64,000 nt of DNA, taken from contig NZ_FNEX01000002.1 of assembly GCF_900100435.1 (NCBI RefSeq), forward strand, positions 62,001 through 126,000, written 5' to 3'. Within the stretch, counting starts at the first letter, position 1, and every line of letters begins with the position of its first letter. Origin of the DNA: Pedobacter sp. ok626. GTDB taxonomy: Bacteria > Bacteroidota > Bacteroidia > Sphingobacteriales > Sphingobacteriaceae. A model generated the notes under the pieces. It was given only the letters and a program-made list of their open reading frames with translations. It was not told the origin of the DNA and ran no database searches. The translations under genes were made by a program, and so were the position numbers. Shown one piece after another: positions 1 to 64,000 of this stretch.

Positions 1-1693
1 GTGGATAACCTGCCAATACTCCATTAGCCATAGACGCTGCAAATCCTTTTTCAACAGATGGAATAAATTCACGAGGAATTGAACCACCAGTGATCTCGTT
101 TACGAACTGCAAGCCACCTTTTTCCCAATCCGCATCGATAGGAGAAATAACAACTTGGATATCCGCGAATTTACCACGACCACCAGATTGTTTTTTATAA
201 GTCTCACGATGTTGAACTGTTCCATTGATTGCTTCTTTGTAAGCTACCTGTGGCGCACCTTGGTTAACCTCAACTTTAAACTCACGTTTTAAGCGGTCAA
301 TCAAGATATCTAAGTGAAGCTCACCCATACCAGAGATTACAGTCTGACCAGTTTCCTGATCTGTCTGAACTCTAAATGTAGGATCCTCTTCAGCTAATTT
401 ACCAAGACCAATACCTAATTTATCAACGTCAGCCTGAGTTTTAGGCTCAATAGCTAAACCGATAACTGGCTCAGGGAAATCCATTGATTCAAGAACAATT
501 GGATGTTTCTCATCACAAAGTGTATCACCAGTTTTGATATCTTTAAATCCTACTACAGCAGCAATATCACCAGCACCTACGTTAGGGATTGGGTTTTGCT
601 TGTTAGCATGCATTTGGAAGATACGAGAAATACGCTCTTTGTTTTCAGAACGTGCGTTATAAACGTACGAACCTGCTTCTAAGTTACCTGAATAAACACG
701 GATAAAACATAAACGACCTACGAAAGGATCCGTTGCAATTTTAAACGCTAAAGCTGCAAAAGGTTCGTTGATATCTGGTTGACGAGTTACTTCTTCACCT
801 GTTTCAGGATTGGTACCAGTGATACCATCAACATCCATTGGCGAAGGCAATAATTCCATTACCAAATCCAACATGGTTTGAACACCTTTGTTTTTGAAAG
901 ATGAACCACAAACCATAGGAACGATTTTCGCATCTAAAGTTGCTTTACGCAATGCATCAAGAATCTCACGCTCAGTGATTGAATTAGGGTCTTCAAAGAA
1001 TTTCTCCATTAATGACTCATCATAATCAGCAACAGCTTCTAATAAGTTCTCTCTCCACTGTGCAACCTCTTCAACCATATCCTCAGGAATTGGCACTTCA
1101 GTAAAAGTCATACCTTTATCATGCTCATTCCAAACGATACCACGGTTATTGATCAAATCAACAACACCAGTAAAGTTATCTTCAGCACCGATAGGTAATT
1201 GCAATGGAACAGCGTGACTGCCCAACATATCTTTTACTTGCTTAACAACTTTTAAGAAGTCAGCTCCAGAACGGTCCATTTTGTTAACGAAACCAATACG
1301 TGGAACTGCATAGTTGTTAGCTAAACGCCAGTTGGTTTCAGATTGAGGCTCAACACCATCAACAGCTGAAAACAAAAACACCAATCCATCCAAAACACGC
1401 AATGAACGGTTTACCTCTACGGTAAAATCCACGTGTCCAGGGGTATCGATAACGTTTACCTGATATTTGTTACCGCGGTAAGGCCAGAAAACAGTAGTTG
1501 CAGCAGACGTGATTGTTATCCCACGTTCAGCTTCCTGTACCATCCAGTCCATGGTAGATGCACCTTCGTGAACCTCACCAATCTTGTGGTTTACCCCAGC
1601 ATAATAAAGGATACGCTCAGTTGTTGTGGTTTTACCCGCATCAATGTGAGCCGCGATTCCAATATTTCTTGTAAATTTTAAATCTCTTGACAT
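1..1693 (-). CDS. fusA: Elongation factor G, partial (3' end outside window)
   Basis: Translation from the ATG at 1693 begins [20 protein letters not shown] and continues with the G1 loop AHIDAGKTT, the G3 motif DTPGHVDF and the G4 motif NKMDR. Domain II and the start of domains III to IV follow before the sequence runs off base 1, so roughly 564 codons are present and the C-terminal part is missing. EF-G is the GTPase that drives ribosomal translocation and works with RRF in recycling. It lies 17 bp downstream of rpsG in the usual str-operon order rpsL-rpsG-fusA. Bacteroidota often carry a second EF-G-like gene; the position next to rpsG supports this being the main translational copy. Confidence 0.97.
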
Positions 1694-1710
1694 TTTATGA
1701 TTCTATATAA

Positions 1711-2178
1711 TTAGAAACGGAAGTGAGAGAACGCTTTGTTGGCTTCAGCCATTTTATGCGTGTCTTCTTTTTTCTTAACTGCTGCACCTTCACCCTTAGC
1801 TGCTGAAACGATTTCACCTGCTAATTTCTCTTTCATTGTTTTTTCACCACGTTTACGTGCATATGAAATTAACCATTTCATGCCTAAAGCAATCTTACGG
1901 TCAGGTCTAACCTCTGTTGGTACCTGGAAGTTAGCACCACCAACACGGCGTGACTTAACCTCTACTGCAGGCATTACGTTAGTTAAAGCGCGTTTCCATA
2001 TTTCTAATCCGTTCTCACCAACTTTTTTCTCTGCTAATTCTACAGCATCATAAAAAATTGAATAAGCGATAGATTTCTTTCCGTCAAACATCATGTTGTT
2101 TACGAAACGGGTCACCTGAACATCGTTAAATTTTGGATCAGGAAGAATGATTCTCTTTTTTGGTTTTGACTTTCTCAT
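1711..2178 (-). CDS. rpsG: 30S ribosomal protein S7
   Basis: A 155-residue protein of the normal S7 length, with the conserved N-terminal block ([18 protein letters not shown]) and the [14 protein letters not shown] segment that contacts 16S rRNA. S7 nucleates assembly of the 30S head and lies near the exit site. It is 16 bp downstream of rpsL and 17 bp upstream of fusA, so the three genes are almost certainly one transcript. Nothing unusual is seen. Confidence 0.98.
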
Positions 2179-2194
2179 TTTGTTTTCCTCCTAA

Positions 2195-2608
2195 TTATTT
2201 CTTTTTACCTTTTGTTGGTGCCGCAGCTACTTGTCCTGGCTTAGGGCGTTTTGTTCCGTATTTAGAACGACGTTGGTTACGACCAGCAACACCTGAAGTA
2301 TCTAATGCTCCACGGATGATGTGATAACGTACACCTGGCAAATCTTTAACACGACCACCACGAATCAATACGATTGAGTGCTCCTGTAGGTTGTGACCTT
2401 CTCCAGGGATGTATGCGTTAACCTCTTTACCATTGGTTAAACGTACACGCGCAACTTTACGCATTGCTGAGTTTGGTTTTTTAGGGGTAGTCGTATATAC
2501 ACGTGTACATACACCTCTTCGCTGTGGACAACTGTCCAACGCCGGAGACTTACTCTTGAACTCCAGTGCTACTCTACCTTTTCTAACTAATTGTTGAATG
2601 GTTGGCAT
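2195..2608 (-). CDS. rpsL: 30S ribosomal protein S12
   Basis: A 137-residue S12 containing the decoding-centre segments TTPKKPNSA and [11 protein letters not shown]. The lysine in the KKPNS segment where streptomycin-resistance substitutions arise is present, so the protein looks wild type there. The Lys-rich C-terminal tail (KGKKK) is typical of Bacteroidota. It is the first gene of the str operon and has a good Bacteroidota promoter upstream, at 2667-2698. Confidence 0.98.
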
Positions 2609-2666
2609 TGTTCTTTTTTTGTTTTTCTATTAATGTTTAAAAACTTTACCCCTCAATAAGGGACTG

Positions 2667-2698
2667 CAAAGGTAAGACAATACATTTTATAAATCAAG
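2667..2698 (-). promoter_or_regulatory. Bacteroidota-type promoter of the str operon
   Basis: On the minus strand a TACCTTTG element (2667-2674) matches the TAnnTTTG -7 consensus exactly, and a TTG lies about 20 nt upstream (2695-2697) as the -33 element. The predicted start leaves a 5' leader of about 50 nt before rpsL. This is a consensus match only. Confidence 0.6.
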
Positions 2699-2776
2699 GG
2701 GTTAACACAAATTTAATCCCTTAAAAGACAAAGGCATAATTACATACCCACATTTCTATCTATAAATCTTAGTTTT

Positions 2777-3901
2777 TTAGGGCGTAACAATCAATCCAAA
2801 ACCTACAAAATCGGCTTCAGTTTGATGTAGATACATTTTAGCTTGAACAGCTAAGCCCCCCATAATTTGATACTTCAATCCGGTAGTCCAATAGGCCTTT
2901 ATATTCATCAAACTATTATAATGCAAATAATAACCATATTTAGTCATTAGCCCCAATCTACCTAACCACAAATCGGGTCCGATACCAAGCCCCACGCGCC
3001 ATCTGTCAAATGAGCTTGCCTTGGACTGAAAAGTTTCATCATTCCTCAGCGGGTCATATATAGTATGGTAATAAACAGCATCCAGCCCTGCACTAAGACC
3101 AAGAACAGCATCTAACCGATAATTATATCCCGCATACAAACCGGTCTTAAACAAACCATCCTTACTCCTATAAACTCCACGCCGACCAATATTGACCCCA
3201 ACATCCATACTGTGCCTTTTATATTCCACAGCCTTCCTAGCACTATCTATAAGCACCCTTTTTACATTCAAAGACTGCACAATACCCAAACTAACACTAC
3301 TCACATTCATTCCATTGTTTGGCACCCTTATCGCCCCATTAGAAAAATGGAGAACATCTATTCCTGCCAATAGCTTTGTAGATGGGCCAATCTGAGTGGA
3401 TAATTTTAATGCAATCCGTGATGAAAAATTAAGGTGACTTCCTACAAGGATATTTTCATTGGTAAACCAGGTCTCGCCTAAATACCCCAATCCAAATCCG
3501 GGCGCAAGAAGCAACTCGGCTCTTTTGGTCTTTAATAACGAAAAATTAAGTGCAGCAATCAAGGCATATGAATCACCAAATCTACCAGGTCTTGGATCCG
3601 ACACCATTACAATGTCACTCATATTCTTATAATTGAAAACCAGGTCAAGACTTTTCAAATTCATCAACCTCATCCAGGGCCTGAGGTTAGCAACAGTATT
3701 CATATGATAAGTCAACTCGCCCCCATATGCTGTACCGCGCAATTGATGATCAGCAGTAAATACCCCTAAAGAAACTTGCGGAGAAAACTCAATGCTGTTT
3801 CGAACATCCTCAACTTCCTGTGCCCGTAAATTACGAGCAAACACCAGTAAACCTAAAAAGAAGAGAGACGCATAAAAATTAATTGATCGTACGAAGCTCA
3901 T
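2777..3901 (-). CDS. PagL-like acyloxyacyl hydrolase (lipid A deacylase family), outer-membrane beta-barrel
   Basis: A 374-residue exported protein with a signal peptide ending near residue 27 (NLRAQ). Alternating hydrophobic strands suggest an outer-membrane barrel. The segment LHFSNGAIRVPNNGMN carries His185, Ser187 and Asn188, matching the HxSN signature of PagL-type lipid A 3-O-deacylases; I did not place the third catalytic residue firmly. It is longer than classical PagL (about 170 residues); the PagL-like part covers roughly residues 50-215 and a second barrel-like stretch follows, as in many Bacteroidota acyloxyacyl hydrolases. The VF530-family gene lies 30 bp upstream on the same strand. 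The family call is good; lipid A as substrate is inferred. Confidence 0.7.
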   Translation of the reverse strand: MSFVRSINFYASLFFLGLLVFARNLRAQEVEDVRNSIEFSPQVSLGVFTADHQLRGTAYGGELTYHMNTVANLRPWMRLMNLKSLDLVFNYKNMSDIVMVSDPRPGRFGDSYALIAALNFSLLKTKRAELLLAPGFGLGYLGETWFTNENILVGSHLNFSSRIALKLSTQIGPSTKLLAGIDVLHFSNGAIRVPNNGMNVSSVSLGIVQSLNVKRVLIDSARKAVEYKRHSMDVGVNIGRRGVYRSKDGLFKTGLYAGYNYRLDAVLGLSAGLDAVYYHTIYDPLRNDETFQSKASSFDRWRVGLGIGPDLWLGRLGLMTKYGYYLHYNSLMNIKAYWTTGLKYQIMGGLAVQAKMYLHQTEADFVGFGLIVTP

Positions 3902-3931
3902 TTTAAATCTAATGAACTACAATATAGAAGA

Positions 3932-4153
3932 TTAATGAAAAGTATTCAAGTATAATTTTTCAACTTTTTTACGTGCCCAGTCCGTCTTACGCAAAAAAGT
4001 CAAACTTGATTTAAGTGTCGGATTGTTATTAAAACAAGCAATCTTAACCAGCTTCCCCATTTCCTCCCAACCGTAATGCCATACCAATTGCTTCAATATA
4101 AACTCAAGCGTCTTGCCATGTAGTGGATTATTTACTTGTTCTTGTCCTGCCAT
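3932..4153 (-). CDS. VF530 family (DUF2132) small protein
   Basis: A 73-residue protein containing [25 protein letters not shown] and later [23 protein letters not shown], the conserved core of the VF530/DUF2132 family. Members are small soluble helical proteins with a proposed DNA-binding fold and no settled function. It lies 30 bp upstream of the PagL-like gene, probably co-transcribed, and is divergent from the DUF2027 gene with 115 bp between them. Family assignment is confident; function is not known. Confidence 0.8.
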
Positions 4154-4268
4154 AGTGCAAAAATAATAAGAATAACTAGATTTGTATACCGGTTCTACCG
4201 ATTCGAGATAAAAGACATCACAAGCCGAACGGCCAACCTAATTACAATAAAAACAAACACAACATGAT

Positions 4269-4904
4269 ATGGATTTAAAACTGGGTGATTTTGTTCGTTT
4301 TGTAGACGAAAACATTGAAGGGTATATTACCCGGATTATTGATAAAACTACCATTGGGGTAACAGATTCAAATGATTTTGAAATTCCCGTTCTGGCTAGC
4401 AAAGTAACATTGGTACATGGTGACATCACCGACAATGATGTGGTGACCAGCAAACCCAATATCGTTGTCCCGGAGGCCGAATTCAAAAAGGAGGGTATTT
4501 ACCTGGCTTTGGTCGCCGATCAACATAGCACTTCTGTGGCACACTTTCACCTTGTAAATGAGACATCTTACCAGCTATTAGCCAGTCTAACTACAGAAAA
4601 ACAAGAAAATTTTAAAGGAGAATTTGCAGGTATTATTCCTCCAAACACAACTAAAAAAATTTACTCGGCTCAACTGGGTGACATTCAGATCTGGCCAAAA
4701 TTCAGATTGGAAATATTAACCAATACACCAGCAAACTTCGAACCTAAAGCTCCAATCCTATTCCACAAGAGCATCAAGGGAAAAGACCTTTCTGTTGCCA
4801 AAGAAGAAATTGTTTTGCTTAAACAAAAGGGCTGGCTAATTAAACTCGAAGAGCCAGAAACAATATTAGATGCGGAGAAACTAAAGGCTAGCTTCTTCAA
4901 ATAA
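4269..4904 (+). CDS. DUF2027-domain protein lacking the usual C-terminal Smr domain
   Basis: A 211-residue soluble protein. Its N-terminus (LKLGDFVRFVDENIEGYITRI and FEIPVLASKV) is the SH3-like DUF2027 start of the Bacteroidota Smr/MutS2-type protein, and residues 70-185 fit the beta-rich middle domain. The family is usually about 330-360 residues and ends in an Smr nuclease domain; here translation stops at KASFFK and no Smr-like sequence follows. The 238 bp up to the next stop codon consist of inverted-repeat element E1. It may be a naturally short paralogue or a truncated gene; the frame itself looks intact. Confidence 0.65.
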   Translation: MDLKLGDFVRFVDENIEGYITRIIDKTTIGVTDSNDFEIPVLASKVTLVHGDITDNDVVTSKPNIVVPEAEFKKEGIYLALVADQHSTSVAHFHLVNETSYQLLASLTTEKQENFKGEFAGIIPPNTTKKIYSAQLGDIQIWPKFRLEILTNTPANFEPKAPILFHKSIKGKDLSVAKEEIVLLKQKGWLIKLEEPETILDAEKLKASFFK

Positions 4905-4916
4905 AGGGCAAAATTA

Positions 4917-5132
4917 GCCATTCTACTCATAGTCTGGAATCTTTTACCGATGAAGAATCGGAAAATCTTCCTAGGCCTATTCGTAGAAGGCAAATTTTGT
5001 TTCAAGCATGACGTATAAGCATAATGCTATCTGCATCATGCCTAAAGAAAAATACGCCTTCTATGAAAAGACCTAGGCGCTCTTTGCTCCCCTTCAGGAG
5101 CCTAAGAGATGCCAGACTTTGAACAGAATGGC
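4917..5132. repeat. Long inverted-repeat element E1 between convergent genes
   Basis: The arms 4917-4991 and 5056-5132 are imperfect reverse complements. The outer 30 bp match at about 25 positions and the inner 22 bp at about 19 (CCTAGG...TAGAAGGC). Between outer and inner segments each arm carries its own small hairpin: 4947-4961 (CCGAT-GAAGA-ATCGG) and 5086-5101 (GCTCC/GGAGC). The centre holds a further hairpin region (5006-5041, including AGCATAATGCT). The element fills the gap between the stop codons of the DUF2027 gene (4904) and the M1 peptidase gene (5143). A related element with the same plan is at 22606-22912. Confidence 0.75.
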
Positions 5133-5142
5133 ATATTTTTCT

Positions 5143-7110
5143 TTAATTTTTGCGCCAGGAATTATTACTCTCATCAACATCAGGTAAAACGTGTTTTGGA
5201 TCCAAAACAACAGAAACTACCTCGTCATCCGTTGGATAATATACCGTCCAGGTTTTATTCCTCATCCACACATCAACAGAAATTTTAACCAGATCAGTCT
5301 TACCACTTTTTGTTTTAACCTCCATAAGGATAGGCATTGGCATTTTCTCCAAATTGGCCACAACAATATTATAGCCAGTAATAGTTCCAGCCTGTTTAAC
5401 TTCTTTGACACCAGCAATAGCCTGATCCATTTTCCAATTCTCTAAAAACCAGCCTCTCCAGAACCAGGAAAGATCTTCACCTGCACCATTCTCCATAGCA
5501 CGAAAGAAATCAAATGGTGATGGATGCTTATAAGCCCATTCCGATATATAGTTTCTAAAAGCATAATCAAACCTATCAGGTCCCAGGATCTGATCCCTTA
5601 AGATATCCATTCCCCAACCCGGTTTATAGTACAAATTTATGCCAATATTCGCCTCTTTCATTGCATCTGGACTCAACATGATGTATTCCAATCCAGGCGA
5701 GCCAAGCCCTTTGGCAATTTTATGCATATCCGCAGGTTCATCATTATATTCCCCTTTGTTAAAGGCTTCAGTAGATAGTCCATTAATAAAAGTATTAAAT
5801 CCCTCGTCCATCCAGCCAAACTTACGCTCATTACTACCCACAATCATAGGAAACCAGGTGTGTCCAAATTCATGATCAATTACACCCCAGGCACTTGCCC
5901 CTTTGGCCGTCCATCCACAAAACACAATTCCAGGATATTCCATCCCACCAACATTAGAAGCCACATTTACCGCCATGGGATAAGGATATTCAAACCATTT
6001 ATCAGAATAATGCTCTATCGAAGCTTTCACATACTCCACGGCTCTTCCATAACCATCTTTGCCATTGCTTTCAACCGGATGCGCCGAAACCGCAAGTGAC
6101 TTTTTACCACTAGGCAAATTAATACGAGCAGCATCAAGTACAAAAGCCTTTGAAGAGGCCCAAGCCACGTCACGTGTATTTTTGATTTTAAATCTCCAGG
6201 TAAGTTTATCTTTTGCCGGACGCGATTTAGCATCCGTCACCTCCGACTCAGATCTAATTGCTATTGTTTTATCACTCAGTTTCGCAGCATTCCAACGTTT
6301 TAACTGTTCAGCTGTAAATACTTCTTGCGGATTCAACAACTCACCAGAGCCCATTACAATATGATTAGCTGGTGCTGTTACCGCAAAATCTACATCGCCA
6401 TACTCACAATAAAACTCTCCAGCACCCCAATAAGGCAATGTATTCCATCCAAGGATATCATCGTAAACACTCATTCTAGGAAACCACTGCGCAATCGCAA
6501 AAATCTCCCCATTCTTTGTAGCCAAATGTCCCATTCTATCTGAGCCATTAACCGGAATAATAAATGAGAAATTCATCTTGATAACAATTATATCACCATT
6601 CGCTTCCATTGGTGCAGCTAAGCGAATCTGCATCCGGGTGTCCTCAGTTAACGTAGTAAATTTAACCGGCTTTAATTTTTGCGATATGGCAATTCCATCT
6701 ATTTTGTAGCCACCCACTAACTTTTCGCCTCTCGAACCATAGCGGCTACCTGCAGCGATCAAAGCATTACCACGAGAATCTGTCGAAAATAAATTCTGAT
6801 CCAGTTGCAACCATAAAAAAGGCAGACGATCAGGACTATTATTTTTATAAGTAATCGTAACAGTTCCAGATACGGTATTCTTTACTTCATCAAGATTTGC
6901 AGTGATGCTATAATCTGCACGGTTCTGCCAATATTTTGGCCCGGGTGCTCCACTGGCCGAACGATATTCATTCCCATTTTGCGTATAAAACAATGGACTA
7001 AAAGCTGCATGAGGATCGTAATTGCTCGCAGGAAGAGTACCTTGCTGTGTAAAACCGGTAAAACACCAGATACACAGCAAAGCGCATAATAAAGTGGATT
7101 TATGAATCAT
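5143..7110 (-). CDS. M1 family metallopeptidase (exported aminopeptidase)
   Basis: A 655-residue protein with an N-terminal signal peptide ([20 protein letters not shown]). The zinc site HEFGH (His413, Glu414, His417) is followed exactly 18 residues later by Glu436 in WMDEGFN, the gluzincin M1 pattern. The substrate-binding motif reads GGMEYPG instead of the common GAMEN. An N-terminal beta domain precedes the catalytic part and an Ig-like C-terminal part follows. It probably trims peptides in the periplasm. It lies 71 bp downstream of the exported protein gene ending at 7182, in a likely ArsC-like/exported-protein/M1 run. Confidence 0.9.
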
Positions 7111-7181
7111 ATTAAATTGTTAGTTACAATTTAATAAAGGTATAAAACGAAATGAGATCCGCCTATAATGTAACGGTATTA

Positions 7182-7922
7182 TTAATCAGCCTTTAATTTA
7201 GGCATTGCTGATATCTTTCTTTCCTCAGGAGATAGTTTTAACCAGCTATGGTAAGCTTTAACCGTATAATAAGCATAATTAAAAGGTCTTTCACTTTTCA
7301 CCAATTCCTCTGGCGGTCTATACATGGCCATAAAATTCTTCAGATCATCACCTTTAAGCTTTACCAGATCAGAGACATAAGCTTCTGTAAAAACGGCATT
7401 GATTTCCGCTTGATAACGATCTCTTTCCTCCAGCAATCTAATCTTTTCTTGCTGCCTTCTGTACTTTCCATAACCAAGATTAAAAAGTAGCCCGCCTGCC
7501 CTATCGTTGTTACCTTTCCCCTGAAGACCATCCGTAGCAACACGCGTATAAGGTTTGGCAAAAGGGTCGGGAGCTAAAATATAGGGATTTATTTTTGCCC
7601 CCATAATTTCAACCTCCCTTAGCGTAGTGGAATTACCCGGTAAAAATATAATTTTCGACTCCAGGTTAATTAAAAACAAAGTATCTGTATGGTAGCCTAC
7701 CGCCGAAAACTCAATCAAATCACCAACCTTAGCAGGGATTGTAAACTGCCCAGCAGCCTTAGTTACTTCAACTCTACTATTGCTTAGATTTCTAACCCTA
7801 ACGCTCTGTAATGGAAAGGTTCGATTGTCAAAATCATAAACATTACCAGACACGGTCCCCCCTTGCGCCATTATTTTAAATGGAACAATAAACACAAGGA
7901 ACAAGAGCAGATTTTTAAGCAT
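7182..7922 (-). CDS. Exported CarboxypepD_reg-like domain protein, function unknown
   Basis: About 246 residues with a signal peptide MLKNLLLFLVFIVPFKIMAQ. I chose the ATG at 7922 over an upstream TTG at 7928 because the signal peptide begins cleanly there. Residues 22-100 resemble the carboxypeptidase regulatory-like beta-sandwich (GTVSGNVYDFDNRTFPLQSV...FSAVGYHTDTLFL) found at the N-terminus of SusC proteins. The rest is a charged, helical region rich in Arg, Glu and Lys. There is no barrel and no catalytic motif. Such stand-alone proteins are frequent in Bacteroidota and poorly characterised. It sits between the ArsC-like and M1 peptidase genes on the same strand. Confidence 0.6.
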   Translation of the reverse strand: MLKNLLLFLVFIVPFKIMAQGGTVSGNVYDFDNRTFPLQSVRVRNLSNSRVEVTKAAGQFTIPAKVGDLIEFSAVGYHTDTLFLINLESKIIFLPGNSTTLREVEIMGAKINPYILAPDPFAKPYTRVATDGLQGKGNNDRAGGLLFNLGYGKYRRQQEKIRLLEERDRYQAEINAVFTEAYVSDLVKLKGDDLKNFMAMYRPPEELVKSERPFNYAYYTVKAYHSWLKLSPEERKISAMPKLKAD

Positions 7923-7994
7923 AATCAAATGTAAGGCTGTTTAATCGGTAAATATATAATTTAACAAAGTTTAACAGGAAAAGTTTTACCGCCC

Positions 7995-8342
7995 CTATTT
8001 CAAAACAGCCCTATATTGATCCTCATCAAAACTGATCAGCATAGGCTTTCCATCAACTTCAACTATCGGGCGTTTTATGGCACTATTATTTTGGAGTAAA
8101 ACCTCAATTGCAGACTTTTTATCCGTTACCATTTGCTGTACCTCAGGACTCAACTTCTTCCAGGTAGTTCCTTTTTTATTTAAAACAGTTTCCCATCCAA
8201 AAACATCACACCAGTCATTCAACTTTTCAGCAGTAATCCCTTTTTTCTTGAAATCATGAAACTCAGGATTAAACCCGTTTTCTTCCAGCCAGGTCCTGGC
8301 TTTTTTTACAGTATTGCAATTTGGTATTCCGTATACGATCAT
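7995..8342 (-). CDS. ArsC/Spx-family thioredoxin-fold reductase (YffB-like)
   Basis: 115 residues, the usual length for the ArsC/YffB/Spx group. The N-terminal strand and active-site loop read MIVYGIPNCNTVKKARTWLE, with a single cysteine where thioredoxin-fold proteins have CxxC. The C-terminal RPIVEVDGKPMLISFDEDQY matches the family's RPivv...lvGf block. There is no arsenic-resistance neighbour, so arsenate reductase activity should not be assumed; a glutathione-free thiol reductase or Spx-like role fits equally well. It is divergent from the LytS/LytTR pair. Confidence 0.8.
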   Translation of the reverse strand: MIVYGIPNCNTVKKARTWLEENGFNPEFHDFKKKGITAEKLNDWCDVFGWETVLNKKGTTWKKLSPEVQQMVTDKKSAIEVLLQNNSAIKRPIVEVDGKPMLISFDEDQYRAVLK

Positions 8343-8363
8343 ACTCGCAAAATTAAAACTTAA

Positions 8364-8397
8364 TTCGTCACATTTTTAACGGGTTTCGTCACATTTT
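8364..8397 (+). promoter_or_regulatory. Two 21-bp-spaced direct repeats upstream of the LytS/LytTR pair (candidate LytTR site)
   Basis: TTCGTCACATTTT occurs at 8364-8376 and again at 8385-8397, an exact 13-bp direct repeat with start-to-start spacing of 21 bp. LytTR-type regulators bind two direct half sites about 21 bp apart on one DNA face. The repeats lie 72-105 bp before the LytS start codon, suggesting autoregulation by the response regulator at 9951-10637. Confidence 0.55.
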
Positions 8398-8468
8398 AAA
8401 ATTTCAAAACTATGCGGTTTGTATTATTGCACCATAAAGGAAATCTACTGCTTTAAAGTATATATCAC

Positions 8469-9941
8469 ATGAACTCAAAAGAAATCGCCAAATTAGAACT
8501 GCTAATCGTTACAGCTGCAATTGCAATTGCATTTCTCTTTTCTCTTTTTAATAGTGGGGCAGCCCCAAATCTAAACAATGAACCTCAATCTTTGATTAGT
8601 ACGGTAACGGGTAATTTTTTACCAAATTTTTTCGATTTTCTCGTCATCTCTATCAGTTATATTCTGTTGAGTTTTTATGTAACCCCCGAGCTAAACAAGA
8701 AAGAAGGGGCGGCTAAAAATGGGGTCCTGTTAACATTCACCCTTATTTCAATCGGCTTTATATCAGGTGTAATTAATGTTTTCTGGGCTACGCTACTTGC
8801 CATTAAGATCATCTACATCTTAATAACCAGCGATCAAAAGAAAAATGAATTGCAATTAGAAGCAGGCTACCTGGTTAGTTTCTGGATCATTATTACATCT
8901 GTGCTCTTTTTCTCATACACCAATTCAATTGTCAAGCTCTATGCATTGTTAGTTGTGCCTTTCGTTATAATGTTGTACTTATATGCGATATATAGCAGCA
9001 TACCAAAATCATCAAAAAGAGTCTGGAAACGTACCCGATACTTTTATTCTATGCTTTTCATGGCCGCATTCTCTACAGCAATTCTGGCAATGATTACCAT
9101 ACCAATAACACTTAATAACTATGGACATTTCAATAACCTTTACATTACTTTCTTTAACATCAACATTTCCATAAAAGAGCTATTGACTCATGGGGATAAA
9201 GAAGCAAACCTTCTGGTTGTATTACTCGGCAATTTCTTAACACAACTTATATTAGTTACTCCAATTGCATGGAGAATCTATAAAGACAGAAATGCCTTAA
9301 AAACGGAGGAGATCGTTACGCTAAAAACAGAGCTTGGCAAGGCAGATGCAAACCTCAATTTCTTAAAATCCCAGATCAATCCACACTTCCTTTTTAATGC
9401 TTTAAATACCTTATATGGTACAGCTTTACAAGAAAAAGCAGAACGAACCGGAGAAGGCATCCAAAGGTTGGGAGATATGATGCGCTTCATGTTGCAGGAA
9501 AATGTAGAAGACAAGATCTTACTTTCAAAAGATATCGACTATCTAAATAACTACATTGCACTGCAAAAACTACGAACTTCCACCTCTGATGGTATAATCA
9601 TCGAAATTCAGATTGAAGAACAAATAAATGGCCTCCTGATTTCCCCTATGTTACTCATCCCCTTTGTTGAAAATGCATTTAAACATGGCATCAGTCTGCA
9701 GTCCCCGTCACATATTAAAATCACCTTGCAAACAAGTGGAAAAACGTTATACTTCGATGTCCACAACAGCCTCCATTTAAAACAGAACAACGATCCGGAA
9801 AAGTTGCAAACTGGAATAGGCCTTCAAAATGTAAGACAGAGATTGGACTTATTATATCCAGATCAACACGAACTCATCATCAGAGAAAATGCAAAAGAAT
9901 TTTTTATCCATCTTACACTTCAGCTTTCAGGAAATGACTAG
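8469..9941 (+). CDS. LytS-type sensor histidine kinase
   Basis: 490 residues. The first about 275 residues hold seven or more hydrophobic helices with no clear periplasmic domain. The kinase core follows: LKSQINPHFLFNALNTLY with His306 as the phospho-acceptor (His_kinase family, LytS/YehU type), then an ATPase domain with MLLIPFVENAFKHG (N box) and TGIGLQNVRQRL (G box). Its partner response regulator begins 9 bp after the stop codon, so the two form an operon. The ligand is unknown; the membrane part resembles a bare multi-helix sensor. Confidence 0.9.
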   Translation: MNSKEIAKLELLIVTAAIAIAFLFSLFNSGAAPNLNNEPQSLISTVTGNFLPNFFDFLVISISYILLSFYVTPELNKKEGAAKNGVLLTFTLISIGFISGVINVFWATLLAIKIIYILITSDQKKNELQLEAGYLVSFWIIITSVLFFSYTNSIVKLYALLVVPFVIMLYLYAIYSSIPKSSKRVWKRTRYFYSMLFMAAFSTAILAMITIPITLNNYGHFNNLYITFFNINISIKELLTHGDKEANLLVVLLGNFLTQLILVTPIAWRIYKDRNALKTEEIVTLKTELGKADANLNFLKSQINPHFLFNALNTLYGTALQEKAERTGEGIQRLGDMMRFMLQENVEDKILLSKDIDYLNNYIALQKLRTSTSDGIIIEIQIEEQINGLLISPMLLIPFVENAFKHGISLQSPSHIKITLQTSGKTLYFDVHNSLHLKQNNDPEKLQTGIGLQNVRQRLDLLYPDQHELIIRENAKEFFIHLTLQLSGND

Positions 9942-9950
9942 CTTTAAAAA

Positions 9951-10637
9951 ATGATTGCTATAGCGATAGATGATGAACCCATAGCTTTGGATGTAGTGCG
10001 GTCGCACGCCTCTAAGGTTCCCTTTATTGAACTTGTTGAAACCTTTACAAACGCCTTTGATGCCATAACCTTTCTTCAGAACAACAAAGCAGATCTCATT
10101 TTCCTGGATATAAAAATGCCAGACATTAATGGAATTGATTTTCTGAATAGTCTAAGCACACCTCCAATGGTAATTTTCACTACCGCCTACTCTGAACATG
10201 CAGTAAAAAGTTTCGAACTCGATGCCATTGACTATTTGCTAAAACCTTTTTCGCTTCCAAGATTCTTAAAGGCTTGTAATAAAGCTCAGGAACTTTATAG
10301 CCTCAGAAACAATTCAGGGGAGCTACAACAAGTAGCTCATATCTTTGTTAAAGACGGCTATGAGCAAATAAAGGTATCAATTAACGATATTCTTTATATT
10401 GAAGCTTCAGGAAATTACACTCAAATTCACCTGAACAACAACAGACTGCTTAGCACAAGAGTCACGCTCAACGAAATGCTGCAGTTACTGCCCTTTAAAA
10501 ATTTCATCCGCATACATCGTGCATTCATTGTCGCGAAAGAAAAGATAGCTAAGTTTGACCGCAGTCAGGTCTGGGTTGGAGACAAATCAATCCCTATTGG
10601 TGCTACATACCTACAATATCTCCAAGAATTAAGCTAA
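9951..10637 (+). CDS. LytTR-family response regulator
   Basis: 228 residues. The receiver domain begins MIAIAIDDEPIAL, has the phospho-acceptor Asp53 in LIFLDIKMPDING and the switch Lys in LLKPFSL. The LytTR DNA-binding domain spans about residues 130-228 (FVKDGYEQIKVSINDILYIEASGNYTQ and RIHRAFIVA). It is paired with the LytS kinase 9 bp upstream. LytTR domains bind direct repeats about two helical turns apart, which fits the repeats at 8364-8397 in front of this operon. Confidence 0.93.
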   Translation: MIAIAIDDEPIALDVVRSHASKVPFIELVETFTNAFDAITFLQNNKADLIFLDIKMPDINGIDFLNSLSTPPMVIFTTAYSEHAVKSFELDAIDYLLKPFSLPRFLKACNKAQELYSLRNNSGELQQVAHIFVKDGYEQIKVSINDILYIEASGNYTQIHLNNNRLLSTRVTLNEMLQLLPFKNFIRIHRAFIVAKEKIAKFDRSQVWVGDKSIPIGATYLQYLQELS

Positions 10638-10735
10638 TTTCCCGAACAAATTAAGTATCAGCAGACCGCTAATTAAATATTATCACTAATATTGTCCGTT
10701 ATTATAACTATTGATTTTAATTATCAACCTATAGC

Positions 10736-13700
10736 ATGTTTAAACTAAATTTTAAACAACAAGTATTAACAGGCTTCATTGTCTCTCTATCATTTGTTCT
10801 GTTATCAGCAATAACCTCATATTTTAGTATTGATAAACTTAACGACGACACCAAATGGCAGGGACACACCTACGATGTGATTAGCCTCGTCAAAGATATA
10901 GAGTTTCAAGTTCTCAATTCAGAAACTGGGCTCAGGGGTTATATCATGGGCGGAAAACCAGCGTATCTGATACCTTATAAGGAAAATTCTTCGAAGATTT
11001 TAAATACAATTCAGGATTTAAAAAGATCCGTTAGTGACAACTCGGCGCAGGAAACACTCATTGACTCCCTTGATTTTTACGCCCATGAGAAAGTAGAAGA
11101 AATGAAAGAATCCCTACGTACTTATGAACTAAAAGGAGAAGATATAGCTTCAATTCGTGTAATGAATGGCACTGGACTATTTTTCAAAAACAAAGTTCTT
11201 GAACTAAGCAATAAGATCATTCAGGCTGAAAAAGAATTGCTAATCAAAAGAAAAGCAAATATTCATAAAAGTAGCTTTCAAAGCGAACTTGTAGTTGTAC
11301 TCAGTTCAGTTGTCATTTTCTGTCTGATCTTGTTCCTACTATCCTATATCAGACGAACATTTGATCAGCAAAAAGAAACAGAAATTCAAATCAGAGATTC
11401 AAACCTTGAACTGGAAAAAATTTCAGCAGAGAACGAGCAAAAAAACTGGTTGCTTTTAGGAGCTACCGCAATTAATGAGGCCATGCGTGGCGAACAGGAG
11501 TTAGATGAACTGGCTACCAATATTATTACTAAAATCTGCAACTATATCAATGCCCCCATTGGCGCCTTTTTCCTAGTTAATCAAATTAAAAAGACCATTA
11601 AATTTGAAGGGGGATATGCCTGGCAGAATACAAAAAGCACCAGACATGAATATCATTTTGGTGAAGGTTTTATTGGGCAAGCGGCAGCAGAAAAGCAGAA
11701 TAAATTACTGGATAACATACCAACAGATTATATTAAAATGCATTCTGGGCTCGGGGAAGCTCCTCCCAACTGTATTTACGTAATGCCTATAGTTTTCGAA
11801 GACGAATCTATTGCCATTATTGAATTAGGACTAAATACACAACCTAATGAGACTGTCCAATTGCTGTTAAACACTGTTGCTGAAAGCATAGGTGTTGGTG
11901 TAAACAGTGCTATGGCCCGTGTTAAACTAAGAGCATTATTTGAGCAAACCCAACAGCAGGCGGAAGAACTGGAAAGCCAACAGGAAGAATTACGTACAAC
12001 AAACGAAGAACTGGTCTACAAATCTGAGCAGCTGCAAGCATCAGAAGAAGAACTAAGAGTTCAACAAGAAGAGTTACGCCAAACCAATGCAGAATTGGAA
12101 GAAAAGGCGCAACAGCTTGAAGAACGCAACATTGCCGTAAACCAAGCCAAAGAAGCGATAAGTGTAAAAGCCGAAGAACTAGAGATTTCAAGTAAGTACA
12201 AATCAGAATTCCTGGCCAATATGAGTCATGAGTTGAGAACACCATTAAACAGTATCTTAATTCTAGCACGTATTTTAAAAGAAAATCGTCCCGAAAATCT
12301 GAATGAAGATCAGATAAAATATGCAGGTGTAATTCATAATGCAGGAACTGACTTGTTAACATTGATTAATGACATCCTTGATCTGTCTAAAATCGAATCC
12401 GGAAAACTGGATCTTAGCATATCGCCATTAAAACCTGCGGACATTAAACAAGATATGGAGGCTCTATTTACGGAATTGGCCAAAAGTAAAAAAATCACTT
12501 TCCAAACCATACTTGACACAGCCTTACCCAAAGCCATTCTTACCGATCAATCGAGAGTGAAACAGGTGGTCAAAAACATGCTTTCAAATGCCTTTAAATT
12601 CACACCGGAGCATGGAGAAATTACACTCGAAATACACAAGGCAAAACCAGATACAGTCTTTTTCTCGAGTCAATTAAAAACGACAACCGAAGACGTCATT
12701 GCCATTACGGTAAAGGACACTGGAATTGGCATCCCTGCAGATAAGCAAAAGCTAATATTTGAAGCCTTCCAGCAAGCAGACGGCTCTACCAGTAGAAAAT
12801 ACGGGGGTACAGGACTAGGCTTATCTATTAGCAAGGAACTCGCGCATATCTTAGGTGGAGAGATTCAGGTTAAAAGTAAACAGGGACAAGGAAGTACATT
12901 CACTTTCTTCATTCCAAAAAATAATGAAGCGAATAATCAACATCATCAGGACACGATAGTTGAGATTGAAGAACCAACCATTACTCCCATCCTTCCCGAT
13001 CCAAAATTCATCCCAAGTCAGCCAAACGAAAAACAAAAGTTACTGATTGTTGAAGATGATCTGCCCTTTGCTGATTTACTTAATGATTATGCAAAAGAAA
13101 AAGGCTTTGCTCCTATTCTTGCACACAGTGGTGGCGTAGCCCTTGAGATGGCCTTCTCTGAGCTTCCAGATGCCATCGTGTTAGATGTGATGTTACCGGT
13201 AATGGATGGCTGGACTATCCTTAAAAAATTAAAAGCTGATCCAAGAACCAAACACATCCCTGTTCACATGATGTCAGCAGGGAATGAAAAAGTGGGAAAA
13301 GCCAAAAAAGAAGGAGCCATTGGCTTTCTGAAAAAACCAACAGAAAAAGAACAACTCGATGAAGCATTCGAACTACTAAGTGCTGCTCATTTAAAATACA
13401 ACTTAAACACCGTGCTTGTTATTGAAGATCAGGAATTGCATAGCACCATCCTAACGCAACAATTAACAGAAAGAGGTGTCGAAGTAAAACAAGCTTTTAC
13501 CGGTAAAGAAGCACTAACCCTTTTGGAGCAACATACTTTTGATTGTATTATCCTCGACCTCAAACTTCCGGATATTTCAGGGTTCGAATTGCTGGATATC
13601 ATCAAAGCTCGTCCAGACTGCGCTCATATCCCGGTAATCATCAATACCGCGATGGAATTGGATGAGGAGAAAATGGCTCATATCATGAAGTACACCGAAG

Positions 13701-14218
13701 CTATGGTCCTAAAATCGAATAAATCTAACGATAGACTAATAGATGAGGTGAGTTTGTTTATGAACAAGCTAAAACAAGATGGTCCTGTCACCTCAGCTAC
13801 CATCAGCAAACATCATAGCGGCAAAACTTCCTCTACAATGGAAAAGGTTTTGAAGGATAAAACCATTTTGATCACAGACGATGATATGCGTAATATATTC
13901 GCACTATCCAGTGCTCTACAAGCCTATGATTTAAAAATTGTTATCGCAAATAATGGCCGAGAAGCCATAGAGAAGCTAGAATCCAATCAGATTGATCTTG
14001 TACTCATGGACATCATGATGCCTGAAATGGATGGCTATGAAGCCATGAGAATCATTAGAAGCAAAAAAGATTTTGCCAGGTTGCCTATCATTGCCTTAAC
14101 TGCTAAAGCAATGAAAAATGATAAAGAAAAGTGTATTGAAGCAGGGGCCAATGACTATATCTCCAAACCGGTAGATATGGATAAGTTACTTTCAATGTTA
14201 AGAGTTTGGCTAAGCTAA
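10736..14218 (+). CDS. CHASE3-GAF hybrid histidine kinase with three receiver domains
   Basis: 1160 residues. In order: a transmembrane helix (about 10-30), an all-helical CHASE3 sensor (about 40-175, including LNSETGLRGYIMGG), a second transmembrane helix (about 182-206), a GAF domain (about 235-390), a long Gln/Glu-rich coiled coil (about 395-480), HisKA with His498 in MSHELRTPLNS, an ATPase domain with GTGLGLSISKEL, then receiver domains with acceptors Asp817, Asp941 and Asp1092. The linker near residue 730-760 is Pro-rich. CheR follows after a 1-bp gap and a second hybrid kinase after that, so the three are co-transcribed. Multi-receiver kinases of this kind usually run phosphorelays; no output domain is present in this protein. 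Confidence 0.93.
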   Translation: MFKLNFKQQVLTGFIVSLSFVLLSAITSYFSIDKLNDDTKWQGHTYDVISLVKDIEFQVLNSETGLRGYIMGGKPAYLIPYKENSSKILNTIQDLKRSVSDNSAQETLIDSLDFYAHEKVEEMKESLRTYELKGEDIASIRVMNGTGLFFKNKVLELSNKIIQAEKELLIKRKANIHKSSFQSELVVVLSSVVIFCLILFLLSYIRRTFDQQKETEIQIRDSNLELEKISAENEQKNWLLLGATAINEAMRGEQELDELATNIITKICNYINAPIGAFFLVNQIKKTIKFEGGYAWQNTKSTRHEYHFGEGFIGQAAAEKQNKLLDNIPTDYIKMHSGLGEAPPNCIYVMPIVFEDESIAIIELGLNTQPNETVQLLLNTVAESIGVGVNSAMARVKLRALFEQTQQQAEELESQQEELRTTNEELVYKSEQLQASEEELRVQQEELRQTNAELEEKAQQLEERNIAVNQAKEAISVKAEELEISSKYKSEFLANMSHELRTPLNSILILARILKENRPENLNEDQIKYAGVIHNAGTDLLTLINDILDLSKIESGKLDLSISPLKPADIKQDMEALFTELAKSKKITFQTILDTALPKAILTDQSRVKQVVKNMLSNAFKFTPEHGEITLEIHKAKPDTVFFSSQLKTTTEDVIAITVKDTGIGIPADKQKLIFEAFQQADGSTSRKYGGTGLGLSISKELAHILGGEIQVKSKQGQGSTFTFFIPKNNEANNQHHQDTIVEIEEPTITPILPDPKFIPSQPNEKQKLLIVEDDLPFADLLNDYAKEKGFAPILAHSGGVALEMAFSELPDAIVLDVMLPVMDGWTILKKLKADPRTKHIPVHMMSAGNEKVGKAKKEGAIGFLKKPTEKEQLDEAFELLSAAHLKYNLNTVLVIEDQELHSTILTQQLTERGVEVKQAFTGKEALTLLEQHTFDCIILDLKLPDISGFELLDIIKARPDCAHIPVIINTAMELDEEKMAHIMKYTEAMVLKSNKSNDRLIDEVSLFMNKLKQDGPVTSATISKHHSGKTSSTMEKVLKDKTILITDDDMRNIFALSSALQAYDLKIVIANNGREAIEKLESNQIDLVLMDIMMPEMDGYEAMRIIRSKKDFARLPIIALTAKAMKNDKEKCIEAGANDYISKPVDMDKLLSMLRVWLS

Positions 14219-14219
14219 G

Positions 14220-15044
14220 ATGAATAACGATACCGACACCATTACCTATGAAGAACTGGATAACCTGATCATCTTCATAAAAAACATTCATGGTTTTGAT
14301 TTCAGCGACTATTCTGCTGCCTCCTTAAAAAGAAGGGTAACCAGAATCATGGAGTTGCAAAAACTAAGCTTGTTCGACTTACGTACCCTGTTAACCAATG
14401 ATCAAGATTATTTTGAGTCATTTTTAATCGAGATAACCGTTAATGTAACCGAAATGTTTAGAGATCCATCCTTCTACAAATCGGTAACTACCAATGTCAT
14501 CCCATATTTAAATTCCTATCAAAGGATTAAAGTCTGGAATGCAGGCTGCTCTACAGGAGAAGAGCTCTATTCTTTTGCGATCATGTTCGCCGAAGCAAAT
14601 TTATACGACCGTTGCTTTTTTTACGGTACAGACATTAACTCCGATGTATTGGAAGAAGCAAAAAACGGGATTTACAACTTGCAGAAGATGAAACAATACG
14701 CTGAGAATTTTCAGAAAACCGAAACAACAAACACATTATCTAATTATTATACGGCAAAGTATAACGCTGCATCGATTAATCATTCCTTAAAAAAGAATAT
14801 TCTCTTTTCTGTACATAATCTAGCTTCAGATGGGGTATTTAATGAGTTCCAGGTAATTTCTTGCCGCAACGTCCTTATTTATTTCAACATCGAACTACAA
14901 AAAAGAGTCATAGAGTTATTTTACAATAGTTTAGCTAATTTTGGTTTTTTATGTCTTGGGTCAAAAGAGACATTAAGAAGTACTGAATTGGGCCGCTTTA
15001 AAGTAATTGACAAAAAGAACAACATTTACCAAAAAATAGCATAG
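14220..15044 (+). CDS. cheR: CheR-family protein-glutamate methyltransferase
   Basis: 274 residues with the helical CheR N-terminal domain (YSAASLKRRVTRIM, the Arg-rich helix that contacts chemoreceptors) and a SAM-binding domain with VWNAGCSTGEELYSFA and SCRNVLIYFN. The N-terminus begins 1 bp after the upstream kinase stop codon, indicating tight translational linkage. No CheB, CheA, CheW or chemoreceptor gene is present here, and gliding bacteria of this group lack flagellar chemotaxis. The substrate may therefore be a kinase signalling helix, such as the coiled coil of the neighbouring hybrid kinase; that is inference. Confidence 0.88.
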   Translation: MNNDTDTITYEELDNLIIFIKNIHGFDFSDYSAASLKRRVTRIMELQKLSLFDLRTLLTNDQDYFESFLIEITVNVTEMFRDPSFYKSVTTNVIPYLNSYQRIKVWNAGCSTGEELYSFAIMFAEANLYDRCFFYGTDINSDVLEEAKNGIYNLQKMKQYAENFQKTETTNTLSNYYTAKYNAASINHSLKKNILFSVHNLASDGVFNEFQVISCRNVLIYFNIELQKRVIELFYNSLANFGFLCLGSKETLRSTELGRFKVIDKKNNIYQKIA

Positions 15045-15075
15045 TGTTTAAACCCGCTGAATTAATAAAAAAAGC

Positions 15076-16668
15076 ATGGAAAAAATTAACATATTAATTG
15101 TTGATGACAGACCCGAAAATATTATCGCCCTTGAAGCTCTTCTGCAAAGAAATGATATTAATATAATCAGTACCACCAATCCCAATGAAGCCCTTAGGTT
15201 ATCTTGGGAAATGGATATTGCCATTGCATTGATTGATGTTCAAATGCCTGAAATGGACGGGTTCGAATTGGTAGAAATCTTAAAAAGCAACCCCAGAACT
15301 AAAGAGATACTCGTCATATTTGTGACCGCCATATCCAAAGAAACTAAGCATGCGGTTAAAGGATTAAATACCGGCGCCGTTGATTACCTATATAAACCCT
15401 TAGACCCCTATATTACCTCTGCTAAGGTTGACTCATTTATCCAATTTGTCAGAAATCAAAGAGAAGTAAAAACCAAGAATAAAGAGCTTGAAGCCAATCA
15501 GAAAGAACTGATCAAAGCAAAAGATCTGGCCGAGCAAGGCAGACGCATTAAAGATAACTTTTTGGCCAATATGAGCCACGAGATCCGGACGCCAATTAAC
15601 GGAATTATTGGAATCACTCAACTTCTAAAAAAAACTACCCTTAGCGATGAGCAGCTTGAGATGGTTAACCTACTAGAAGTTTCTTCTAACTCCTTACTTG
15701 GGGTCATCAATGATGTCCTTGACCTATCGAAAATAGAATCCGGAAAGTTTAAAATCAGTAGAGCACCTACAGACATCGTTAAAATATGCGAAGCGGTTGT
15801 AGACCTGCTACGTATCCCTTCGGTTGAAAAGAAACTTGAGTTAAGCATACATCTTGATCCTGAACTACCAAAAATGATTCATGCCGATTCTCTTCGTTTA
15901 AATCAGATCTTGATGAATCTAATTGGCAATGCCATTAAATTTACGCATGAAGGTTCTGTAAGCTTAAAGGTGGAGATATTGGACAGAAAAGGGAACAATG
16001 TTCATCTCAAATTTTCTGTTATAGATTCGGGTATCGGCATCGCAAAAGAGAACATTGATAAGATTTTTGAAACTTTTGAGCAGGCAGATGAACAAACCAC
16101 CATTAAATTTGGAGGTACCGGTTTAGGACTCTCCATTGTTAAAAACCTCGCAAAACTTAAAGGAGGTCTACTTGAAGTGCAAAGTGAAGAATTTAAGGGG
16201 AGCACTTTTTGTTTTACCAACTGGTATGAAATATTTAAAGAAACTACCGTGGATAAAAAACCTACAGAAGAAAAATTGACACCACTTAGCAACACCAAAA
16301 TTCTTGTTGCTGAAGACAACCCCATTAATAAATTTCTGATTACCAAAATCCTGCAAAGCTGGCAGATTGAAATGGATGTCGTAGAAAACGGAAAAGAGGC
16401 ATTAGAAAAACTAAGAGAGAACGATTACGACCTTATCCTAATGGATACCTTTATGCCGGTAATGAATGGATTAGAAGCCATCAAACTGATTCGCGAAGGT
16501 TATGCAAGTGGAAAAGAAAACATTCCCATTATCACATTCTCTGCCGCAGTGATGGATACGGATAAAGAAACAGCCATAGCTGCCGGTGCCAATGATGTAA
16601 TTAGTAAACCATTTGAACCAACTGTATTACACAAAAAAATACAGGAATATACTAAGGTTATTGGTTAA
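15076..16668 (+). CDS. REC-histidine kinase-REC hybrid signalling protein
   Basis: 530 residues, no membrane segment. N-terminal receiver with Asp54 (ALIDVQMPEMDG), a short coiled coil, HisKA with His168 (MSHEIRTPING), ATPase domain with GTGLGLSIVKNL, and a C-terminal receiver with VAEDNPINKF and Asp457 (LILMDTFMPVMNG). The protein can accept phosphate from another kinase at its first receiver and so probably works downstream of the CHASE3 kinase encoded two genes before. It begins 31 bp after cheR. The last 11 bp overlap the 3' end of pth on the other strand. Confidence 0.92.
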   Translation: MEKINILIVDDRPENIIALEALLQRNDINIISTTNPNEALRLSWEMDIAIALIDVQMPEMDGFELVEILKSNPRTKEILVIFVTAISKETKHAVKGLNTGAVDYLYKPLDPYITSAKVDSFIQFVRNQREVKTKNKELEANQKELIKAKDLAEQGRRIKDNFLANMSHEIRTPINGIIGITQLLKKTTLSDEQLEMVNLLEVSSNSLLGVINDVLDLSKIESGKFKISRAPTDIVKICEAVVDLLRIPSVEKKLELSIHLDPELPKMIHADSLRLNQILMNLIGNAIKFTHEGSVSLKVEILDRKGNNVHLKFSVIDSGIGIAKENIDKIFETFEQADEQTTIKFGGTGLGLSIVKNLAKLKGGLLEVQSEEFKGSTFCFTNWYEIFKETTVDKKPTEEKLTPLSNTKILVAEDNPINKFLITKILQSWQIEMDVVENGKEALEKLRENDYDLILMDTFMPVMNGLEAIKLIREGYASGKENIPIITFSAAVMDTDKETAIAAGANDVISKPFEPTVLHKKIQEYTKVIG

Positions 16669-17218
16669 AAGCGGTCATAGTTTTAGCAGGACCGACAGTA
16701 ACAAAGCTTTTGATCAGCTCTGTACTTCTATCTATCAATGCGGGTAATTCCGGTAACTCATCTTTATCAAAAGGGGACAGCACATAATCGGCTTGTTGTC
16801 CTCTACCAAAATTGTCGCTGATACCAAAGCGTAAGCGTGGATAACCTTGTCCGCCACAAAGCCCCTCAATGCTTTTTAAGCCATTATGTCCAGCGCTGCT
16901 ACCTTGTAATTTCAGGCGCAATTTGCCCAAAGGCAAAGCCAGATCATCAACGATAACCAGTACGTTCTCTAGGGGAATTTTTAATTCCTGCATGTAATAG
17001 TTTACCGCCTTACCACTTAGGTTCATATAAGTTGTTGGTTTAATCACATGTAGCTTTCTACCTTTAAAACCAACCTCAGCATAATAAGCCAGGCGAGTAT
17101 TCGTAAATGTTCCCTCCTGCTGCTTTACCAGCTCGTCAGCAATCATAAAACCAATGTTATGGCGGGTATACGCATATTCAGGACCAATGTTCCCTAAACC
17201 AACAATTAAGTATCTCAT
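16658..17218 (-). CDS. pth: Peptidyl-tRNA hydrolase
   Basis: 186 residues, the normal length. The active-site His20 is in YAYTRHNIGF; the tRNA-binding PTTYMNLSGKAV and the catalytic-Asp segment VIVDDLALPLGKLRL are present, as is GSSAGHNGLKSIE. The enzyme frees tRNA from stalled peptidyl-tRNA. It lies downstream of rplY with a terminator between them (17246-17279), so it may have its own promoter or rely on read-through. Its 3' end overlaps the convergent hybrid kinase gene by 11 bp. Confidence 0.96.
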   Translation of the reverse strand: MRYLIVGLGNIGPEYAYTRHNIGFMIADELVKQQEGTFTNTRLAYYAEVGFKGRKLHVIKPTTYMNLSGKAVNYYMQELKIPLENVLVIVDDLALPLGKLRLKLQGSSAGHNGLKSIEGLCGGQGYPRLRFGISDNFGRGQQADYVLSPFDKDELPELPALIDRSTELIKSFVTVGPAKTMTAFNQ

Positions 17219-17245
17219 CTTGCCACAAATATAATAGTAAATACA

Positions 17246-17279
17246 AAAAAAAGCAGCACCGATTGGGTGCTGCTTTTTA
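17246..17279 (-). terminator. Intrinsic terminator downstream of rplY
   Basis: A 9-bp stem, AGCAGCACC (17252-17260) with GGTGCTGCT (17266-17274) and a 5-nt loop, is flanked by A runs on one side and T runs on the other. On the minus strand the stem is followed by a run of T, so it ends rplY transcripts 23 bp after the stop codon. Confidence 0.8.
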
Positions 17280-17301
17280 TATTTAAACTGCTAAGCAAGA
17301 A

Positions 17302-17880
17302 TTATTTTTTTCCAGCTGCTTGTTCTGCTTGTTTTAAAGCTCTTGACATACCAACTGAAACGATAGTATCTTCACCTGTGTTAGTGATAGTGTAGTTACC
17401 TTTTGCAAGATCACGTACACGGAACAAGTTACCAACTTCCATTTTAGCGATGCTCACTTCAATTGTTTGAGGCATATCTTTAGGGAATGCTCTAACACGA
17501 AGTTTACGTAATTTTTGAACTAATTTACCACCCATTTTAACACCTGGAGAAGTACCAGTAATTTTAACAGGGATTTCCATTAAGATTTCTTTGTCATCAA
17601 ATAACTGAAGAAAATCTACGTGCATTAACACTTCTGTTAATGGGTGAAATTGTAATTCTTTAATGATAGCTTTCAATTTAGTACCATTAACTTCAATTTC
17701 AATAAAGTTTGCTTCTGGAGTGTATATAGCATCCTTCAAATCAGTGATTAAAACAGCAAAGTGAATTTGCTCTTTACCACCATACAATACTGCAGGAACT
17801 TTACCTTCGTAGCGAAGCTCTTTAGCATCGCGTTTCCCTACGTTCTCTCTTGGAGAACCGCTAATTGCGATTGTTTTCAT
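17302..17880 (-). CDS. rplY: 50S ribosomal protein L25/general stress protein Ctc
   Basis: 192 residues: an N-terminal L25 domain (about 1-95; MKTIAISGSPRENVGKRDAKELRYEGKVPAVLYGG) that binds 5S rRNA, plus a TL5-like C-terminal beta domain (about 96-180), the long CTC form. Downstream of prs by 27 bp, an arrangement shared by many Bacteroidota (prs-rplY-pth). A strong terminator follows. Confidence 0.95.
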   Translation of the reverse strand: MKTIAISGSPRENVGKRDAKELRYEGKVPAVLYGGKEQIHFAVLITDLKDAIYTPEANFIEIEVNGTKLKAIIKELQFHPLTEVLMHVDFLQLFDDKEILMEIPVKITGTSPGVKMGGKLVQKLRKLRVRAFPKDMPQTIEVSIAKMEVGNLFRVRDLAKGNYTITNTGEDTIVSVGMSRALKQAEQAAGKK

Positions 17881-17907
17881 TTTTATTTATTTTATTTGTT
17901 ATAATTC

Positions 17908-18849
17908 TTAAACATTAAAAAGGTCACTAATAGATCCATGCTCATTTACATTGGCAATTGCTTTTGCAAATAATGGAGCAGTAGTAAGCACTCTTATTTT
18001 TGCACTTTCCTGTTTTAAAGGAATCGTATCCGTAACAATCAACTCAGTCAACATTGAGTTCTCAATAGTTTCATAAGCTTTACCTGATAATACAGGGTGT
18101 GTACAAACCGCTCTTACACTGTTCGCACCTTTTTCCATGATCAAAGCAGCTGCTTTAGCCAAGGTACCAGCGGTATCGCAAATATCGTCAATCAAAACAA
18201 CATCCTGTCCTACTACATCACCGATGATCGACATAGACTCAATTTCGTTTGCACGTTTACGTCTCTTATCACAAATTACTACCTCTGCATTAAAGAACTT
18301 TGCAAAAGTACGAGCACGATAAGAACCACCCATATCTGGTGAAGCGATTATTAAGTTTTCCAGTCCCAAACTTTTAATATAAGGAACAAAGATGACAGAA
18401 CCATCAAGGTGATCAACCGGGATATCAAAAAATCCCTGTATCTGTGCAGCGTGAAGATCCATAGTCATGATTCTGTGGATACCCGCAGATTTCAGTAGAT
18501 TAGCCACCAATTTAGCACCTATTGCCACCCTTGGTTTATCTTTTCTATCTTGTCTTGCCAAACCATAGTAAGGAACAACTGCAGTAATGTAATGTGCTGA
18601 AGCCCTTTTCGCAGCATCAACCATTAGCAACAATTCCATTAAATTATCAGAAGGTTGGTAAGTAGACTGTATGATAAAAACATCACAACCACGTACAGTT
18701 TCATCATAAGAAGGCTGAAACTCACCGTCGCTAAACTTATTTAAAGTTACATCGCCAAGTGGTTTGCCGTATTGTTCGGCAATTCGTTTTGCTAATTCTT
18801 TTGTACCTGTTCCGGCAAAAAGTTTAACGGGATTAAATTGCAATGGCAT
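17908..18849 (-). CDS. prs: Ribose-phosphate pyrophosphokinase
   Basis: 313 residues, normal length. Landmarks are KFSDGEFQPSYDETVRG, MDLHAAQIQGFFDIPVDHL and the PRPP-binding loop VVLIDDICDTAGTL. The enzyme makes PRPP from ribose-5-phosphate and ATP for nucleotide, His and Trp synthesis. Followed by rplY and pth. Upstream lies the terminator of the tRNA-Gln gene; the best promoter-like match (TACCTTCG at about 18855-18862 on the minus strand) falls between that terminator and the start codon. Confidence 0.97.
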   Translation of the reverse strand: MPLQFNPVKLFAGTGTKELAKRIAEQYGKPLGDVTLNKFSDGEFQPSYDETVRGCDVFIIQSTYQPSDNLMELLLMVDAAKRASAHYITAVVPYYGLARQDRKDKPRVAIGAKLVANLLKSAGIHRIMTMDLHAAQIQGFFDIPVDHLDGSVIFVPYIKSLGLENLIIASPDMGGSYRARTFAKFFNAEVVICDKRRKRANEIESMSIIGDVVGQDVVLIDDICDTAGTLAKAAALIMEKGANSVRAVCTHPVLSGKAYETIENSMLTELIVTDTIPLKQESAKIRVLTTAPLFAKAIANVNEHGSISDLFNV

Positions 18850-18874
18850 GATCGAAGGTATATCAATGCTGGTT

Positions 18875-18910
18875 AAAAAAAATCGGATTGTGAACTAAAC
18901 CACAATCCGA
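18875..18910 (-). terminator. Intrinsic terminator of tRNA-Gln
   Basis: A 10-bp stem TCGGATTGTG (18883-18892) with CACAATCCGA (18901-18910), loop of 8 nt, followed on the minus strand by eight T (18875-18882). It lies about 10 bp past the tRNA 3' end. Confidence 0.85.
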
Positions 18911-18920
18911 ATATTGTTAG

Positions 18921-18991
18921 TTGCCCCACCAGGATTCGAACCTAGACAAACGGTACCAAAAACCGTTGTACTACCTTTATACTATAGGGCA
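18921..18991 (-). tRNA. tRNA-Gln (anticodon TTG)
   Basis: The minus strand reads 5' TGCCCTA, D arm, anticodon stem ACGGT/ACCGT around loop TTTTGGT (anticodon TTG, codon CAA), TTCGAAT in the T loop, and 3' TGGGGCA plus discriminator A. The acceptor stem pairs 7 of 7 with one G-T. The CCA end is not encoded. A near-perfect promoter is upstream (19040-19070) and a terminator directly downstream, so it is an independent transcription unit. Confidence 0.95.
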
Positions 18992-19039
18992 ATCTTTCCG
19001 TTTAAAAGCTTCTGATTAGAGTTGCTTTGAAAGGGAATG

Positions 19040-19070
19040 CAAATGTACGCACATTTTTGAATTTTGCAAA
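19040..19070 (-). promoter_or_regulatory. Bacteroidota-type promoter of tRNA-Gln
   Basis: On the minus strand TTTG (19067-19070), 19 nt spacer, then TACATTTG (19040-19047). Both boxes match the TTTG/TAnnTTTG consensus without mismatch. Confidence 0.75.
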
Positions 19071-19293
19071 TACAAACTCAAAAAAACTCGAATTATTTCA
19101 AGTCTATTTTCTACCTCTCAAAATAACCACTTAAAAATGAGCAATTTGTTTCTATAAAAAAACAATTATTTTTTTTGAAAAAATTCACCTCAGCTATCTT
19201 AACGATAACTTTAGCTACATTATAGTGTATGTAAGACGGAAAATGACAAAATGCAATGCTCTTGACGAAAATTCTTCACAAGATTAAGGTTTC

Positions 19294-19389
19294 TTCACAC
19301 CTGGTTCACACCTCCTTCACACCAAACCCACAAAAAGGTACCTTTTTGTGAAGAAAGTGTGTCTAATGTGTGGATCATGTGAGGACTAT
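19294..19389. repeat. Quasi-palindrome with six 11-bp-phased CACAC/GTGTG half sites
   Basis: The left half has TTCACACC at 19294, 19305 and 19316, exactly 11 bp apart. The centre is a perfect 22-bp palindrome (19329-19350, CACAAAAAGG TACC TTTTTGTG overlapping at the middle). The right half has GTGTGTCTAAT, GTGTGGATCAT and GTGAGGACTAT at 19357, 19368 and 19379, again 11 bp apart. Half-site centres lie about 20, 31 and 42 bp either side of the dyad. This points to a multi-site protein-binding region or cruciform, 190 bp before the DUF2723 gene. Confidence 0.7.
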
Positions 19390-19575
19390 TCCTTAACTCC
19401 GTTCCGATTCAGCAAACTTATGTACTTGATCAAGCTCCTTGAATCCAATGATACCACCAAAAAAATTACTAAAAAATGTTAAACTCCTCCATACATTGCC
19501 TTACTATCAATCTTATTCTTTATTTTCGGCTGCATTTTAATCGCCTCAATAACACATTAACTATTCAATAAAGAA

Positions 19576-22500
19576 ATGAATTATTCAAAAATTAATAATC
19601 TTACTGGCTGGCTTTGCTTTCTAATTGCCGCTGTAACTTATATTTTAACATTAGAACCATCTGTAAGTTTCTGGGATTGCGGTGAGTTTATCGCTTCCGC
19701 TTTTAAAATGCAGGTTGTGCATCAACCAGGTGCTCCGTTATTTTTAATGATTCAAAGATTCTTCTCTCTTTTCGCTTTCGGCGATATTCATAAGATTGCC
19801 TATTTTATGAACGTAGGTTCGGCAATTGCCAGTGCTGCCACTATATTATTCTTATTCTGGACCATCACAGCTTTAGCTAAGAAAGTCCTGATCAAAGAAA
19901 ACGAAGAAATCTCTAAGGGTAATTTAATCGCTATCATGGGAGCAGGTGCAGTTGGTGCCTTGGCCTATACTTTTTCTGATAGTTTCTGGTTTTCGGCTGT
20001 TGAATCTGAAGTATATGCTTTATCATCTTTATTTACAGCCATCGTTTTCTGGGGAATTTTAAAATGGGAAGCCCAGGCAAATGAACCACGTGCTGATAGA
20101 TGGTTGCTATTTATAGCTTATATTATGGGCTTATCGATCGGTATTCACTTATTGAACTTACTTACGATTCCAGCTATCGCTTTTGTTTACTACTTTAAAA
20201 AGACAGACAAACCTACTACTGCAGGAATTGTTAAAACAGGAATCATAGGTATACTTATTCTTGCCGTTATACAATATGGAATTATACAATACCTGGTTTC
20301 ATTTGGTGCATATTTCGATTTATTCTTTGTCAACACTTTAGGATTAGGCTTTGGCTCAGGCGTACTTTTCTTTGCCATTTTATTAATCGCTGGTTTAGTA
20401 TGGGGAATCCGTTATTCTATCAAACACCAGAAAAAAGTTTTAAACTTAGCATTGCTTTCAACCGTATTGATCATATTCGGTTATTGCTCATTTGCGATGA
20501 TTGTTATCCGTGCAAAAGCAAGTCCTAACCTAAACAACAGCGATCCTGAAAATGCTTTCTCATTCCTAAGCTATTTAAACAGGGAACAATATGGCGACAG
20601 ACCACTATTGTTTGGTCCTAACTATAACTCACAAAAAGTAAACCTTACACAAGGCAAAACCTTATATAGAAAAGGTGATGACAAATATGAGGTTGCTGGT
20701 AAAAAAACTGAATACGAATACGACAAAACCACTCCTTTCCCAAGGATGTATAGTGATGAGGGACGACATGTTTCTTATTATAAGGATATGATGGGTTTTG
20801 ACGATAGTCATTTCCCTAGCTTGTTTGACAACATTGGTTTCCTTTTCAGGTACCAGGTGGGCCAAATGTACATGCGCTACTTTATGTGGAACTTTGTTGG
20901 CCGTCAAAATGACGATCAGGGACAAGGAAGCTTATACGAAGGGCAATGGTTAAGCGGTGTTAAACCTATTGATGCGATGATGCTTGGTGATCAGAAAAAC
21001 CTTCCACCATCTATCGTAGACAGCAATGCTTACAACCGCTTCTTCTTCCTTCCACTTATTCTCGGTTTACTGGGTGCTATTTGGCACTTTAAAAGAAATC
21101 AAAAGGACGCAGGCATTGTTGCCTTATTGTTTTTCTTTACCGGTCTGGCTATTGTACTTTACCTGAATCAAAAGCCACTTGAACCTCGTGAAAGGGATTA
21201 TGCTTATACCGGATCCTTCTATGCCTTTGCCATTTGGATAGGTCTAGGCGTATTGGCCATCCGCGAATGGTTATTCAAAAAACTAACACCTGCAACAGGA
21301 GCTGTATTGGCTACGATTACAGGCTTATTTGCCGCACCAGTTATTATGGGCGCTCAAGGTTGGGATGATCACGATCGTTCGAGCAAAATGGTAGCTCACG
21401 ACATTGCAGTCGATTACCTGCAGTCCTGTGCACCTAACGCCATTCTATTTACTTATGGTGACAACGATACTTACCCATTATGGTATGCCCAAGAGGTAGA
21501 AAACATCAGACCGGATATTAAACTGGTTAACTTAAGTTTGTTCGACACCGACTGGTATATCAATGGAACAAGAAAACTGCAAAACGAATCTGCACCCCTA
21601 CCTATAACAATGAAGCCTTCTCAATATGTACAAGGTGTTAGAGATGTAATGTATTACCAGGATTATAAAGTTGCTGGTTCTGTAGAATTAAGCAACATTC
21701 TTGCGATCCTTTTATCTGACGATGCTGAGGATAAACTTCCGTTACAAGATGGAAGCAGAGAAAACTTTATTCCTACCAAGAACTTTAAACTTACAGTAAA
21801 CAAAGCCGACGTACTTAAAAATGGCGTTGTAAGCCCAGCAGATTCAAGTAAAATTGCTCCTGTATTGGAATGGACATTCAATAAAAACTATGTAACCAAA
21901 GGTACATTGGCTTTCTTCGACATTCTGGTACACAACGACTGGAAAAGACCTATCTATTTTGCCAGCACTGTACCGTCAGATCAATACAATGGCCTTGACA
22001 ACTATTTATACAACGAAGGCTTAGCCTTGCGTTTACTGCCATTAAAAGCTGACACATCAGCAAATAGAGCAGAGCTGATCAACACGCCTGTTCTTTACAA
22101 AAACGTGATGGATAAATTTGTATGGGGAAATATCAAGAATGCAAAATACCTTGATCCTCAATCATCAGATGACATATCGATCTTTACCAACGTATTCAAC
22201 AACACCATCTCTGGCTTAATCAAAGAAGGTAAAGCTGAAGATGCTAAGAAAGCTGTAAATCGTTACTTTGAAGTAATGCCTGAGCGCTTCTATGGAATGC
22301 GTTCTATGATGGGCACCTATTTCATGGCTGAAAATCTTTATCTGTTAGGTGACGTTAAAAGAGCGAATGCTTTAATTGAAAAATCTGCAGCATACATCCA
22401 AAAGGAACTTACTTACCTGGCCGATGTTTCTGAAAGCAAGCGTAAATTTATTGGCGGACAGAACGTTCAACTAGGTTTATCATTCCTAAATCAAATGTCT

Positions 22501-22605
22501 AAAACAGCCGCACAGCATCAGCAAACAAAACTGAGCGAAAGCTTAAACCATCAGTTTGAAGGCCTTGAAGCAAGGTTCTCACCATACTTTGCCGCTGGTC
22601 AGTAA
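19576..22605 (+). CDS. DUF2723 multi-span membrane protein, candidate protein O-glycosyltransferase
   Basis: 1009 residues. The first about 600 residues hold about 12 membrane helices. The start LEPSVSFWDCGEFIASAFKMQVVHQPGAPLF is the DUF2723 signature, with Asp/Glu in the first loop where GT-C fold glycosyltransferases keep their catalytic acid. The C-terminal about 400 residues form a soluble part with TPR-like helices near the end. DUF2723 also occurs in vertebrate TMEM260, reported as an O-mannosyltransferase, so a role in protein O-glycosylation at the periplasmic face is plausible. It is monocistronic, with element E2 immediately after the stop codon. Confidence 0.75.
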   Translation: MNYSKINNLTGWLCFLIAAVTYILTLEPSVSFWDCGEFIASAFKMQVVHQPGAPLFLMIQRFFSLFAFGDIHKIAYFMNVGSAIASAATILFLFWTITALAKKVLIKENEEISKGNLIAIMGAGAVGALAYTFSDSFWFSAVESEVYALSSLFTAIVFWGILKWEAQANEPRADRWLLFIAYIMGLSIGIHLLNLLTIPAIAFVYYFKKTDKPTTAGIVKTGIIGILILAVIQYGIIQYLVSFGAYFDLFFVNTLGLGFGSGVLFFAILLIAGLVWGIRYSIKHQKKVLNLALLSTVLIIFGYCSFAMIVIRAKASPNLNNSDPENAFSFLSYLNREQYGDRPLLFGPNYNSQKVNLTQGKTLYRKGDDKYEVAGKKTEYEYDKTTPFPRMYSDEGRHVSYYKDMMGFDDSHFPSLFDNIGFLFRYQVGQMYMRYFMWNFVGRQNDDQGQGSLYEGQWLSGVKPIDAMMLGDQKNLPPSIVDSNAYNRFFFLPLILGLLGAIWHFKRNQKDAGIVALLFFFTGLAIVLYLNQKPLEPRERDYAYTGSFYAFAIWIGLGVLAIREWLFKKLTPATGAVLATITGLFAAPVIMGAQGWDDHDRSSKMVAHDIAVDYLQSCAPNAILFTYGDNDTYPLWYAQEVENIRPDIKLVNLSLFDTDWYINGTRKLQNESAPLPITMKPSQYVQGVRDVMYYQDYKVAGSVELSNILAILLSDDAEDKLPLQDGSRENFIPTKNFKLTVNKADVLKNGVVSPADSSKIAPVLEWTFNKNYVTKGTLAFFDILVHNDWKRPIYFASTVPSDQYNGLDNYLYNEGLALRLLPLKADTSANRAELINTPVLYKNVMDKFVWGNIKNAKYLDPQSSDDISIFTNVFNNTISGLIKEGKAEDAKKAVNRYFEVMPERFYGMRSMMGTYFMAENLYLLGDVKRANALIEKSAAYIQKELTYLADVSESKRKFIGGQNVQLGLSFLNQMSKTAAQHQQTKLSESLNHQFEGLEARFSPYFAAGQ

Positions 22606-22912
22606 AGCTCGCATTCTGTTCTCCGGCTGCATTAATTCTCGCTGAAAAAGCTCGAACAAACGCTAGGCCGGTTCACAGAAAACTCGTTTTAACCTTACCT
22701 TATTCAGTGCTTAATCATAAGCACTGAATAACTAATTAAAATACTTAGCAAAAAAGAGGGCTGCATTTGATTGCAGCCCTCTTTTTTGTTATTAGCATCC
22801 TGTTATTAATACCATGCTATAATTCGGTAGAAGCGAGTTTTCTGTGAACCGGCCTAGCGTTGTTTGCCCTTCTTCAGGGCAAATTATGCAGACGGAGAAC
22901 AGAATGCGAGCT
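22606..22912. repeat. Long inverted-repeat element E2 between convergent genes
   Basis: Outer arms 22606-22625 and 22893-22912 are a perfect 20-bp inverted repeat; inner arms 22659-22686 and 22834-22861 are a perfect 28-bp inverted repeat. Between them lie small hairpins, clear on the right (22866-22880, GCCCT/AGGGC) and decayed on the left. The centre holds a 14-bp perfect hairpin (22700-22731) and a bidirectional terminator (22750-22787). The arms touch the stop codons of the DUF2723 gene (22603-22605) and accA (22912-22914). It shares CATTCTGTTC, GTCTG, CTGAAG and CTAGG blocks in the same order with element E1. Confidence 0.8.
22750..22787. terminator. Bidirectional intrinsic terminator inside element E2
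   Basis: Stem GAGGGCTGCA (22756-22765) with TGCAGCCCTC (22772-22781), 6-nt loop, flanked by A run (22750-22755) and T run (22782-22787), so it works for both converging transcripts. Confidence 0.9.
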
Positions 22913-23877
22913 TATCCTTCGTTGACAACACCCATTGCACAGAATTTATCAATCCTTGCAGCAATCATCTTGTCTGTCTTTTCTTTTTTAAGCACTGCAA
23001 GATCCTTTATAATCTGATCTTTTACAGTCTGTGCCATTAGCTCAGGGTTTTGATGTGCACCACCAAGCGGTTCTTTAATTATCCCATCGATAAGCTTATT
23101 TCTAAACATATCATCAGAAGTTAATTTTAAGCATTCAGCTGCACGCTCTTTGAAGTCCCAGCTGCGCCATAAAATAGACGAGCAAGACTCAGGAGAGATT
23201 ACCGAATACCAGGTATGCTCCAGCATATATACTTTATCGCCTATACCAATTCCTAATGCACCACCGGATGCACCTTCGCCCACTACAAAGCAAATAATAG
23301 GGACTCTTAACACCGACATTTCAAGCAAATTACGTGCAATAGCTTCACCTTGTCCGCGTTCTTCAGCCTCTAAGCCAGGGTAAGCACCCATAGTATCGAT
23401 GAAAGAAATCACAGGTTTATTGAATTTTTCGGCCAAACGCATTAAGCGAAGGGCCTTTCTATAACCTTCAGGATTGGCCATACCAAAATTGCGATATTGT
23501 CTTTCTTTAGTGTTCTTGCCTTTTTGATGACCAATGATCATTACAGTCTCGCCATTAATCGTTGCAAAACCACCTATAATCGCTTTATCATCTTTAACTG
23601 TTCTGTCGCCATGCATCTCGATGAAGTCATCGCAAATCATGCTGATATAATCCAATGTTTGTGGTCGCTCAGCGTGACGAGACATTTGAACTTTTTGCCA
23701 ACCTGTAAGGTTGTTATATAATGATTGCTGGGTTTGATCCAGCTTTTGTTCAAGCTCAGTTAAGGTCGCAGACATATCTACTTTGGTTTTATCGGCAACT
23801 TGTTTAACCTTCTCAATTTGCTGAGCTAGCTCAGCAATAGGCTTTTCAAAATCAAATGATGTTTTTATCTGTTCCAT
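22912..23877 (-). CDS. accA: Acetyl-CoA carboxylase carboxyltransferase subunit alpha
   Basis: 321 residues. N-terminal helical segment, then [46 protein letters not shown] and the carboxyltransferase core [15 protein letters not shown]. With AccD it transfers carboxyl from biotin to acetyl-CoA for fatty acid synthesis. It follows the maltodextrin cluster on the same strand after 47 bp with no obvious terminator between, but functionally it is housekeeping and likely has its own promoter. Its stop codon abuts element E2. Confidence 0.97.
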
Positions 23878-23924
23878 AATCGGGCTGTAAAAATAGACAT
23901 TTTATTTTAAAAACCTTATTTATT

Positions 23925-25841
23925 TCATCCCCCGTTCAGGGCTGTCCTACTGTAGATATGGTACTCTCCCGCTGCCAAGGTTTTGTTATATGCATTTCCT
24001 GTTAAAGTAATTGTTGTCCCGGTTACGGCATCGTACCATACACCGGCAGCACCAAAGTCTACACTTGCATCTTTGCTACTTACATCAAAATTACCCACAA
24101 CCATAACCGTATTGTCAGCTTCTGCGAGCTTAATATACTTAACACCGGCCGACAAATTATAAGTCGCATCAGCTGAACTGAAAATACTATTCTTCTTTTT
24201 AAGGTTGATAAATTTTGCATAAGCGTTATACAATGCTTTACGTTCCGTTTGTTGAAAATACTCCCAATGAATAGGTTTATTGCCCGTTCTATCATTAAAG
24301 TTTATACTGACGTCATACCCCAATTCTTCAAACTGCCAGATCATTTTAGGCCCAGGTATTGCAAAAAGGAATGCTGCAGCCATTTCTTCCCTTTTCAGTG
24401 CAACAGCAAGATTTTTCACATCATAAGTGCCAAATGCATTACCATAAGCAAGATTTTTAAACATGGTGCGTTCTTCATCATGGCTTTCAATAAAATTCAG
24501 CAGGTTTTCTGACTTTCCAAAACCGTGTTTTGCAAAAAAAGCCCAGGAGAAATCTGAATTTGCCAACCAACCCATTGTGGCTTCATTCATGTTTACATTT
24601 AAACCGTTCCAAAGCATCATACCATCGTCGGACAATACCTTTTCCTCTGTTGCATCAGCAAAATGCTCTAGTATTACATAAAAATTATTGGCATCAATAC
24701 TCTTTATGTAACTGTTGTAGTCTTTCCATATCGCTACCCTACTGGCATCATAAGCACTAAAAGAGGCGTCATCGGTAGATAATTTTTGAGTAAAGCCCTT
24801 TGACAAGTCGAAACGGAAGCCGTCAATTTTATATTGCTGCATCCAAAACCTCATTACATTTTTTGCAAAGGATTTTGTAGCAGCACTTTCATGGTTAAAA
24901 TCGTAACCTACATTAAAAGGATGAGTATTGGAATTTACGTTAAACCATGGACTGATAGCGAAAGGTTTACCAGAAGGCTTGTCGAAATAAAGCTGCACCA
25001 TAGGCGACTGTCCAAATGAATGATTTAGTACCATATCCAGAATAACGGCTATTCCTCGACCGTGACATTCATCAACAAACCCCTGAAGGGCTGTTTTTGT
25101 ACCATAATATTTATCTGGTGCGAAATAGAATGAAGGATTATATCCCCAACTTAGATTTCCTTCAAATTCATTTACCGGCATTAGCTCAATTGCATTTACG
25201 CCTAATCCAACTAAATAATCTAGCTTTTGCAGGGTCGAAGCATAATTATGATCTGCTGTAAAATCCCGAACCAACAACTCATAAATCACAAGATTATTTT
25301 TTGCTGGTCTGGTAAAACTTGCCGAGTTTTTCCAGGTATACACTGATTGATTGGCCTGCATTATACTTACAATACCTGTGGTTTTTCCGGTAGGGTAAGC
25401 TTTTAATCCCGGGTAGGTATTGTTATCTATATAAACGTCATTAACAGGATCCAGAATCTTTTCACAATATGGATCGGCGACTTTTAAATCATCATCTACC
25501 AAAAACTGGTAAGCATATTCAGTATTAGGATTTAGATTATCTAGCTGTACCCACCAGATATTTCCATCAGCTGTATTTTTCATTGGACTACCTTTCCAGT
25601 CATTAAATTCTCCGATTAAGGCCACCGACTTTTTAAATGGTGCATATAGGGTTACAATTGCTGATGTACCATTGTTGATAAATACAACACCATCCTTTGC
25701 CGCAGCGGGCAAACCGGGGTCAACCGGGGGGGCTGGTATGACTGGTACAATGGGTGTAACCGGATCTGGGTTGACCTTCCCTTTTTTACATGCAGTGGCC
25801 AATACCGATAAAATCAGTACCAGGAAATAAATCCTTTTCAT
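23925..25841 (-). CDS. Surface alpha-amylase-family lipoprotein (GH13, SusG-like role)
   Basis: 638 residues. Lipoprotein signal with lipobox LATAC and a Pro/Val-rich linker, an early Ig-like/CBM48-type domain (about 50-140, VALIGEFNDWKGSPM), then a GH13 catalytic barrel and a C-terminal beta domain. The GH13 signatures are complete: VILDMVLNHS, GFRFDLSK (nucleophile Asp345), YVILEHF (acid Glu392) and ESHDEE (Asp455). Probably anchored in the outer membrane, cutting starch or maltodextrin at the surface. It is the last gene of the maltodextrin cluster, 17 bp after the MFS transporter gene. Confidence 0.88.
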   Translation of the reverse strand: MKRIYFLVLILSVLATACKKGKVNPDPVTPIVPVIPAPPVDPGLPAAAKDGVVFINNGTSAIVTLYAPFKKSVALIGEFNDWKGSPMKNTADGNIWWVQLDNLNPNTEYAYQFLVDDDLKVADPYCEKILDPVNDVYIDNNTYPGLKAYPTGKTTGIVSIMQANQSVYTWKNSASFTRPAKNNLVIYELLVRDFTADHNYASTLQKLDYLVGLGVNAIELMPVNEFEGNLSWGYNPSFYFAPDKYYGTKTALQGFVDECHGRGIAVILDMVLNHSFGQSPMVQLYFDKPSGKPFAISPWFNVNSNTHPFNVGYDFNHESAATKSFAKNVMRFWMQQYKIDGFRFDLSKGFTQKLSTDDASFSAYDASRVAIWKDYNSYIKSIDANNFYVILEHFADATEEKVLSDDGMMLWNGLNVNMNEATMGWLANSDFSWAFFAKHGFGKSENLLNFIESHDEERTMFKNLAYGNAFGTYDVKNLAVALKREEMAAAFLFAIPGPKMIWQFEELGYDVSINFNDRTGNKPIHWEYFQQTERKALYNAYAKFINLKKKNSIFSSADATYNLSAGVKYIKLAEADNTVMVVGNFDVSSKDASVDFGAAGVWYDAVTGTTITLTGNAYNKTLAAGEYHIYSRTALNGG

Positions 25842-25858
25842 AAGCTTATGGTTTATTT

Positions 25859-27232
25859 TTATTGATCTCGTCCTTCTATAGCAAGTTTATCCGCTAAAAC
25901 CTTATCGGTTTTTCGGGGTTCTCTGATAAAAACATAACAAATAACAGCGGCAACTACCATTAGTCCTCCGCCCAACTGCACAGCCAAAAGCCTATCATTA
26001 TGCAGCACCTCCCGCATTAGCCAACCAAAGCCCAGTGAGGCAATGATCTCTGGCAATACAATAAAGAAATTAAAGATCCCCATGTAAATGCCGATTTTAT
26101 CCTTTGGTAAGGATCCGCTCAACATCGCATAAGGCATAGACAAAATACTAGCCCAAGCTATACCTACTCCAGTCATACACAGATAAAGCATGTTTTTATC
26201 ATGTACCCAGGCAACACTGATTAAGCCCAAAGCTCCGCATAACAAACACAATGCATGTGTAGTTTTACGCCCAAGCCTGTCTGCTATCTTGGGTAAAACC
26301 AGGGCAAATAAAAAGGTAATCACACTATAATAGGCAAGTGTTAGACTACCGAAATCAGCACCATGGGCATACACCGGATCACTGGCATTTTTACCGCCAA
26401 ATACATTTACCGCTACAGCTGTGGTATAATAAAACCACATTAAAAACAAGCCTGGCCATGTAAAGAACTGTACTAGCGATACAATTTGCATCCTTTTAGG
26501 CATATTCAGTAAAGAATGCCAAATCTCCTTTGCACCGCCACCAAAACCTTTATTGCTTTCCAAAACCTTTTCCTTAAAGTCTACATCGGCAGGTGGATAT
26601 TCTTTAGTGGTAAAAACGGTATAAAGAACGGCTGCCAAAAAGAAAAAAGCACCTATATAAAAGGAGAACTTTACATTTTCGGGGATGCTTCCTTGTGCCG
26701 CAGTGTTACTTAAATGAAAAACATTATTCATTAGCCAAGGCAAGGCCGAAGCGATGCTACCACCTAGCCCAATCATCATACTTTGCATAATAAACCCTCT
26801 GTTCACCTGCGAATCCGGCAGTTTATCCGTAACAAATGCCCGGAAAGGTTCCATAGCTACATTTCCGGCGACATCCAAAATCCACAATAATCCCGCTGCC
26901 ATCCATAAGGCGCTGCTATGTGGCATAAAAACAAGTGCAATAGAACTAATGATGGCACCTACCATAAAATAAGGTCTTCTCCTTCCCCATTTGGGATGCC
27001 AGGTTCGATCACTTAAATAGCCAATGATAGGTTGAACAAGCAGCCCCGTTAAGGGCGCAGCTAAAAACAACAAAGGAACCTGATCGGGATTAGCCCCCAG
27101 GTTTTCATAAATACGCCCCATGTTGGCACGCTGTAAGTCCCATCCAAATTGAATACCGAAAAATCCGATACTCATGTTGATGATCTGGACTAAACTTAGC
27201 TTCGGATTTTCGGTCAATGTTTTTAAGTTCAT
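25859..27232 (-). CDS. MFS sugar transporter (maltose/sucrose SLC45-like family)
   Basis: 457 residues, 12 predicted membrane helices. The N-terminal segment GWDLQRANMGRIYENLGANPDQVP, followed by LTGLLVQPIIGYLSDRTWHPKWGRRRPYF, is typical of the disaccharide:cation symporter group related to plant sucrose and animal SLC45 carriers. Together with the neighbouring GH65 phosphorylase it most likely carries maltose across the inner membrane. It is 5 bp downstream of a GH13 gene and 17 bp upstream of the next. Confidence 0.85.
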   Translation of the reverse strand: MNLKTLTENPKLSLVQIINMSIGFFGIQFGWDLQRANMGRIYENLGANPDQVPLLFLAAPLTGLLVQPIIGYLSDRTWHPKWGRRRPYFMVGAIISSIALVFMPHSSALWMAAGLLWILDVAGNVAMEPFRAFVTDKLPDSQVNRGFIMQSMMIGLGGSIASALPWLMNNVFHLSNTAAQGSIPENVKFSFYIGAFFFLAAVLYTVFTTKEYPPADVDFKEKVLESNKGFGGGAKEIWHSLLNMPKRMQIVSLVQFFTWPGLFLMWFYYTTAVAVNVFGGKNASDPVYAHGADFGSLTLAYYSVITFLFALVLPKIADRLGRKTTHALCLLCGALGLISVAWVHDKNMLYLCMTGVGIAWASILSMPYAMLSGSLPKDKIGIYMGIFNFFIVLPEIIASLGFGWLMREVLHNDRLLAVQLGGGLMVVAAVICYVFIREPRKTDKVLADKLAIEGRDQ

Positions 27233-27237
27233 TTATT

Positions 27238-28986
27238 TTAAAATTCTATAATCTGTGCAGAAACAGGAGCTATTTTTACGGGGATGCTAGTGCCGGTAAG
27301 GATATCCAACTTCCGATTGGTTAACAATTCTTCAGCAGGTCCCAAAGATTTAATCTTAAGGATGTCCGCGGGAATCTGTATACTCGTCTCCAAAACTTGC
27401 TTACGATCAAAATTCACCATGATCAACAAACGTTGTTTGCCATTGTAACGGATGTAACCATACATTTTGTTATTCATATTTCCAGAAACAGGAACTTCAT
27501 AAATCTGACCGTTCTTGATCGCATCAGCAGTCGCGGCAATGTGCATCAGTTTCTTATAGTAATCACGTAAAGCAATCTGTTCTTTACTCAATAAGCCACC
27601 ATCGAAAGCACCATGATTCATCCATTTCTGGTGTTCGGGCACACCCCAATAATCAAATATTGTTGTCCGGTTGTCATCCCCACCAAAACCTTCTATACCT
27701 TTACCGGGTTCCCCTACCTCCTGTCCGAAGTACAACATCACTGGTCCACCAGATAAAGTAGCCGATACAACCATGGCTGGGAGTGCATAAAAAGGATTAG
27801 CGGCAAATCCAGCAGAGGCAATTCGTTCTTCATCGTGATTTTCCAGAAACCGCAACATCTTGTCTCCAAAACCAGCTGTTTCGACTCGCCAAACCTTACT
27901 AATATCTTTCACATCAGCATTTTGCTCATTTCTGATCAGTCTTTTTAATCCATCATATAAACCAACCTTATCATATAGGTAATCAAAATGACCCTTATTT
28001 AAATAGGTGGCATACACAGCCGAATTATAAGCCTCACCTATAAATATAAGTGCAGGGTATTTAGCCTTTACTTCAGGGATTACCCATTCCCAAAACTCAA
28101 CAGGCACCATTTCCGCCATATCGCAGCGAAAACCATCTACCCCTTTTCCTGCCCAGTACAATAAAATATCACGCATTTTTAACCACACGGGCGGCATGGG
28201 ATCAAAATACTTTTTTTCTCCATTTACATAATCAACTCCATAGTTTAATTTGACGGTTTCATACCAGTCGTTTTGCGAAGGAGCTTTAGAAAACACATTG
28301 TTCCCAGTAGCCTTAGCAGGCATTTCAGCAAACTTCAGGTCTTTTAAAGTATATAAAGGATCATTTACATTTAGGTGTCCGGGGACTTCGAAATGTTCCC
28401 CCGGAATATAATAATAATCGTTAGTAGCACTAAAACGCTGCGTAACATCATCCGAGGCTCCAAAATCGGCTACCCCAATAGGTTTAACTAGAGAATAGTA
28501 ATTTCTGGCAACATGATTGGGTACAAAATCAATGATCACCTTCATTCTCTTTTCATGCGTGCGGGCAACCAAGGCCTCAAACTCGGCCATGCGGTGCTTA
28601 ACATCTACGGCTAAATCTGGGTCTACATCATAATAGTCCCTGATGGCATAAGGCGACCCTGCTCTTCCTTTTACAACATCAGCATCATCTGCCGGAATAC
28701 CAAAGGCACTATAGTCCGTCATGCTGGCATGAGCAATTACCCCGGTATACCAAACATGAGTTACTCCAAGCGCTGCAATTCCATCCAGCGCTTTTGAATT
28801 GATATCGTTAAACTTCCCACTACCATTTAATTGAATGGTGCCGTAGGGGATTTGCGCTTCTTGTTTATTGCCAAATAACCGCGGCAATAACTGATAAATA
28901 ATAGGTTTACTTTGGGCCAGGCTTATGCTCTGTCCACCAATAATAGTCAATACAATCAAAGTAATATTTTTTAACAGCGACATCAT
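27238..28986 (-). CDS. Periplasmic GH13 alpha-glucan hydrolase
   Basis: 582 residues with a Sec signal peptide ending near SISLAQ and no lipobox Cys. Catalytic motifs: VIIDFVPNHV, GFRCDMAE (Asp289), FIGEAYN (Glu318) and ENHDEERI (Asp385), plus a C-terminal beta domain. It probably works on maltooligosaccharides in the periplasm; the exact specificity (amylase, alpha-glucosidase or pullulanase) cannot be told from the sequence alone. Its ATG overlaps the TGA of the GH65 gene by 4 bp, indicating translational coupling. Confidence 0.85.
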   Translation of the reverse strand: MMSLLKNITLIVLTIIGGQSISLAQSKPIIYQLLPRLFGNKQEAQIPYGTIQLNGSGKFNDINSKALDGIAALGVTHVWYTGVIAHASMTDYSAFGIPADDADVVKGRAGSPYAIRDYYDVDPDLAVDVKHRMAEFEALVARTHEKRMKVIIDFVPNHVARNYYSLVKPIGVADFGASDDVTQRFSATNDYYYIPGEHFEVPGHLNVNDPLYTLKDLKFAEMPAKATGNNVFSKAPSQNDWYETVKLNYGVDYVNGEKKYFDPMPPVWLKMRDILLYWAGKGVDGFRCDMAEMVPVEFWEWVIPEVKAKYPALIFIGEAYNSAVYATYLNKGHFDYLYDKVGLYDGLKRLIRNEQNADVKDISKVWRVETAGFGDKMLRFLENHDEERIASAGFAANPFYALPAMVVSATLSGGPVMLYFGQEVGEPGKGIEGFGGDDNRTTIFDYWGVPEHQKWMNHGAFDGGLLSKEQIALRDYYKKLMHIAATADAIKNGQIYEVPVSGNMNNKMYGYIRYNGKQRLLIMVNFDRKQVLETSIQIPADILKIKSLGPAEELLTNRKLDILTGTSIPVKIAPVSAQIIEF

Positions 28987-31298
28987 ACCAGTTGTTCGCG
29001 ATAAGTAATTGCCTTTTCACCTGGTAAGACCGTGTGAGACTGATTAAATATACTTATTTCCAGTGTCCGATCAGAATTATTTATAATCCAGATTTGCTTT
29101 GAAGAGATCTTCACTTTTAGCTGAACGCCTCTGAAGCCGATACTAAAAGAAAATGAATCCCATGCCTTAGGTAAGAACGGATTAAAACACAGTCTTCCAT
29201 TACGTACGCGCATTCCTGCAAAACCTTCTACAATACTCATCCAGGTACCCGCCATCGAAGTAATGTGCAGTCCATCTTCGGTATCATTGTTATAATCATC
29301 CAGATCCAAACGGGCTGTGCGAAGGTAAAATTCATAAGCCTTCTCTTCATCATTTAGCTTTGCCGCCAAAATACTGTGTACACATGGAGATAAAGAACTT
29401 TCATGCACGGTTCTGCTTTCATAGAAAGTAAAGTTCTTCCGTAGTGTTTCCAGATCGTACTCATCTTCAAAAAAGTACATGCCTTGCAATACGTCTGCCT
29501 GCTTAATGAAGCCCGAGCGCAAGATCCTATCCCAACTCCATTTCTGGTTCAGGGGTCTGTCTTCAGCGGGCAAATCTTTCACCAATGTCTGCTCCTTATC
29601 CATAAAACCGTCTTGCTGAAGAAATACACCTTCCTTTTCATCGTAAGGATAATACATTTGATCAGCAACAGCTTTCCAGTCACCAAACTCTTTAGCTTCT
29701 ACCAGCTTTGTTTTTTCTTGTATGGCTTTATACTTTTCAGGGTCCATACGTTTTACTGTAATAGCAGCTTCAATGGTATATTTTAAACACCATGCGGCCA
29801 GCTTATTCGTATACCAGTTGTTGTTGATGTTATTTTCATATTCATTTGGCCCGGTTACCCCCAGCATTACATATTTTTGTTTGTCCGCGCTCCAGTTTAC
29901 CCGTTGTTTCCAAAATCTGGCAATCCCGATCAATACTTCTAAACCATATTGAGCCAGGTAATTTTCATCTCCTGTATATCGGATGTAGTTAAATATTGCA
30001 AAGGCTATAGCACCATTTCTATGAATCTCTTCAAAGGTAATTTCCCATTCGTTATGACATTCCTCACCATTCATGGTCACCATTGGATAAAGGGCCGCTC
30101 CATTTTTAAAGCCTAGCTTTTCAGCATTCTCAATGGCCTTATCCAAGTGTTTATAACGATAAACGAGTAAATTCTTTGCCACCTCCTCGGGGGCCGTAGA
30201 TAAATAAAATGGAATACAATAGGCCTCAGTATCCCAATAGGTAGAACCTCCATATTTTTCTCCCGTAAAACCTTTAGGACCAATATTTAGACGAGCATCC
30301 TTACCTGTATAGGTCTGGTTAAGCTGAAATATATTGAATCGAATGGCTTGTTGAGCCGCAACATCTCCTTCAATAATGATGTCACTTTCTCCCCACTTTG
30401 CAGCCCATGCCGCAGCTTGGTCCTTCAGCAACGCATCAAAACCTGTAGTCTTTGCTTTTTCCATTTTAGACTCAGCCACTCCCAATAGATCACTTTTATT
30501 GTAATTGAGAGAAGATAGATTGGTCACGATTTTATAAACATCAATGATTTCGTCTTTCTTAATAGATATTACAGCAGTTTGTCCAAGATATTTATCTTTG
30601 GCTACAGGCTGCAAGCTTTGTGCTACCCCATTACAAAGTATCATAGTACGGCTTGCTGTACAAACATCAAACTCAGTTTTTTTAGTCTGCAAAGTCAGGT
30701 AATCCGTACCATTTACCTGATGTTGTGCTACTTCATTCCAAAATTTCTCATCGTAGTTCGCATCCTGATTCTTTACATCTCCATCGATAAAAGAGGTAAC
30801 GGTGATTACACCGTCAAAATTAACAGCGCTTATGTTGTAATGTAAAGCGGCCAACTCATCATCGGCGATGCTACAAAAACGAATAGTATCAACTTTAACG
30901 ATCTTTCCACTACTTAATTTGGCTGTAAAAGTCCTGCTCAATGTGCCCTCCTTCATGTTTAGTATCCGTTTAAATTCAGTTACCTCACATTTAAAAAGAT
31001 CCAACTTTTCACCATCAACATCAATCTCGATGCCGATCCAATTTGTTGCATTCAACACTTTAGCAAAGTACTCTGGATAGCCATTCTTCCACCAACCCAC
31101 ACGTGTTTTATCGGGATAGTAAACACCCGCTACATAATTCCCTTGTAAAGTTTCTCCAGTATAAGCCTCTTCAAAATTGGCGCGCTGACCTATACGACCA
31201 TTGCCAATACTGAACAGACTTTCCGATATTTTATTTAAGTAAGGATCAAAACCTTCCTCAATAATATTCCACTCGTCTGCTTTTATGTAATTCTTCAT
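28983..31298 (-). CDS. GH65 maltose phosphorylase (alpha-glucoside phosphorylase)
   Basis: 771 residues, the usual length. No signal peptide, so cytoplasmic. The N-terminal super-beta-sandwich precedes an (alpha/alpha)6 barrel. The general acid is in GVTGPNEYENNINNNWYTN (Glu486), and ESRTVHESSLSPCVHSI supplies the phosphate-binding loop. The enzyme splits maltose with phosphate to glucose and beta-glucose-1-phosphate. It lies 62 bp after the beta-phosphoglucomutase gene, whose product uses that sugar phosphate. Trehalose or kojibiose phosphorylase are alternatives within GH65; the Sus context favours maltose. Confidence 0.9.
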   Translation of the reverse strand: MKNYIKADEWNIIEEGFDPYLNKISESLFSIGNGRIGQRANFEEAYTGETLQGNYVAGVYYPDKTRVGWWKNGYPEYFAKVLNATNWIGIEIDVDGEKLDLFKCEVTEFKRILNMKEGTLSRTFTAKLSSGKIVKVDTIRFCSIADDELAALHYNISAVNFDGVITVTSFIDGDVKNQDANYDEKFWNEVAQHQVNGTDYLTLQTKKTEFDVCTASRTMILCNGVAQSLQPVAKDKYLGQTAVISIKKDEIIDVYKIVTNLSSLNYNKSDLLGVAESKMEKAKTTGFDALLKDQAAAWAAKWGESDIIIEGDVAAQQAIRFNIFQLNQTYTGKDARLNIGPKGFTGEKYGGSTYWDTEAYCIPFYLSTAPEEVAKNLLVYRYKHLDKAIENAEKLGFKNGAALYPMVTMNGEECHNEWEITFEEIHRNGAIAFAIFNYIRYTGDENYLAQYGLEVLIGIARFWKQRVNWSADKQKYVMLGVTGPNEYENNINNNWYTNKLAAWCLKYTIEAAITVKRMDPEKYKAIQEKTKLVEAKEFGDWKAVADQMYYPYDEKEGVFLQQDGFMDKEQTLVKDLPAEDRPLNQKWSWDRILRSGFIKQADVLQGMYFFEDEYDLETLRKNFTFYESRTVHESSLSPCVHSILAAKLNDEEKAYEFYLRTARLDLDDYNNDTEDGLHITSMAGTWMSIVEGFAGMRVRNGRLCFNPFLPKAWDSFSFSIGFRGVQLKVKISSKQIWIINNSDRTLEISIFNQSHTVLPGEKAITYREQLV

Positions 31299-31360
31299 CT
31301 TTATACTGCTCTAATCTTGCACCGCTAAAGCGGCTACACACTTTATCCTTTTTCTATTCC

Positions 31361-32026
31361 TTATTTTTTCAAAGCCGAGATTTCGGCAATTGTGATTTCC
31401 GATAGGTCTTTAATAACTACTTGTGCACCCTGCAAATTTTCGGCATCGCCGATCCCCACAATGGCCATTCCAGCTGCAATTGCAGCCTGCACACCCGCCT
31501 GCGCATCTTCAAAGACCACGCAGTCTTTGTTCAATGCACCCAACAATTCAGCAGCTTTTACAAATACCTCTGGGTCTGGCTTGGAAGCACTTACTGTATT
31601 CCCATCCACAATGGCATCAAAAAAATGAGCCAGGTTGGTTCGTTCTAAAATCAATCCAGAGTTTTTACTGGCCGATCCCAATGCGATTTTAATCCCCTGT
31701 TCTTTCAAATCCTGCAGTAGCTTTAAGGAACCTGGTAATACTTCAGCCTCTGTCATCTTACTGATCATTGCCACATACCAGGAATTTTTAAGCCCAGCCA
31801 ATGCTTCTTTTTCCGCTTCAGTTTTCTCTACGTCGCCCCATTTAAGGATCATATCCAACGAACGCATCCGGCTTACCCCCTTCAACTGCTCATTTTGGGC
31901 ATGAGTAAAATCGAATCCTAAGCTGTTTGCCAGTTGCTTCCAGGCATCGTAATGGTACAGGGCTGTATCTACCAAAACCCCATCCAGATCAAATATGCAA
32001 GCGATATCTTGTGTTGTATTCTTCAT
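31361..32026 (-). CDS. pgmB: Beta-phosphoglucomutase
   Basis: 221-residue HAD hydrolase of the beta-PGM class. IFDLDGVLVDTALYHYDAWKQLA gives the nucleophile Asp and the acid/base Asp two residues later, followed by the cap domain (LKGVSRMRSLDMIL), GSASKN and the metal-binding FEDAQAGVQAA. It converts beta-glucose-1-phosphate from the GH65 reaction to glucose-6-phosphate. The ATG immediately abuts the stop codon of the neopullulanase gene, so the genes are tightly linked. Confidence 0.93.
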   Translation of the reverse strand: MKNTTQDIACIFDLDGVLVDTALYHYDAWKQLANSLGFDFTHAQNEQLKGVSRMRSLDMILKWGDVEKTEAEKEALAGLKNSWYVAMISKMTEAEVLPGSLKLLQDLKEQGIKIALGSASKNSGLILERTNLAHFFDAIVDGNTVSASKPDPEVFVKAAELLGALNKDCVVFEDAQAGVQAAIAAGMAIVGIGDAENLQGAQVVIKDLSEITIAEISALKK

Positions 32027-33892
32027 TTAATTTAATTCAAGTACCAATGTTGTTTTGGCCGGTACAGCAATCGTTTTTAACGTCTTTAATTTTTCGCCAG
32101 TAATGACATTAGTTGCTGATGATACATTTCCCAGGCGTTCTGCAAACCTTGCGGTTTCTAAACTTTTGGCGGTATCATCGACATTAACAATTATCATTAC
32201 CGTCTTAGCGCCATTAGTACCGGAACTATTTTCAGTCTGATACCTGAAATAAGTATACAAGCCATTTTCCGGCACAAATTGCATCAGTTTACCAGTTTGT
32301 AAGGCTGTATTACTCTTACGGTAATTCGCTAGCGTTTTAACAAAGTTGAAGGCCTCATTTTCCTGTGCCGTGCGACCGGCGGCTGTAAACTTATTAGATT
32401 GATCTCCTGCCCATCCACCTGGGAAATCCGAGCGCACCAAACCATCGGGGTTAGAGTAATTCTTCATCAGGATCTCCGTACCATAGTACAATTGCGGGAT
32501 TCCTCTAATGGTCAACAGCAAAGCCATTCCCGACTTAAACTTGTTCAGATCCTCATTTACCATCGAATAAAACCGACTCATGTCGTGATTGTCTAAAAAC
32601 ACTACATTTCGATCTGCATCTTGATAAAGAAAATCCTGTGCAACGGTTGAATACAATCTGAATACACCATCAGTCCAACCCGACTTTCCATTCAAAGCTT
32701 CATAAATGGCATTTTTAATAACGGCATCAGTAATACCAGGCAATTCTGTATCAAAACCACGGTTTACAGTATTTCCACCGGTAAAAAAGGCTTGTGCCGC
32801 AGCGGTATGTACCAGTGTTTCCCCAAAAATAGAAAGCGTTGGAAACTCGGCTTTAATTTTTTGTGCCCAGTCTTTCATATAATCAGGATCATTGTAAGGA
32901 TAAGTATCGAGCCTTAATCCATCAATCCCGGCATATTCAACCCACCAAATGTGATTTTGGGTAAGATAATTCTGTACATAGGGATTTCTTTGGTTAAAAT
33001 CAGGCATACTTGGTACAAACCAACCATCAAGCATTTTCTTTTTATCGGCTTCGGAAGTATGTGGATCCATTACCGGCTCATCGCGATAGCTAGTTTGTGT
33101 GTAGGCAGGCCATTGATTCACCCAATCTTTCATAGGCATATCGGTATAAAGCCAATGCCCGGTACCCATGTGATTGTGCACGATATCCTTGACAATTTTT
33201 AAGCCCTTCTCATGAGCCTTATCTACATAAGTTTTATAAAGTGCTAACGTACCATAACGTGGATCAATCTTATAATGGTCTGTTGCTGCATAGCCATGAT
33301 AAGAAACCAAGGGCATATCATTTTCAATTTCTGGGGTCATCCATATCGCAGTTACGCCCAGATCTTTCAAATAATCCAGCTTATTGATTAAGCCCTGAAT
33401 ATCCCCGCCATGACGATAGTACATCGAATCGCGGGTCAATTTCGTTTCCCGCATTCCCTTTACCACATCATTTTTGGGATCGCCATTTGCAAAGCGATCT
33501 GGCATCAACAAGTAAATCAAATCTTTGTTGCTTACTCCTTGTATTCGGGAAGGGCCCTTTTCTCTATTTTTAAGCTCATAAATATATTGCAGCTTCTTTC
33601 CCTTTTCGTTTGCAAATTCAATCGGGAATTTACCAGCCTTGGCATTTGGAGAAATTTCCAGATCAATGAAAAGGTAGTTAGGGTTCTCCACCTTATTTAT
33701 CTTTAGCACCTTAACACCAGGATAATTCAATCCCATATCCATTTTAGCAATATTAGTCCCATGCACCAATAGTTGTAGTTTAGGATTCTTCATCCCAGTC
33801 CACCAAAACATGGGTTCTATACGTTCCAATTGCTGTGCTTGTGACCAGGAAGCCAAAAGACTAAAAAACAAGGCAATAAATATTTTTTTCAT
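32027..33892 (-). CDS. Neopullulanase/cyclomaltodextrinase-type GH13 (SusA-like)
   Basis: 621 residues with a signal peptide (MKKIFIALFFSLLASWSQAQ). An N-terminal Ig-like cyclomaltodextrinase domain (about 25-115), the GH13 barrel with IVKDIVHNHMGTGH, GLRLDTYPYND (Asp329), IFGETLV (Glu358) and LDNHDMSRF (Asp437), and a C-terminal beta domain. This matches the periplasmic neopullulanase SusA of the Bacteroides starch system. It lies 18 bp after the SusE-like gene and directly before pgmB. Confidence 0.9.
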   Translation of the reverse strand: MKKIFIALFFSLLASWSQAQQLERIEPMFWWTGMKNPKLQLLVHGTNIAKMDMGLNYPGVKVLKINKVENPNYLFIDLEISPNAKAGKFPIEFANEKGKKLQYIYELKNREKGPSRIQGVSNKDLIYLLMPDRFANGDPKNDVVKGMRETKLTRDSMYYRHGGDIQGLINKLDYLKDLGVTAIWMTPEIENDMPLVSYHGYAATDHYKIDPRYGTLALYKTYVDKAHEKGLKIVKDIVHNHMGTGHWLYTDMPMKDWVNQWPAYTQTSYRDEPVMDPHTSEADKKKMLDGWFVPSMPDFNQRNPYVQNYLTQNHIWWVEYAGIDGLRLDTYPYNDPDYMKDWAQKIKAEFPTLSIFGETLVHTAAAQAFFTGGNTVNRGFDTELPGITDAVIKNAIYEALNGKSGWTDGVFRLYSTVAQDFLYQDADRNVVFLDNHDMSRFYSMVNEDLNKFKSGMALLLTIRGIPQLYYGTEILMKNYSNPDGLVRSDFPGGWAGDQSNKFTAAGRTAQENEAFNFVKTLANYRKSNTALQTGKLMQFVPENGLYTYFRYQTENSSGTNGAKTVMIIVNVDDTAKSLETARFAERLGNVSSATNVITGEKLKTLKTIAVPAKTTLVLELN

Positions 33893-33910
33893 TTTGGTAA
33901 CCCTAAAAAT

Positions 33911-35371
33911 TTACTTGTTATAGAATATATAATCTCCGGTTAAATCATTGAACAGGATTTTATAAGTCCCCGCTTTCACACTCAGGTTACCCGCGTTTAG
34001 AACTGTCTTACCATATTTTGCATCTGCATTTGCTGCGACGCCCCAGTTTACATCCCAACCAGCAGCAATCCTGAATTTCATCTCTGTATTTGACGAGATT
34101 GTTTGTGTAATTACCCAGATATGCGGGTTAAAAGAACTTTTACCCATTGCCGTGATATCAGCCCAATCATTAAAGTTCCCTATTATTCCAATAGAGGCAT
34201 AAGTTGTTGCCCCAGCAACACTATATGGAGTGATAGAAAAAGTTAAGGCATTGATGTCGATCTTCACCGTATAAAAACCTGCTGTTGCTACATGATAAGT
34301 TCCTGGATCAGGATCAGATCCTTTAGCTTTTAGCGCTACACCATTGCTGCCATTATTGCCATATTGAGTATCCCAATTGCCAACAACGGTAATAAACTTA
34401 AAATCGCCTACATTTAAATAACCCGTATAGATATAAGATCCCCTGTTGGCTGCATCGCGGAACATATGAGTTGGGTTACCATTGTCCCAGCCAAACTCAG
34501 AAGCATCACCAACCATATACAAACTCACATCCCTCAATACAGAAATGTCATTTGTATAATCAGAGAATTTAGTAAAGGTACCCGAAGTCGCCTCTACACT
34601 CCATTTTAAGGTAGCAATAGTCGCTTGATCTGCAAAGCCTGCTGCTGTAAGTTTGGCATCAAAATCTTTATAACTTACTGATAAATTAGAATCTAGTCCA
34701 CTGTTGTTTGATGTAAATTCAAATAGCGGAGCTGTAAAACTACCATCTGGCTTAATGAATTTTACTTTATAAGTGACATTAGCGCCTGCTTTTCCAGCAA
34801 ATGATTTTTGCCATTTAAAATTTAACGACTGGGCAGTTAAGATCGGATTAATGGTAATCACATCTGCACTGGAGACTGGTCCATATAATATAAAATTGGA
34901 TACCCCATCACCAAACCTGGTTACAGAAAGATTAAAGGTATCTCCATTCACTTTTAAGGATCCATTATCAGCAATTACCCGCCAAATCAATTCTGCTTTA
35001 GCACCATCAACTATTCCTTTTGCTTTCAAAGCATCATCCAGCTGTTTCTGCGTTAAGGTAAGCGTGGTTGCTTTGCCAGCATTATCAGATGGAAATTCAA
35101 GGATTGGTTGATCGATTGAACCTGTTTTTAAAGCTGCAACCCACTTGTAAGTCGGCGCGGTATTCACCCCTGGCTTGGCCGCTGTCCAGCTTATTACGAT
35201 GGCTTTACCCGGCGTTGCCGAATTCAGTACCAACATGGTATTGTTAGCAGGTGCAGTTGCATTAAAAGCACCTAGCGCCTCCCCTTTTGACGTCTCATCA
35301 AAAGTTGTTTCTTTACACCCAAAAGCGAATGCTACAAGTACAAGGAGTGTATATAATATTTTGTATTTCAT
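33911..35371 (-). CDS. SusE/SusF-like outer-membrane starch-binding lipoprotein
   Basis: About 486 residues; the ATG at 35371 is preferred to the adjacent GTG. A lipoprotein signal ends in AFAFGC. Two SusE-type Ig-like repeats follow (about 35-155 and 165-275; each ends in a K-Q/F-x-D-A-x-L-x-A-x-G block), then two C-terminal binding modules with exposed Trp (GDASEFGWDNG and GNFNDWADI) of the SusE/F starch-binding type. It would hold glucan chains at the surface for SusCD. Between the DUF4961-like gene and the neopullulanase gene in the same operon. Confidence 0.88.
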   Translation of the reverse strand: MKYKILYTLLVLVAFAFGCKETTFDETSKGEALGAFNATAPANNTMLVLNSATPGKAIVISWTAAKPGVNTAPTYKWVAALKTGSIDQPILEFPSDNAGKATTLTLTQKQLDDALKAKGIVDGAKAELIWRVIADNGSLKVNGDTFNLSVTRFGDGVSNFILYGPVSSADVITINPILTAQSLNFKWQKSFAGKAGANVTYKVKFIKPDGSFTAPLFEFTSNNSGLDSNLSVSYKDFDAKLTAAGFADQATIATLKWSVEATSGTFTKFSDYTNDISVLRDVSLYMVGDASEFGWDNGNPTHMFRDAANRGSYIYTGYLNVGDFKFITVVGNWDTQYGNNGSNGVALKAKGSDPDPGTYHVATAGFYTVKIDINALTFSITPYSVAGATTYASIGIIGNFNDWADITAMGKSSFNPHIWVITQTISSNTEMKFRIAAGWDVNWGVAANADAKYGKTVLNAGNLSVKAGTYKILFNDLTGDYIFYNK

Positions 35372-35381
35372 CACTTTAAGA

Positions 35382-36158
35382 TTAATTGAACACCGTATAA
35401 ACCACTTCTATTACCGGGCCATTAGCTTGCACATCAAGACCGCCTGCATCTTTTACAGTACCACTAAACTGATAAGTAAACTTACCTAGCTTAGTTCCGG
35501 CAGGGACAGTAATTACCCTATCAGGTATAAAAGAATAGGAGAATAGAATCGCCGACTCCTTCACTGTTGCGATGCCTTGTTTTGAACCTACGACGCTACC
35601 GGCCTCATTATAAAAACTAAGATCGACCTTGATGTTAGTCATCCTTTGCAGATTGATATCTGTAGCCAGGTTTTGATGAAAGTAAACCGTAGCCATATCC
35701 GTATTATCCAATTTTGCTGGAAATAACCTAAACTGCCCCGGCGTAAATACAAGTGGATCAAACTTAAACGGCTTATAATCGGGCGTTTGTTTTGAACCAT
35801 CAATGCTTTTACCAAGGAAACCGAAGTTAATCAGCTCGGCAGGGCTCTGACCAAAAAGTATAGTCCCGGTAAACTTAAAAGTGAATATATTGGTCGCTGT
35901 TTTAGTGAATTTTGCGTTTGGCGACGAAGCTCCCCATTGCCCATTTGTGCTGGCATCTTTACCACCACCAACACCATCATTAGAAAATGCCCAGATATAA
36001 ACATCATTGGCCCCTTCCAAAGGTGTGCCCGTTACATCAAGTGTAATGGTCACCTCATCCTCAGAAGTAAATGTTGCAGGGCTAAAAGTAACTTTTCCTT
36101 GTCCAGATGCCCATATTGTACCAAAACAGCATATAATTAATAATAATATCTTTTTCAT
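35382..36158 (-). CDS. Exported protein of a starch-locus accessory family (DUF4961-like)
   Basis: About 258 residues starting MKKILLLIICCFGTIWA; the upstream in-frame Met at 36185 would overlap the preceding gene by 20 bp and gives a poorer signal peptide. Mature protein is all-beta, with KVTFSPATFTSEDEVTITLDVTGT and an aromatic DVYIWAFSNDGVGGGK segment resembling carbohydrate-binding modules. Found between susD and susE-type genes in other Bacteroidota starch loci as far as I recall; the DUF4961 label is from memory. Probably a glycan-binding accessory protein. Confidence 0.6.
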   Translation of the reverse strand: MKKILLLIICCFGTIWASGQGKVTFSPATFTSEDEVTITLDVTGTPLEGANDVYIWAFSNDGVGGGKDASTNGQWGASSPNAKFTKTATNIFTFKFTGTILFGQSPAELINFGFLGKSIDGSKQTPDYKPFKFDPLVFTPGQFRLFPAKLDNTDMATVYFHQNLATDINLQRMTNIKVDLSFYNEAGSVVGSKQGIATVKESAILFSYSFIPDRVITVPAGTKLGKFTYQFSGTVKDAGGLDVQANGPVIEVVYTVFN

Positions 36159-36165
36159 GATCTGC

Positions 36166-36663
36166 TTACTTTTTAGTGAATTCATACTGATAAGACAGGA
36201 TTACTTTCCCATTTAACTTTTTATCTCTTTTAATCAATAGCTTACCCGATTTCAGACTTACATAAGAACCTATGCTAAGGCTGTTCGTGATCGTGCCATT
36301 TTTTAAAGAAATCGTAGTTGGCGCTTTTACATCATCTACAGCCCAGTTACCTGTAGTTAAATCAGCTATTTTAGGAGAATTGCCAGAAGTGATGGTAAAA
36401 GTAGAAGGATTGCCCTGTGCATCGCCCATAAAAGCAACAACAAGGTCTGTGTATGGGTACACCGATGTGATGTCCAATTGTTTATAAGGGAAGCCCTTTG
36501 TGGTCGCATCCTGATCAATTTGTGTCACTTTAGTTAAGCCCCAGGTTCCCTGGATAGATTTCACAACATTTTGTGCTTCGCCTATCGGTGGAAACTCTTC
36601 AGGTTTACAGCTCCATATCGAAAGGATACAGATAGCGAATAGTATATATTGAATACGTTTCAT
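36166..36663 (-). CDS. Small lipoprotein of a starch-locus accessory family (DUF5004-like)
   Basis: 165 residues with lipobox LSIWSC and mature start KPEEFPPIGEAQNVVKSIQGTWGLTKV, a lipocalin-like opening common to small Bacteroidota lipoproteins. Beta-rich, no catalytic motif. Between susD and the DUF4961-like gene, so co-expressed with the Sus machinery. The DUF5004 label is from memory; function not known. Confidence 0.6.
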   Translation of the reverse strand: MKRIQYILFAICILSIWSCKPEEFPPIGEAQNVVKSIQGTWGLTKVTQIDQDATTKGFPYKQLDITSVYPYTDLVVAFMGDAQGNPSTFTITSGNSPKIADLTTGNWAVDDVKAPTTISLKNGTITNSLSIGSYVSLKSGKLLIKRDKKLNGKVILSYQYEFTKK

Positions 36664-36687
36664 ACGTTTATCTTTTAAAGTTTAAGA

Positions 36688-38064
36688 TTAAAAACAGTTG
36701 CCTTCAGGATTGCGTTGGAAATTGATATTCGTACCCATTTCTTCCTGAGGGAATTGCAGAATAAAGCCCGGGCAGTTCCAAACTGAACCCCGTTTATCTA
36801 TATTCTCGCCCTTGGCTCCGATCCGTTTAATCTCCGAAAGCCTGTTACCCTCTCCGGCAAGTTCCAAACCACGCTCAAAGCGTGCATTCGTAATGATAAA
36901 GGCAGGGGTAGAACCAACAGGAATACTCTTAGTACCACCATATGCCCTATTCATAATATCATTGACATCCTGAATGGCCACTGGAAGGTTGGCATTGTTT
37001 TCTGCCGCGGCCTCAGCTCTGATCAGTTTCATTTCTGTGAGGTAAATCACCGGAACGTTAAACCTATCTAAGTTGTATTTCGTGATTACGATGTTACCCG
37101 GATACTTAACTGTATTAAACAACGTTTTTCTGACATCATTTGGCGTATTTACCATAGCATAAAACGCAGTTGTAAACCTCATCTGCGGCAAACCATTGTC
37201 CGAACGGAATTGATTTCTTAATTCCGCTCCTGGTTCAAAAGCTCCTCTGGTGCTGATCATTTGAAATATACTTTCGGTTGATCCGGCCTCTGTAAAGCGA
37301 GATGCATAAGTTGCATCTAATGTAAACTTCTTACTTTCAATAACCTGATTGGCATAGTTATATGCGTTTTGAAAATCATTCATCTGGAAGTATACTTTTG
37401 CAAGTAAACCTTTAGCGGCCCATTTCGTTGGCAAGCCATTATTTACATCTGGCAGTTTGTTTTCAGCATCTTTTAAATCAACAATAATCTGATCATAAGC
37501 TTGCTTAACTGTAGACCTATTTTTGGTGCCCACTTCGGTACTTAACCTGATTGTAATCCCTAAATGAGAATTATCTGTGGTAAAGCCCCATGGCTGCGCA
37601 AACAATTTAACCACTTCAAAGTGTACAAGCGCTCTTACGAATTTTGCCTGGCCTTCAATATTATCTTTAGCGGTAGTAGCTTTATCTAAGTTCTCCAATA
37701 CCAAATTAGCCCGATAAACCCCCTGATACATCCCTACGTACATATCCCGCTTATAATCTCCAAAAATGGATGATTTACGTCCGTAAAACTCGCCAAAATC
37801 GCCGCTCAAATTAGTGCCGTTTAGTTGATCTGCCATCATTTCACTTACTGCTTGAATTTTCCCACCGAACATCGCATCCCCACCAACAACCTGGTAAGCC
37901 GAATTCATTAACTGAATTAGCCCCGCCTCGTCGCCTATGGCTTGCTCTTTATTTAAGGCGTCCTGTGGTGGAGCGTCAAGAAATTTCTTACATCCTGTTC
38001 CGGTACCTGCAAGTACAGCAAGCACGGCAACCGTTTTTAAAATATTTTTATAATTGAATTTCAT
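36688..38064 (-). CDS. susD: SusD/RagB-family nutrient-binding lipoprotein (maltodextrin locus)
   Basis: About 458 residues from the ATG at 38064, which gives a normal lipoprotein signal (LAVLAGTGTGC); an upstream Met at 38088 sits at the end of susC. The protein is helical with TPR-like repeats (VRALVHFEVVKLFAQPWGF; AKGLLAKVYFQMNDFQNAYNYANQVI) and the C-terminal ERGLELAGEGNRLSEIKR block of SusD/RagB. It caps the SusC channel and binds incoming glucan. 24 bp after susC. Confidence 0.9.
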   Translation of the reverse strand: MKFNYKNILKTVAVLAVLAGTGTGCKKFLDAPPQDALNKEQAIGDEAGLIQLMNSAYQVVGGDAMFGGKIQAVSEMMADQLNGTNLSGDFGEFYGRKSSIFGDYKRDMYVGMYQGVYRANLVLENLDKATTAKDNIEGQAKFVRALVHFEVVKLFAQPWGFTTDNSHLGITIRLSTEVGTKNRSTVKQAYDQIIVDLKDAENKLPDVNNGLPTKWAAKGLLAKVYFQMNDFQNAYNYANQVIESKKFTLDATYASRFTEAGSTESIFQMISTRGAFEPGAELRNQFRSDNGLPQMRFTTAFYAMVNTPNDVRKTLFNTVKYPGNIVITKYNLDRFNVPVIYLTEMKLIRAEAAAENNANLPVAIQDVNDIMNRAYGGTKSIPVGSTPAFIITNARFERGLELAGEGNRLSEIKRIGAKGENIDKRGSVWNCPGFILQFPQEEMGTNINFQRNPEGNCF

Positions 38065-38088
38065 CTTCTTATCTATTATGGTCAACAA

Positions 38089-41000
38089 TTAAAATGAGGT
38101 AGATAAACCAAACGATACGCTTTTTTGCTGAGGCGTCGTCAGATACGTTACATTCGGACTCATATTTCTATCCTGATTATTTTCAAAATCCCGGGCAACC
38201 TCTGGGTCACCTCCCGGATATTTGCTAAAGGTTAGTAAGTTCATACCTGAAGCAAAAACCTTTAAAGTTTGCAACCTCAATTTATGTGCAAAACTAGCCG
38301 GCAGGTTATAAGCAAGCGTTACCTCTCTTAACCTCACAAAAGTGGCATCGTACAGGAACATAGTCGAGTTATACTGCCATTCGCTTGATAAGCCAGGATA
38401 AGTTCCAGTGTTCATGGTTAAACGAGGGAACTTAGCAATGTCACCCGGTTTCTGCCAGCGATCAGAAATATCAGAGCGAATATTCCAATCGGTTACAATA
38501 CCTAACTGGCGTTTAGCAGAACCGTCGTACAAATTGCCACCAATAGCGAAGGTGAATAAGGTATTCAACTCAAACCCCTTATAACTAAAGGTATTTGTTA
38601 AACCACCCACATAATCTGGCAACACCTGTCCTGTGTTTACACGATCATCCAATGAAAAGGTTTTTGTTTCATACCCATCTTTATTCAACCAGATAGGTAA
38701 GCCGTCTGCCGGATCAACACCCTTATACCTCACCAAATAGTTTACACCTAAAGGATAACCAATGGAGATTCGGGTATCGTTTGTTCCGCCTCGTACAGCA
38801 TCAGCTGAGAAATCACCAAGACTAAGCACTTCATTTCTATTTTTAGAAATATTTAACCGAGTGATCCATTTAAAATTATCAGATTGAATGTTTATCGTGT
38901 TCAAGCTCAACTCCAGCCCTTCGTTCAGGATTTCACCAACATTAACCCATCCTCTTAAGAAACCAGTTGAAGGAGAAATACCACCATCGAGTAATGCTCC
39001 GATAGTCTTTTTGTGGTAATAGGAGAATTCGCCACTAATTCTATTATTGAATAAGCCGAAATCAAGCCCTATATCAAAATTACGCCCTTCTTCCCATTTT
39101 AATCCAGGGTTTTCTACATTATCCGGAGCTACAGTACCATTTCCATTATATGTTTTCCCTTGGTAAAAAATAGAATAATACTGACCGGAAGGAAAATTTG
39201 AACTACCTACTAAACCATAACTTGTTCTCAGTTTCAAATTTGAGATCACTTTGTTATCGCTTAAGAAGTTTTCCTGACTGATGTACCAGGAAGCTGAAGC
39301 CGCAGGGAAAAATCCATATTTATTATTGGGGCCAAATTTAGAAGACCCATCTCGCCTGGCCAGAACTTGTAAGTAGTACTTATTGTCGTACGAATAGTTG
39401 ATCCTCGAGAATAAAGAAGCGAAAGTATTTCTATCTGCGCCCAAGACATAGTTTAGAGAATTTGCTTTGATCTGATCTGCCAATGCTTTTTCGTAACTCT
39501 GAGTATCTTTATTAAAAGGACCGTTTGCATCACCGTAAATACCATCCTTGTATAAATTTCGGTAACTCTCCTGATTCTCTGCCCCAACAAGGAATGACAA
39601 TTTATGTTTATTACTGAATTCCAAGTCGTAATTTACCGTCCCAGTAAATGTGTGGTTCAATACTTTTACAGGCCATGCATTTGCATAACCAGAGCTTTGA
39701 TTCCTAAGGATGGCTGGCTGATATTGGTTCTCCTTCACATCCATATTATCCATATTGGCGATAGCCTTAATACTTAAGTTCTTAACCGGTTTCAATTCGA
39801 ACATTACACCTGCGATTAACCTGTCAGTCACCGTCTTCCAATCTAACAAATCAACATTTTTCAAAGGATTTGCCGCATTGTTGTAATAAGATCCATCTGG
39901 ATTAAAAGCGGGGTAAATAGGCAAAGCGGTTGACATAGCCTCTCCCAAACCACCACCCCAGGCAGCATTTACCCTTTTATTAGTTCCCCTGTCATACCCC
40001 ACATTGATGCTTGTGGTAAAATAAGAAGTCGGCTTAATATCAAAATTTGTACGAAAACCATAGCGTTTGTAAGCATTCCCCTTCAAAAAGCTTTCATTAT
40101 TGCTATAATTAGCAGAAACAAAGCTTTTTATTTTTTCCGTTCCCTGACTAAAAGAAGCACTCTGATCGTTAAGGCGACCTGTTTGAGTAACTAAATCCCA
40201 CCAATCTGTGTTATTTTGCTCGGCCTGTGCCCAGGTTAAACCACCCGGTAAAGGTGCTAATCCCGTATTTCCATCATTAGCCCATGCTTCCTGACGTAAT
40301 TGCAACCATTCTGGTCCGTCAACAAATTTAGGCTTGTTGGCATAAGTGCTTACACCATATTTGGTCGATAAGTTAAAAGTAGGCCTACCCAACTTTCCTC
40401 TTTTAGTAGTCACTAAAATTACCCCATTTGCACCACGTGAACCATATATACCAGCAGCACCAGCATCTTTCAATACTTCTACTGACTCAATATCGTTCGC
40501 ATTAATCGTTGCTAATGGATTTTGATTCATACCACCACGATTTCCACCAATAAATGGATCGGAAGTAATTGGAATCCCATCTATCACATATAAGGGGTCT
40601 CCGCCTCCCGATATTGATCCAATACCCCGAATTCTGATGATTGAACCACTACCCGCCAGTCCACTGCCAGTTGTTACTTGAACACCTGGAGCCTGTCCCT
40701 GTAAGCTAGCCTCGAAACTTGGAGCAGGAATAGCCGTTAGTTTATCTCCAGTAACTTTAGAGATAGAACCGGTTACTTCGCGTCGGGTTTGTGTACCGTA
40801 ACCCACCACCACAACTTCGTTTAAACTCTGATCATCAGGCTTCAAACTAAAATTAGCGACTGTACTCCCATTTATCTTTACAGATTCTTGTTTGGGCTGA
40901 TAGCCAACATAGCTAATAAATAGGGATACTGTCCCATTACTTAATCCAATAATCTTGTAAGTACCATCTGCATTGGTAAGGGTGTTTTTACTTAAACTTT

Positions 41001-41145
41001 TGATCTGTACAGATGCTCCCGGTAAGGGCAGTCCAGTCTCGTCTAGTACTTTTCCAACCAGCGAGCCGGTCTGGGCATTTGCCCCAAGTGCTGTCAAAAC
41101 TAAAAGCACCAAAAGGTAATGCTTTTTTAGGTAAAATACTTTCAT
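38089..41145 (-). CDS. susC: SusC/RagA-family TonB-dependent transporter (maltodextrin locus)
   Basis: 1018 residues. Signal peptide ending in LGANAQ, CarboxypepD_reg-like domain (TGSLVGKVLDETGLPLPGASV), plug with LNEVVVVGYGTQTRREVTGS (TonB box region), the SusC signature IRGIGSISGGGDPLYVIDGIP and SVEVLKDAGAAGIYGSRGANGVILVTTK, then a 22-strand barrel ending in ...KSVSFGLSTSF. Imports maltooligosaccharides with SusD. First structural gene of the locus, with a promoter at 41207-41236 and operator-like palindromes. Confidence 0.93.
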   Translation of the reverse strand: MKVFYLKKHYLLVLLVLTALGANAQTGSLVGKVLDETGLPLPGASVQIKSLSKNTLTNADGTYKIIGLSNGTVSLFISYVGYQPKQESVKINGSTVANFSLKPDDQSLNEVVVVGYGTQTRREVTGSISKVTGDKLTAIPAPSFEASLQGQAPGVQVTTGSGLAGSGSIIRIRGIGSISGGGDPLYVIDGIPITSDPFIGGNRGGMNQNPLATINANDIESVEVLKDAGAAGIYGSRGANGVILVTTKRGKLGRPTFNLSTKYGVSTYANKPKFVDGPEWLQLRQEAWANDGNTGLAPLPGGLTWAQAEQNNTDWWDLVTQTGRLNDQSASFSQGTEKIKSFVSANYSNNESFLKGNAYKRYGFRTNFDIKPTSYFTTSINVGYDRGTNKRVNAAWGGGLGEAMSTALPIYPAFNPDGSYYNNAANPLKNVDLLDWKTVTDRLIAGVMFELKPVKNLSIKAIANMDNMDVKENQYQPAILRNQSSGYANAWPVKVLNHTFTGTVNYDLEFSNKHKLSFLVGAENQESYRNLYKDGIYGDANGPFNKDTQSYEKALADQIKANSLNYVLGADRNTFASLFSRINYSYDNKYYLQVLARRDGSSKFGPNNKYGFFPAASASWYISQENFLSDNKVISNLKLRTSYGLVGSSNFPSGQYYSIFYQGKTYNGNGTVAPDNVENPGLKWEEGRNFDIGLDFGLFNNRISGEFSYYHKKTIGALLDGGISPSTGFLRGWVNVGEILNEGLELSLNTINIQSDNFKWITRLNISKNRNEVLSLGDFSADAVRGGTNDTRISIGYPLGVNYLVRYKGVDPADGLPIWLNKDGYETKTFSLDDRVNTGQVLPDYVGGLTNTFSYKGFELNTLFTFAIGGNLYDGSAKRQLGIVTDWNIRSDISDRWQKPGDIAKFPRLTMNTGTYPGLSSEWQYNSTMFLYDATFVRLREVTLAYNLPASFAHKLRLQTLKVFASGMNLLTFSKYPGGDPEVARDFENNQDRNMSPNVTYLTTPQQKSVSFGLSTSF

Positions 41146-41177
41146 ATTTAAACTCGTTTTTAGGGTGTAATATTTGG

Positions 41178-41187
41178 TTAACGTTAA
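41178..41187. promoter_or_regulatory. Operator-like palindrome TTAACGTTAA in the susC leader
   Basis: A perfect 10-bp even palindrome with central CG (AACGTT core), as in LacI-family operators such as those of PurR and RbsR. It lies about 20 bp downstream of the -7 box. A second inverted repeat, AAGTGT-5nt-ACACTT, is at 41186-41202. Confidence 0.45.
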
Positions 41188-41206
41188 GTGTATGTAACAC
41201 TTATGG

Positions 41207-41236
41207 TAAATTTACAGTCGGCAACGACAATTCAAA
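41207..41236 (-). promoter_or_regulatory. Promoter of the maltodextrin susC operon
   Basis: Minus strand: TTTG (41233-41236), 18-nt spacer, TAAATTTA (41207-41214), one mismatch from TAnnTTTG. Gives a leader of about 55 nt. Confidence 0.55.
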
Positions 41237-41426
41237 ATTTTATATCAAATTTATTTTTAACACCATATTTTATACTTCTAAACCTCAAAATCATGCACAA
41301 AAATTTGCAATCAGACCTCCGCAAAAATGCGCATAAAAATAATCAAACACCTATAAAACAAATAGTTACAAACACAAAAACAGAATAGAGACCACTAACT
41401 GTATTTGTATATTTTTCCCTCAATTA

Positions 41427-41454
41427 CCGGGAACGATCCCGGGATCGTTCCCGG
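41427..41454. promoter_or_regulatory. 28-bp perfect palindrome, two abutting LacI-type operator halves
   Basis: Perfect dyad from CCGG to CCGG. It can be read as two neighbouring 12-bp near-palindromes, GGGAACGATCCC and GGGATCGTTCCC, each with a central CG, the layout of LacI-family operators. It lies about 280 bp upstream of the susC start and 165 bp past the LacI-type gene. Confidence 0.5.
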
Positions 41455-41619
41455 ACTTATCAACACTTTTTCATAGCACCCAAAGAAAAATGGAGAAGAA
41501 TTCTGCGTAAAATCGCAAAACCTTCAGATTTTTTTTTCAAAACAGGCTGTTTTTGAGGCCCCAAAAAGCGCTCTTTTTTGACTCGAAATTTTAAAGATTT
41601 TAGACGCTTTTTTGCACCC

Positions 41620-42633
41620 TTAACTTAGCTCTGTTGATCGTCTTTTAATCAGCTTAGAATTGAGTACGATCTGCTCATTTGGATCTACAGATTCTGGGTT
41701 CTCCAGCATCTTAAATAAAAGGTTTGCGGCTTCTATTCCAATCTTGGTAGCAGGCTGGGTAATTGTTGTTAAAGAAGGATTTAATAGTGGAGCAATCTCC
41801 AAACTTGAAAAGCCGATTACCTTAAGTTGTTCCGGCACAGAAATATTCAAATCATAACAAGCATAATAAGTAGCAAAGGCCAATCTTTCCACAGAAGTAA
41901 AGACTCCATCCGGTTTTAATTCCGTCAGCATTTGCTTCAATATCACATTATTTTTGGAATAACTGTTCGTACAATCAACCACAAGACGGTCGTCATAGGG
42001 GATATTATATTTTAATAAGGCATCTATATAGCCTTGCATCCTAAATTTACCGATAGAGAGGTTCTTGTTGATAACCAGGTAAGCAATGCGCTTACAGCCC
42101 TGCTTAATAAGGTGCTGAGTAGCAGAAAAACTGCTATCATAATCATTGGTAATTACCCTTGGCGTAATGATATCCTCATAAACTCTATCGAAAAACACCA
42201 ATGGCAGACGCTTTTGGGTCAGTTCGTTCAAATAATTATGATCATTTGCCTCGCCAGATACCGACATGATGATTCCATCGGCACGGCCATTATGGAGGTG
42301 CTGAATAAAGGAAACTTCCTTTTCATACACGTCATCCGTAGCATAGATTAAAATATGATACCCTTTTTCACGCGCGATCCGTTCAATACCATGTATCGCC
42401 TGCGAGAAAAAATTATTCGCCAGCTCCGGCACAATCACTGCAATGGTCTTGCTCCGCTGCTCCCTCAGGTTACTTGCGTAATGGTTGGGCTGATAATTAA
42501 ACTCCTTTGCTTTCGAAAGGATTCTTTCCTTCGTTTCTTTATTGATATCGCTATTATCCCTAAAAGCCCTGGACACTGTTGAAGTAGACAGGTTCAGCGC
42601 TTTGGCCAACTGCTTAATATTGATGTTCTGCAT
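41620..42633 (-). CDS. LacI-family transcriptional regulator of the maltodextrin locus
   Basis: 337 residues. N-terminal HTH (NIKQLAKALNLSTSTVSRAFRD) and hinge (NYQPNHYASNLREQRSKTIAVIVPEL), then a periplasmic-binding-protein-like effector domain. Same strand as and directly upstream of susC, so it is the best candidate regulator of the starch genes, where Bacteroides uses SusR instead. Effector is probably maltose or a maltooligosaccharide; not shown by sequence. Confidence 0.9.
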   Translation of the reverse strand: MQNINIKQLAKALNLSTSTVSRAFRDNSDINKETKERILSKAKEFNYQPNHYASNLREQRSKTIAVIVPELANNFFSQAIHGIERIAREKGYHILIYATDDVYEKEVSFIQHLHNGRADGIIMSVSGEANDHNYLNELTQKRLPLVFFDRVYEDIITPRVITNDYDSSFSATQHLIKQGCKRIAYLVINKNLSIGKFRMQGYIDALLKYNIPYDDRLVVDCTNSYSKNNVILKQMLTELKPDGVFTSVERLAFATYYACYDLNISVPEQLKVIGFSSLEIAPLLNPSLTTITQPATKIGIEAANLLFKMLENPESVDPNEQIVLNSKLIKRRSTELS

Positions 42634-42779
42634 CTATGTTTAGATAATTATTGATAGAGAACTATTAATTTATGGTAAATATACAATAATAACAATATGC
42701 TAATCTTGGGTACGTTATAAATATGTTACATCAGCCAAATCAAAAGAAGGGCGTAACACTACCCGGGAGTACATAATTT

Positions 42780-43931
42780 ATGAGAAAAAAGGTTAGGTTC
42801 ACGAATGTCAATAATTCGACATTTTACGTGACAGTGCGGAAAAGGGTAGATGCCTATTTTACTGACAACAATATTTCAATACATGCAAATCGGGCCATGT
42901 GGTTCAAAACCCTCTTTTTTCTAACGGGTTTAATTGCTCTTTATCTAATGATCCTTCTGGGTGGCTTTAATGCAGGAGTTACCCTTCTGCTATGTGCCAT
43001 ATTAGGCGCATTTGGCGCTTTTGTAGGCTTTAACGTATGCCACGATGCCATCCATAAATCCTATTCTGCAAATTCGACCATCAACAAGTTTTTTAGCTTC
43101 GTTTTTAACCTGATTGGTGCCAGTCCTTATGTTTGGAACATCTGCCATAATATCGTTCACCATACCTACACGAATATAGCCGGACATGACGAGGACATTG
43201 ATGTTGCCCCCGGCTTAATCCGTTTCTCAGAAACGGAAACAGTGAATAAGGTGCAAAGCTACCAACATTACTATGCCTTTGTATTGTATAGTTTTGCCAT
43301 GCTTTCCTGGGTTTTCAGAAAAGATTATAAGAAGTTCTTTCAGAAAAAGATTGGAGAACACGTTTCTTCACATCCTAGAATAGAATATTTTAAATTGTTC
43401 TTTTATAAAGGGATCTACTATTTCCTGTTTATTGCGCTTCCATTATTAATGATGAACATTACTTGGTGGCAGTTTGTACTCGGCTTTTTGGTGATGCAGT
43501 TTTCGCAAGGCTTGGTACTGGGATTAGTCTTCCAACTTGCGCACGTAGTTGAGGGTACAAGTTTCCCTCTTCCTGATGAGAAAGGAAATATTGAAGAGGC
43601 ATGGGCCATCCATCAACTGCAAACTACGGCAAACTTTGGCGTAGACTGCAAAGTGACGGGATTTTTATGTGGCGGACTGAACAGACAAATTGAGCATCAC
43701 CTTTTCCCAAAAGTTTGCCATATCCACTACCCCGCTATCGGAGAGATCGTAAGACAAACCGCAGCGGACTTTAACCTCAATTATATTGAGAGTCCTACTT
43801 TCGGTGCAGCTTTAGTGTCTCATTATAAAACGCTGAAAAGATTAGGAAAAGAAACTTATAACGAAACGCCTTACATAAACAGGCCTGAACAGTATATGAA
43901 CAGGCCAGCCATGGCGTTCGCAAAAAAATAA
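42780..43931 (+). CDS. Membrane fatty acid desaturase (front-end/acyl-CoA type)
   Basis: 383 residues with four or so membrane helices and the three His boxes: HDAIH (88-92), HNIVHH (123-128) and QIEHH (303-307). The Gln-started third box is typical of front-end (delta-5/delta-6-like) desaturases. There is no fused cytochrome b5 domain, so an external electron donor is needed. It is monocistronic and ends 16 bp from the convergent SGNH gene. Fatty acid position specificity cannot be read from the sequence. Confidence 0.88.
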   Translation: MRKKVRFTNVNNSTFYVTVRKRVDAYFTDNNISIHANRAMWFKTLFFLTGLIALYLMILLGGFNAGVTLLLCAILGAFGAFVGFNVCHDAIHKSYSANSTINKFFSFVFNLIGASPYVWNICHNIVHHTYTNIAGHDEDIDVAPGLIRFSETETVNKVQSYQHYYAFVLYSFAMLSWVFRKDYKKFFQKKIGEHVSSHPRIEYFKLFFYKGIYYFLFIALPLLMMNITWWQFVLGFLVMQFSQGLVLGLVFQLAHVVEGTSFPLPDEKGNIEEAWAIHQLQTTANFGVDCKVTGFLCGGLNRQIEHHLFPKVCHIHYPAIGEIVRQTAADFNLNYIESPTFGAALVSHYKTLKRLGKETYNETPYINRPEQYMNRPAMAFAKK

Positions 43932-43936
43932 GCCAA

Positions 43937-43970
43937 TAAGGGGTGACTACTTTAAATAGCCACCCTTTTT
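43937..43970. terminator. Terminator-like hairpin between desaturase and SGNH genes
   Basis: GGGTGACTA pairs with TAGCCACCC (one G-T in RNA), followed on the plus strand by five T. It serves the desaturase transcript and overlaps the end of the SGNH coding region. Confidence 0.55.
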
Positions 43971-44639
43971 GAGCACCTCTGCCCAAACCTGATACCCTTC
44001 TGGCTTCAGGTGCAATCCATCGTGTGTTAGATTAGCTTTTAAATGATTTTCTGAATCTAAGAACTCAGGGTACAGATCGATAATCGTTACCTTTTTATCA
44101 GCTAACTTTCTGATCTCGGAATTGAGCCATAAAATGTGCTCGTCTTTACCATAATGGTTCTTAAACTTATTAAATGAGCTGTTCACCGGCAATAACGTAT
44201 AGAAATAGATTTTAGTCTTTTTTGACCCTGATTTTATCCTGCTAATGATGTTTTTATAATTCCTTAAGATGATACTATCCGGAATATTTCTCGACACATC
44301 ATTGATCCCTATCAATACAAATACTTTTGAAGGCTTACCAGATATTACCTGATCCAGGCGTTCCAATACACCGAAGGTGATATCACCAGAGATCCCTCTG
44401 TTTTTTGCATTGGGTAAGCCCAATAATTTAGCCCAATCTGTTCCAGCAGTAATGCTGTTCCCCAAAAAGACGAAATCCTTTTTTTTGATGCCTTCAGCGG
44501 TAAAGGCTTCTACTTTTTTAAGGTAAGCACCCGGTCTATAGGTACTATCCCATTTTACATCCTGAGCCTGTGTGTCTGTTGAGCCAAGAATTAAGATTAA
44601 ACTTAATCCTGCAATGATTTTGTGAAGTGAGTAGTTCAT
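43947..44639 (-). CDS. SGNH/GDSL-family hydrolase, exported
   Basis: 230 residues with a signal peptide ending in DTQAQ. All four SGNH blocks are present: FVFLGNSITAG (Ser), KNRGISGDIT (Gly), VLIGINDVSRN (Asn) and LTHDGLHLKPEGY (Asp/His). Closest in layout to PAF-acetylhydrolase/rhamnogalacturonan-acetylesterase-like members. It starts 37 bp after glpT on the same strand, so it could deacylate lipids or lysophospholipids feeding GlpQ; the substrate is inferred from context only. Confidence 0.82.
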   Translation of the reverse strand: MNYSLHKIIAGLSLILILGSTDTQAQDVKWDSTYRPGAYLKKVEAFTAEGIKKKDFVFLGNSITAGTDWAKLLGLPNAKNRGISGDITFGVLERLDQVISGKPSKVFVLIGINDVSRNIPDSIILRNYKNIISRIKSGSKKTKIYFYTLLPVNSSFNKFKNHYGKDEHILWLNSEIRKLADKKVTIIDLYPEFLDSENHLKANLTHDGLHLKPEGYQVWAEVLKKGGYLK

Positions 44640-44676
44640 TTTGTGTTTGGTTATGTAAAACCCTAAAATAACAAAT

Positions 44677-46017
44677 TTACATCGCTGCTAAATTCCTTTT
44701 TTCTCTGTTCCAGGTTAATGCGGTAAAGAAGATAGATAAGACACATGCCGCCACTATCACTTCGAAACCACCATCCCATCCCCATTTGTCTACCACAAGG
44801 CCTATGGCAATATTGGCAAATAAAGCACCGCCCATGTAACCAAAAAGACCGGTTAAGCCGGCAGCAGTACCCGCCGCTTTTTTAGGCACCAAATCTAGTG
44901 CCTGTACTCCAATGAGCATCACAGGACCATAAATCAAGAAACCTATCGCAATTAATGCAGTATTGTCAATCCAGATGTTTCCTGGTGGGTTTTTCCAGTA
45001 TACCAATACGGCAATCAGTACCAGCACCATATAGATGATCGTTGCTGGAGCTCTACGCCCTTTAAATACTTTATCACTAATCAAACCACAAAGTAGTGTT
45101 CCCGGAATACCAGCATACTCGTAAAAGAAATATGCCCAGCCCGACTCTTTTAAAGAAAAACCTTTTGCTTCTTCCAGGAAAGTGGGTGCCCAATCTAAAA
45201 TTCCATATCTAACCAGGTATACAAAGGCATTCGCAAAGGCGATATACCATAACATCCTGTTGTTAAATACATATTTGAAGAAAATCTCTTTAGCAGTAAA
45301 CTCCTTTTCCTGATCTGCGGAGTAGTTTTTTGGATAGTCATTTTTGTATGCTTCGATAGGAGGCAATCCACAAGACTGTGGTGTATCTCTAACCAAAACA
45401 TAGGCTATAACTGCAAAAAATAAGGCGATGATACCTGGGAAATAAAACTTACTGTGCCAGTCGGCAAATATCTCTATGGCTAAAATAGCGATAGGCCCTA
45501 CCAGACCGCCACCCACGTTATGCGCTACATTCCAGATAGACATCATGGTCCCGCGCTCTTTTATAGAGTACCAATGTACCACTACCCTACCACATGGAGG
45601 CCATCCCATTCCTTGAAACCATCCGTTAATAAATAACAAGATAAACATAACCGCAATGGAGGACGTTGCAAAAGGAAATATCCCCATAAAAATCATGGTA
45701 AAGGCCGAAAGCACCAAGCCGGCAGTAAGGAAATTACGGGCGTTGCTTCGATCAGAAACGTTTCCCATTAAGAACTTACTTAAGCCATAAGCGATAGATA
45801 CGCCTGAAAGTGCAAAACCAAGTTGCGCCTTACTAAATCCCTGATCAATAAGATCTGGCATAGCCAGTGAGAAGTTTTTACGTACCAGGTAATAGCCTGC
45901 GTAGCCTAAAAATATGCCAAGAAATACTTTAATACGTTGTTTTTTATATTCAGGGTCTATCCTACTTAAAGGTAAGAGCTCTTTGTGTGGAGCAGGCGAA
46001 AATAATTTAATACTCAT
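44677..46017 (-). CDS. glpT: Glycerol-3-phosphate:phosphate antiporter family (OPA/MFS)
   Basis: 446 residues, 12 membrane helices. [34 protein letters not shown] and [27 protein letters not shown] are hallmarks of the OPA family (GlpT/UhpT), including the Arg residues that bind the phosphate group. GlpQ lies directly upstream, which favours glycerol-3-phosphate over hexose phosphate as substrate. Confidence 0.88.
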
Positions 46018-46098
46018 TTAGATTGGTTAGCGGATATTGTTATTTAATTGTTTTTGGTTAGTTGAGGATATTGTTTGAGTAGCGCTAATCTTTTCTAG

Positions 46099-47001
46099 CT
46101 AGTTGATCAATAGGTTAGGATAATCTGAAATAATGCCATCTACATTTAGCTGCTTTAAATTGGCAATATCTTCCTTAGTATTTGCCGTCCACGGAATCAC
46201 TTTAATCTTACGTTCGTGGCATTGTTTTACCAGATCCGCATTTACCATTTTAAAAGCAGGGCTTAAAATAAATGGGTCGAAACCCAGATCTTCAAGATTT
46301 TGGGCAACTGTTTTTTTATTATCTACCAGGTACGACGTACGCACATTAGGGTATTTTTTATGTAGAATTTGTAATGTTCTCTTATCGAAAGACTGAATAA
46401 CGACATAAGGTGTAATTCCTTTTTTGTTAATCACATCCATCAACAGCTTCACAAATTCTTCAGGCCCTGGGTTTACGATGCCATCGCCCTTAGCACTACA
46501 TTTGGTTTCTATGTTATAGAACATCTGCTTTTTCCCTTTAGTGTATTGCTGTACATCATCAATAAGATCAGCCAGTAAAGGGATATAACTTTTAATCTTT
46601 TGCTGCTCTGGAAAAAGTAGATGCGGCTTTGAGCCAAGGTCAAATTGTTTCAATGTGCTATAATCCATCTGATAAACCGGATATTTTTTAGCATCTGATT
46701 TTGGGATTTCTTTACCCTCAGGTGTTAACATAAATGCCGGACTCAGATAATCATCATGCGTAACTACAACTTTGCCATCTTTGGTAATGTGTGTATCCAT
46801 TTCTAGCGTAGTAACACCTAAATCTACAGCGTGGCGCATCCCGATAATGGTATTTTCAGGCATTAAACCTCTTCCACCTCTGTGCCCTTCGGTACTAAAT
46901 GCAGGGAATTCGGCTTTGGCAGTTGAGCTGGAGTTTTTCATGGTTTTACAGGCCGATAAACTTAACAAAGCCGCAGCGGCAACACATATTACATTCTTCA
47001 T
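46099..47001 (-). CDS. glpQ: Glycerophosphodiester phosphodiesterase
   Basis: 300 residues, lipoprotein signal with LSLSAC. Catalytic start EGHRGGRGLMPENTIIGMRHAVDLG and LEMDTHITKDGKVVVTHD (His and metal ligands of the GDPD family), then ETKC and the C-terminal VIPWTANTKEDIANL. It releases glycerol-3-phosphate from deacylated phospholipids in the periplasm or at the surface. 81 bp upstream of glpT and 95 bp after the metallophosphoesterase gene. Confidence 0.93.
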   Translation of the reverse strand: MKNVICVAAAALLSLSACKTMKNSSSTAKAEFPAFSTEGHRGGRGLMPENTIIGMRHAVDLGVTTLEMDTHITKDGKVVVTHDDYLSPAFMLTPEGKEIPKSDAKKYPVYQMDYSTLKQFDLGSKPHLLFPEQQKIKSYIPLLADLIDDVQQYTKGKKQMFYNIETKCSAKGDGIVNPGPEEFVKLLMDVINKKGITPYVVIQSFDKRTLQILHKKYPNVRTSYLVDNKKTVAQNLEDLGFDPFILSPAFKMVNADLVKQCHERKIKVIPWTANTKEDIANLKQLNVDGIISDYPNLLIN

Positions 47002-47096
47002 TGATTTATATTTAGTTTCTTATAAAATGAAGCGATCAGTGCATATTAACTTAATATGCTCATAATCGCTCCTTTGTATGCTATTTGATCAACCGA

Positions 47097-48509
47097 CTAT
47101 GCATTAAGCGTAGTTGTATATTTCTCTCCAAATCGATCTGTCGCAACCACTTTAACATTTTTTACTGAGGGACTAAAGTGGGCCATAAATAAATGATCCA
47201 TCTTTTTAGGCTCTGCAAACGATCTTGTAACTGGTAATTTATCTCCTTTATACAATTGTACGGCTAAAGGATCATAGCCTTTTTGCTGTTCAAGCGCACC
47301 CATTGGTTTATCGTCTAAAAAGTACTCGACTTTCCATTCCGGGTCCCAATTCCAAACATTGGCGATTAACCTTTTTTGATCGGTTAACTCCTCTACGTAC
47401 ATATTAACTTGCTTGGTTTTATCAAATCCAGTTGATTTGTAATACCATTTCAGATCTGTACCATTTACCTCATAAACACCATAGCCACGTGGAGTACCAT
47501 CTTCGCAGATTGGCCCCGTCCACCATGCACCACATACCGTTCCATGATTGTGCTCGTATATACCGTTGGTTATTTTATTGAGGTTGTAATGGGTGTGGCC
47601 CGACATAATGTGGACGTTTTGATAACCTTCTAGCAAGGCATAAAGCGCCGCATTGTTTTTAACCGAGTTGTGTACAGGAATGTGCAGGTTGATGATCAAC
47701 AGTTGGTCTTTGCCTACATATTTAAGGTCCTTAGCCAACCAGTCCAATTGATTCTCGCCAATGTAACCGTCATACTCCCTTTCGTTACCCAGGTAGCGAA
47801 CATCATCCAATACTACATAATGTGCCTTGCCTCTGTTAAAAGAATAATAAGTAGGCCCAAATACCTCCTTAAAAGTTTTGTCTGATGTCTCATCACCACC
47901 CATTCTGTAATCCATATCATGGTTACCCAAGGCCTGAAAAAATGGAATTCCCATCTCTGCCACCGCCTGGTTGTAATCTGGAAACAAAGCATGGTTATCC
48001 CATACAATATCTCCCACACAAATGCCATGGATCAGCGCATCGGGCCCCATTGATTTAACCAATTGCTGCACATCTGGCACGGCGGTATCCATCATTTGTT
48101 TTACATCTTTCTTCGATTTAACCTGCGGATCGGCCCAAATGATAAAATTGTGCTTGCTATCATTCCTTTTAAGCGCTTTAAGCTTAAAATCATAGCTATT
48201 GCGACTGCCTAAGGTTTCATATTGCCTGGCTACGCTATAATCAGTTTTAAACTCGTAACCTGCCGGCGTACTCATAAAGACATTGGTCGCCCTATCGTCG
48301 GTTGTAATCGTATATTTTCCTTTGGCATCTGTAACCACAACGCTATAGCCATCTGAGATCACCACATTGGCAATTCCTCTTTTGCCATCGGACACTATAC
48401 CGGTAATTGTTTTATCTCTTCTTAGTTTAGAAAAGGCATTGCTTTGTAAACTGATGAAGGCGCCTCCAGTGATGAGGCCCATTGATTGAATAAAGGATCT
48501 TCTGTTCAA
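47097..48509 (-). CDS. Calcineurin-like metallophosphoesterase with Bacteroidota N- and C-terminal domains
   Basis: 470 residues from a TTG start at 48509. The N-terminus NRRSFIQSMGLITGGAFISL is a twin-arginine-type signal. An N-terminal beta domain (GIVSDGKRGIANVVISDGYSV) precedes the catalytic domain with IWADPQV, GVCVGDIVWDN-like GD, GNHD and MSGHTHYN, and a C-terminal Ig-like domain follows. This is the Bacteroidota three-domain phosphoesterase type. With GlpQ next door it may remove phosphate from glycerophosphodiesters or related headgroups. Confidence 0.85.
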   Translation of the reverse strand: MNRRSFIQSMGLITGGAFISLQSNAFSKLRRDKTITGIVSDGKRGIANVVISDGYSVVVTDAKGKYTITTDDRATNVFMSTPAGYEFKTDYSVARQYETLGSRNSYDFKLKALKRNDSKHNFIIWADPQVKSKKDVKQMMDTAVPDVQQLVKSMGPDALIHGICVGDIVWDNHALFPDYNQAVAEMGIPFFQALGNHDMDYRMGGDETSDKTFKEVFGPTYYSFNRGKAHYVVLDDVRYLGNEREYDGYIGENQLDWLAKDLKYVGKDQLLIINLHIPVHNSVKNNAALYALLEGYQNVHIMSGHTHYNLNKITNGIYEHNHGTVCGAWWTGPICEDGTPRGYGVYEVNGTDLKWYYKSTGFDKTKQVNMYVEELTDQKRLIANVWNWDPEWKVEYFLDDKPMGALEQQKGYDPLAVQLYKGDKLPVTRSFAEPKKMDHLFMAHFSPSVKNVKVVATDRFGEKYTTTLNA

Positions 48510-48527
48510 CTTGTGTATTTTTAAATT

Positions 48528-48561
48528 AAAAAATTAAGGAAGGATCTAGGCCCTTCCTTAA
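48528..48561 (-). terminator. Intrinsic terminator downstream of the Cys-rich exported protein gene
   Basis: Perfect 10-bp stem TTAAGGAAGG (48534-48543) with CCTTCCTTAA (48552-48561), 8-nt loop, followed on the minus strand by six T. It separates the Cys-rich gene from the phosphoesterase-glpQ-glpT genes. Confidence 0.8.
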
Positions 48562-48585
48562 AACTATTAATGATGCTAGTTTTTT

Positions 48586-49074
48586 TTATTCACAGCAATC
48601 CACCCATGGAGTAAATGCCATTTCATAGAAGTAAGGATCACCGGTTGCCGGGTCAATTACAGTAACCCAGACATTGGCATACCCATCAACAAAAATGTTG
48701 CTGGTAAATTGGATAACTTTGTCGTAGTCGGAATAAGAATACACGATTGATGCATTGTATAGGCCCCATGATACAGACGCACAATGAAACGGTAATGTAA
48801 AACGGTAAGTCTGACATTGGCAAATCACATCTCCATCATGAATGTTCGATTGAGGAATGATCGTAGTTTCGGTGACAATATCGTTGCAAAAAGACATAGA
48901 CTGCTGTCCGTTTATAGCATTTGGATAGTTTAGCCATGTGGCGACTTTAAATATTCTGCCAGGGGTTGCACCGACTTTAACAGCCGCAGCTGAGTTAACA
49001 GCAGTTGCGAAAGTTAACTGTGAGAATATAACAAATGCGACTGTGCACAACAACTTGAAGGTTTGATTTTTCAT
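48586..49074 (-). CDS. Exported Cys-rich protein of unknown family
   Basis: 162 residues with a signal peptide (about 1-23, QLTFA). I recognise no domain. The mature part has six cysteines (63, 85, 87, 98, 160, 161), enough for three disulfides, and ends in Cys-Cys-Glu. The centre is aromatic and beta-like (YRFTLPFHCASVSWGLYNAS). It has its own terminator and is separated from the DUF5689 gene by a 172-bp gap with a strong hairpin, so it is probably a single-gene unit lying inside the glycerophosphate locus. It could be an insertion unrelated to it. Confidence 0.6.
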   Translation of the reverse strand: MKNQTFKLLCTVAFVIFSQLTFATAVNSAAAVKVGATPGRIFKVATWLNYPNAINGQQSMSFCNDIVTETTIIPQSNIHDGDVICQCQTYRFTLPFHCASVSWGLYNASIVYSYSDYDKVIQFTSNIFVDGYANVWVTVIDPATGDPYFYEMAFTPWVDCCE

Positions 49075-49188
49075 AACTGTTTTTTAATTAAAATTTGTTA
49101 AGTTAATTATCATTAATAGTATCTTTTTAAACAATCACCATCCGCTTAAACTACTATACTCCCCCCTGTCTTTATAATTTTTTAGAGT

Positions 49189-49225
49189 AACCAACGTAAG
49201 CCCTGAAATGGGACTTACGTTGGTT
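49189..49225 (-). terminator. Strong stem-loop after the DUF5689 gene, no U tract
   Basis: 12-bp stem (49189-49200 with 49214-49225), one bulged base, then 3 more pairs and a 6-nt loop. On the minus strand it is followed by a mixed A-rich sequence, so it may be an RNA-stabilising 3' structure and not a classical terminator. Confidence 0.5.
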
Positions 49226-49246
49226 TCAATGTATATTTATGAATAC

Positions 49247-50827
49247 CTACAACCCAATCATCTCTGTGGCATTTGTGGTCTGGATTTCATCGATAATCGA
49301 AGTCTTTGTCAATTTGATATGAACATTATTCCTTGCTTTCGTCCACTTACCTAAAGTCAGATTGAAGGCACCACCTAATGCAAAGAAATAACCCTGACCT
49401 GAACCATCAGCAGCACCTGCGTTAGGCTGATAGGCGAATCGTTGTGTATTCGATCCTGACAGAAAAAACGGCGTCGGGTTATTGCTGTTGTGATCAATTA
49501 CATCATAGACATCTGTATTTCCAATCCTGTAGCCTAAACCATTTTTAGCATCATATAAACTACCCCCGTTGTGTACAAACACTACATCAATAGGAACTGT
49601 GTTCTTATCTATAGATATGCCACGAAAAACCGCCATTCCAAAAGCATTACCACTATTAGCCAACAGGTTGGTTGTAGAGTTACCCCTTGTGGTATTTGTT
49701 GAATTGAAAAACGGACTGGCGGTGTTATAAGCTGCAGACCTGATCCACTTTGCAGATGCGATCGATGTCGAGGAAGGACCATTTATCAGCTTATTGGAAG
49801 CCCCGACATAGAAGATTTCTCCCTTGGATACAGTTCCTGAAGTCAGTTCTAACTTATAAGTCCTCACCTGTCCTGTCGCCCAGCCGTCAATTGGAGCGCC
49901 AGCCGGAGCTGATGCAGTGGCATTATTTGTTGTAACAATTGTAAACTTGGTGGTTGCGAAATTGATATTTGTTGTCGCCCTACATTGGATATACTCTGCG
50001 TTGGTATCGGAGCCTTCCGGATCGCTAATAAATCCTGTAATGATGACTTCAGGAACATCTGCAGTTGCACTTAGGGTAAAAATGTCATTGGCCGTACGCA
50101 AGCGATACTGAGGCACCAATTTTCCATTTTCGATAACAGTCAACACAGTTCCTCTATAGTCAGCCATATAGGGTGGAAGGAGATTTGCGAAAGTCGCATT
50201 TGCTTCAGTGTGAAGAATAACGTCTGCTGTTCCGTCGTTTAAGGTCTTATCACCGGCAAATTTCTCCGTCGGCGCCAGGCTAGGATTAAAAGTACCTTTC
50301 CAAAGATTTACAAATGTAGACTCATACAGTTCCGGCTGGCTTAGGATCAAATTTGCAAATGCTCTTCTTATCATCAAAGGCCTGCCTGAAGCAACCTTAA
50401 TTACATCAGTTGCGGCCTTACCAGTAATCTCCAGAATACCATCTACCCTTTTTAATATACCTCCTTCAATTTTCACATGTACAGAATCTCCAGGCACATA
50501 ATTTTTTGCAGCTGCCCCAATATAAACTGCTATACCCCGAATGGAGTCGATGGCATTCCCCACTATCCTTTTATTTTGAATAAGAAGCAGGCCCTCGGGC
50601 AAGTTATTGCCCGAGTGATCTGAAACGACCTGCCCAGTCACCTGGCTGGCCCCTCTCATGTTTTCGACAGTGAGTTTCAGGTCTTCGCCCCTGTAAAGTT
50701 TACGCAAATCAAAATTTGAGATGAACTGGCTGGGTGTACCTGAAATATAGTCACTGTCACGTTTACATCCTAAACACACAGAAAAAAGTGCCGCAAGGAT
50801 GAACCATTTTTTTAGTATCTTTTTCAT
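49247..50827 (-). CDS. DUF5689-domain lipoprotein of the second SusCD locus
   Basis: About 526 residues from the ATG at 50827, which gives a compact lipoprotein signal (MKKILKKWFILAALFSVCLGC); an ATG five codons upstream is also possible. The N-terminal about 240 residues fit DUF5689 (SNFDLRKLYRGEDLKL, GQVVSDHSGNNLPEGLLLIQ), an OB-like/beta domain that often accompanies SusCD with phosphoesterases. The C-terminal half resembles a lamin-tail/beta module. 12-27 bp after susD. Probably a surface binding subunit. Confidence 0.75.
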   Translation of the reverse strand: MKKILKKWFILAALFSVCLGCKRDSDYISGTPSQFISNFDLRKLYRGEDLKLTVENMRGASQVTGQVVSDHSGNNLPEGLLLIQNKRIVGNAIDSIRGIAVYIGAAAKNYVPGDSVHVKIEGGILKRVDGILEITGKAATDVIKVASGRPLMIRRAFANLILSQPELYESTFVNLWKGTFNPSLAPTEKFAGDKTLNDGTADVILHTEANATFANLLPPYMADYRGTVLTVIENGKLVPQYRLRTANDIFTLSATADVPEVIITGFISDPEGSDTNAEYIQCRATTNINFATTKFTIVTTNNATASAPAGAPIDGWATGQVRTYKLELTSGTVSKGEIFYVGASNKLINGPSSTSIASAKWIRSAAYNTASPFFNSTNTTRGNSTTNLLANSGNAFGMAVFRGISIDKNTVPIDVVFVHNGGSLYDAKNGLGYRIGNTDVYDVIDHNSNNPTPFFLSGSNTQRFAYQPNAGAADGSGQGYFFALGGAFNLTLGKWTKARNNVHIKLTKTSIIDEIQTTNATEMIGL

Positions 50828-50854
50828 AACTATGTTATTCATTTTTCAAAAAAA

Positions 50855-52426
50855 TTAAGGCTTTTGCCACCAAACCTGTGTTTTAATATTATCTGGTCCT
50901 TGACCTGCTACTGCATTTTTATAGTTTGTTGGATTGGTTGATTGCGTAATTGTTGGATAATTTAACCGAGCAGGCATCACCTTGTCATTAAGCAAACCAG
51001 GCCCCTTTGGTAATATTGGGTATGAAGTACGGCGGTACTCAAACCATTGTTGAAAATCGACCAGAAACAAAGCATAGTATTTCTGCTTATGTATCAGTGA
51101 CATTTTACTTGTTGTGTTGGCATCTACACTTTCCAGAGGAGCAGAATTACTCCACTCGATATCGGCAGCGTCTACATAGGCAAGAACTGCCGGATCAGTA
51201 GCTCCTCCTGGCATGACATTAGGCAGCCAATAATTGATGGCATCAGCAATCCCCTTATAGTAATAGGCTCCAGCATCCCCATTAATCCATCCTTTAGCCG
51301 CTGCTTCAGCCAAAATGAAGTCAACTTCCGCACAATTCATAATGATACCGGTATACCTGTCTGTTTGCAGATTAATGGCCACGTTATCGCTCGATGAATA
51401 AAATTGGGATTGTTTGGCTGGCTCGCTACCCGGGTTATAACCACTGGATACCCCCGCAAAACCACCTGGGCCCGGTTTGATTCCAAACCTATTAGTTCCA
51501 CTCAAACCAAATGACGGAAGAATACGAGGATCACTCCAGCTAACCAGATTGTCAATGAAGAATTCTCCTAAGGCCGGGACATAAAAGTCATTAGCACGTA
51601 CACTAGCCATAAATGGAGATGTGTATAGTTGTGTACTGATATTTGAACCGGTCCATAACAATTTAGCCGTATGCTGATTGTTTTGCATCACCGGATAATT
51701 ACCAGGGTTGGTATCAATCATTTCTTTTATTTTCGCAATAACTGTTGATGAGACTTCGGATTTACCCGAAACGCGAAGCAATAATCTCAAATATAATGAG
51801 TTGCCCAATCGACGCCATTTTGCTACATCACCATTGAATATCGCATCACTTGTTCCAACAATAGCAGTCCCATCTTTAAGCAAATTATTTGCCTGTTCCA
51901 GTTTATCGAACATACCTAAGTATATGTCCTTTTGCTTATCAAACACCGGCTGATAATTACCTTCGCGTCCAGCGTTAGCTTCCGAATAAGGCACATCACC
52001 ATAAGTATCTGTCAGCAACGAATATATCCATGACTGAATAATGAGTGATATGCCCTGATATGACTTATTCAATTTTTCAGGCTGGCTCGCTATCGTCTGC
52101 ATATCTTTGATGTTGGTTAAATTCACATACCAGCTATTCCAGGTATTATCAGCTACGTTGTTCCTGATATCATACCTAAAAATCTTACCTTCTGAATCCC
52201 CAAGATCTACAGTTACCTGCATCAATTCATTATTAAAGTTACGGTTGCGCAACATATTGGTTGACATTAAACTCACCATTGTAGGTGCCATCAACTGGTG
52301 CGCCTCCACCGCGCCTTTGCCCAGCGGGTCTGTATTTATTTCATTAAAATCTTTCGTACAAGATAAAGTTGAGAAGCCCAATCCTGCTAAAAGTATATAT
52401 ACGATCGTATTTTTATTCTTTTTCAT
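50855..52426 (-). CDS. SusD/RagB-like lipoprotein (SusD-like_2 type)
   Basis: 523 residues. Lipoprotein signal with LGFSTLSC and mature start TKDFNEINTDPLGKG, a hallmark of the SusD-like_2 group. Helical repeats follow (GISLIIQSWIYSLLTDTYGDVPYSEA) and the C-terminal ...KYYALFLVDFQQWFEYRRTSYP block is present. Works with the SusC 11 bp upstream. This group is often tied to peptide or phosphorylated substrates instead of plain glycans; substrate here is inferred from GlpQ/GlpT neighbours. Confidence 0.88.
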   Translation of the reverse strand: MKKNKNTIVYILLAGLGFSTLSCTKDFNEINTDPLGKGAVEAHQLMAPTMVSLMSTNMLRNRNFNNELMQVTVDLGDSEGKIFRYDIRNNVADNTWNSWYVNLTNIKDMQTIASQPEKLNKSYQGISLIIQSWIYSLLTDTYGDVPYSEANAGREGNYQPVFDKQKDIYLGMFDKLEQANNLLKDGTAIVGTSDAIFNGDVAKWRRLGNSLYLRLLLRVSGKSEVSSTVIAKIKEMIDTNPGNYPVMQNNQHTAKLLWTGSNISTQLYTSPFMASVRANDFYVPALGEFFIDNLVSWSDPRILPSFGLSGTNRFGIKPGPGGFAGVSSGYNPGSEPAKQSQFYSSSDNVAINLQTDRYTGIIMNCAEVDFILAEAAAKGWINGDAGAYYYKGIADAINYWLPNVMPGGATDPAVLAYVDAADIEWSNSAPLESVDANTTSKMSLIHKQKYYALFLVDFQQWFEYRRTSYPILPKGPGLLNDKVMPARLNYPTITQSTNPTNYKNAVAGQGPDNIKTQVWWQKP

Positions 52427-52437
52427 CTCTATGATAA

Positions 52438-55400
52438 TTAAATGCCCATCACTAAACGCACACCATAAGTTCTGGTAGAAGGCAGCTGCCCAGTCTCAAA
52501 ACCTTGCTGGATATCAGATCCTGCTAGCGTTCCAAATTCAGGATCGAATGCCGGCCAAGGCGACCATATAAACAAATTACGCCCATAAACGCCTAACGTT
52601 AATTTACTAATACCCATGCCCTGTATAAATCTTTTATTAAAAGCATAAGTAAGGTTAGCCTCTCTGAATTTTAAATAGTCAGTACGGAAAATACCTCCTT
52701 CTGCCTGATTGTAATATAGGGAGTTATAGTAACCTTCGATATCCGTAGCGATTACATCATTTGGACGATACGTGCCGTCACCATTATCTATTACACCATT
52801 ACCAACAATGCCATTATACCGGCCTGGCAGTGATGCTGTAGATTTACCCATGGATGTCATTCTGGAAAAAGTAAATGAATGACCTACTGCACCCAACTGA
52901 GCGTCAAACAAAACACTCATGCTCAACTGCTTATAAGTAACCCCTGTACCAAAGCTAAATCTAAATTTAGGTAAAGTGTTCCCCAAGTACTCAATATTGG
53001 CATTGGGTTTGGCAAACCCCGTAGTCTTATCAAAGATAATCTGTCCGTCAGGAGAACGGAGAAAACCTGTTCCGTACAAATCGCCCATACTTCCGCCTAC
53101 CATAGCTACAATCTGTCCTGAGTTACCAAACCCACCTGTACGCAGTACTACAGCACTATCAGCAAGTTCTTTTATTTTATTTCGGTTGGCACTAAATGTA
53201 CCGTTGACAGTCCAACTAAAATTCTTCGACTTTATAGGAGTACCGTTCACAGCCAGCTCGATACCTTTATTGTCTACACGGCCCACATTGAAGACACCCA
53301 CATTATAACCGCTCGCCCGATCGATGATACGGCTAAGTATCTGGTTCTTTGTATTACCGGCATACACAGCCAAATCAAAATTTAAGCGGCTTTTAAACAA
53401 TTTCACATCTAAACCTAACTCAACTGTTGTAGTGATCAGCGGCTTCAGGTTTGGATTTGGCAAAATAGTGGGATTGGTCATCGCACTATCAGGATACACC
53501 CCATTTGCTGCAATTAAATAGTTATAAGCAGTACGATAAGGTACAGTACTACCACTACCTACCTGTGCAATCGATGCTCTGAATTTAGCAAAGTTTACTG
53601 CTTTCGGGAACTTCCATAAATCTGAAGCTACAAAAGCCAGACTCGCCGATGGATAGAAAAAACCAACATTATCTTTTCTTGTCAAAGTAGCCAATGTACT
53701 GTTCCAATCCTGGCGGGCAGTTAAATCCAAAAACAAATAGTTTTTATAAGATAAAGAACTTGTTGCGTAAAAGCTGTTTATTCTGTAACGTGCTGTATCG
53801 GGAACATACACCAAAGGATTGATACTGTTATCCAACCTGTAATCGCCAGGGACTTTAAGCCCATCAGCACGTTTTTCTAATTTGCGATATTCGTTACGCA
53901 TTTGACTACCCCCAACACTCGCCGTAATTTGAAGATCGTTATTGATCTTCTTGTCATATTTCAGCATAAAGTCAGCATTAATCTCGTAAGATTTAATATC
54001 TGCTACACGGAATGAACCTTGTGCAAACATCCCACCTGAAGAAGTATCCCATGGACGCTTAGTTTCCCGGGTATCTTTATTATAATCACCTGACGCACGT
54101 ACCATCAAGCTTAACTCCTTTGAAAATTTATAGTTGGCTTGTATGTTACCTAACCAGCCGTTACGTCTTTGCCCATTCAGATACTGCTCAGATATTGCAT
54201 AAGGGCCTTCGGGAAACGAGGTAGTCAGGTTAACAAATTGCTGCTGTTCCTTACCAGGGGCCCAATAATCCTTATACCACTCGGTATTGATATTTGGCTG
54301 CGCAAAAATAAACCAATACATCAATGACTGATTACCATAACCTGTCGCTGGTAAATTATCACTGTGCCTGTTGCTATATTGAGCTTTAAAATTGATACTT
54401 AACTTTTTGGTTATATTGGCATTGGCATTCAATGCAACATTCGTTCTGTCCAGACCTGTATTCGGTACGATCCATTCATTGTCGCTATGGTTGGCTGACA
54501 AACGTAGTCCAACGTTTTTAAAAGTACCATCTAAACTCACAGAATGAGTTGATTCAAAACCTGTAACGAAAAAATTATCCACCGGATCTCCATAACCAAC
54601 CCATGGCGTTTTGGTCAGGCCTTTTGTTTTAGTCGCAGGATCGTATTGATAAAACATGTAATTCTCTGAGAACGCAGGGCCATAACTGGAGCTGGTACTT
54701 CCTGTCCCAAACTGATAGCTAGTCGTACCATCCGTACCTTGTCCAAATTCATTCTGTCTTGCAGGGCCACGGTTAATGTCTTCCCAGGCACTGTTCGAAG
54801 TAAAGCTGATCCCCATCGTTTTTCTATTTTTAGTAGCCGATTTTGTCGTGATGATTACTGCTCCATTGGCACCTCTTTGTCCGTACAGCGCCGAAGCTGC
54901 AGGACCTTTTAATACAACAACATTTTCTATATCATCAGGGTTCAAGTCGTTTAAGCCACTACCAAAGTCCACTGGCATAATATCTCCAGATGTTCCATAA
55001 ACACCACCACCTGTTGCTGCAGTTCGCCTGGAGCTGCTGCTGGCAACCACTCCATCAATTACGATCAGCGCCTCATTGTCACCTGTAAGATTATTCTCAC
55101 CACGCAGGATGATTTTGTTTGAAGCTGCAGGGCCGCTATTACGCACCAAATTTAAACCGGCAACTTTTCCAGACAACGCGTCTGTCCAGTTACTTGAAAT
55201 CGCATTGGTTAACTGTGTACTGTCGACCTTAGTAATGGCATATCCCAATGACTTTTCCTCACGCTTAATACCTAGGGCCGTAACGACAACCTCATTAAGA
55301 TCTGAACTTGAACTGTTCAACGTAACTGTCATCGTATTGGTTGCCCCGGTAACCATACGTTTAGCAACCGCATAACCAATCATGTTAAAAGAAAGCTCAG

Positions 55401-55683
55401 TTCCTTTTACCGCTTTCACAGTGAATGAGCCGTTACCATCAGTTACACCCAAAACTTTTCTTTGACTATCGGAAATGGTCACACCAGGTAGCGATTGTCC
55501 ATCACCACCATCTTTAACCGTTCCTTTTACTGTGACCGTTTCCTGTCTGGCCAGATAAACAGGTACTGGACCCGTTTCGGCAAGCAGTAACTGGGGCAAT
55601 TGCATAAAAACCACTATCCATGCAAAAGCAAGGTATTTAAATGGTTTTTTAAACTGCATGTAGTTTGTAGAATTTCTAATCAT
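52438..55683 (-). CDS. SusC/RagA-family TonB-dependent transporter (glycerophosphate locus)
   Basis: About 1081 residues from the ATG at 55683; a longer frame to 55761 would run through the promoter-like sequence, and the next Met at 55659 is also possible. Signal region PFKYLAFAWIVVFMQLPQLLLA, CarboxypepD_reg-like domain (VKGTVKDGGDGQSLPGVTI), plug with LNEVVVTALGIKREEKSLGYA and VVLKGPAASALYGQRGANGAVIITTK, and a barrel ending ...STRTYGVRLVMGI. 11 bp before its SusD. TTTCG boxes in its upstream region match those before glpD. Confidence 0.92.
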   Translation of the reverse strand: MIRNSTNYMQFKKPFKYLAFAWIVVFMQLPQLLLAETGPVPVYLARQETVTVKGTVKDGGDGQSLPGVTISDSQRKVLGVTDGNGSFTVKAVKGTELSFNMIGYAVAKRMVTGATNTMTVTLNSSSSDLNEVVVTALGIKREEKSLGYAITKVDSTQLTNAISSNWTDALSGKVAGLNLVRNSGPAASNKIILRGENNLTGDNEALIVIDGVVASSSSRRTAATGGGVYGTSGDIMPVDFGSGLNDLNPDDIENVVVLKGPAASALYGQRGANGAVIITTKSATKNRKTMGISFTSNSAWEDINRGPARQNEFGQGTDGTTSYQFGTGSTSSSYGPAFSENYMFYQYDPATKTKGLTKTPWVGYGDPVDNFFVTGFESTHSVSLDGTFKNVGLRLSANHSDNEWIVPNTGLDRTNVALNANANITKKLSINFKAQYSNRHSDNLPATGYGNQSLMYWFIFAQPNINTEWYKDYWAPGKEQQQFVNLTTSFPEGPYAISEQYLNGQRRNGWLGNIQANYKFSKELSLMVRASGDYNKDTRETKRPWDTSSGGMFAQGSFRVADIKSYEINADFMLKYDKKINNDLQITASVGGSQMRNEYRKLEKRADGLKVPGDYRLDNSINPLVYVPDTARYRINSFYATSSLSYKNYLFLDLTARQDWNSTLATLTRKDNVGFFYPSASLAFVASDLWKFPKAVNFAKFRASIAQVGSGSTVPYRTAYNYLIAANGVYPDSAMTNPTILPNPNLKPLITTTVELGLDVKLFKSRLNFDLAVYAGNTKNQILSRIIDRASGYNVGVFNVGRVDNKGIELAVNGTPIKSKNFSWTVNGTFSANRNKIKELADSAVVLRTGGFGNSGQIVAMVGGSMGDLYGTGFLRSPDGQIIFDKTTGFAKPNANIEYLGNTLPKFRFSFGTGVTYKQLSMSVLFDAQLGAVGHSFTFSRMTSMGKSTASLPGRYNGIVGNGVIDNGDGTYRPNDVIATDIEGYYNSLYYNQAEGGIFRTDYLKFREANLTYAFNKRFIQGMGISKLTLGVYGRNLFIWSPWPAFDPEFGTLAGSDIQQGFETGQLPSTRTYGVRLVMGI

Positions 55684-55723
55684 AATGCATCTAATTATTT
55701 GGTTAGTTCTTTTTGTTTTGCAA

Positions 55724-55766
55724 TGTTTCGTTTCATTTCGCCTAACTTTAATTCGCTGCAAATATC
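55724..55766 (-). promoter_or_regulatory. Promoter region of the second susC with TTTCG boxes
   Basis: A weak -7-like element GATATTTG (55759-55766, minus strand) precedes TTTCG boxes at 55726-55730 and 55736-55740 (spaced 10 bp), i.e. AAACGAAAC and GAAATG on the coding strand. The same motif clusters before glpD. Confidence 0.45.
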
Positions 55767-55805
55767 AAGGTTGCAATTTTAAATTAATGTTAAGTCTTAA
55801 TTAAA

Positions 55806-57419
55806 TTAGGCTATAGCCTTTACCCGGGCTTCACCCCCATCTCCTTTCATTGGTAACGGATATAATAAGTACTGCCTAACAAGCGTGGTAAAGCTTTCAA
55901 CCTGCTCGTTTATCCATCGTTCATCCTTAACCAACTCTTCGGCCATTATACTAGCCACAGCCGGAGCAAGCAACAATGCCCCTCTTGCATCCAGAAATAA
56001 CAAACGCATCCTGCGTGAAAGCACATCCTCAATGGTACGTGCCATTTCATTTCGAACCATCCAAACCACTTCCGCTTTCACATATTTAAAATCAGGATTT
56101 AAGGCTTCGCTTAGTTTCGGTTCTACTTTCATTAAAGCGAGAATACCTTCAGCATCGGCGCCATACAATTCGAGATCTCCAGTCCCCATCTCAGCAAGGT
56201 ATCCATGTATTTTAACATCTTGTGTAATGCATTTCTTTGCAGCCAGCTTCCCTAATTCAATTGCTTTATCAACAACATCCATAGCCATTCTGCGGTAAGT
56301 TGTCCATTTGCCACCCGTAATGGTAATCAAGCCCGACTTACTAATAATCAACTTATGACTTCTAGAAATTTCTTTAGTACTGTTGGTATCCTTACCTGGC
56401 GCTGCCAATGGCCTTAAACCAGCAAACGCAGCCAACACATCATTTCTGCCAGGTTCTTTTGTAAGGTATTTCCCTGCAGTAGTTAATATAAATTCAATCT
56501 CTTCTTCCAGTGGCTTTGGTTCCAAACTATGTTCATCTAAAGGGGTATCAGTTGTGCCCACCAATACTTTTCCATGCCATGGTACAGCGAACAATACCCT
56601 TCCATCTGGAGTTTTAGGGATCATCAATGCACTATTCCCTTTTAAAAAGGAAGCATCAAGGACCACATGCGCACCTTGACTTGGCCGAACGATTGCTCTT
56701 CCCGATGGAACATCCATCTTTAAGATCTCATCTACAAAAACACCAGTGGCGTTAATAACCACCTTTGCGTTTAATGTATAGTTTTTATTGGTCTCAGTGT
56801 CTGTAAAGCTTACGCCATTGATATTTCCGTTGGCCTTTGTTAAACCAGTAACCTTAGTATAATTCAATAAGACCCCACCATACTCGACAGCTGTCTGCGC
56901 TAAATTCAATGCCAATCGGGCGTCATCAAACTGCCCATCACTATAGCTCACCCCACCAATCAAGCCATCAGGTTTTAATCCCGGGATAGCTTTTAATACT
57001 TTCTCTGCTGATAAAAAAGTCGACTTTTTGAAACCGCTCTTTCCAGCCAGTAAATCATAAAGCTTTAGTCCGATAAGATATTTATATTTAGATAACCAGG
57101 AATACAGGGGTATAATGAAATCTTGATCTTTAACCAGGTGCGGCGCATTTTTTAACAAAAGCCCGCGTTCATGTAAGGCTTCATACACTAAGGCAACATC
57201 ACCTTGCGCCAAATAACGAACACCACCATGAACCAGCTTGGTACTTCTGCTCGATGTTCCTTTTGCAAAATCAGACTGCTCCAGCAATAGCGTACTATAA
57301 CCTCTACTTGCCGCATCCACCGCAGTCCCCAATCCAGTCGCCCCACCACCAATAATGATAACATCCCAATTATTTTTTGCTTCTACTTGCGCTATGAATG
57401 ATTCCCGACTAAACAACAT
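55806..57419 (-). CDS. glpD: Aerobic-type glycerol-3-phosphate dehydrogenase (FAD)
   Basis: About 537 residues from the ATG at 57419 (MLFSRESFIAQVEAKNNWDV); the longer frame to 57473 would start inside the operator region. FAD-binding GXGXXG is VIIIGGGATGLGTAVDAASRGYSTLLLEQ, followed by the GlpD block GTSSRSTKLVHGGVRYLAQGDVALVYEAL and GRAIVRPSQGAHVVLD, and a C-terminal helical domain. Oxidises glycerol-3-phosphate to dihydroxyacetone phosphate, passing electrons to quinone. Same strand as the susC locus, divergent from the DeoR-type regulator. Confidence 0.95.
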   Translation of the reverse strand: MLFSRESFIAQVEAKNNWDVIIIGGGATGLGTAVDAASRGYSTLLLEQSDFAKGTSSRSTKLVHGGVRYLAQGDVALVYEALHERGLLLKNAPHLVKDQDFIIPLYSWLSKYKYLIGLKLYDLLAGKSGFKKSTFLSAEKVLKAIPGLKPDGLIGGVSYSDGQFDDARLALNLAQTAVEYGGVLLNYTKVTGLTKANGNINGVSFTDTETNKNYTLNAKVVINATGVFVDEILKMDVPSGRAIVRPSQGAHVVLDASFLKGNSALMIPKTPDGRVLFAVPWHGKVLVGTTDTPLDEHSLEPKPLEEEIEFILTTAGKYLTKEPGRNDVLAAFAGLRPLAAPGKDTNSTKEISRSHKLIISKSGLITITGGKWTTYRRMAMDVVDKAIELGKLAAKKCITQDVKIHGYLAEMGTGDLELYGADAEGILALMKVEPKLSEALNPDFKYVKAEVVWMVRNEMARTIEDVLSRRMRLLFLDARGALLLAPAVASIMAEELVKDERWINEQVESFTTLVRQYLLYPLPMKGDGGEARVKAIA

Positions 57420-57495
57420 TTCGTTTTTTTCCAATTTTAAAATAATAACATTTCGTAAACTTTCGTTTATCAAAAAAAATACAACTAAACGAAAC
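57419..57495. promoter_or_regulatory. glpD operator region with repeated TTTCGT boxes
   Basis: TTTCGT occurs at 57419-57424, 57451-57456 and 57461-57466 (the last two exactly 10 bp apart), with an inverted copy AAACGAAAC at 57487-57495. Short repeated boxes of this sort are typical DeoR/GlpR targets. The region lies between glpD and the regulator gene. Confidence 0.55.
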
Positions 57496-57619
57496 TAAAC
57501 AAAGATTTTTATTATTAAAAACAAATTGCCATATTTATTTTTTACCGTTAAGTTTGTGCATTAATTAATATTGCAATTAAAAATTATGTTTATATTACTA
57601 CTGCTTTACATATAGATAA

Positions 57620-58384
57620 ATGATCACCATAGCCGAAAGACACCAATATATTTTAAATAAAATCCAAACAGAAGGTTCCATAGACGTGCAATCGCTGTGC
57701 AAATCATTAGACGTTTCGTCCGTAACGATACGCAAGGACTTGAAACTACTCGAAGATAAAAACCTGCTATACAGAACTCACGGCGGGGCAACATTAAACA
57801 ACCCTTATACAGTTGATAGACCTGTAAATGAAAAGGAACATTTGCAATCGACAGAAAAGATAAGAATTGGCGCTTTAGCTGCAGATCTTATTGAAGACAA
57901 CGATTCCATCATTATTGCCTCTGGAACAACTGTATTAGCTATGGCGCGCTGCATTAAGCCAAAAGGCAGCTTAACTGTAATTACCGCAGCATTAAACGTT
58001 GCGCTTGAATTACTGCACCATAACGACATCGAAATCATTCAGCTTGGTGGACTATTAAGAAAAAGCTCATCTTCTGTTGCCGGACCCTATTCGGACAATG
58101 TTTTAAGCAGCGTTTTCTGTAGCAAATTATACCTTGGTGTAGATGGAATAGATCTGGAATTTGGGCTAACTACCACCAATGCATCAGAGGCACACTTAAA
58201 CAGACAGATGATTGAATCGTCTCAGAAAATAATTGTACTGGCAGATTCTACCAAATTTGGAAAACGAGGCTTCGGAAGAATATGTGGAATAGAAGAAGTA
58301 GACCATATCATTACCGACAGTGGCATTTCTGAACAAACCAAAAAAGGACTGGAAAGTCTGGGGATTAAAGTTTCTATTGTTTAA
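57620..58384 (+). CDS. glpR: DeoR/GlpR-family transcriptional regulator
   Basis: 254 residues, normal length. N-terminal winged HTH with IDVQSLCKSLDVSSVTIRKDLKLLEDKNLLYRTHGGA (DeoR signature) and a C-terminal sugar-phosphate isomerase-like effector domain (IIIASGTTVLAMA; KLYLGVDGID; VLADSTKFGKRG). Divergent from glpD with 200 bp between, so most likely a glycerol-3-phosphate-responsive repressor of glpD and possibly of the SusCD/GlpQ/GlpT genes. The effector is inferred. Confidence 0.88.
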   Translation: MITIAERHQYILNKIQTEGSIDVQSLCKSLDVSSVTIRKDLKLLEDKNLLYRTHGGATLNNPYTVDRPVNEKEHLQSTEKIRIGALAADLIEDNDSIIIASGTTVLAMARCIKPKGSLTVITAALNVALELLHHNDIEIIQLGGLLRKSSSSVAGPYSDNVLSSVFCSKLYLGVDGIDLEFGLTTTNASEAHLNRQMIESSQKIIVLADSTKFGKRGFGRICGIEEVDHIITDSGISEQTKKGLESLGIKVSIV

Positions 58385-58396
58385 GCCAATATAGCC

Positions 58397-59368
58397 TTAT
58401 TTCTTGCGTTCGGTAGTATACCGAACCAATTGTTCTAAGCCCGTTCTTGCATCGCAAGGTGCAAAACTGTATAGAATATCAAAAGCTTCCTGCTGATACT
58501 GGATCATTTTCTCATTGGCATAATGCACCCCATCTTTGGCGTTCACAAAGTCGATGATCTCCTGTATCTTAGCCGGCTCATCCTGATGATTTTTCACCAG
58601 GCTAATGATTCTTTTCTTCTCTGCCTTGTCAGCACGGTTTAGCGCATAAATCAGTGGAAGAGTAACCTTCTTTTCTTTGATATCAATACCAAGCGGTTTA
58701 CCAACATCATCAGTTCCAAAATCAAAAGTATCATCCTTAATCTGGAAAGCAATCCCCACCTTTTCGCCGAATAACCTCATTTTCTCTATCGTCTCATCAT
58801 CAGCACCTGCCGAAGCGGCACCACAAGCACAACAAGAGGCAATAAGAGAAGCTGTTTTTTGTCTGATGACATCAAAATAAAGTGCTTCGCTGATATCCAT
58901 CCTTCTCACTTTCTCAATCTGCAGCAATTCCCCTTCACTCATCTGTTTCACTGCCTCGGAAACAATCTGCAATAAGCGAAACTCTCCATTGTTTACAGAA
59001 AGCAACAAGCCCTTAGCCAGCAAATAATCGCCGACTAAAACTGCAATCTTATTTTTCCATAAGGCATTAATCGAAAAGAACCCCCTACGTTCGTAAGCAT
59101 TATCAACCACATCATCGTGTACAAGCGTAGCCGTATGCAACAGCTCTACTAGAGCCGCCCCTCTATGGGTTGATTCTATGATTCCACCACAAAGTTTTGC
59201 AGCAAAAAAAACAAACATCGGTCTGATTTGCTTACCCTTACGTTTTACAATATAATGGGTTATGCGATCAAGTAATGGTGCATCACTATGCATTGACGCC
59301 TTGAACTTTTCTTCAAAGGCAGCTATGTCTGCGGCTATCGGTAGTTTTATCTGATTTATTCCAGGCAT
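58397..59368 (-). CDS. Polyprenyl diphosphate synthase (trans-isoprenyl, long-chain)
   Basis: 323 residues. First Asp-rich motif LVHDDVVDNA (Asp85, 86, 89) and second motif IKDDTFDFGTDD, with GKQIRPMFVFFAAK upstream. Length and the residues before the first Asp motif suggest a medium/long-chain synthase (octaprenyl/heptaprenyl) for menaquinone side chains. Last gene of the tatD-ansA-MBL-rhodanese run, 4 bp after the MBL fusion gene. Confidence 0.92.
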   Translation of the reverse strand: MPGINQIKLPIAADIAAFEEKFKASMHSDAPLLDRITHYIVKRKGKQIRPMFVFFAAKLCGGIIESTHRGAALVELLHTATLVHDDVVDNAYERRGFFSINALWKNKIAVLVGDYLLAKGLLLSVNNGEFRLLQIVSEAVKQMSEGELLQIEKVRRMDISEALYFDVIRQKTASLIASCCACGAASAGADDETIEKMRLFGEKVGIAFQIKDDTFDFGTDDVGKPLGIDIKEKKVTLPLIYALNRADKAEKKRIISLVKNHQDEPAKIQEIIDFVNAKDGVHYANEKMIQYQQEAFDILYSFAPCDARTGLEQLVRYTTERKK

Positions 59369-59372
59369 CTTA

Positions 59373-60788
59373 CTAGGCGTTCATGGCTTTTGAGGGGCAG
59401 GCAAAATCAGTACGCTTTAAACCTGTGTTTTTAATGGCGCCATAACCACCAGCAATATCTATTACCTGCTCAACGCCCCTTGCTTTAAGAATAGAGGAAG
59501 CAATCATAGATCGATACCCACCTGCGCAATGCACATAATAAGTATCGTTGTGGTCAATTTCCGGAGTCCAATCGTTGATATAATCCAAAGGACGAGTCAT
59601 GGTCATTTCCAAATGCTCCGATTCATATTCTCCTGGCTTTCTCACATCAAGCACCTTGATGGATGCATCCACATTGGCTATACGTTCAAATTCTTCTGCT
59701 GAGATTGATTTAATTGTATCTACATCCTTACCAGCCTGTTCCCATGCAGCAATACCACCTTCTAAATAACCAATCGTATTGTCGTATCCCACCCTCGCTA
59801 AACGTGTAATCGTTTCTTCCTCTTTACCAGCTTCAACAACCAGCAATAAAGGATGCTTTAAATCGGTAATCAAAGCACCAACCCAAGGGGCAAACTGACC
59901 ATTCAAACCGATATTTACAGCAGAAGGAACAAAACCTTTCGCAAATACTTGTGGATCTCTGGTATCCAGAATTGTTGCTCCCGATAAATTCGCCATTGTT
60001 TCAAACTCATCCGGACTCAAAGGCTTTAGTCCTTTTTCATAAACATCGTCAAAGCTTTCATAGCCATTTTTATTCATGGCGGCATTTTTAGCAAAATACT
60101 GGGGCGGCGGCAAAATACCATCCGTAACCTCTTTTACAAACTGCGCTTTCGAAGTTGCTTTAAGTGCATAATTCACTTCCTTCTGGTGACCTAAGGTATC
60201 AAAGGTCTCCTTACTCATGCTCTTACCACAAGCAGAACCTGCACCATGAGCAGGATAAACCAGTACATCATCAGGAAGCGTTAATATTTTATTTTGTAAA
60301 GAATCGTACAAAGTACTAGCCATATCTTCCATCGTCAAGTCTCCCTGCTGTGCAAGATCAGGTCTACCTACATCACCAATAAATAGGGTGTCACCGGTAA
60401 AAATGCAATATGGCTTACCATCCTTATCTGTCAGCAAATAAGTCGTTGATTCAGGTGTATGTCCCGGAGTATGCAATGCGGTGATCGTCAACTCACCTAT
60501 TTTAAACTGTTCCCCATCTACCGCGATATGCGATTGAAAAGAGGTTTTAGCCGTAGGACCATATACAATTTCAGCACCCGATTTCTCGGCCAAGTCGATA
60601 TGACCTGAAACAAAATCGGCATGAAAATGGGTTTCAAAAATATACTTGATTACAGCATTGTCCTTCTTAGCTTTCTTAAGATAAGGTGCTACCTCACGCA
60701 AAGGATCAATAATTGCCGCCTCTCCGTTACTCTCAATATAATAAGCCGCTTCTGCTAAACACCCCGTATAAATCTGCTCTATCTTCAT
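59373..60788 (-). CDS. ETHE1-like MBL-fold persulfide dioxygenase fused to two rhodanese domains
   Basis: 471 residues. MBL-fold domain (about 1-215) with THFHADFVSGH (His54, His56, Asp58, His63) and later TPGHTPEST, GDTLFIGDVGRPD and YPAHGAGS. Rhodanese 1 (about 260-350) has no cysteine at the active-site loop (LLVVEAGKEEE), so it is likely inactive. Rhodanese 2 (about 365-455) has the active Cys421 in YVHCAGGYRS. Role: oxidation of persulfide and handling of sulfane sulfur. 69 bp after ansA. Confidence 0.9.
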   Translation of the reverse strand: MKIEQIYTGCLAEAAYYIESNGEAAIIDPLREVAPYLKKAKKDNAVIKYIFETHFHADFVSGHIDLAEKSGAEIVYGPTAKTSFQSHIAVDGEQFKIGELTITALHTPGHTPESTTYLLTDKDGKPYCIFTGDTLFIGDVGRPDLAQQGDLTMEDMASTLYDSLQNKILTLPDDVLVYPAHGAGSACGKSMSKETFDTLGHQKEVNYALKATSKAQFVKEVTDGILPPPQYFAKNAAMNKNGYESFDDVYEKGLKPLSPDEFETMANLSGATILDTRDPQVFAKGFVPSAVNIGLNGQFAPWVGALITDLKHPLLLVVEAGKEEETITRLARVGYDNTIGYLEGGIAAWEQAGKDVDTIKSISAEEFERIANVDASIKVLDVRKPGEYESEHLEMTMTRPLDYINDWTPEIDHNDTYYVHCAGGYRSMIASSILKARGVEQVIDIAGGYGAIKNTGLKRTDFACPSKAMNA

Positions 60789-60857
60789 TGCCTTCTTTAT
60801 TTAACTACAAATTTAAGATTATAATTCCCGCGCTAAAAACTAACACAAATTTTTACT

Positions 60858-61874
60858 TTAAGCCGTCAATTCTCCACGAAGCGATTGCTCCATCAATTTT
60901 ACGACTTCTGCATAACTGTGTCCTTGTGCCATCAGGTACATCAATTTAGTGATGGTAGCTTCGAAAGTCATGTCATAACCACTTACCACACCCATTTCCT
61001 GAAGTTGTTTACTGGTTTCATATTTGCCAAGCTCTACGGAACCGCGCTGACATTGAGAAATGTCGACTATAATTTTGCCGTTCGCTATCGCTTCTTTCAA
61101 GCAATTGATAAACCATTCGGCAGTAGTTGTATTTCCAGAACCAAAAGTTTCTAAAACGATGGCATCTACAGGCGAATGTGTAATCGCCATTACCGCTTGC
61201 TGCGAAATACCAGGATACATTTTCAATACCCCAATGTTCGAATTAAAATCTAGTAACACCTGCAATTCCTTTTGAGGTGGAGGCAGAATATAATTATTAA
61301 AGAAATTTAAATGAACCCCAGCTTCAGCAAGTATAGGGTAGTTCGGAGAGCGAAACGCCTCAAATTTCTCCGAATTGTACTTAATGGAACGATTGCCGCG
61401 AAACAGCTGCGAATCGAAATAGATACAAACTTCCGGAACTTTAGCTCTCCCATGCTCTTTCATTGCCGCAATCTCAAGCGCAGTAATCAGATTCTCTTTC
61501 GCATCAGTCCTGATCTGACCAATCGGAAGCTGCGAACCGGTAAGTATAACCGGTTTACTCAGGTTCTGCAACATAAAGCTCAATGCCGAAGCGGTATAAG
61601 CCATTGTATCCGAACCATGCAGAATTACAAAGCCATCAAACTCATCATACCTGGTAAAAATCAGCTTTGCCAACTCCGCCCAAATGTCAGGATGCATATT
61701 TGACGAATCCATAATCGGATCAAAAGAATGGATTTCAAGCTCATAATTCAATCTTGCCAGTTCAGGCACATTTTGCTGAATCTGCTTAAAATTAAAAGGA
61801 ATCAGCGTCCCGGTTTCGGTATCATTTACCATACCTATTGTACCGCCCGTATATATGATGAGTATCTTGGTCAT
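60858..61874 (-). CDS. ansA: Type I (cytoplasmic) L-asparaginase
   Basis: 338 residues, no signal peptide. The first active-site motif IIYTGGTIGM (Thr12) and the second HGSDTMAYTASAL are both present. Hydrolyses asparagine to aspartate and ammonia. Starts 2 bp after tatD, so the two are coupled; the pairing of tatD and ansA is common in Bacteroidota. Confidence 0.94.
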   Translation of the reverse strand: MTKILIIYTGGTIGMVNDTETGTLIPFNFKQIQQNVPELARLNYELEIHSFDPIMDSSNMHPDIWAELAKLIFTRYDEFDGFVILHGSDTMAYTASALSFMLQNLSKPVILTGSQLPIGQIRTDAKENLITALEIAAMKEHGRAKVPEVCIYFDSQLFRGNRSIKYNSEKFEAFRSPNYPILAEAGVHLNFFNNYILPPPQKELQVLLDFNSNIGVLKMYPGISQQAVMAITHSPVDAIVLETFGSGNTTTAEWFINCLKEAIANGKIIVDISQCQRGSVELGKYETSKQLQEMGVVSGYDMTFEATITKLMYLMAQGHSYAEVVKLMEQSLRGELTA

Positions 61875-61876
61875 TA

Positions 61877-62644
61877 TTAGATGTTAAAAATGCTGATGGA
61901 ATTTGCTGTAGTTACAGCAGCTATTTCTTCTACACTGGTTTCATATATTTCTGCCAGTCTCTCCGCAACGTGTATGAGGTAGCTGCTTTCATTTGGTTTA
62001 CCTCTGTAAGGCACAGGGGCCAGATACGGAGAATCAGTTTCTAAAACCAATTTTGATAAAGGAACTTGCTTTAAAACCTCATCTAAACCGGAATTTTTAT
62101 ACGTTACAACCCCACCTATTCCCAAATAAAAACCGAGTTCAATAGCCTTATTGGCCTGCTCCAGATTTCCTGTAAAACAATGTAAAATTCCCCTTAGGTC
62201 CTCAGCCTTTTCTTCTTCTAAAATTTCGAATATCTCATCAAAAGCCTCTCTGCAATGAATCACAATTGGCAGTTCCAGATCTTTAGCCCATTTAATTTGC
62301 TCACGAAAAGCAGCCTGTTGAAAAGGGAGTGTGCTTTTATCCCAATGCAAATCTATACCAATCTCTCCGATGGCATAAATATCTCTATCTACCATACTCT
62401 GGCAGATTTCATCTAAAACCTCTTCATAATTCTCCTTCACATCACAAGGATGCAAGCCGGCCATTGCAAAACAGTTATTAGGATATTTCTTTACCAGGGC
62501 ATCAATTTTTGCGATAGAAGCAACATCAACGTTAGGCAAAAACAAGCGTTCGATTTGATTGTCAAAACAACGCTGCATCAGCTGATCTAATTTCTCCTCA
62601 TCTGTTTCGTAATACAAATGCGTATGGGTGTCGGTTAAAAGCAT
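61877..62644 (-). CDS. tatD: TatD-family metal-dependent hydrolase/DNase
   Basis: 255 residues. TDTHTHLYYETD (metal His pair), AIGEIGIDLHWDK (Glu ligand), PIVIHCREAFDEI, GILHCFTG and LETDSPYLAP complete the TatD site. Family members act as 3'-5' exonuclease/DNA repair or quality-control hydrolases. First gene of the tatD-ansA-MBL-prenyl synthase run. Confidence 0.94.
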   Translation of the reverse strand: MLLTDTHTHLYYETDEEKLDQLMQRCFDNQIERLFLPNVDVASIAKIDALVKKYPNNCFAMAGLHPCDVKENYEEVLDEICQSMVDRDIYAIGEIGIDLHWDKSTLPFQQAAFREQIKWAKDLELPIVIHCREAFDEIFEILEEEKAEDLRGILHCFTGNLEQANKAIELGFYLGIGGVVTYKNSGLDEVLKQVPLSKLVLETDSPYLAPVPYRGKPNESSYLIHVAERLAEIYETSVEEIAAVTTANSISIFNI

Positions 62645-62697
62645 TGGCGAAGTTAATAAAAACCATCGGAGCTTAACAAATAAAAACAGAAGGTAGT

Positions 62698-64000
62698 TTA
62701 TTCCGTGCTTTTTATGACCACAGGACCTAATAATCCTGAAGGCAACAAAGGTTCATCCTTTTTGAAAACGATATTGGTATTTGTAATGCGCTGCGCCTCA
62801 GGCAGGGCCGCATCTCCAATCAATCGGTTTGGCCAAAGGTTAATGATTTCAATGTTTAAGATATTTTCACCTGCCTTTAAGGCTGATGAAATATCCAAAT
62901 GCCACGGCGCCGTCCAGACTACGCCAAGGTTTTTACCATTCAATGTTACCTCTGCAATATTTTTTACGACTCCCAGATCCAGGTAAACTGACTGGCCTTT
63001 TGTCCCATTGTATTTAAATGTTTTGGTATAGGTGGCTTTTCCCGAAAAGTACTTAATCCTTTTGTCGGTATGTTGTGCCCAATCCTGCAGACTGGCGAAT
63101 TCTACCACCTCAGGACCGCCCCATTGGGTATCAAAGGCAACCTTCCACGCACCGCTCAATTCCATTCCCGTTTTTAATGCCGGGTAATTGCTTGACACAG
63201 TTTTGGCAGATGAAGGGCTTTTTGGAAAAACAACAAACCAGGATTGGAAAGGCTCAAATTTCAAAGGAATCTCTACCCTACCATCAACATTACGGAAACT
63301 AGCTGCCTTAACAAGCGAGCCCTTAACCGGATCCCAAATTTCCGGCACACGACCTTTAACCCTAAAAGTACAATTAGACGTCACAGTTTTACCATTCCTG
63401 TTGGCTATAAAATAAATCTCAGCCTCTGGCGTAGTACGGTGTATAAAATCAATGTAATCACCCTGCTCAGCACTGTATTCAAAATCAGGTTTTACGCCAT
63501 CATTCAGCAGTACCGTTCTGATTGAGCCTTTAACAAAAATCCGCCCTTTACCATAGTTGTTAATTCTGATTTTGCTTTCATCAGCCTTTCCCCAAAGTTG
63601 TTTGACGGCATTTGTTAAATCCTTATCACAGGCAGGATAATTCTTAAGCCCAGAATCCGTTACCGGTCGGTCGCCAATAACCGTAGCGCCTTCCTTCACC
63701 AGATTGCTTATTTTATTCAGCACCTCCAAAGGCATTCTTTTACTATCCGGTAATACCAATACACGATAGCTCATTCCATCTGGCAAAGTCAACCTGCCAT
63801 TTTTTACCGTTAGGCGAGTAAGCAATACCTCTTCATTGCATACATCATAGTCGTAGCCTTTGCCCAACAACGGATCTATGTGTTTTTGTTCAACAAGATT
63901 TGGTGCCCAGTCGCCATTATAATAAAGCACATCTGCCACAAACTTTCCTTTGCGCAACAGATATTGTGATCGGGCAACGTACGACAAGAATGGCCCTGAC
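62698..64000 (-). CDS. GH106-like glycoside hydrolase, C-terminal part (5' end outside window)
   Basis: The frame is open to the last base; translation there reads SGPFLSYVARSQYLLRKGKF, with no true start codon in view. The segment FVADVLYYNGDWAPN and the later MELSGAWKVAFDTQWGGPEVVEF, TLNGKNLGVVWTAPWHLDIS and INLWPNRLIGDAA match the glycosyl hydrolase 106 (alpha-L-rhamnosidase-like) C-terminal half, with a galactose-binding-like domain at the end. About 434 codons are present. Upstream part and signal peptide are missing. The specificity is not settled by this fragment. Confidence 0.8.
   Translation of the reverse strand, partial: SGPFLSYVARSQYLLRKGKFVADVLYYNGDWAPNLVEQKHIDPLLGKGYDYDVCNEEVLLTRLTVKNGRLTLPDGMSYRVLVLPDSKRMPLEVLNKISNLVKEGATVIGDRPVTDSGLKNYPACDKDLTNAVKQLWGKADESKIRINNYGKGRIFVKGSIRTVLLNDGVKPDFEYSAEQGDYIDFIHRTTPEAEIYFIANRNGKTVTSNCTFRVKGRVPEIWDPVKGSLVKAASFRNVDGRVEIPLKFEPFQSWFVVFPKSPSSAKTVSSNYPALKTGMELSGAWKVAFDTQWGGPEVVEFASLQDWAQHTDKRIKYFSGKATYTKTFKYNGTKGQSVYLDLGVVKNIAEVTLNGKNLGVVWTAPWHLDISSALKAGENILNIEIINLWPNRLIGDAALPEAQRITNTNIVFKKDEPLLPSGLLGPVVIKSTE

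Follow-up and report, generated by a model that had tools for sequence, protein, structure and literature searches.

The usual explanation for interspersed palindromes in bacterial genomes is either a RAYT transposase or a dead transposon. Regularly phased protein sites are known from other settings: OmpR/PhoB type factors read direct repeats of about 11 bp, PhoB/OmpR operators and the ParR parC site are arrays of 11-bp direct repeats, and the arrays of E. coli oriC follow a 9 + 2 bp pitch. REP sequences are defined as 20–40 bp palindromes that end in a GTAG- or CGTC-type tag (PMC3733652), insertion sequences (IS) are known to enter REP elements (PMC1525189), and E. coli oriC holds two oppositely oriented low-affinity DnaA arrays (PMC4285127). 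Here we describe a dispersed intergenic element of Pedobacter, about 127 bp long, in which opposed arrays of TNNTTCACA-type 9-mers at 11-bp pitch stand round a GGTACC palindrome. Our literature search found no description of this element, and a term search of PMC12306157 returned no mention of Pedobacter.

In the window, the whole stretch of 64,000 nucleotides of Pedobacter sp. ok626 DNA that was analysed, three TTCACACC units start at 19294, 19305 and 19316, in 11-bp steps that can be read directly, and the opposed units GTGTG (19357 and 19368) and GTGAG (19379) follow at the same step. Between them a perfect 22-bp palindrome, CACAAAAAGGTACCTTTTTGTG, spans 19329–19350 with its dyad between 19339 and 19340, and the half-site centres of the arms lie about 20, 31 and 42 bp from this dyad. 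Direct reading therefore bears out the preliminary description of six half-sites at 11-bp spacing, mirrored round a 22-bp palindrome. The single word TTCACACC shows no enrichment in the window, with 4 occurrences against 1.92 expected and 13 of 100 shuffles reaching 4.

This phased array (19294–19389) is the core of a longer element of about 127 bp, modelled at 19272–19398 (+ strand) from a 21-copy alignment by the covariance model R1. Beyond the six half-sites first noted, the element contains an outer TTCTTCACA half-site, unit z (19272–19280, + strand), which lies 20 bp left of the next TTCACA and is retained by many copies though not by all. The left arm also has a fourth CACA unit, at 19324. 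The information profile of 76 of 95 copies resolves the left arm (19291–19332, + strand) into the 9-mers TTCTTCACA at 19291, TGGTTCACA at 19302, TCCTTCACA at 19313 and AAACCCACA at 19324, each followed by 2 bp to give the 11-bp pitch. The right arm (19347–19386, − strand) carries the opposed units TGTGAAGAA at 19347, TGTGTCTAA at 19358, TGTGGATCA at 19369 and a shifted TGTGAGGAC at 19378, and the gapless stack of 76 of 95 copies yields the unit consensus TNNTTCACA plus 2 bp. The central palindrome includes GGTACC and is the site of an IS in two copies of the relative G067 (L186 and L187; G and L denote genomes and loci). The right border (19387–19398, + strand) is variable, and elsewhere the right end of other copies abuts a neighbouring stop codon. 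One left unit is missing in L117 and L118 and one right unit in L119, as judged by eye, in 11-bp steps.

The intergenic gap of 584 bp given in the preliminary description is correct when counted from tRNA-Gln (18920–18991, − strand) to the ATG at 19576. A ribose-phosphate pyrophosphokinase gene (prs; 17908–18849, − strand, assigned by Pfam) forms the left flank. The gene on the right (19576–22605, + strand), first put forward as a membrane glycosyltransferase candidate, is assigned by Pfam to a TMEM260-like O-mannosyltransferase family (PF11028, E 5.5e-75).

The array had been said to lie alone, and genome-wide this is wrong. The search for further arrays in the genome, which had been suggested as a check, was run with the triple unit TTCACAN5TTCACAN5TTCACA and gave 10 matches at 11-bp pitch in the 6.76-Mb genome, the reversed control pattern giving 0. 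BLAST finds the same 10 places with 89–100% identity across about 100–130 bp, and the flanks of these copies differ except for a common left flank in L044 and L046. Covariance model R1, built on 21 aligned copies and searched over 145 genomes of the genus, detects the element in at least 23 of them, three of which (G041, G059 and G083) have weak matches only, with best E values of 1e-5 to 7e-7. The exact triple-unit pattern is present in all five element-bearing genomes tried and in none of five others, and in a species-level collection all 42 core-pattern matches among named species belong to Pedobacter. Plasmid, phage and viral collections gave no match to the element, and carriage by phage or plasmid was rejected on this result.

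For comparison we collected 97 copies (75 located first, 20 added and two split by an IS), which are no census, and the copy numbers are lower bounds. Most copies are intergenic, and 52 of the 97 lie in neighbourhoods common to two or more genomes, such as upstream of a rimP-nusA-like operon in four genomes and beside a bcp-like gene in four. The names rimP, nusA, bcp, GlyRS, gld and dnaA given to genes in single loci are our presumptive identifications, recognised from translated ORFs. The preliminary description had made its reading depend on conservation of the repeats in close relatives. Conservation is found at the level of the family; at the window site, however, the element is present in only 3 of the 30 closest loci. 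This prs/TMEM260-like site carries the element in three genomes, and in G041 the site orthologous to the window element has a CCCGAAG-type core (L289) with a left arm that does not match.

Element copies evolve in concert within some genomes. The variant AAATACACAAA occurs in 11 of 11 G067 copies and in 0 of 84 others, and 9 of these 11 copies occupy sites shared with genomes that hold another version; similarly, AAAACCCACAAA occurs in 15 of 16 G097 copies and in 3 of 79 others. The G067 copies are homogenised, with an identity of 0.869. Mean identity, calculated with the two IS-split copies excluded here and in the arm-covariation analysis, is 0.814 for 49 same-site pairs; pairs from different sites in these genomes average 0.789, and paralogs inside one genome 0.822. 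Same-site identity exceeds the other-site value in 31 of the 49 pairs and the paralog mean in 20. Homogenisation is not universal, because the copies of G002 and G084 have diverged (paralog identity 0.74) and one same-site pair between both genomes is 0.97 alike.

The IS in G067 is the same at the palindrome centre of both elements (L186:2876-4551 and L187:2786-4461), where it has the ends GTGGCTGTTGCAGAA and a DDE transposase with Pfam matches to DDE_Tnp_1_6, DUF772 and DDE_Tnp_1; we take it to be IS1182-like. By eye, the two IS-bearing copies resemble each other in the right arm but not in the left, as expected from recombination between elements. An autonomous 1.7-kb parent of the element in G067 was considered and rejected, since what separates the array halves is an IS that has inverted repeats and a DDE transposase of its own and is thus a guest. 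Another G067 copy (L113:5921-6047) comes close to a perfect palindrome, with 97% self-complementarity at the 38 positions compared, as though one of its arms had served to correct the other.

The spacing of conserved positions within the element bears on what it is kept for. Conservation has an autocorrelation of 0.42 at lag 11, the highest among lags 3–33, in 76 of 95 copies; the other 19, which are not 127 long or are out of register, were excluded from the rhythm and covariation analyses. In pairing register 0, a copy's own arms score 0.6203 and arms exchanged within the genome 0.6206; in register −11 the values are 0.5874 and 0.5845, and 32 of 300 shuffles reach the value of the own arms. 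When arms are exchanged between genomes instead, own arms have a small pairing advantage (the observed values are reached in 5 and 1 of 300 shuffles) that lineage alone can explain. The 11-bp conservation rhythm and the lack of arm covariation within genomes together favour a double-stranded array bound by protein, rather than a hairpin or RNA under selection. Between the two readings first offered, cooperative loading of a DNA-binding protein, whose binding we infer, fits these data best, whereas a designed cruciform as a selected feature finds no support, own arms pairing no better than those of sister copies.

A candidate partner gene emerged from the neighbourhoods of the element. Genes of the DUF6266 family occur in 105 of the 145 genomes, often 15 or more in each, and one viral contig carries a distant DUF6266 (36%). 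A profile built from eight element-linked DUF6266 proteins was searched over the 145 genomes and returned, among the matches listed, 16 matches at 275–409 bits, followed by a drop to 212 bits or less. These 16 genes lie, again among the matches listed, in 15 genomes that all bear the element (15 of 23, against 0 of 122 others). Eight of the 15 genomes had supplied the profile and had been chosen for closeness to the element, and the other seven form an independent test: in six of them the element lies 44–157 bp upstream of DUF6266, and the locus of G013 ends at a contig edge. In the profile loci the distance is 90–237 bp in six of eight cases; in G050 and G071 a small ORF intervenes and the distance is about 875 bp. 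G132 has a second DUF6266 gene with a diverged element, and P. panaciterrae O48 (L141) is a further linked case among named loci.

In a tree of DUF6266 genes gathered by HMM, with identical proteins counted once, the 15 linked proteins form one clade (SH-aLRT 99); L252 (G013), which has no upstream sequence, was excluded both here and from the upstream-array test described below. In P. frigoris a protein of this clade is encoded at L137:2366-3004 (− strand). The linked genes sit in several different neighbourhoods, one of which holds the element alone in G067 (L116) and the element with DUF6266 in G000, G050 and G071. The gene-adjacent copy is more central among its genome's copies in 5 of 6 genomes tested, the exception being G121 (0.743 vs 0.803). 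An ORF family of 86–108 aa, most members with KRPSG[T/A]KAE near the N-terminus, lies within about 520 bp of nine elements in G000, G050 and G071; its members stand between element and DUF6266 in L083 and L106 and occur also in L039, L042, L043, L044, L046, L107 and L128, and they have no Pfam match above cut-off.

Several results count against a partnership with DUF6266. Among the matches listed, 8 of the 23 element-bearing genomes have no linked DUF6266, including G067 with its homogenised copies, and no DUF6266 remnant was found in the loci from G067, G002 and G084 (best tblastn E 0.017). The structural model of DUF6266 is poor (mean pLDDT 52), with only the C-terminal half reasonably confident; this half is FnIII-like in the prediction, which is not a known DNA-binding fold and counts against a role as the binder. 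No solved structure was a convincing relative (best E 0.18). The association of gene and element could also reflect shared ancestry of both.

Weighing these points, we give about even chances to a REPIN-like interspersed element whose half-sites would be bound, and perhaps copied or converted, with the help of a DUF6266 partner; both binding and copying are read from the sequence patterns. In each arm a protein would load cooperatively along one face of the helix, and a protein of the DUF6266 clade, alone or with a host factor, may be this loading protein or its helper. Gene and element would then behave like a RAYT–REPIN pair, in which the gene-adjacent copy would serve as the source and copying or gene conversion would spread solo copies or overwrite them. 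At the loci compared, neither a clean empty site nor a target duplication was found, which counts against this reading. Any effect of the window copy on its flanking genes would be secondary.

By analogy with the account in PMC3116915, the element would work most like a REPIN with its RAYT, yet it falls outside that class for lack of a RAYT. The two systems share short intergenic imperfect palindromes in several copies per genome (10 in G000) and a partner gene that is confined to repeat-bearing genomes, present in one or two copies and accompanied by a repeat beside it. Insertion sequences also target REP, as the IS guest sits at the centre of our element. In contrast to REP/REPIN, the element is 127 bp long with 11-bp phased half-sites, no more than 16 copies per genome are among the matches listed, the ends of the 127-bp consensus bear no GTAG- or CGTC-type tag, and the repeat-confined gene is the analogous DUF6266 clade rather than a RAYT. 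The Y1 transposase domain (Y1_Tnp, PF01797) is found in 1 of 23 element-bearing genomes, as a 64-aa frame with a stop, against 81 of 122 without the element, and a RAYT partner was rejected on account of this near-absence. The family thus combines almost no RAYT and an architecture suggestive of regular protein docking with copies that are often site-stable yet homogenised and with co-occurring DUF6266. DUF6266, on which our literature search found no paper, gains a first testable role, and the concerted evolution of short bacterial repeats becomes directly testable.

Upstream of 43 unlinked DUF6266 genes we looked for 6-base units recurring every 10–11 bp, comparing each region with 150 shuffles. 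At p≤0.0134, phased arrays precede 10 of the 43 genes but are present in only 2 of the 120 upstream regions used as controls (Fisher 3e-5), both of these being AT-rich runs; at p<0.05 the counts are 15 of 43 and 6 of 120, and the absence of an array at the remaining 28 genes counts against the DUF6266 reading. The ten strong cases amount to about eight groups of close homologs in our reading of the tree. Motifs named for the subfamilies are TTCACA, TTCGG/CCGAA, GTTCGG, CGGCAA, TCAA and others, and we propose TTTCTTC-xxx-...GGTACC...-xxx-GAAGAAAG as their shared skeleton. G056 and G057 have a sister family, built on the same skeleton but with CCCGAAG where the element has GTGAAG; it stands before a different DUF6266 gene, and further copies in these genomes have no DUF6266 gene within their 3-kb loci. 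Genus-wide, the CCCGAAG pattern gives 28 matches in 22 of 145 genomes against 10 for the reversed control and is therefore partly noise. We tentatively suggest, as a possibility well short of even, that DUF6266 represents a RAYT-independent system of repeat recognition and propagation, in which each subfamily would pair with its own phased array and specificity would change between subfamilies on a shared skeleton. Judged by eye, apparent sister elements with CCCGAAG/CTTCGGG for GTGAAG/CTTCAC are limited to L293, L311 and L316 (G056) and L294 and L315 (G057), with less clear ones at L297 (G084) and L289 (G041).

The element might instead be a MITE, or another passive relic of a DNA transposon, that spread in the past and is now kept or converted by ordinary homologous recombination, its link to DUF6266 being mere hitch-hiking. 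Like MITEs it is small, non-coding and dispersed with inverted arms, and both the diverged copies of G002 and G084 and the recombined appearance of the two IS-bearing G067 copies by eye would agree with such an origin. However, a search with the exact pattern in G050, G067, G070 and G097 found no full-length parent with separated ends, no target duplication was seen, and no empty site could be resolved. Unlike MITEs, moreover, over half of the collected copies occupy sites shared across species, the copies are homogenised in some species, and the DUF6266 link recurs in different neighbourhoods. We consider this origin unlikely.

Fixed operator arrays of a transcription factor, for example of the OmpR/PhoB type, would make the copies a regulon and DUF6266 only one regulated gene. 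The 11-bp helical phasing of the direct repeats, the mostly intergenic and often stable sites and the nearest left ORF, which in 65 of 94 copies is directed away from the element, are all in keeping with this. The flanking genes, however, are of mixed orientation (−+ 37, −− 28, +− 17, ++ 12), and an ORF that heads for the element stops within 26 bp of the right end in 22 of 75 copies; the corresponding figure at the left end is 3 of 75 (from ORF calls, some of them short). Linker bases are among the species-private variants, no copy was found in 122 of the 145 congeneric genomes among the matches listed, and the element differs from direct-repeat operators in its mirror symmetry round a palindrome, its dispersal and its concerted evolution. 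Such a regulon is rather improbable.

Somewhat more doubtful again are arrays for titration of DnaA or for regulation by it, in which the units would be degenerate DnaA boxes at 9 + 2 bp pitch, forming two arrays of opposite orientation like those of E. coli oriC. Both consist of 9-mers ending in CACA, and the unit TNNT[T/A]CACA retains T1, T4 and CACA of TTATNCACA; unlike the oriC arrays, the element is multi-copy and lineage-restricted, its third unit position is not A and it has no clustered canonical boxes, each TNNTTCACA unit having at least one mismatch to the 9-mer TTATNCACA. In G097 a dnaA-like gene is 0.9 kb away from the element at L103; rRNA operons in G070 and G097 are preceded by four copies, about 0.7 kb before 16S rRNA; and two or more DnaA_C genes are commoner with the element (12 of 23 genomes vs 31 of 122). 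DnaA, however, is universal (145 of 145 genomes), but the element was found in at least 23. Boxes of the canonical form show no excess (49 and 71 matches against 63 and 68 for the reversed control) and same-direction pairs of them are rare (1 in 6 genomes), so the canonical sequence is only a putative Pedobacter box; the arrays at other DUF6266 genes have motifs unlike DnaA boxes. Duplication of the DnaA gene as a requirement is unsupported, since 11 of the 23 element-bearing genomes, G067 and G002 among them, have a single DnaA_C gene. Across the genus, 43 of 145 genomes have two to four DnaA_C matches, for example G000, G050, G070 and G097, which is an unusual multiplicity.

A structured RNA or single-stranded DNA hairpin selected for pairing is very improbable, for although the + strand folds well as RNA (z −4.5, 0 of 200 shuffles as good) and as DNA (z −3.0, 2 of 200) and L056 has one compensatory pair, only 1 of 16 predicted pairs shows a two-sided change, arm exchange shows that arms do not covary within genomes in register 0 or −11, folding of the − strand is weaker (z −1.9), and an Rfam search with E values up to 5 found nothing over the element.

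Beside the element, a block upstream of the TMEM260-like gene (TATCAATCTTATTCTTTATTTTCGGCTGCATTTTA, window 19505–19539) is strikingly kept in the relatives aligned, with surrounding sequence that is poorly alignable; candidates for it are a short upstream ORF and a regulatory RNA.
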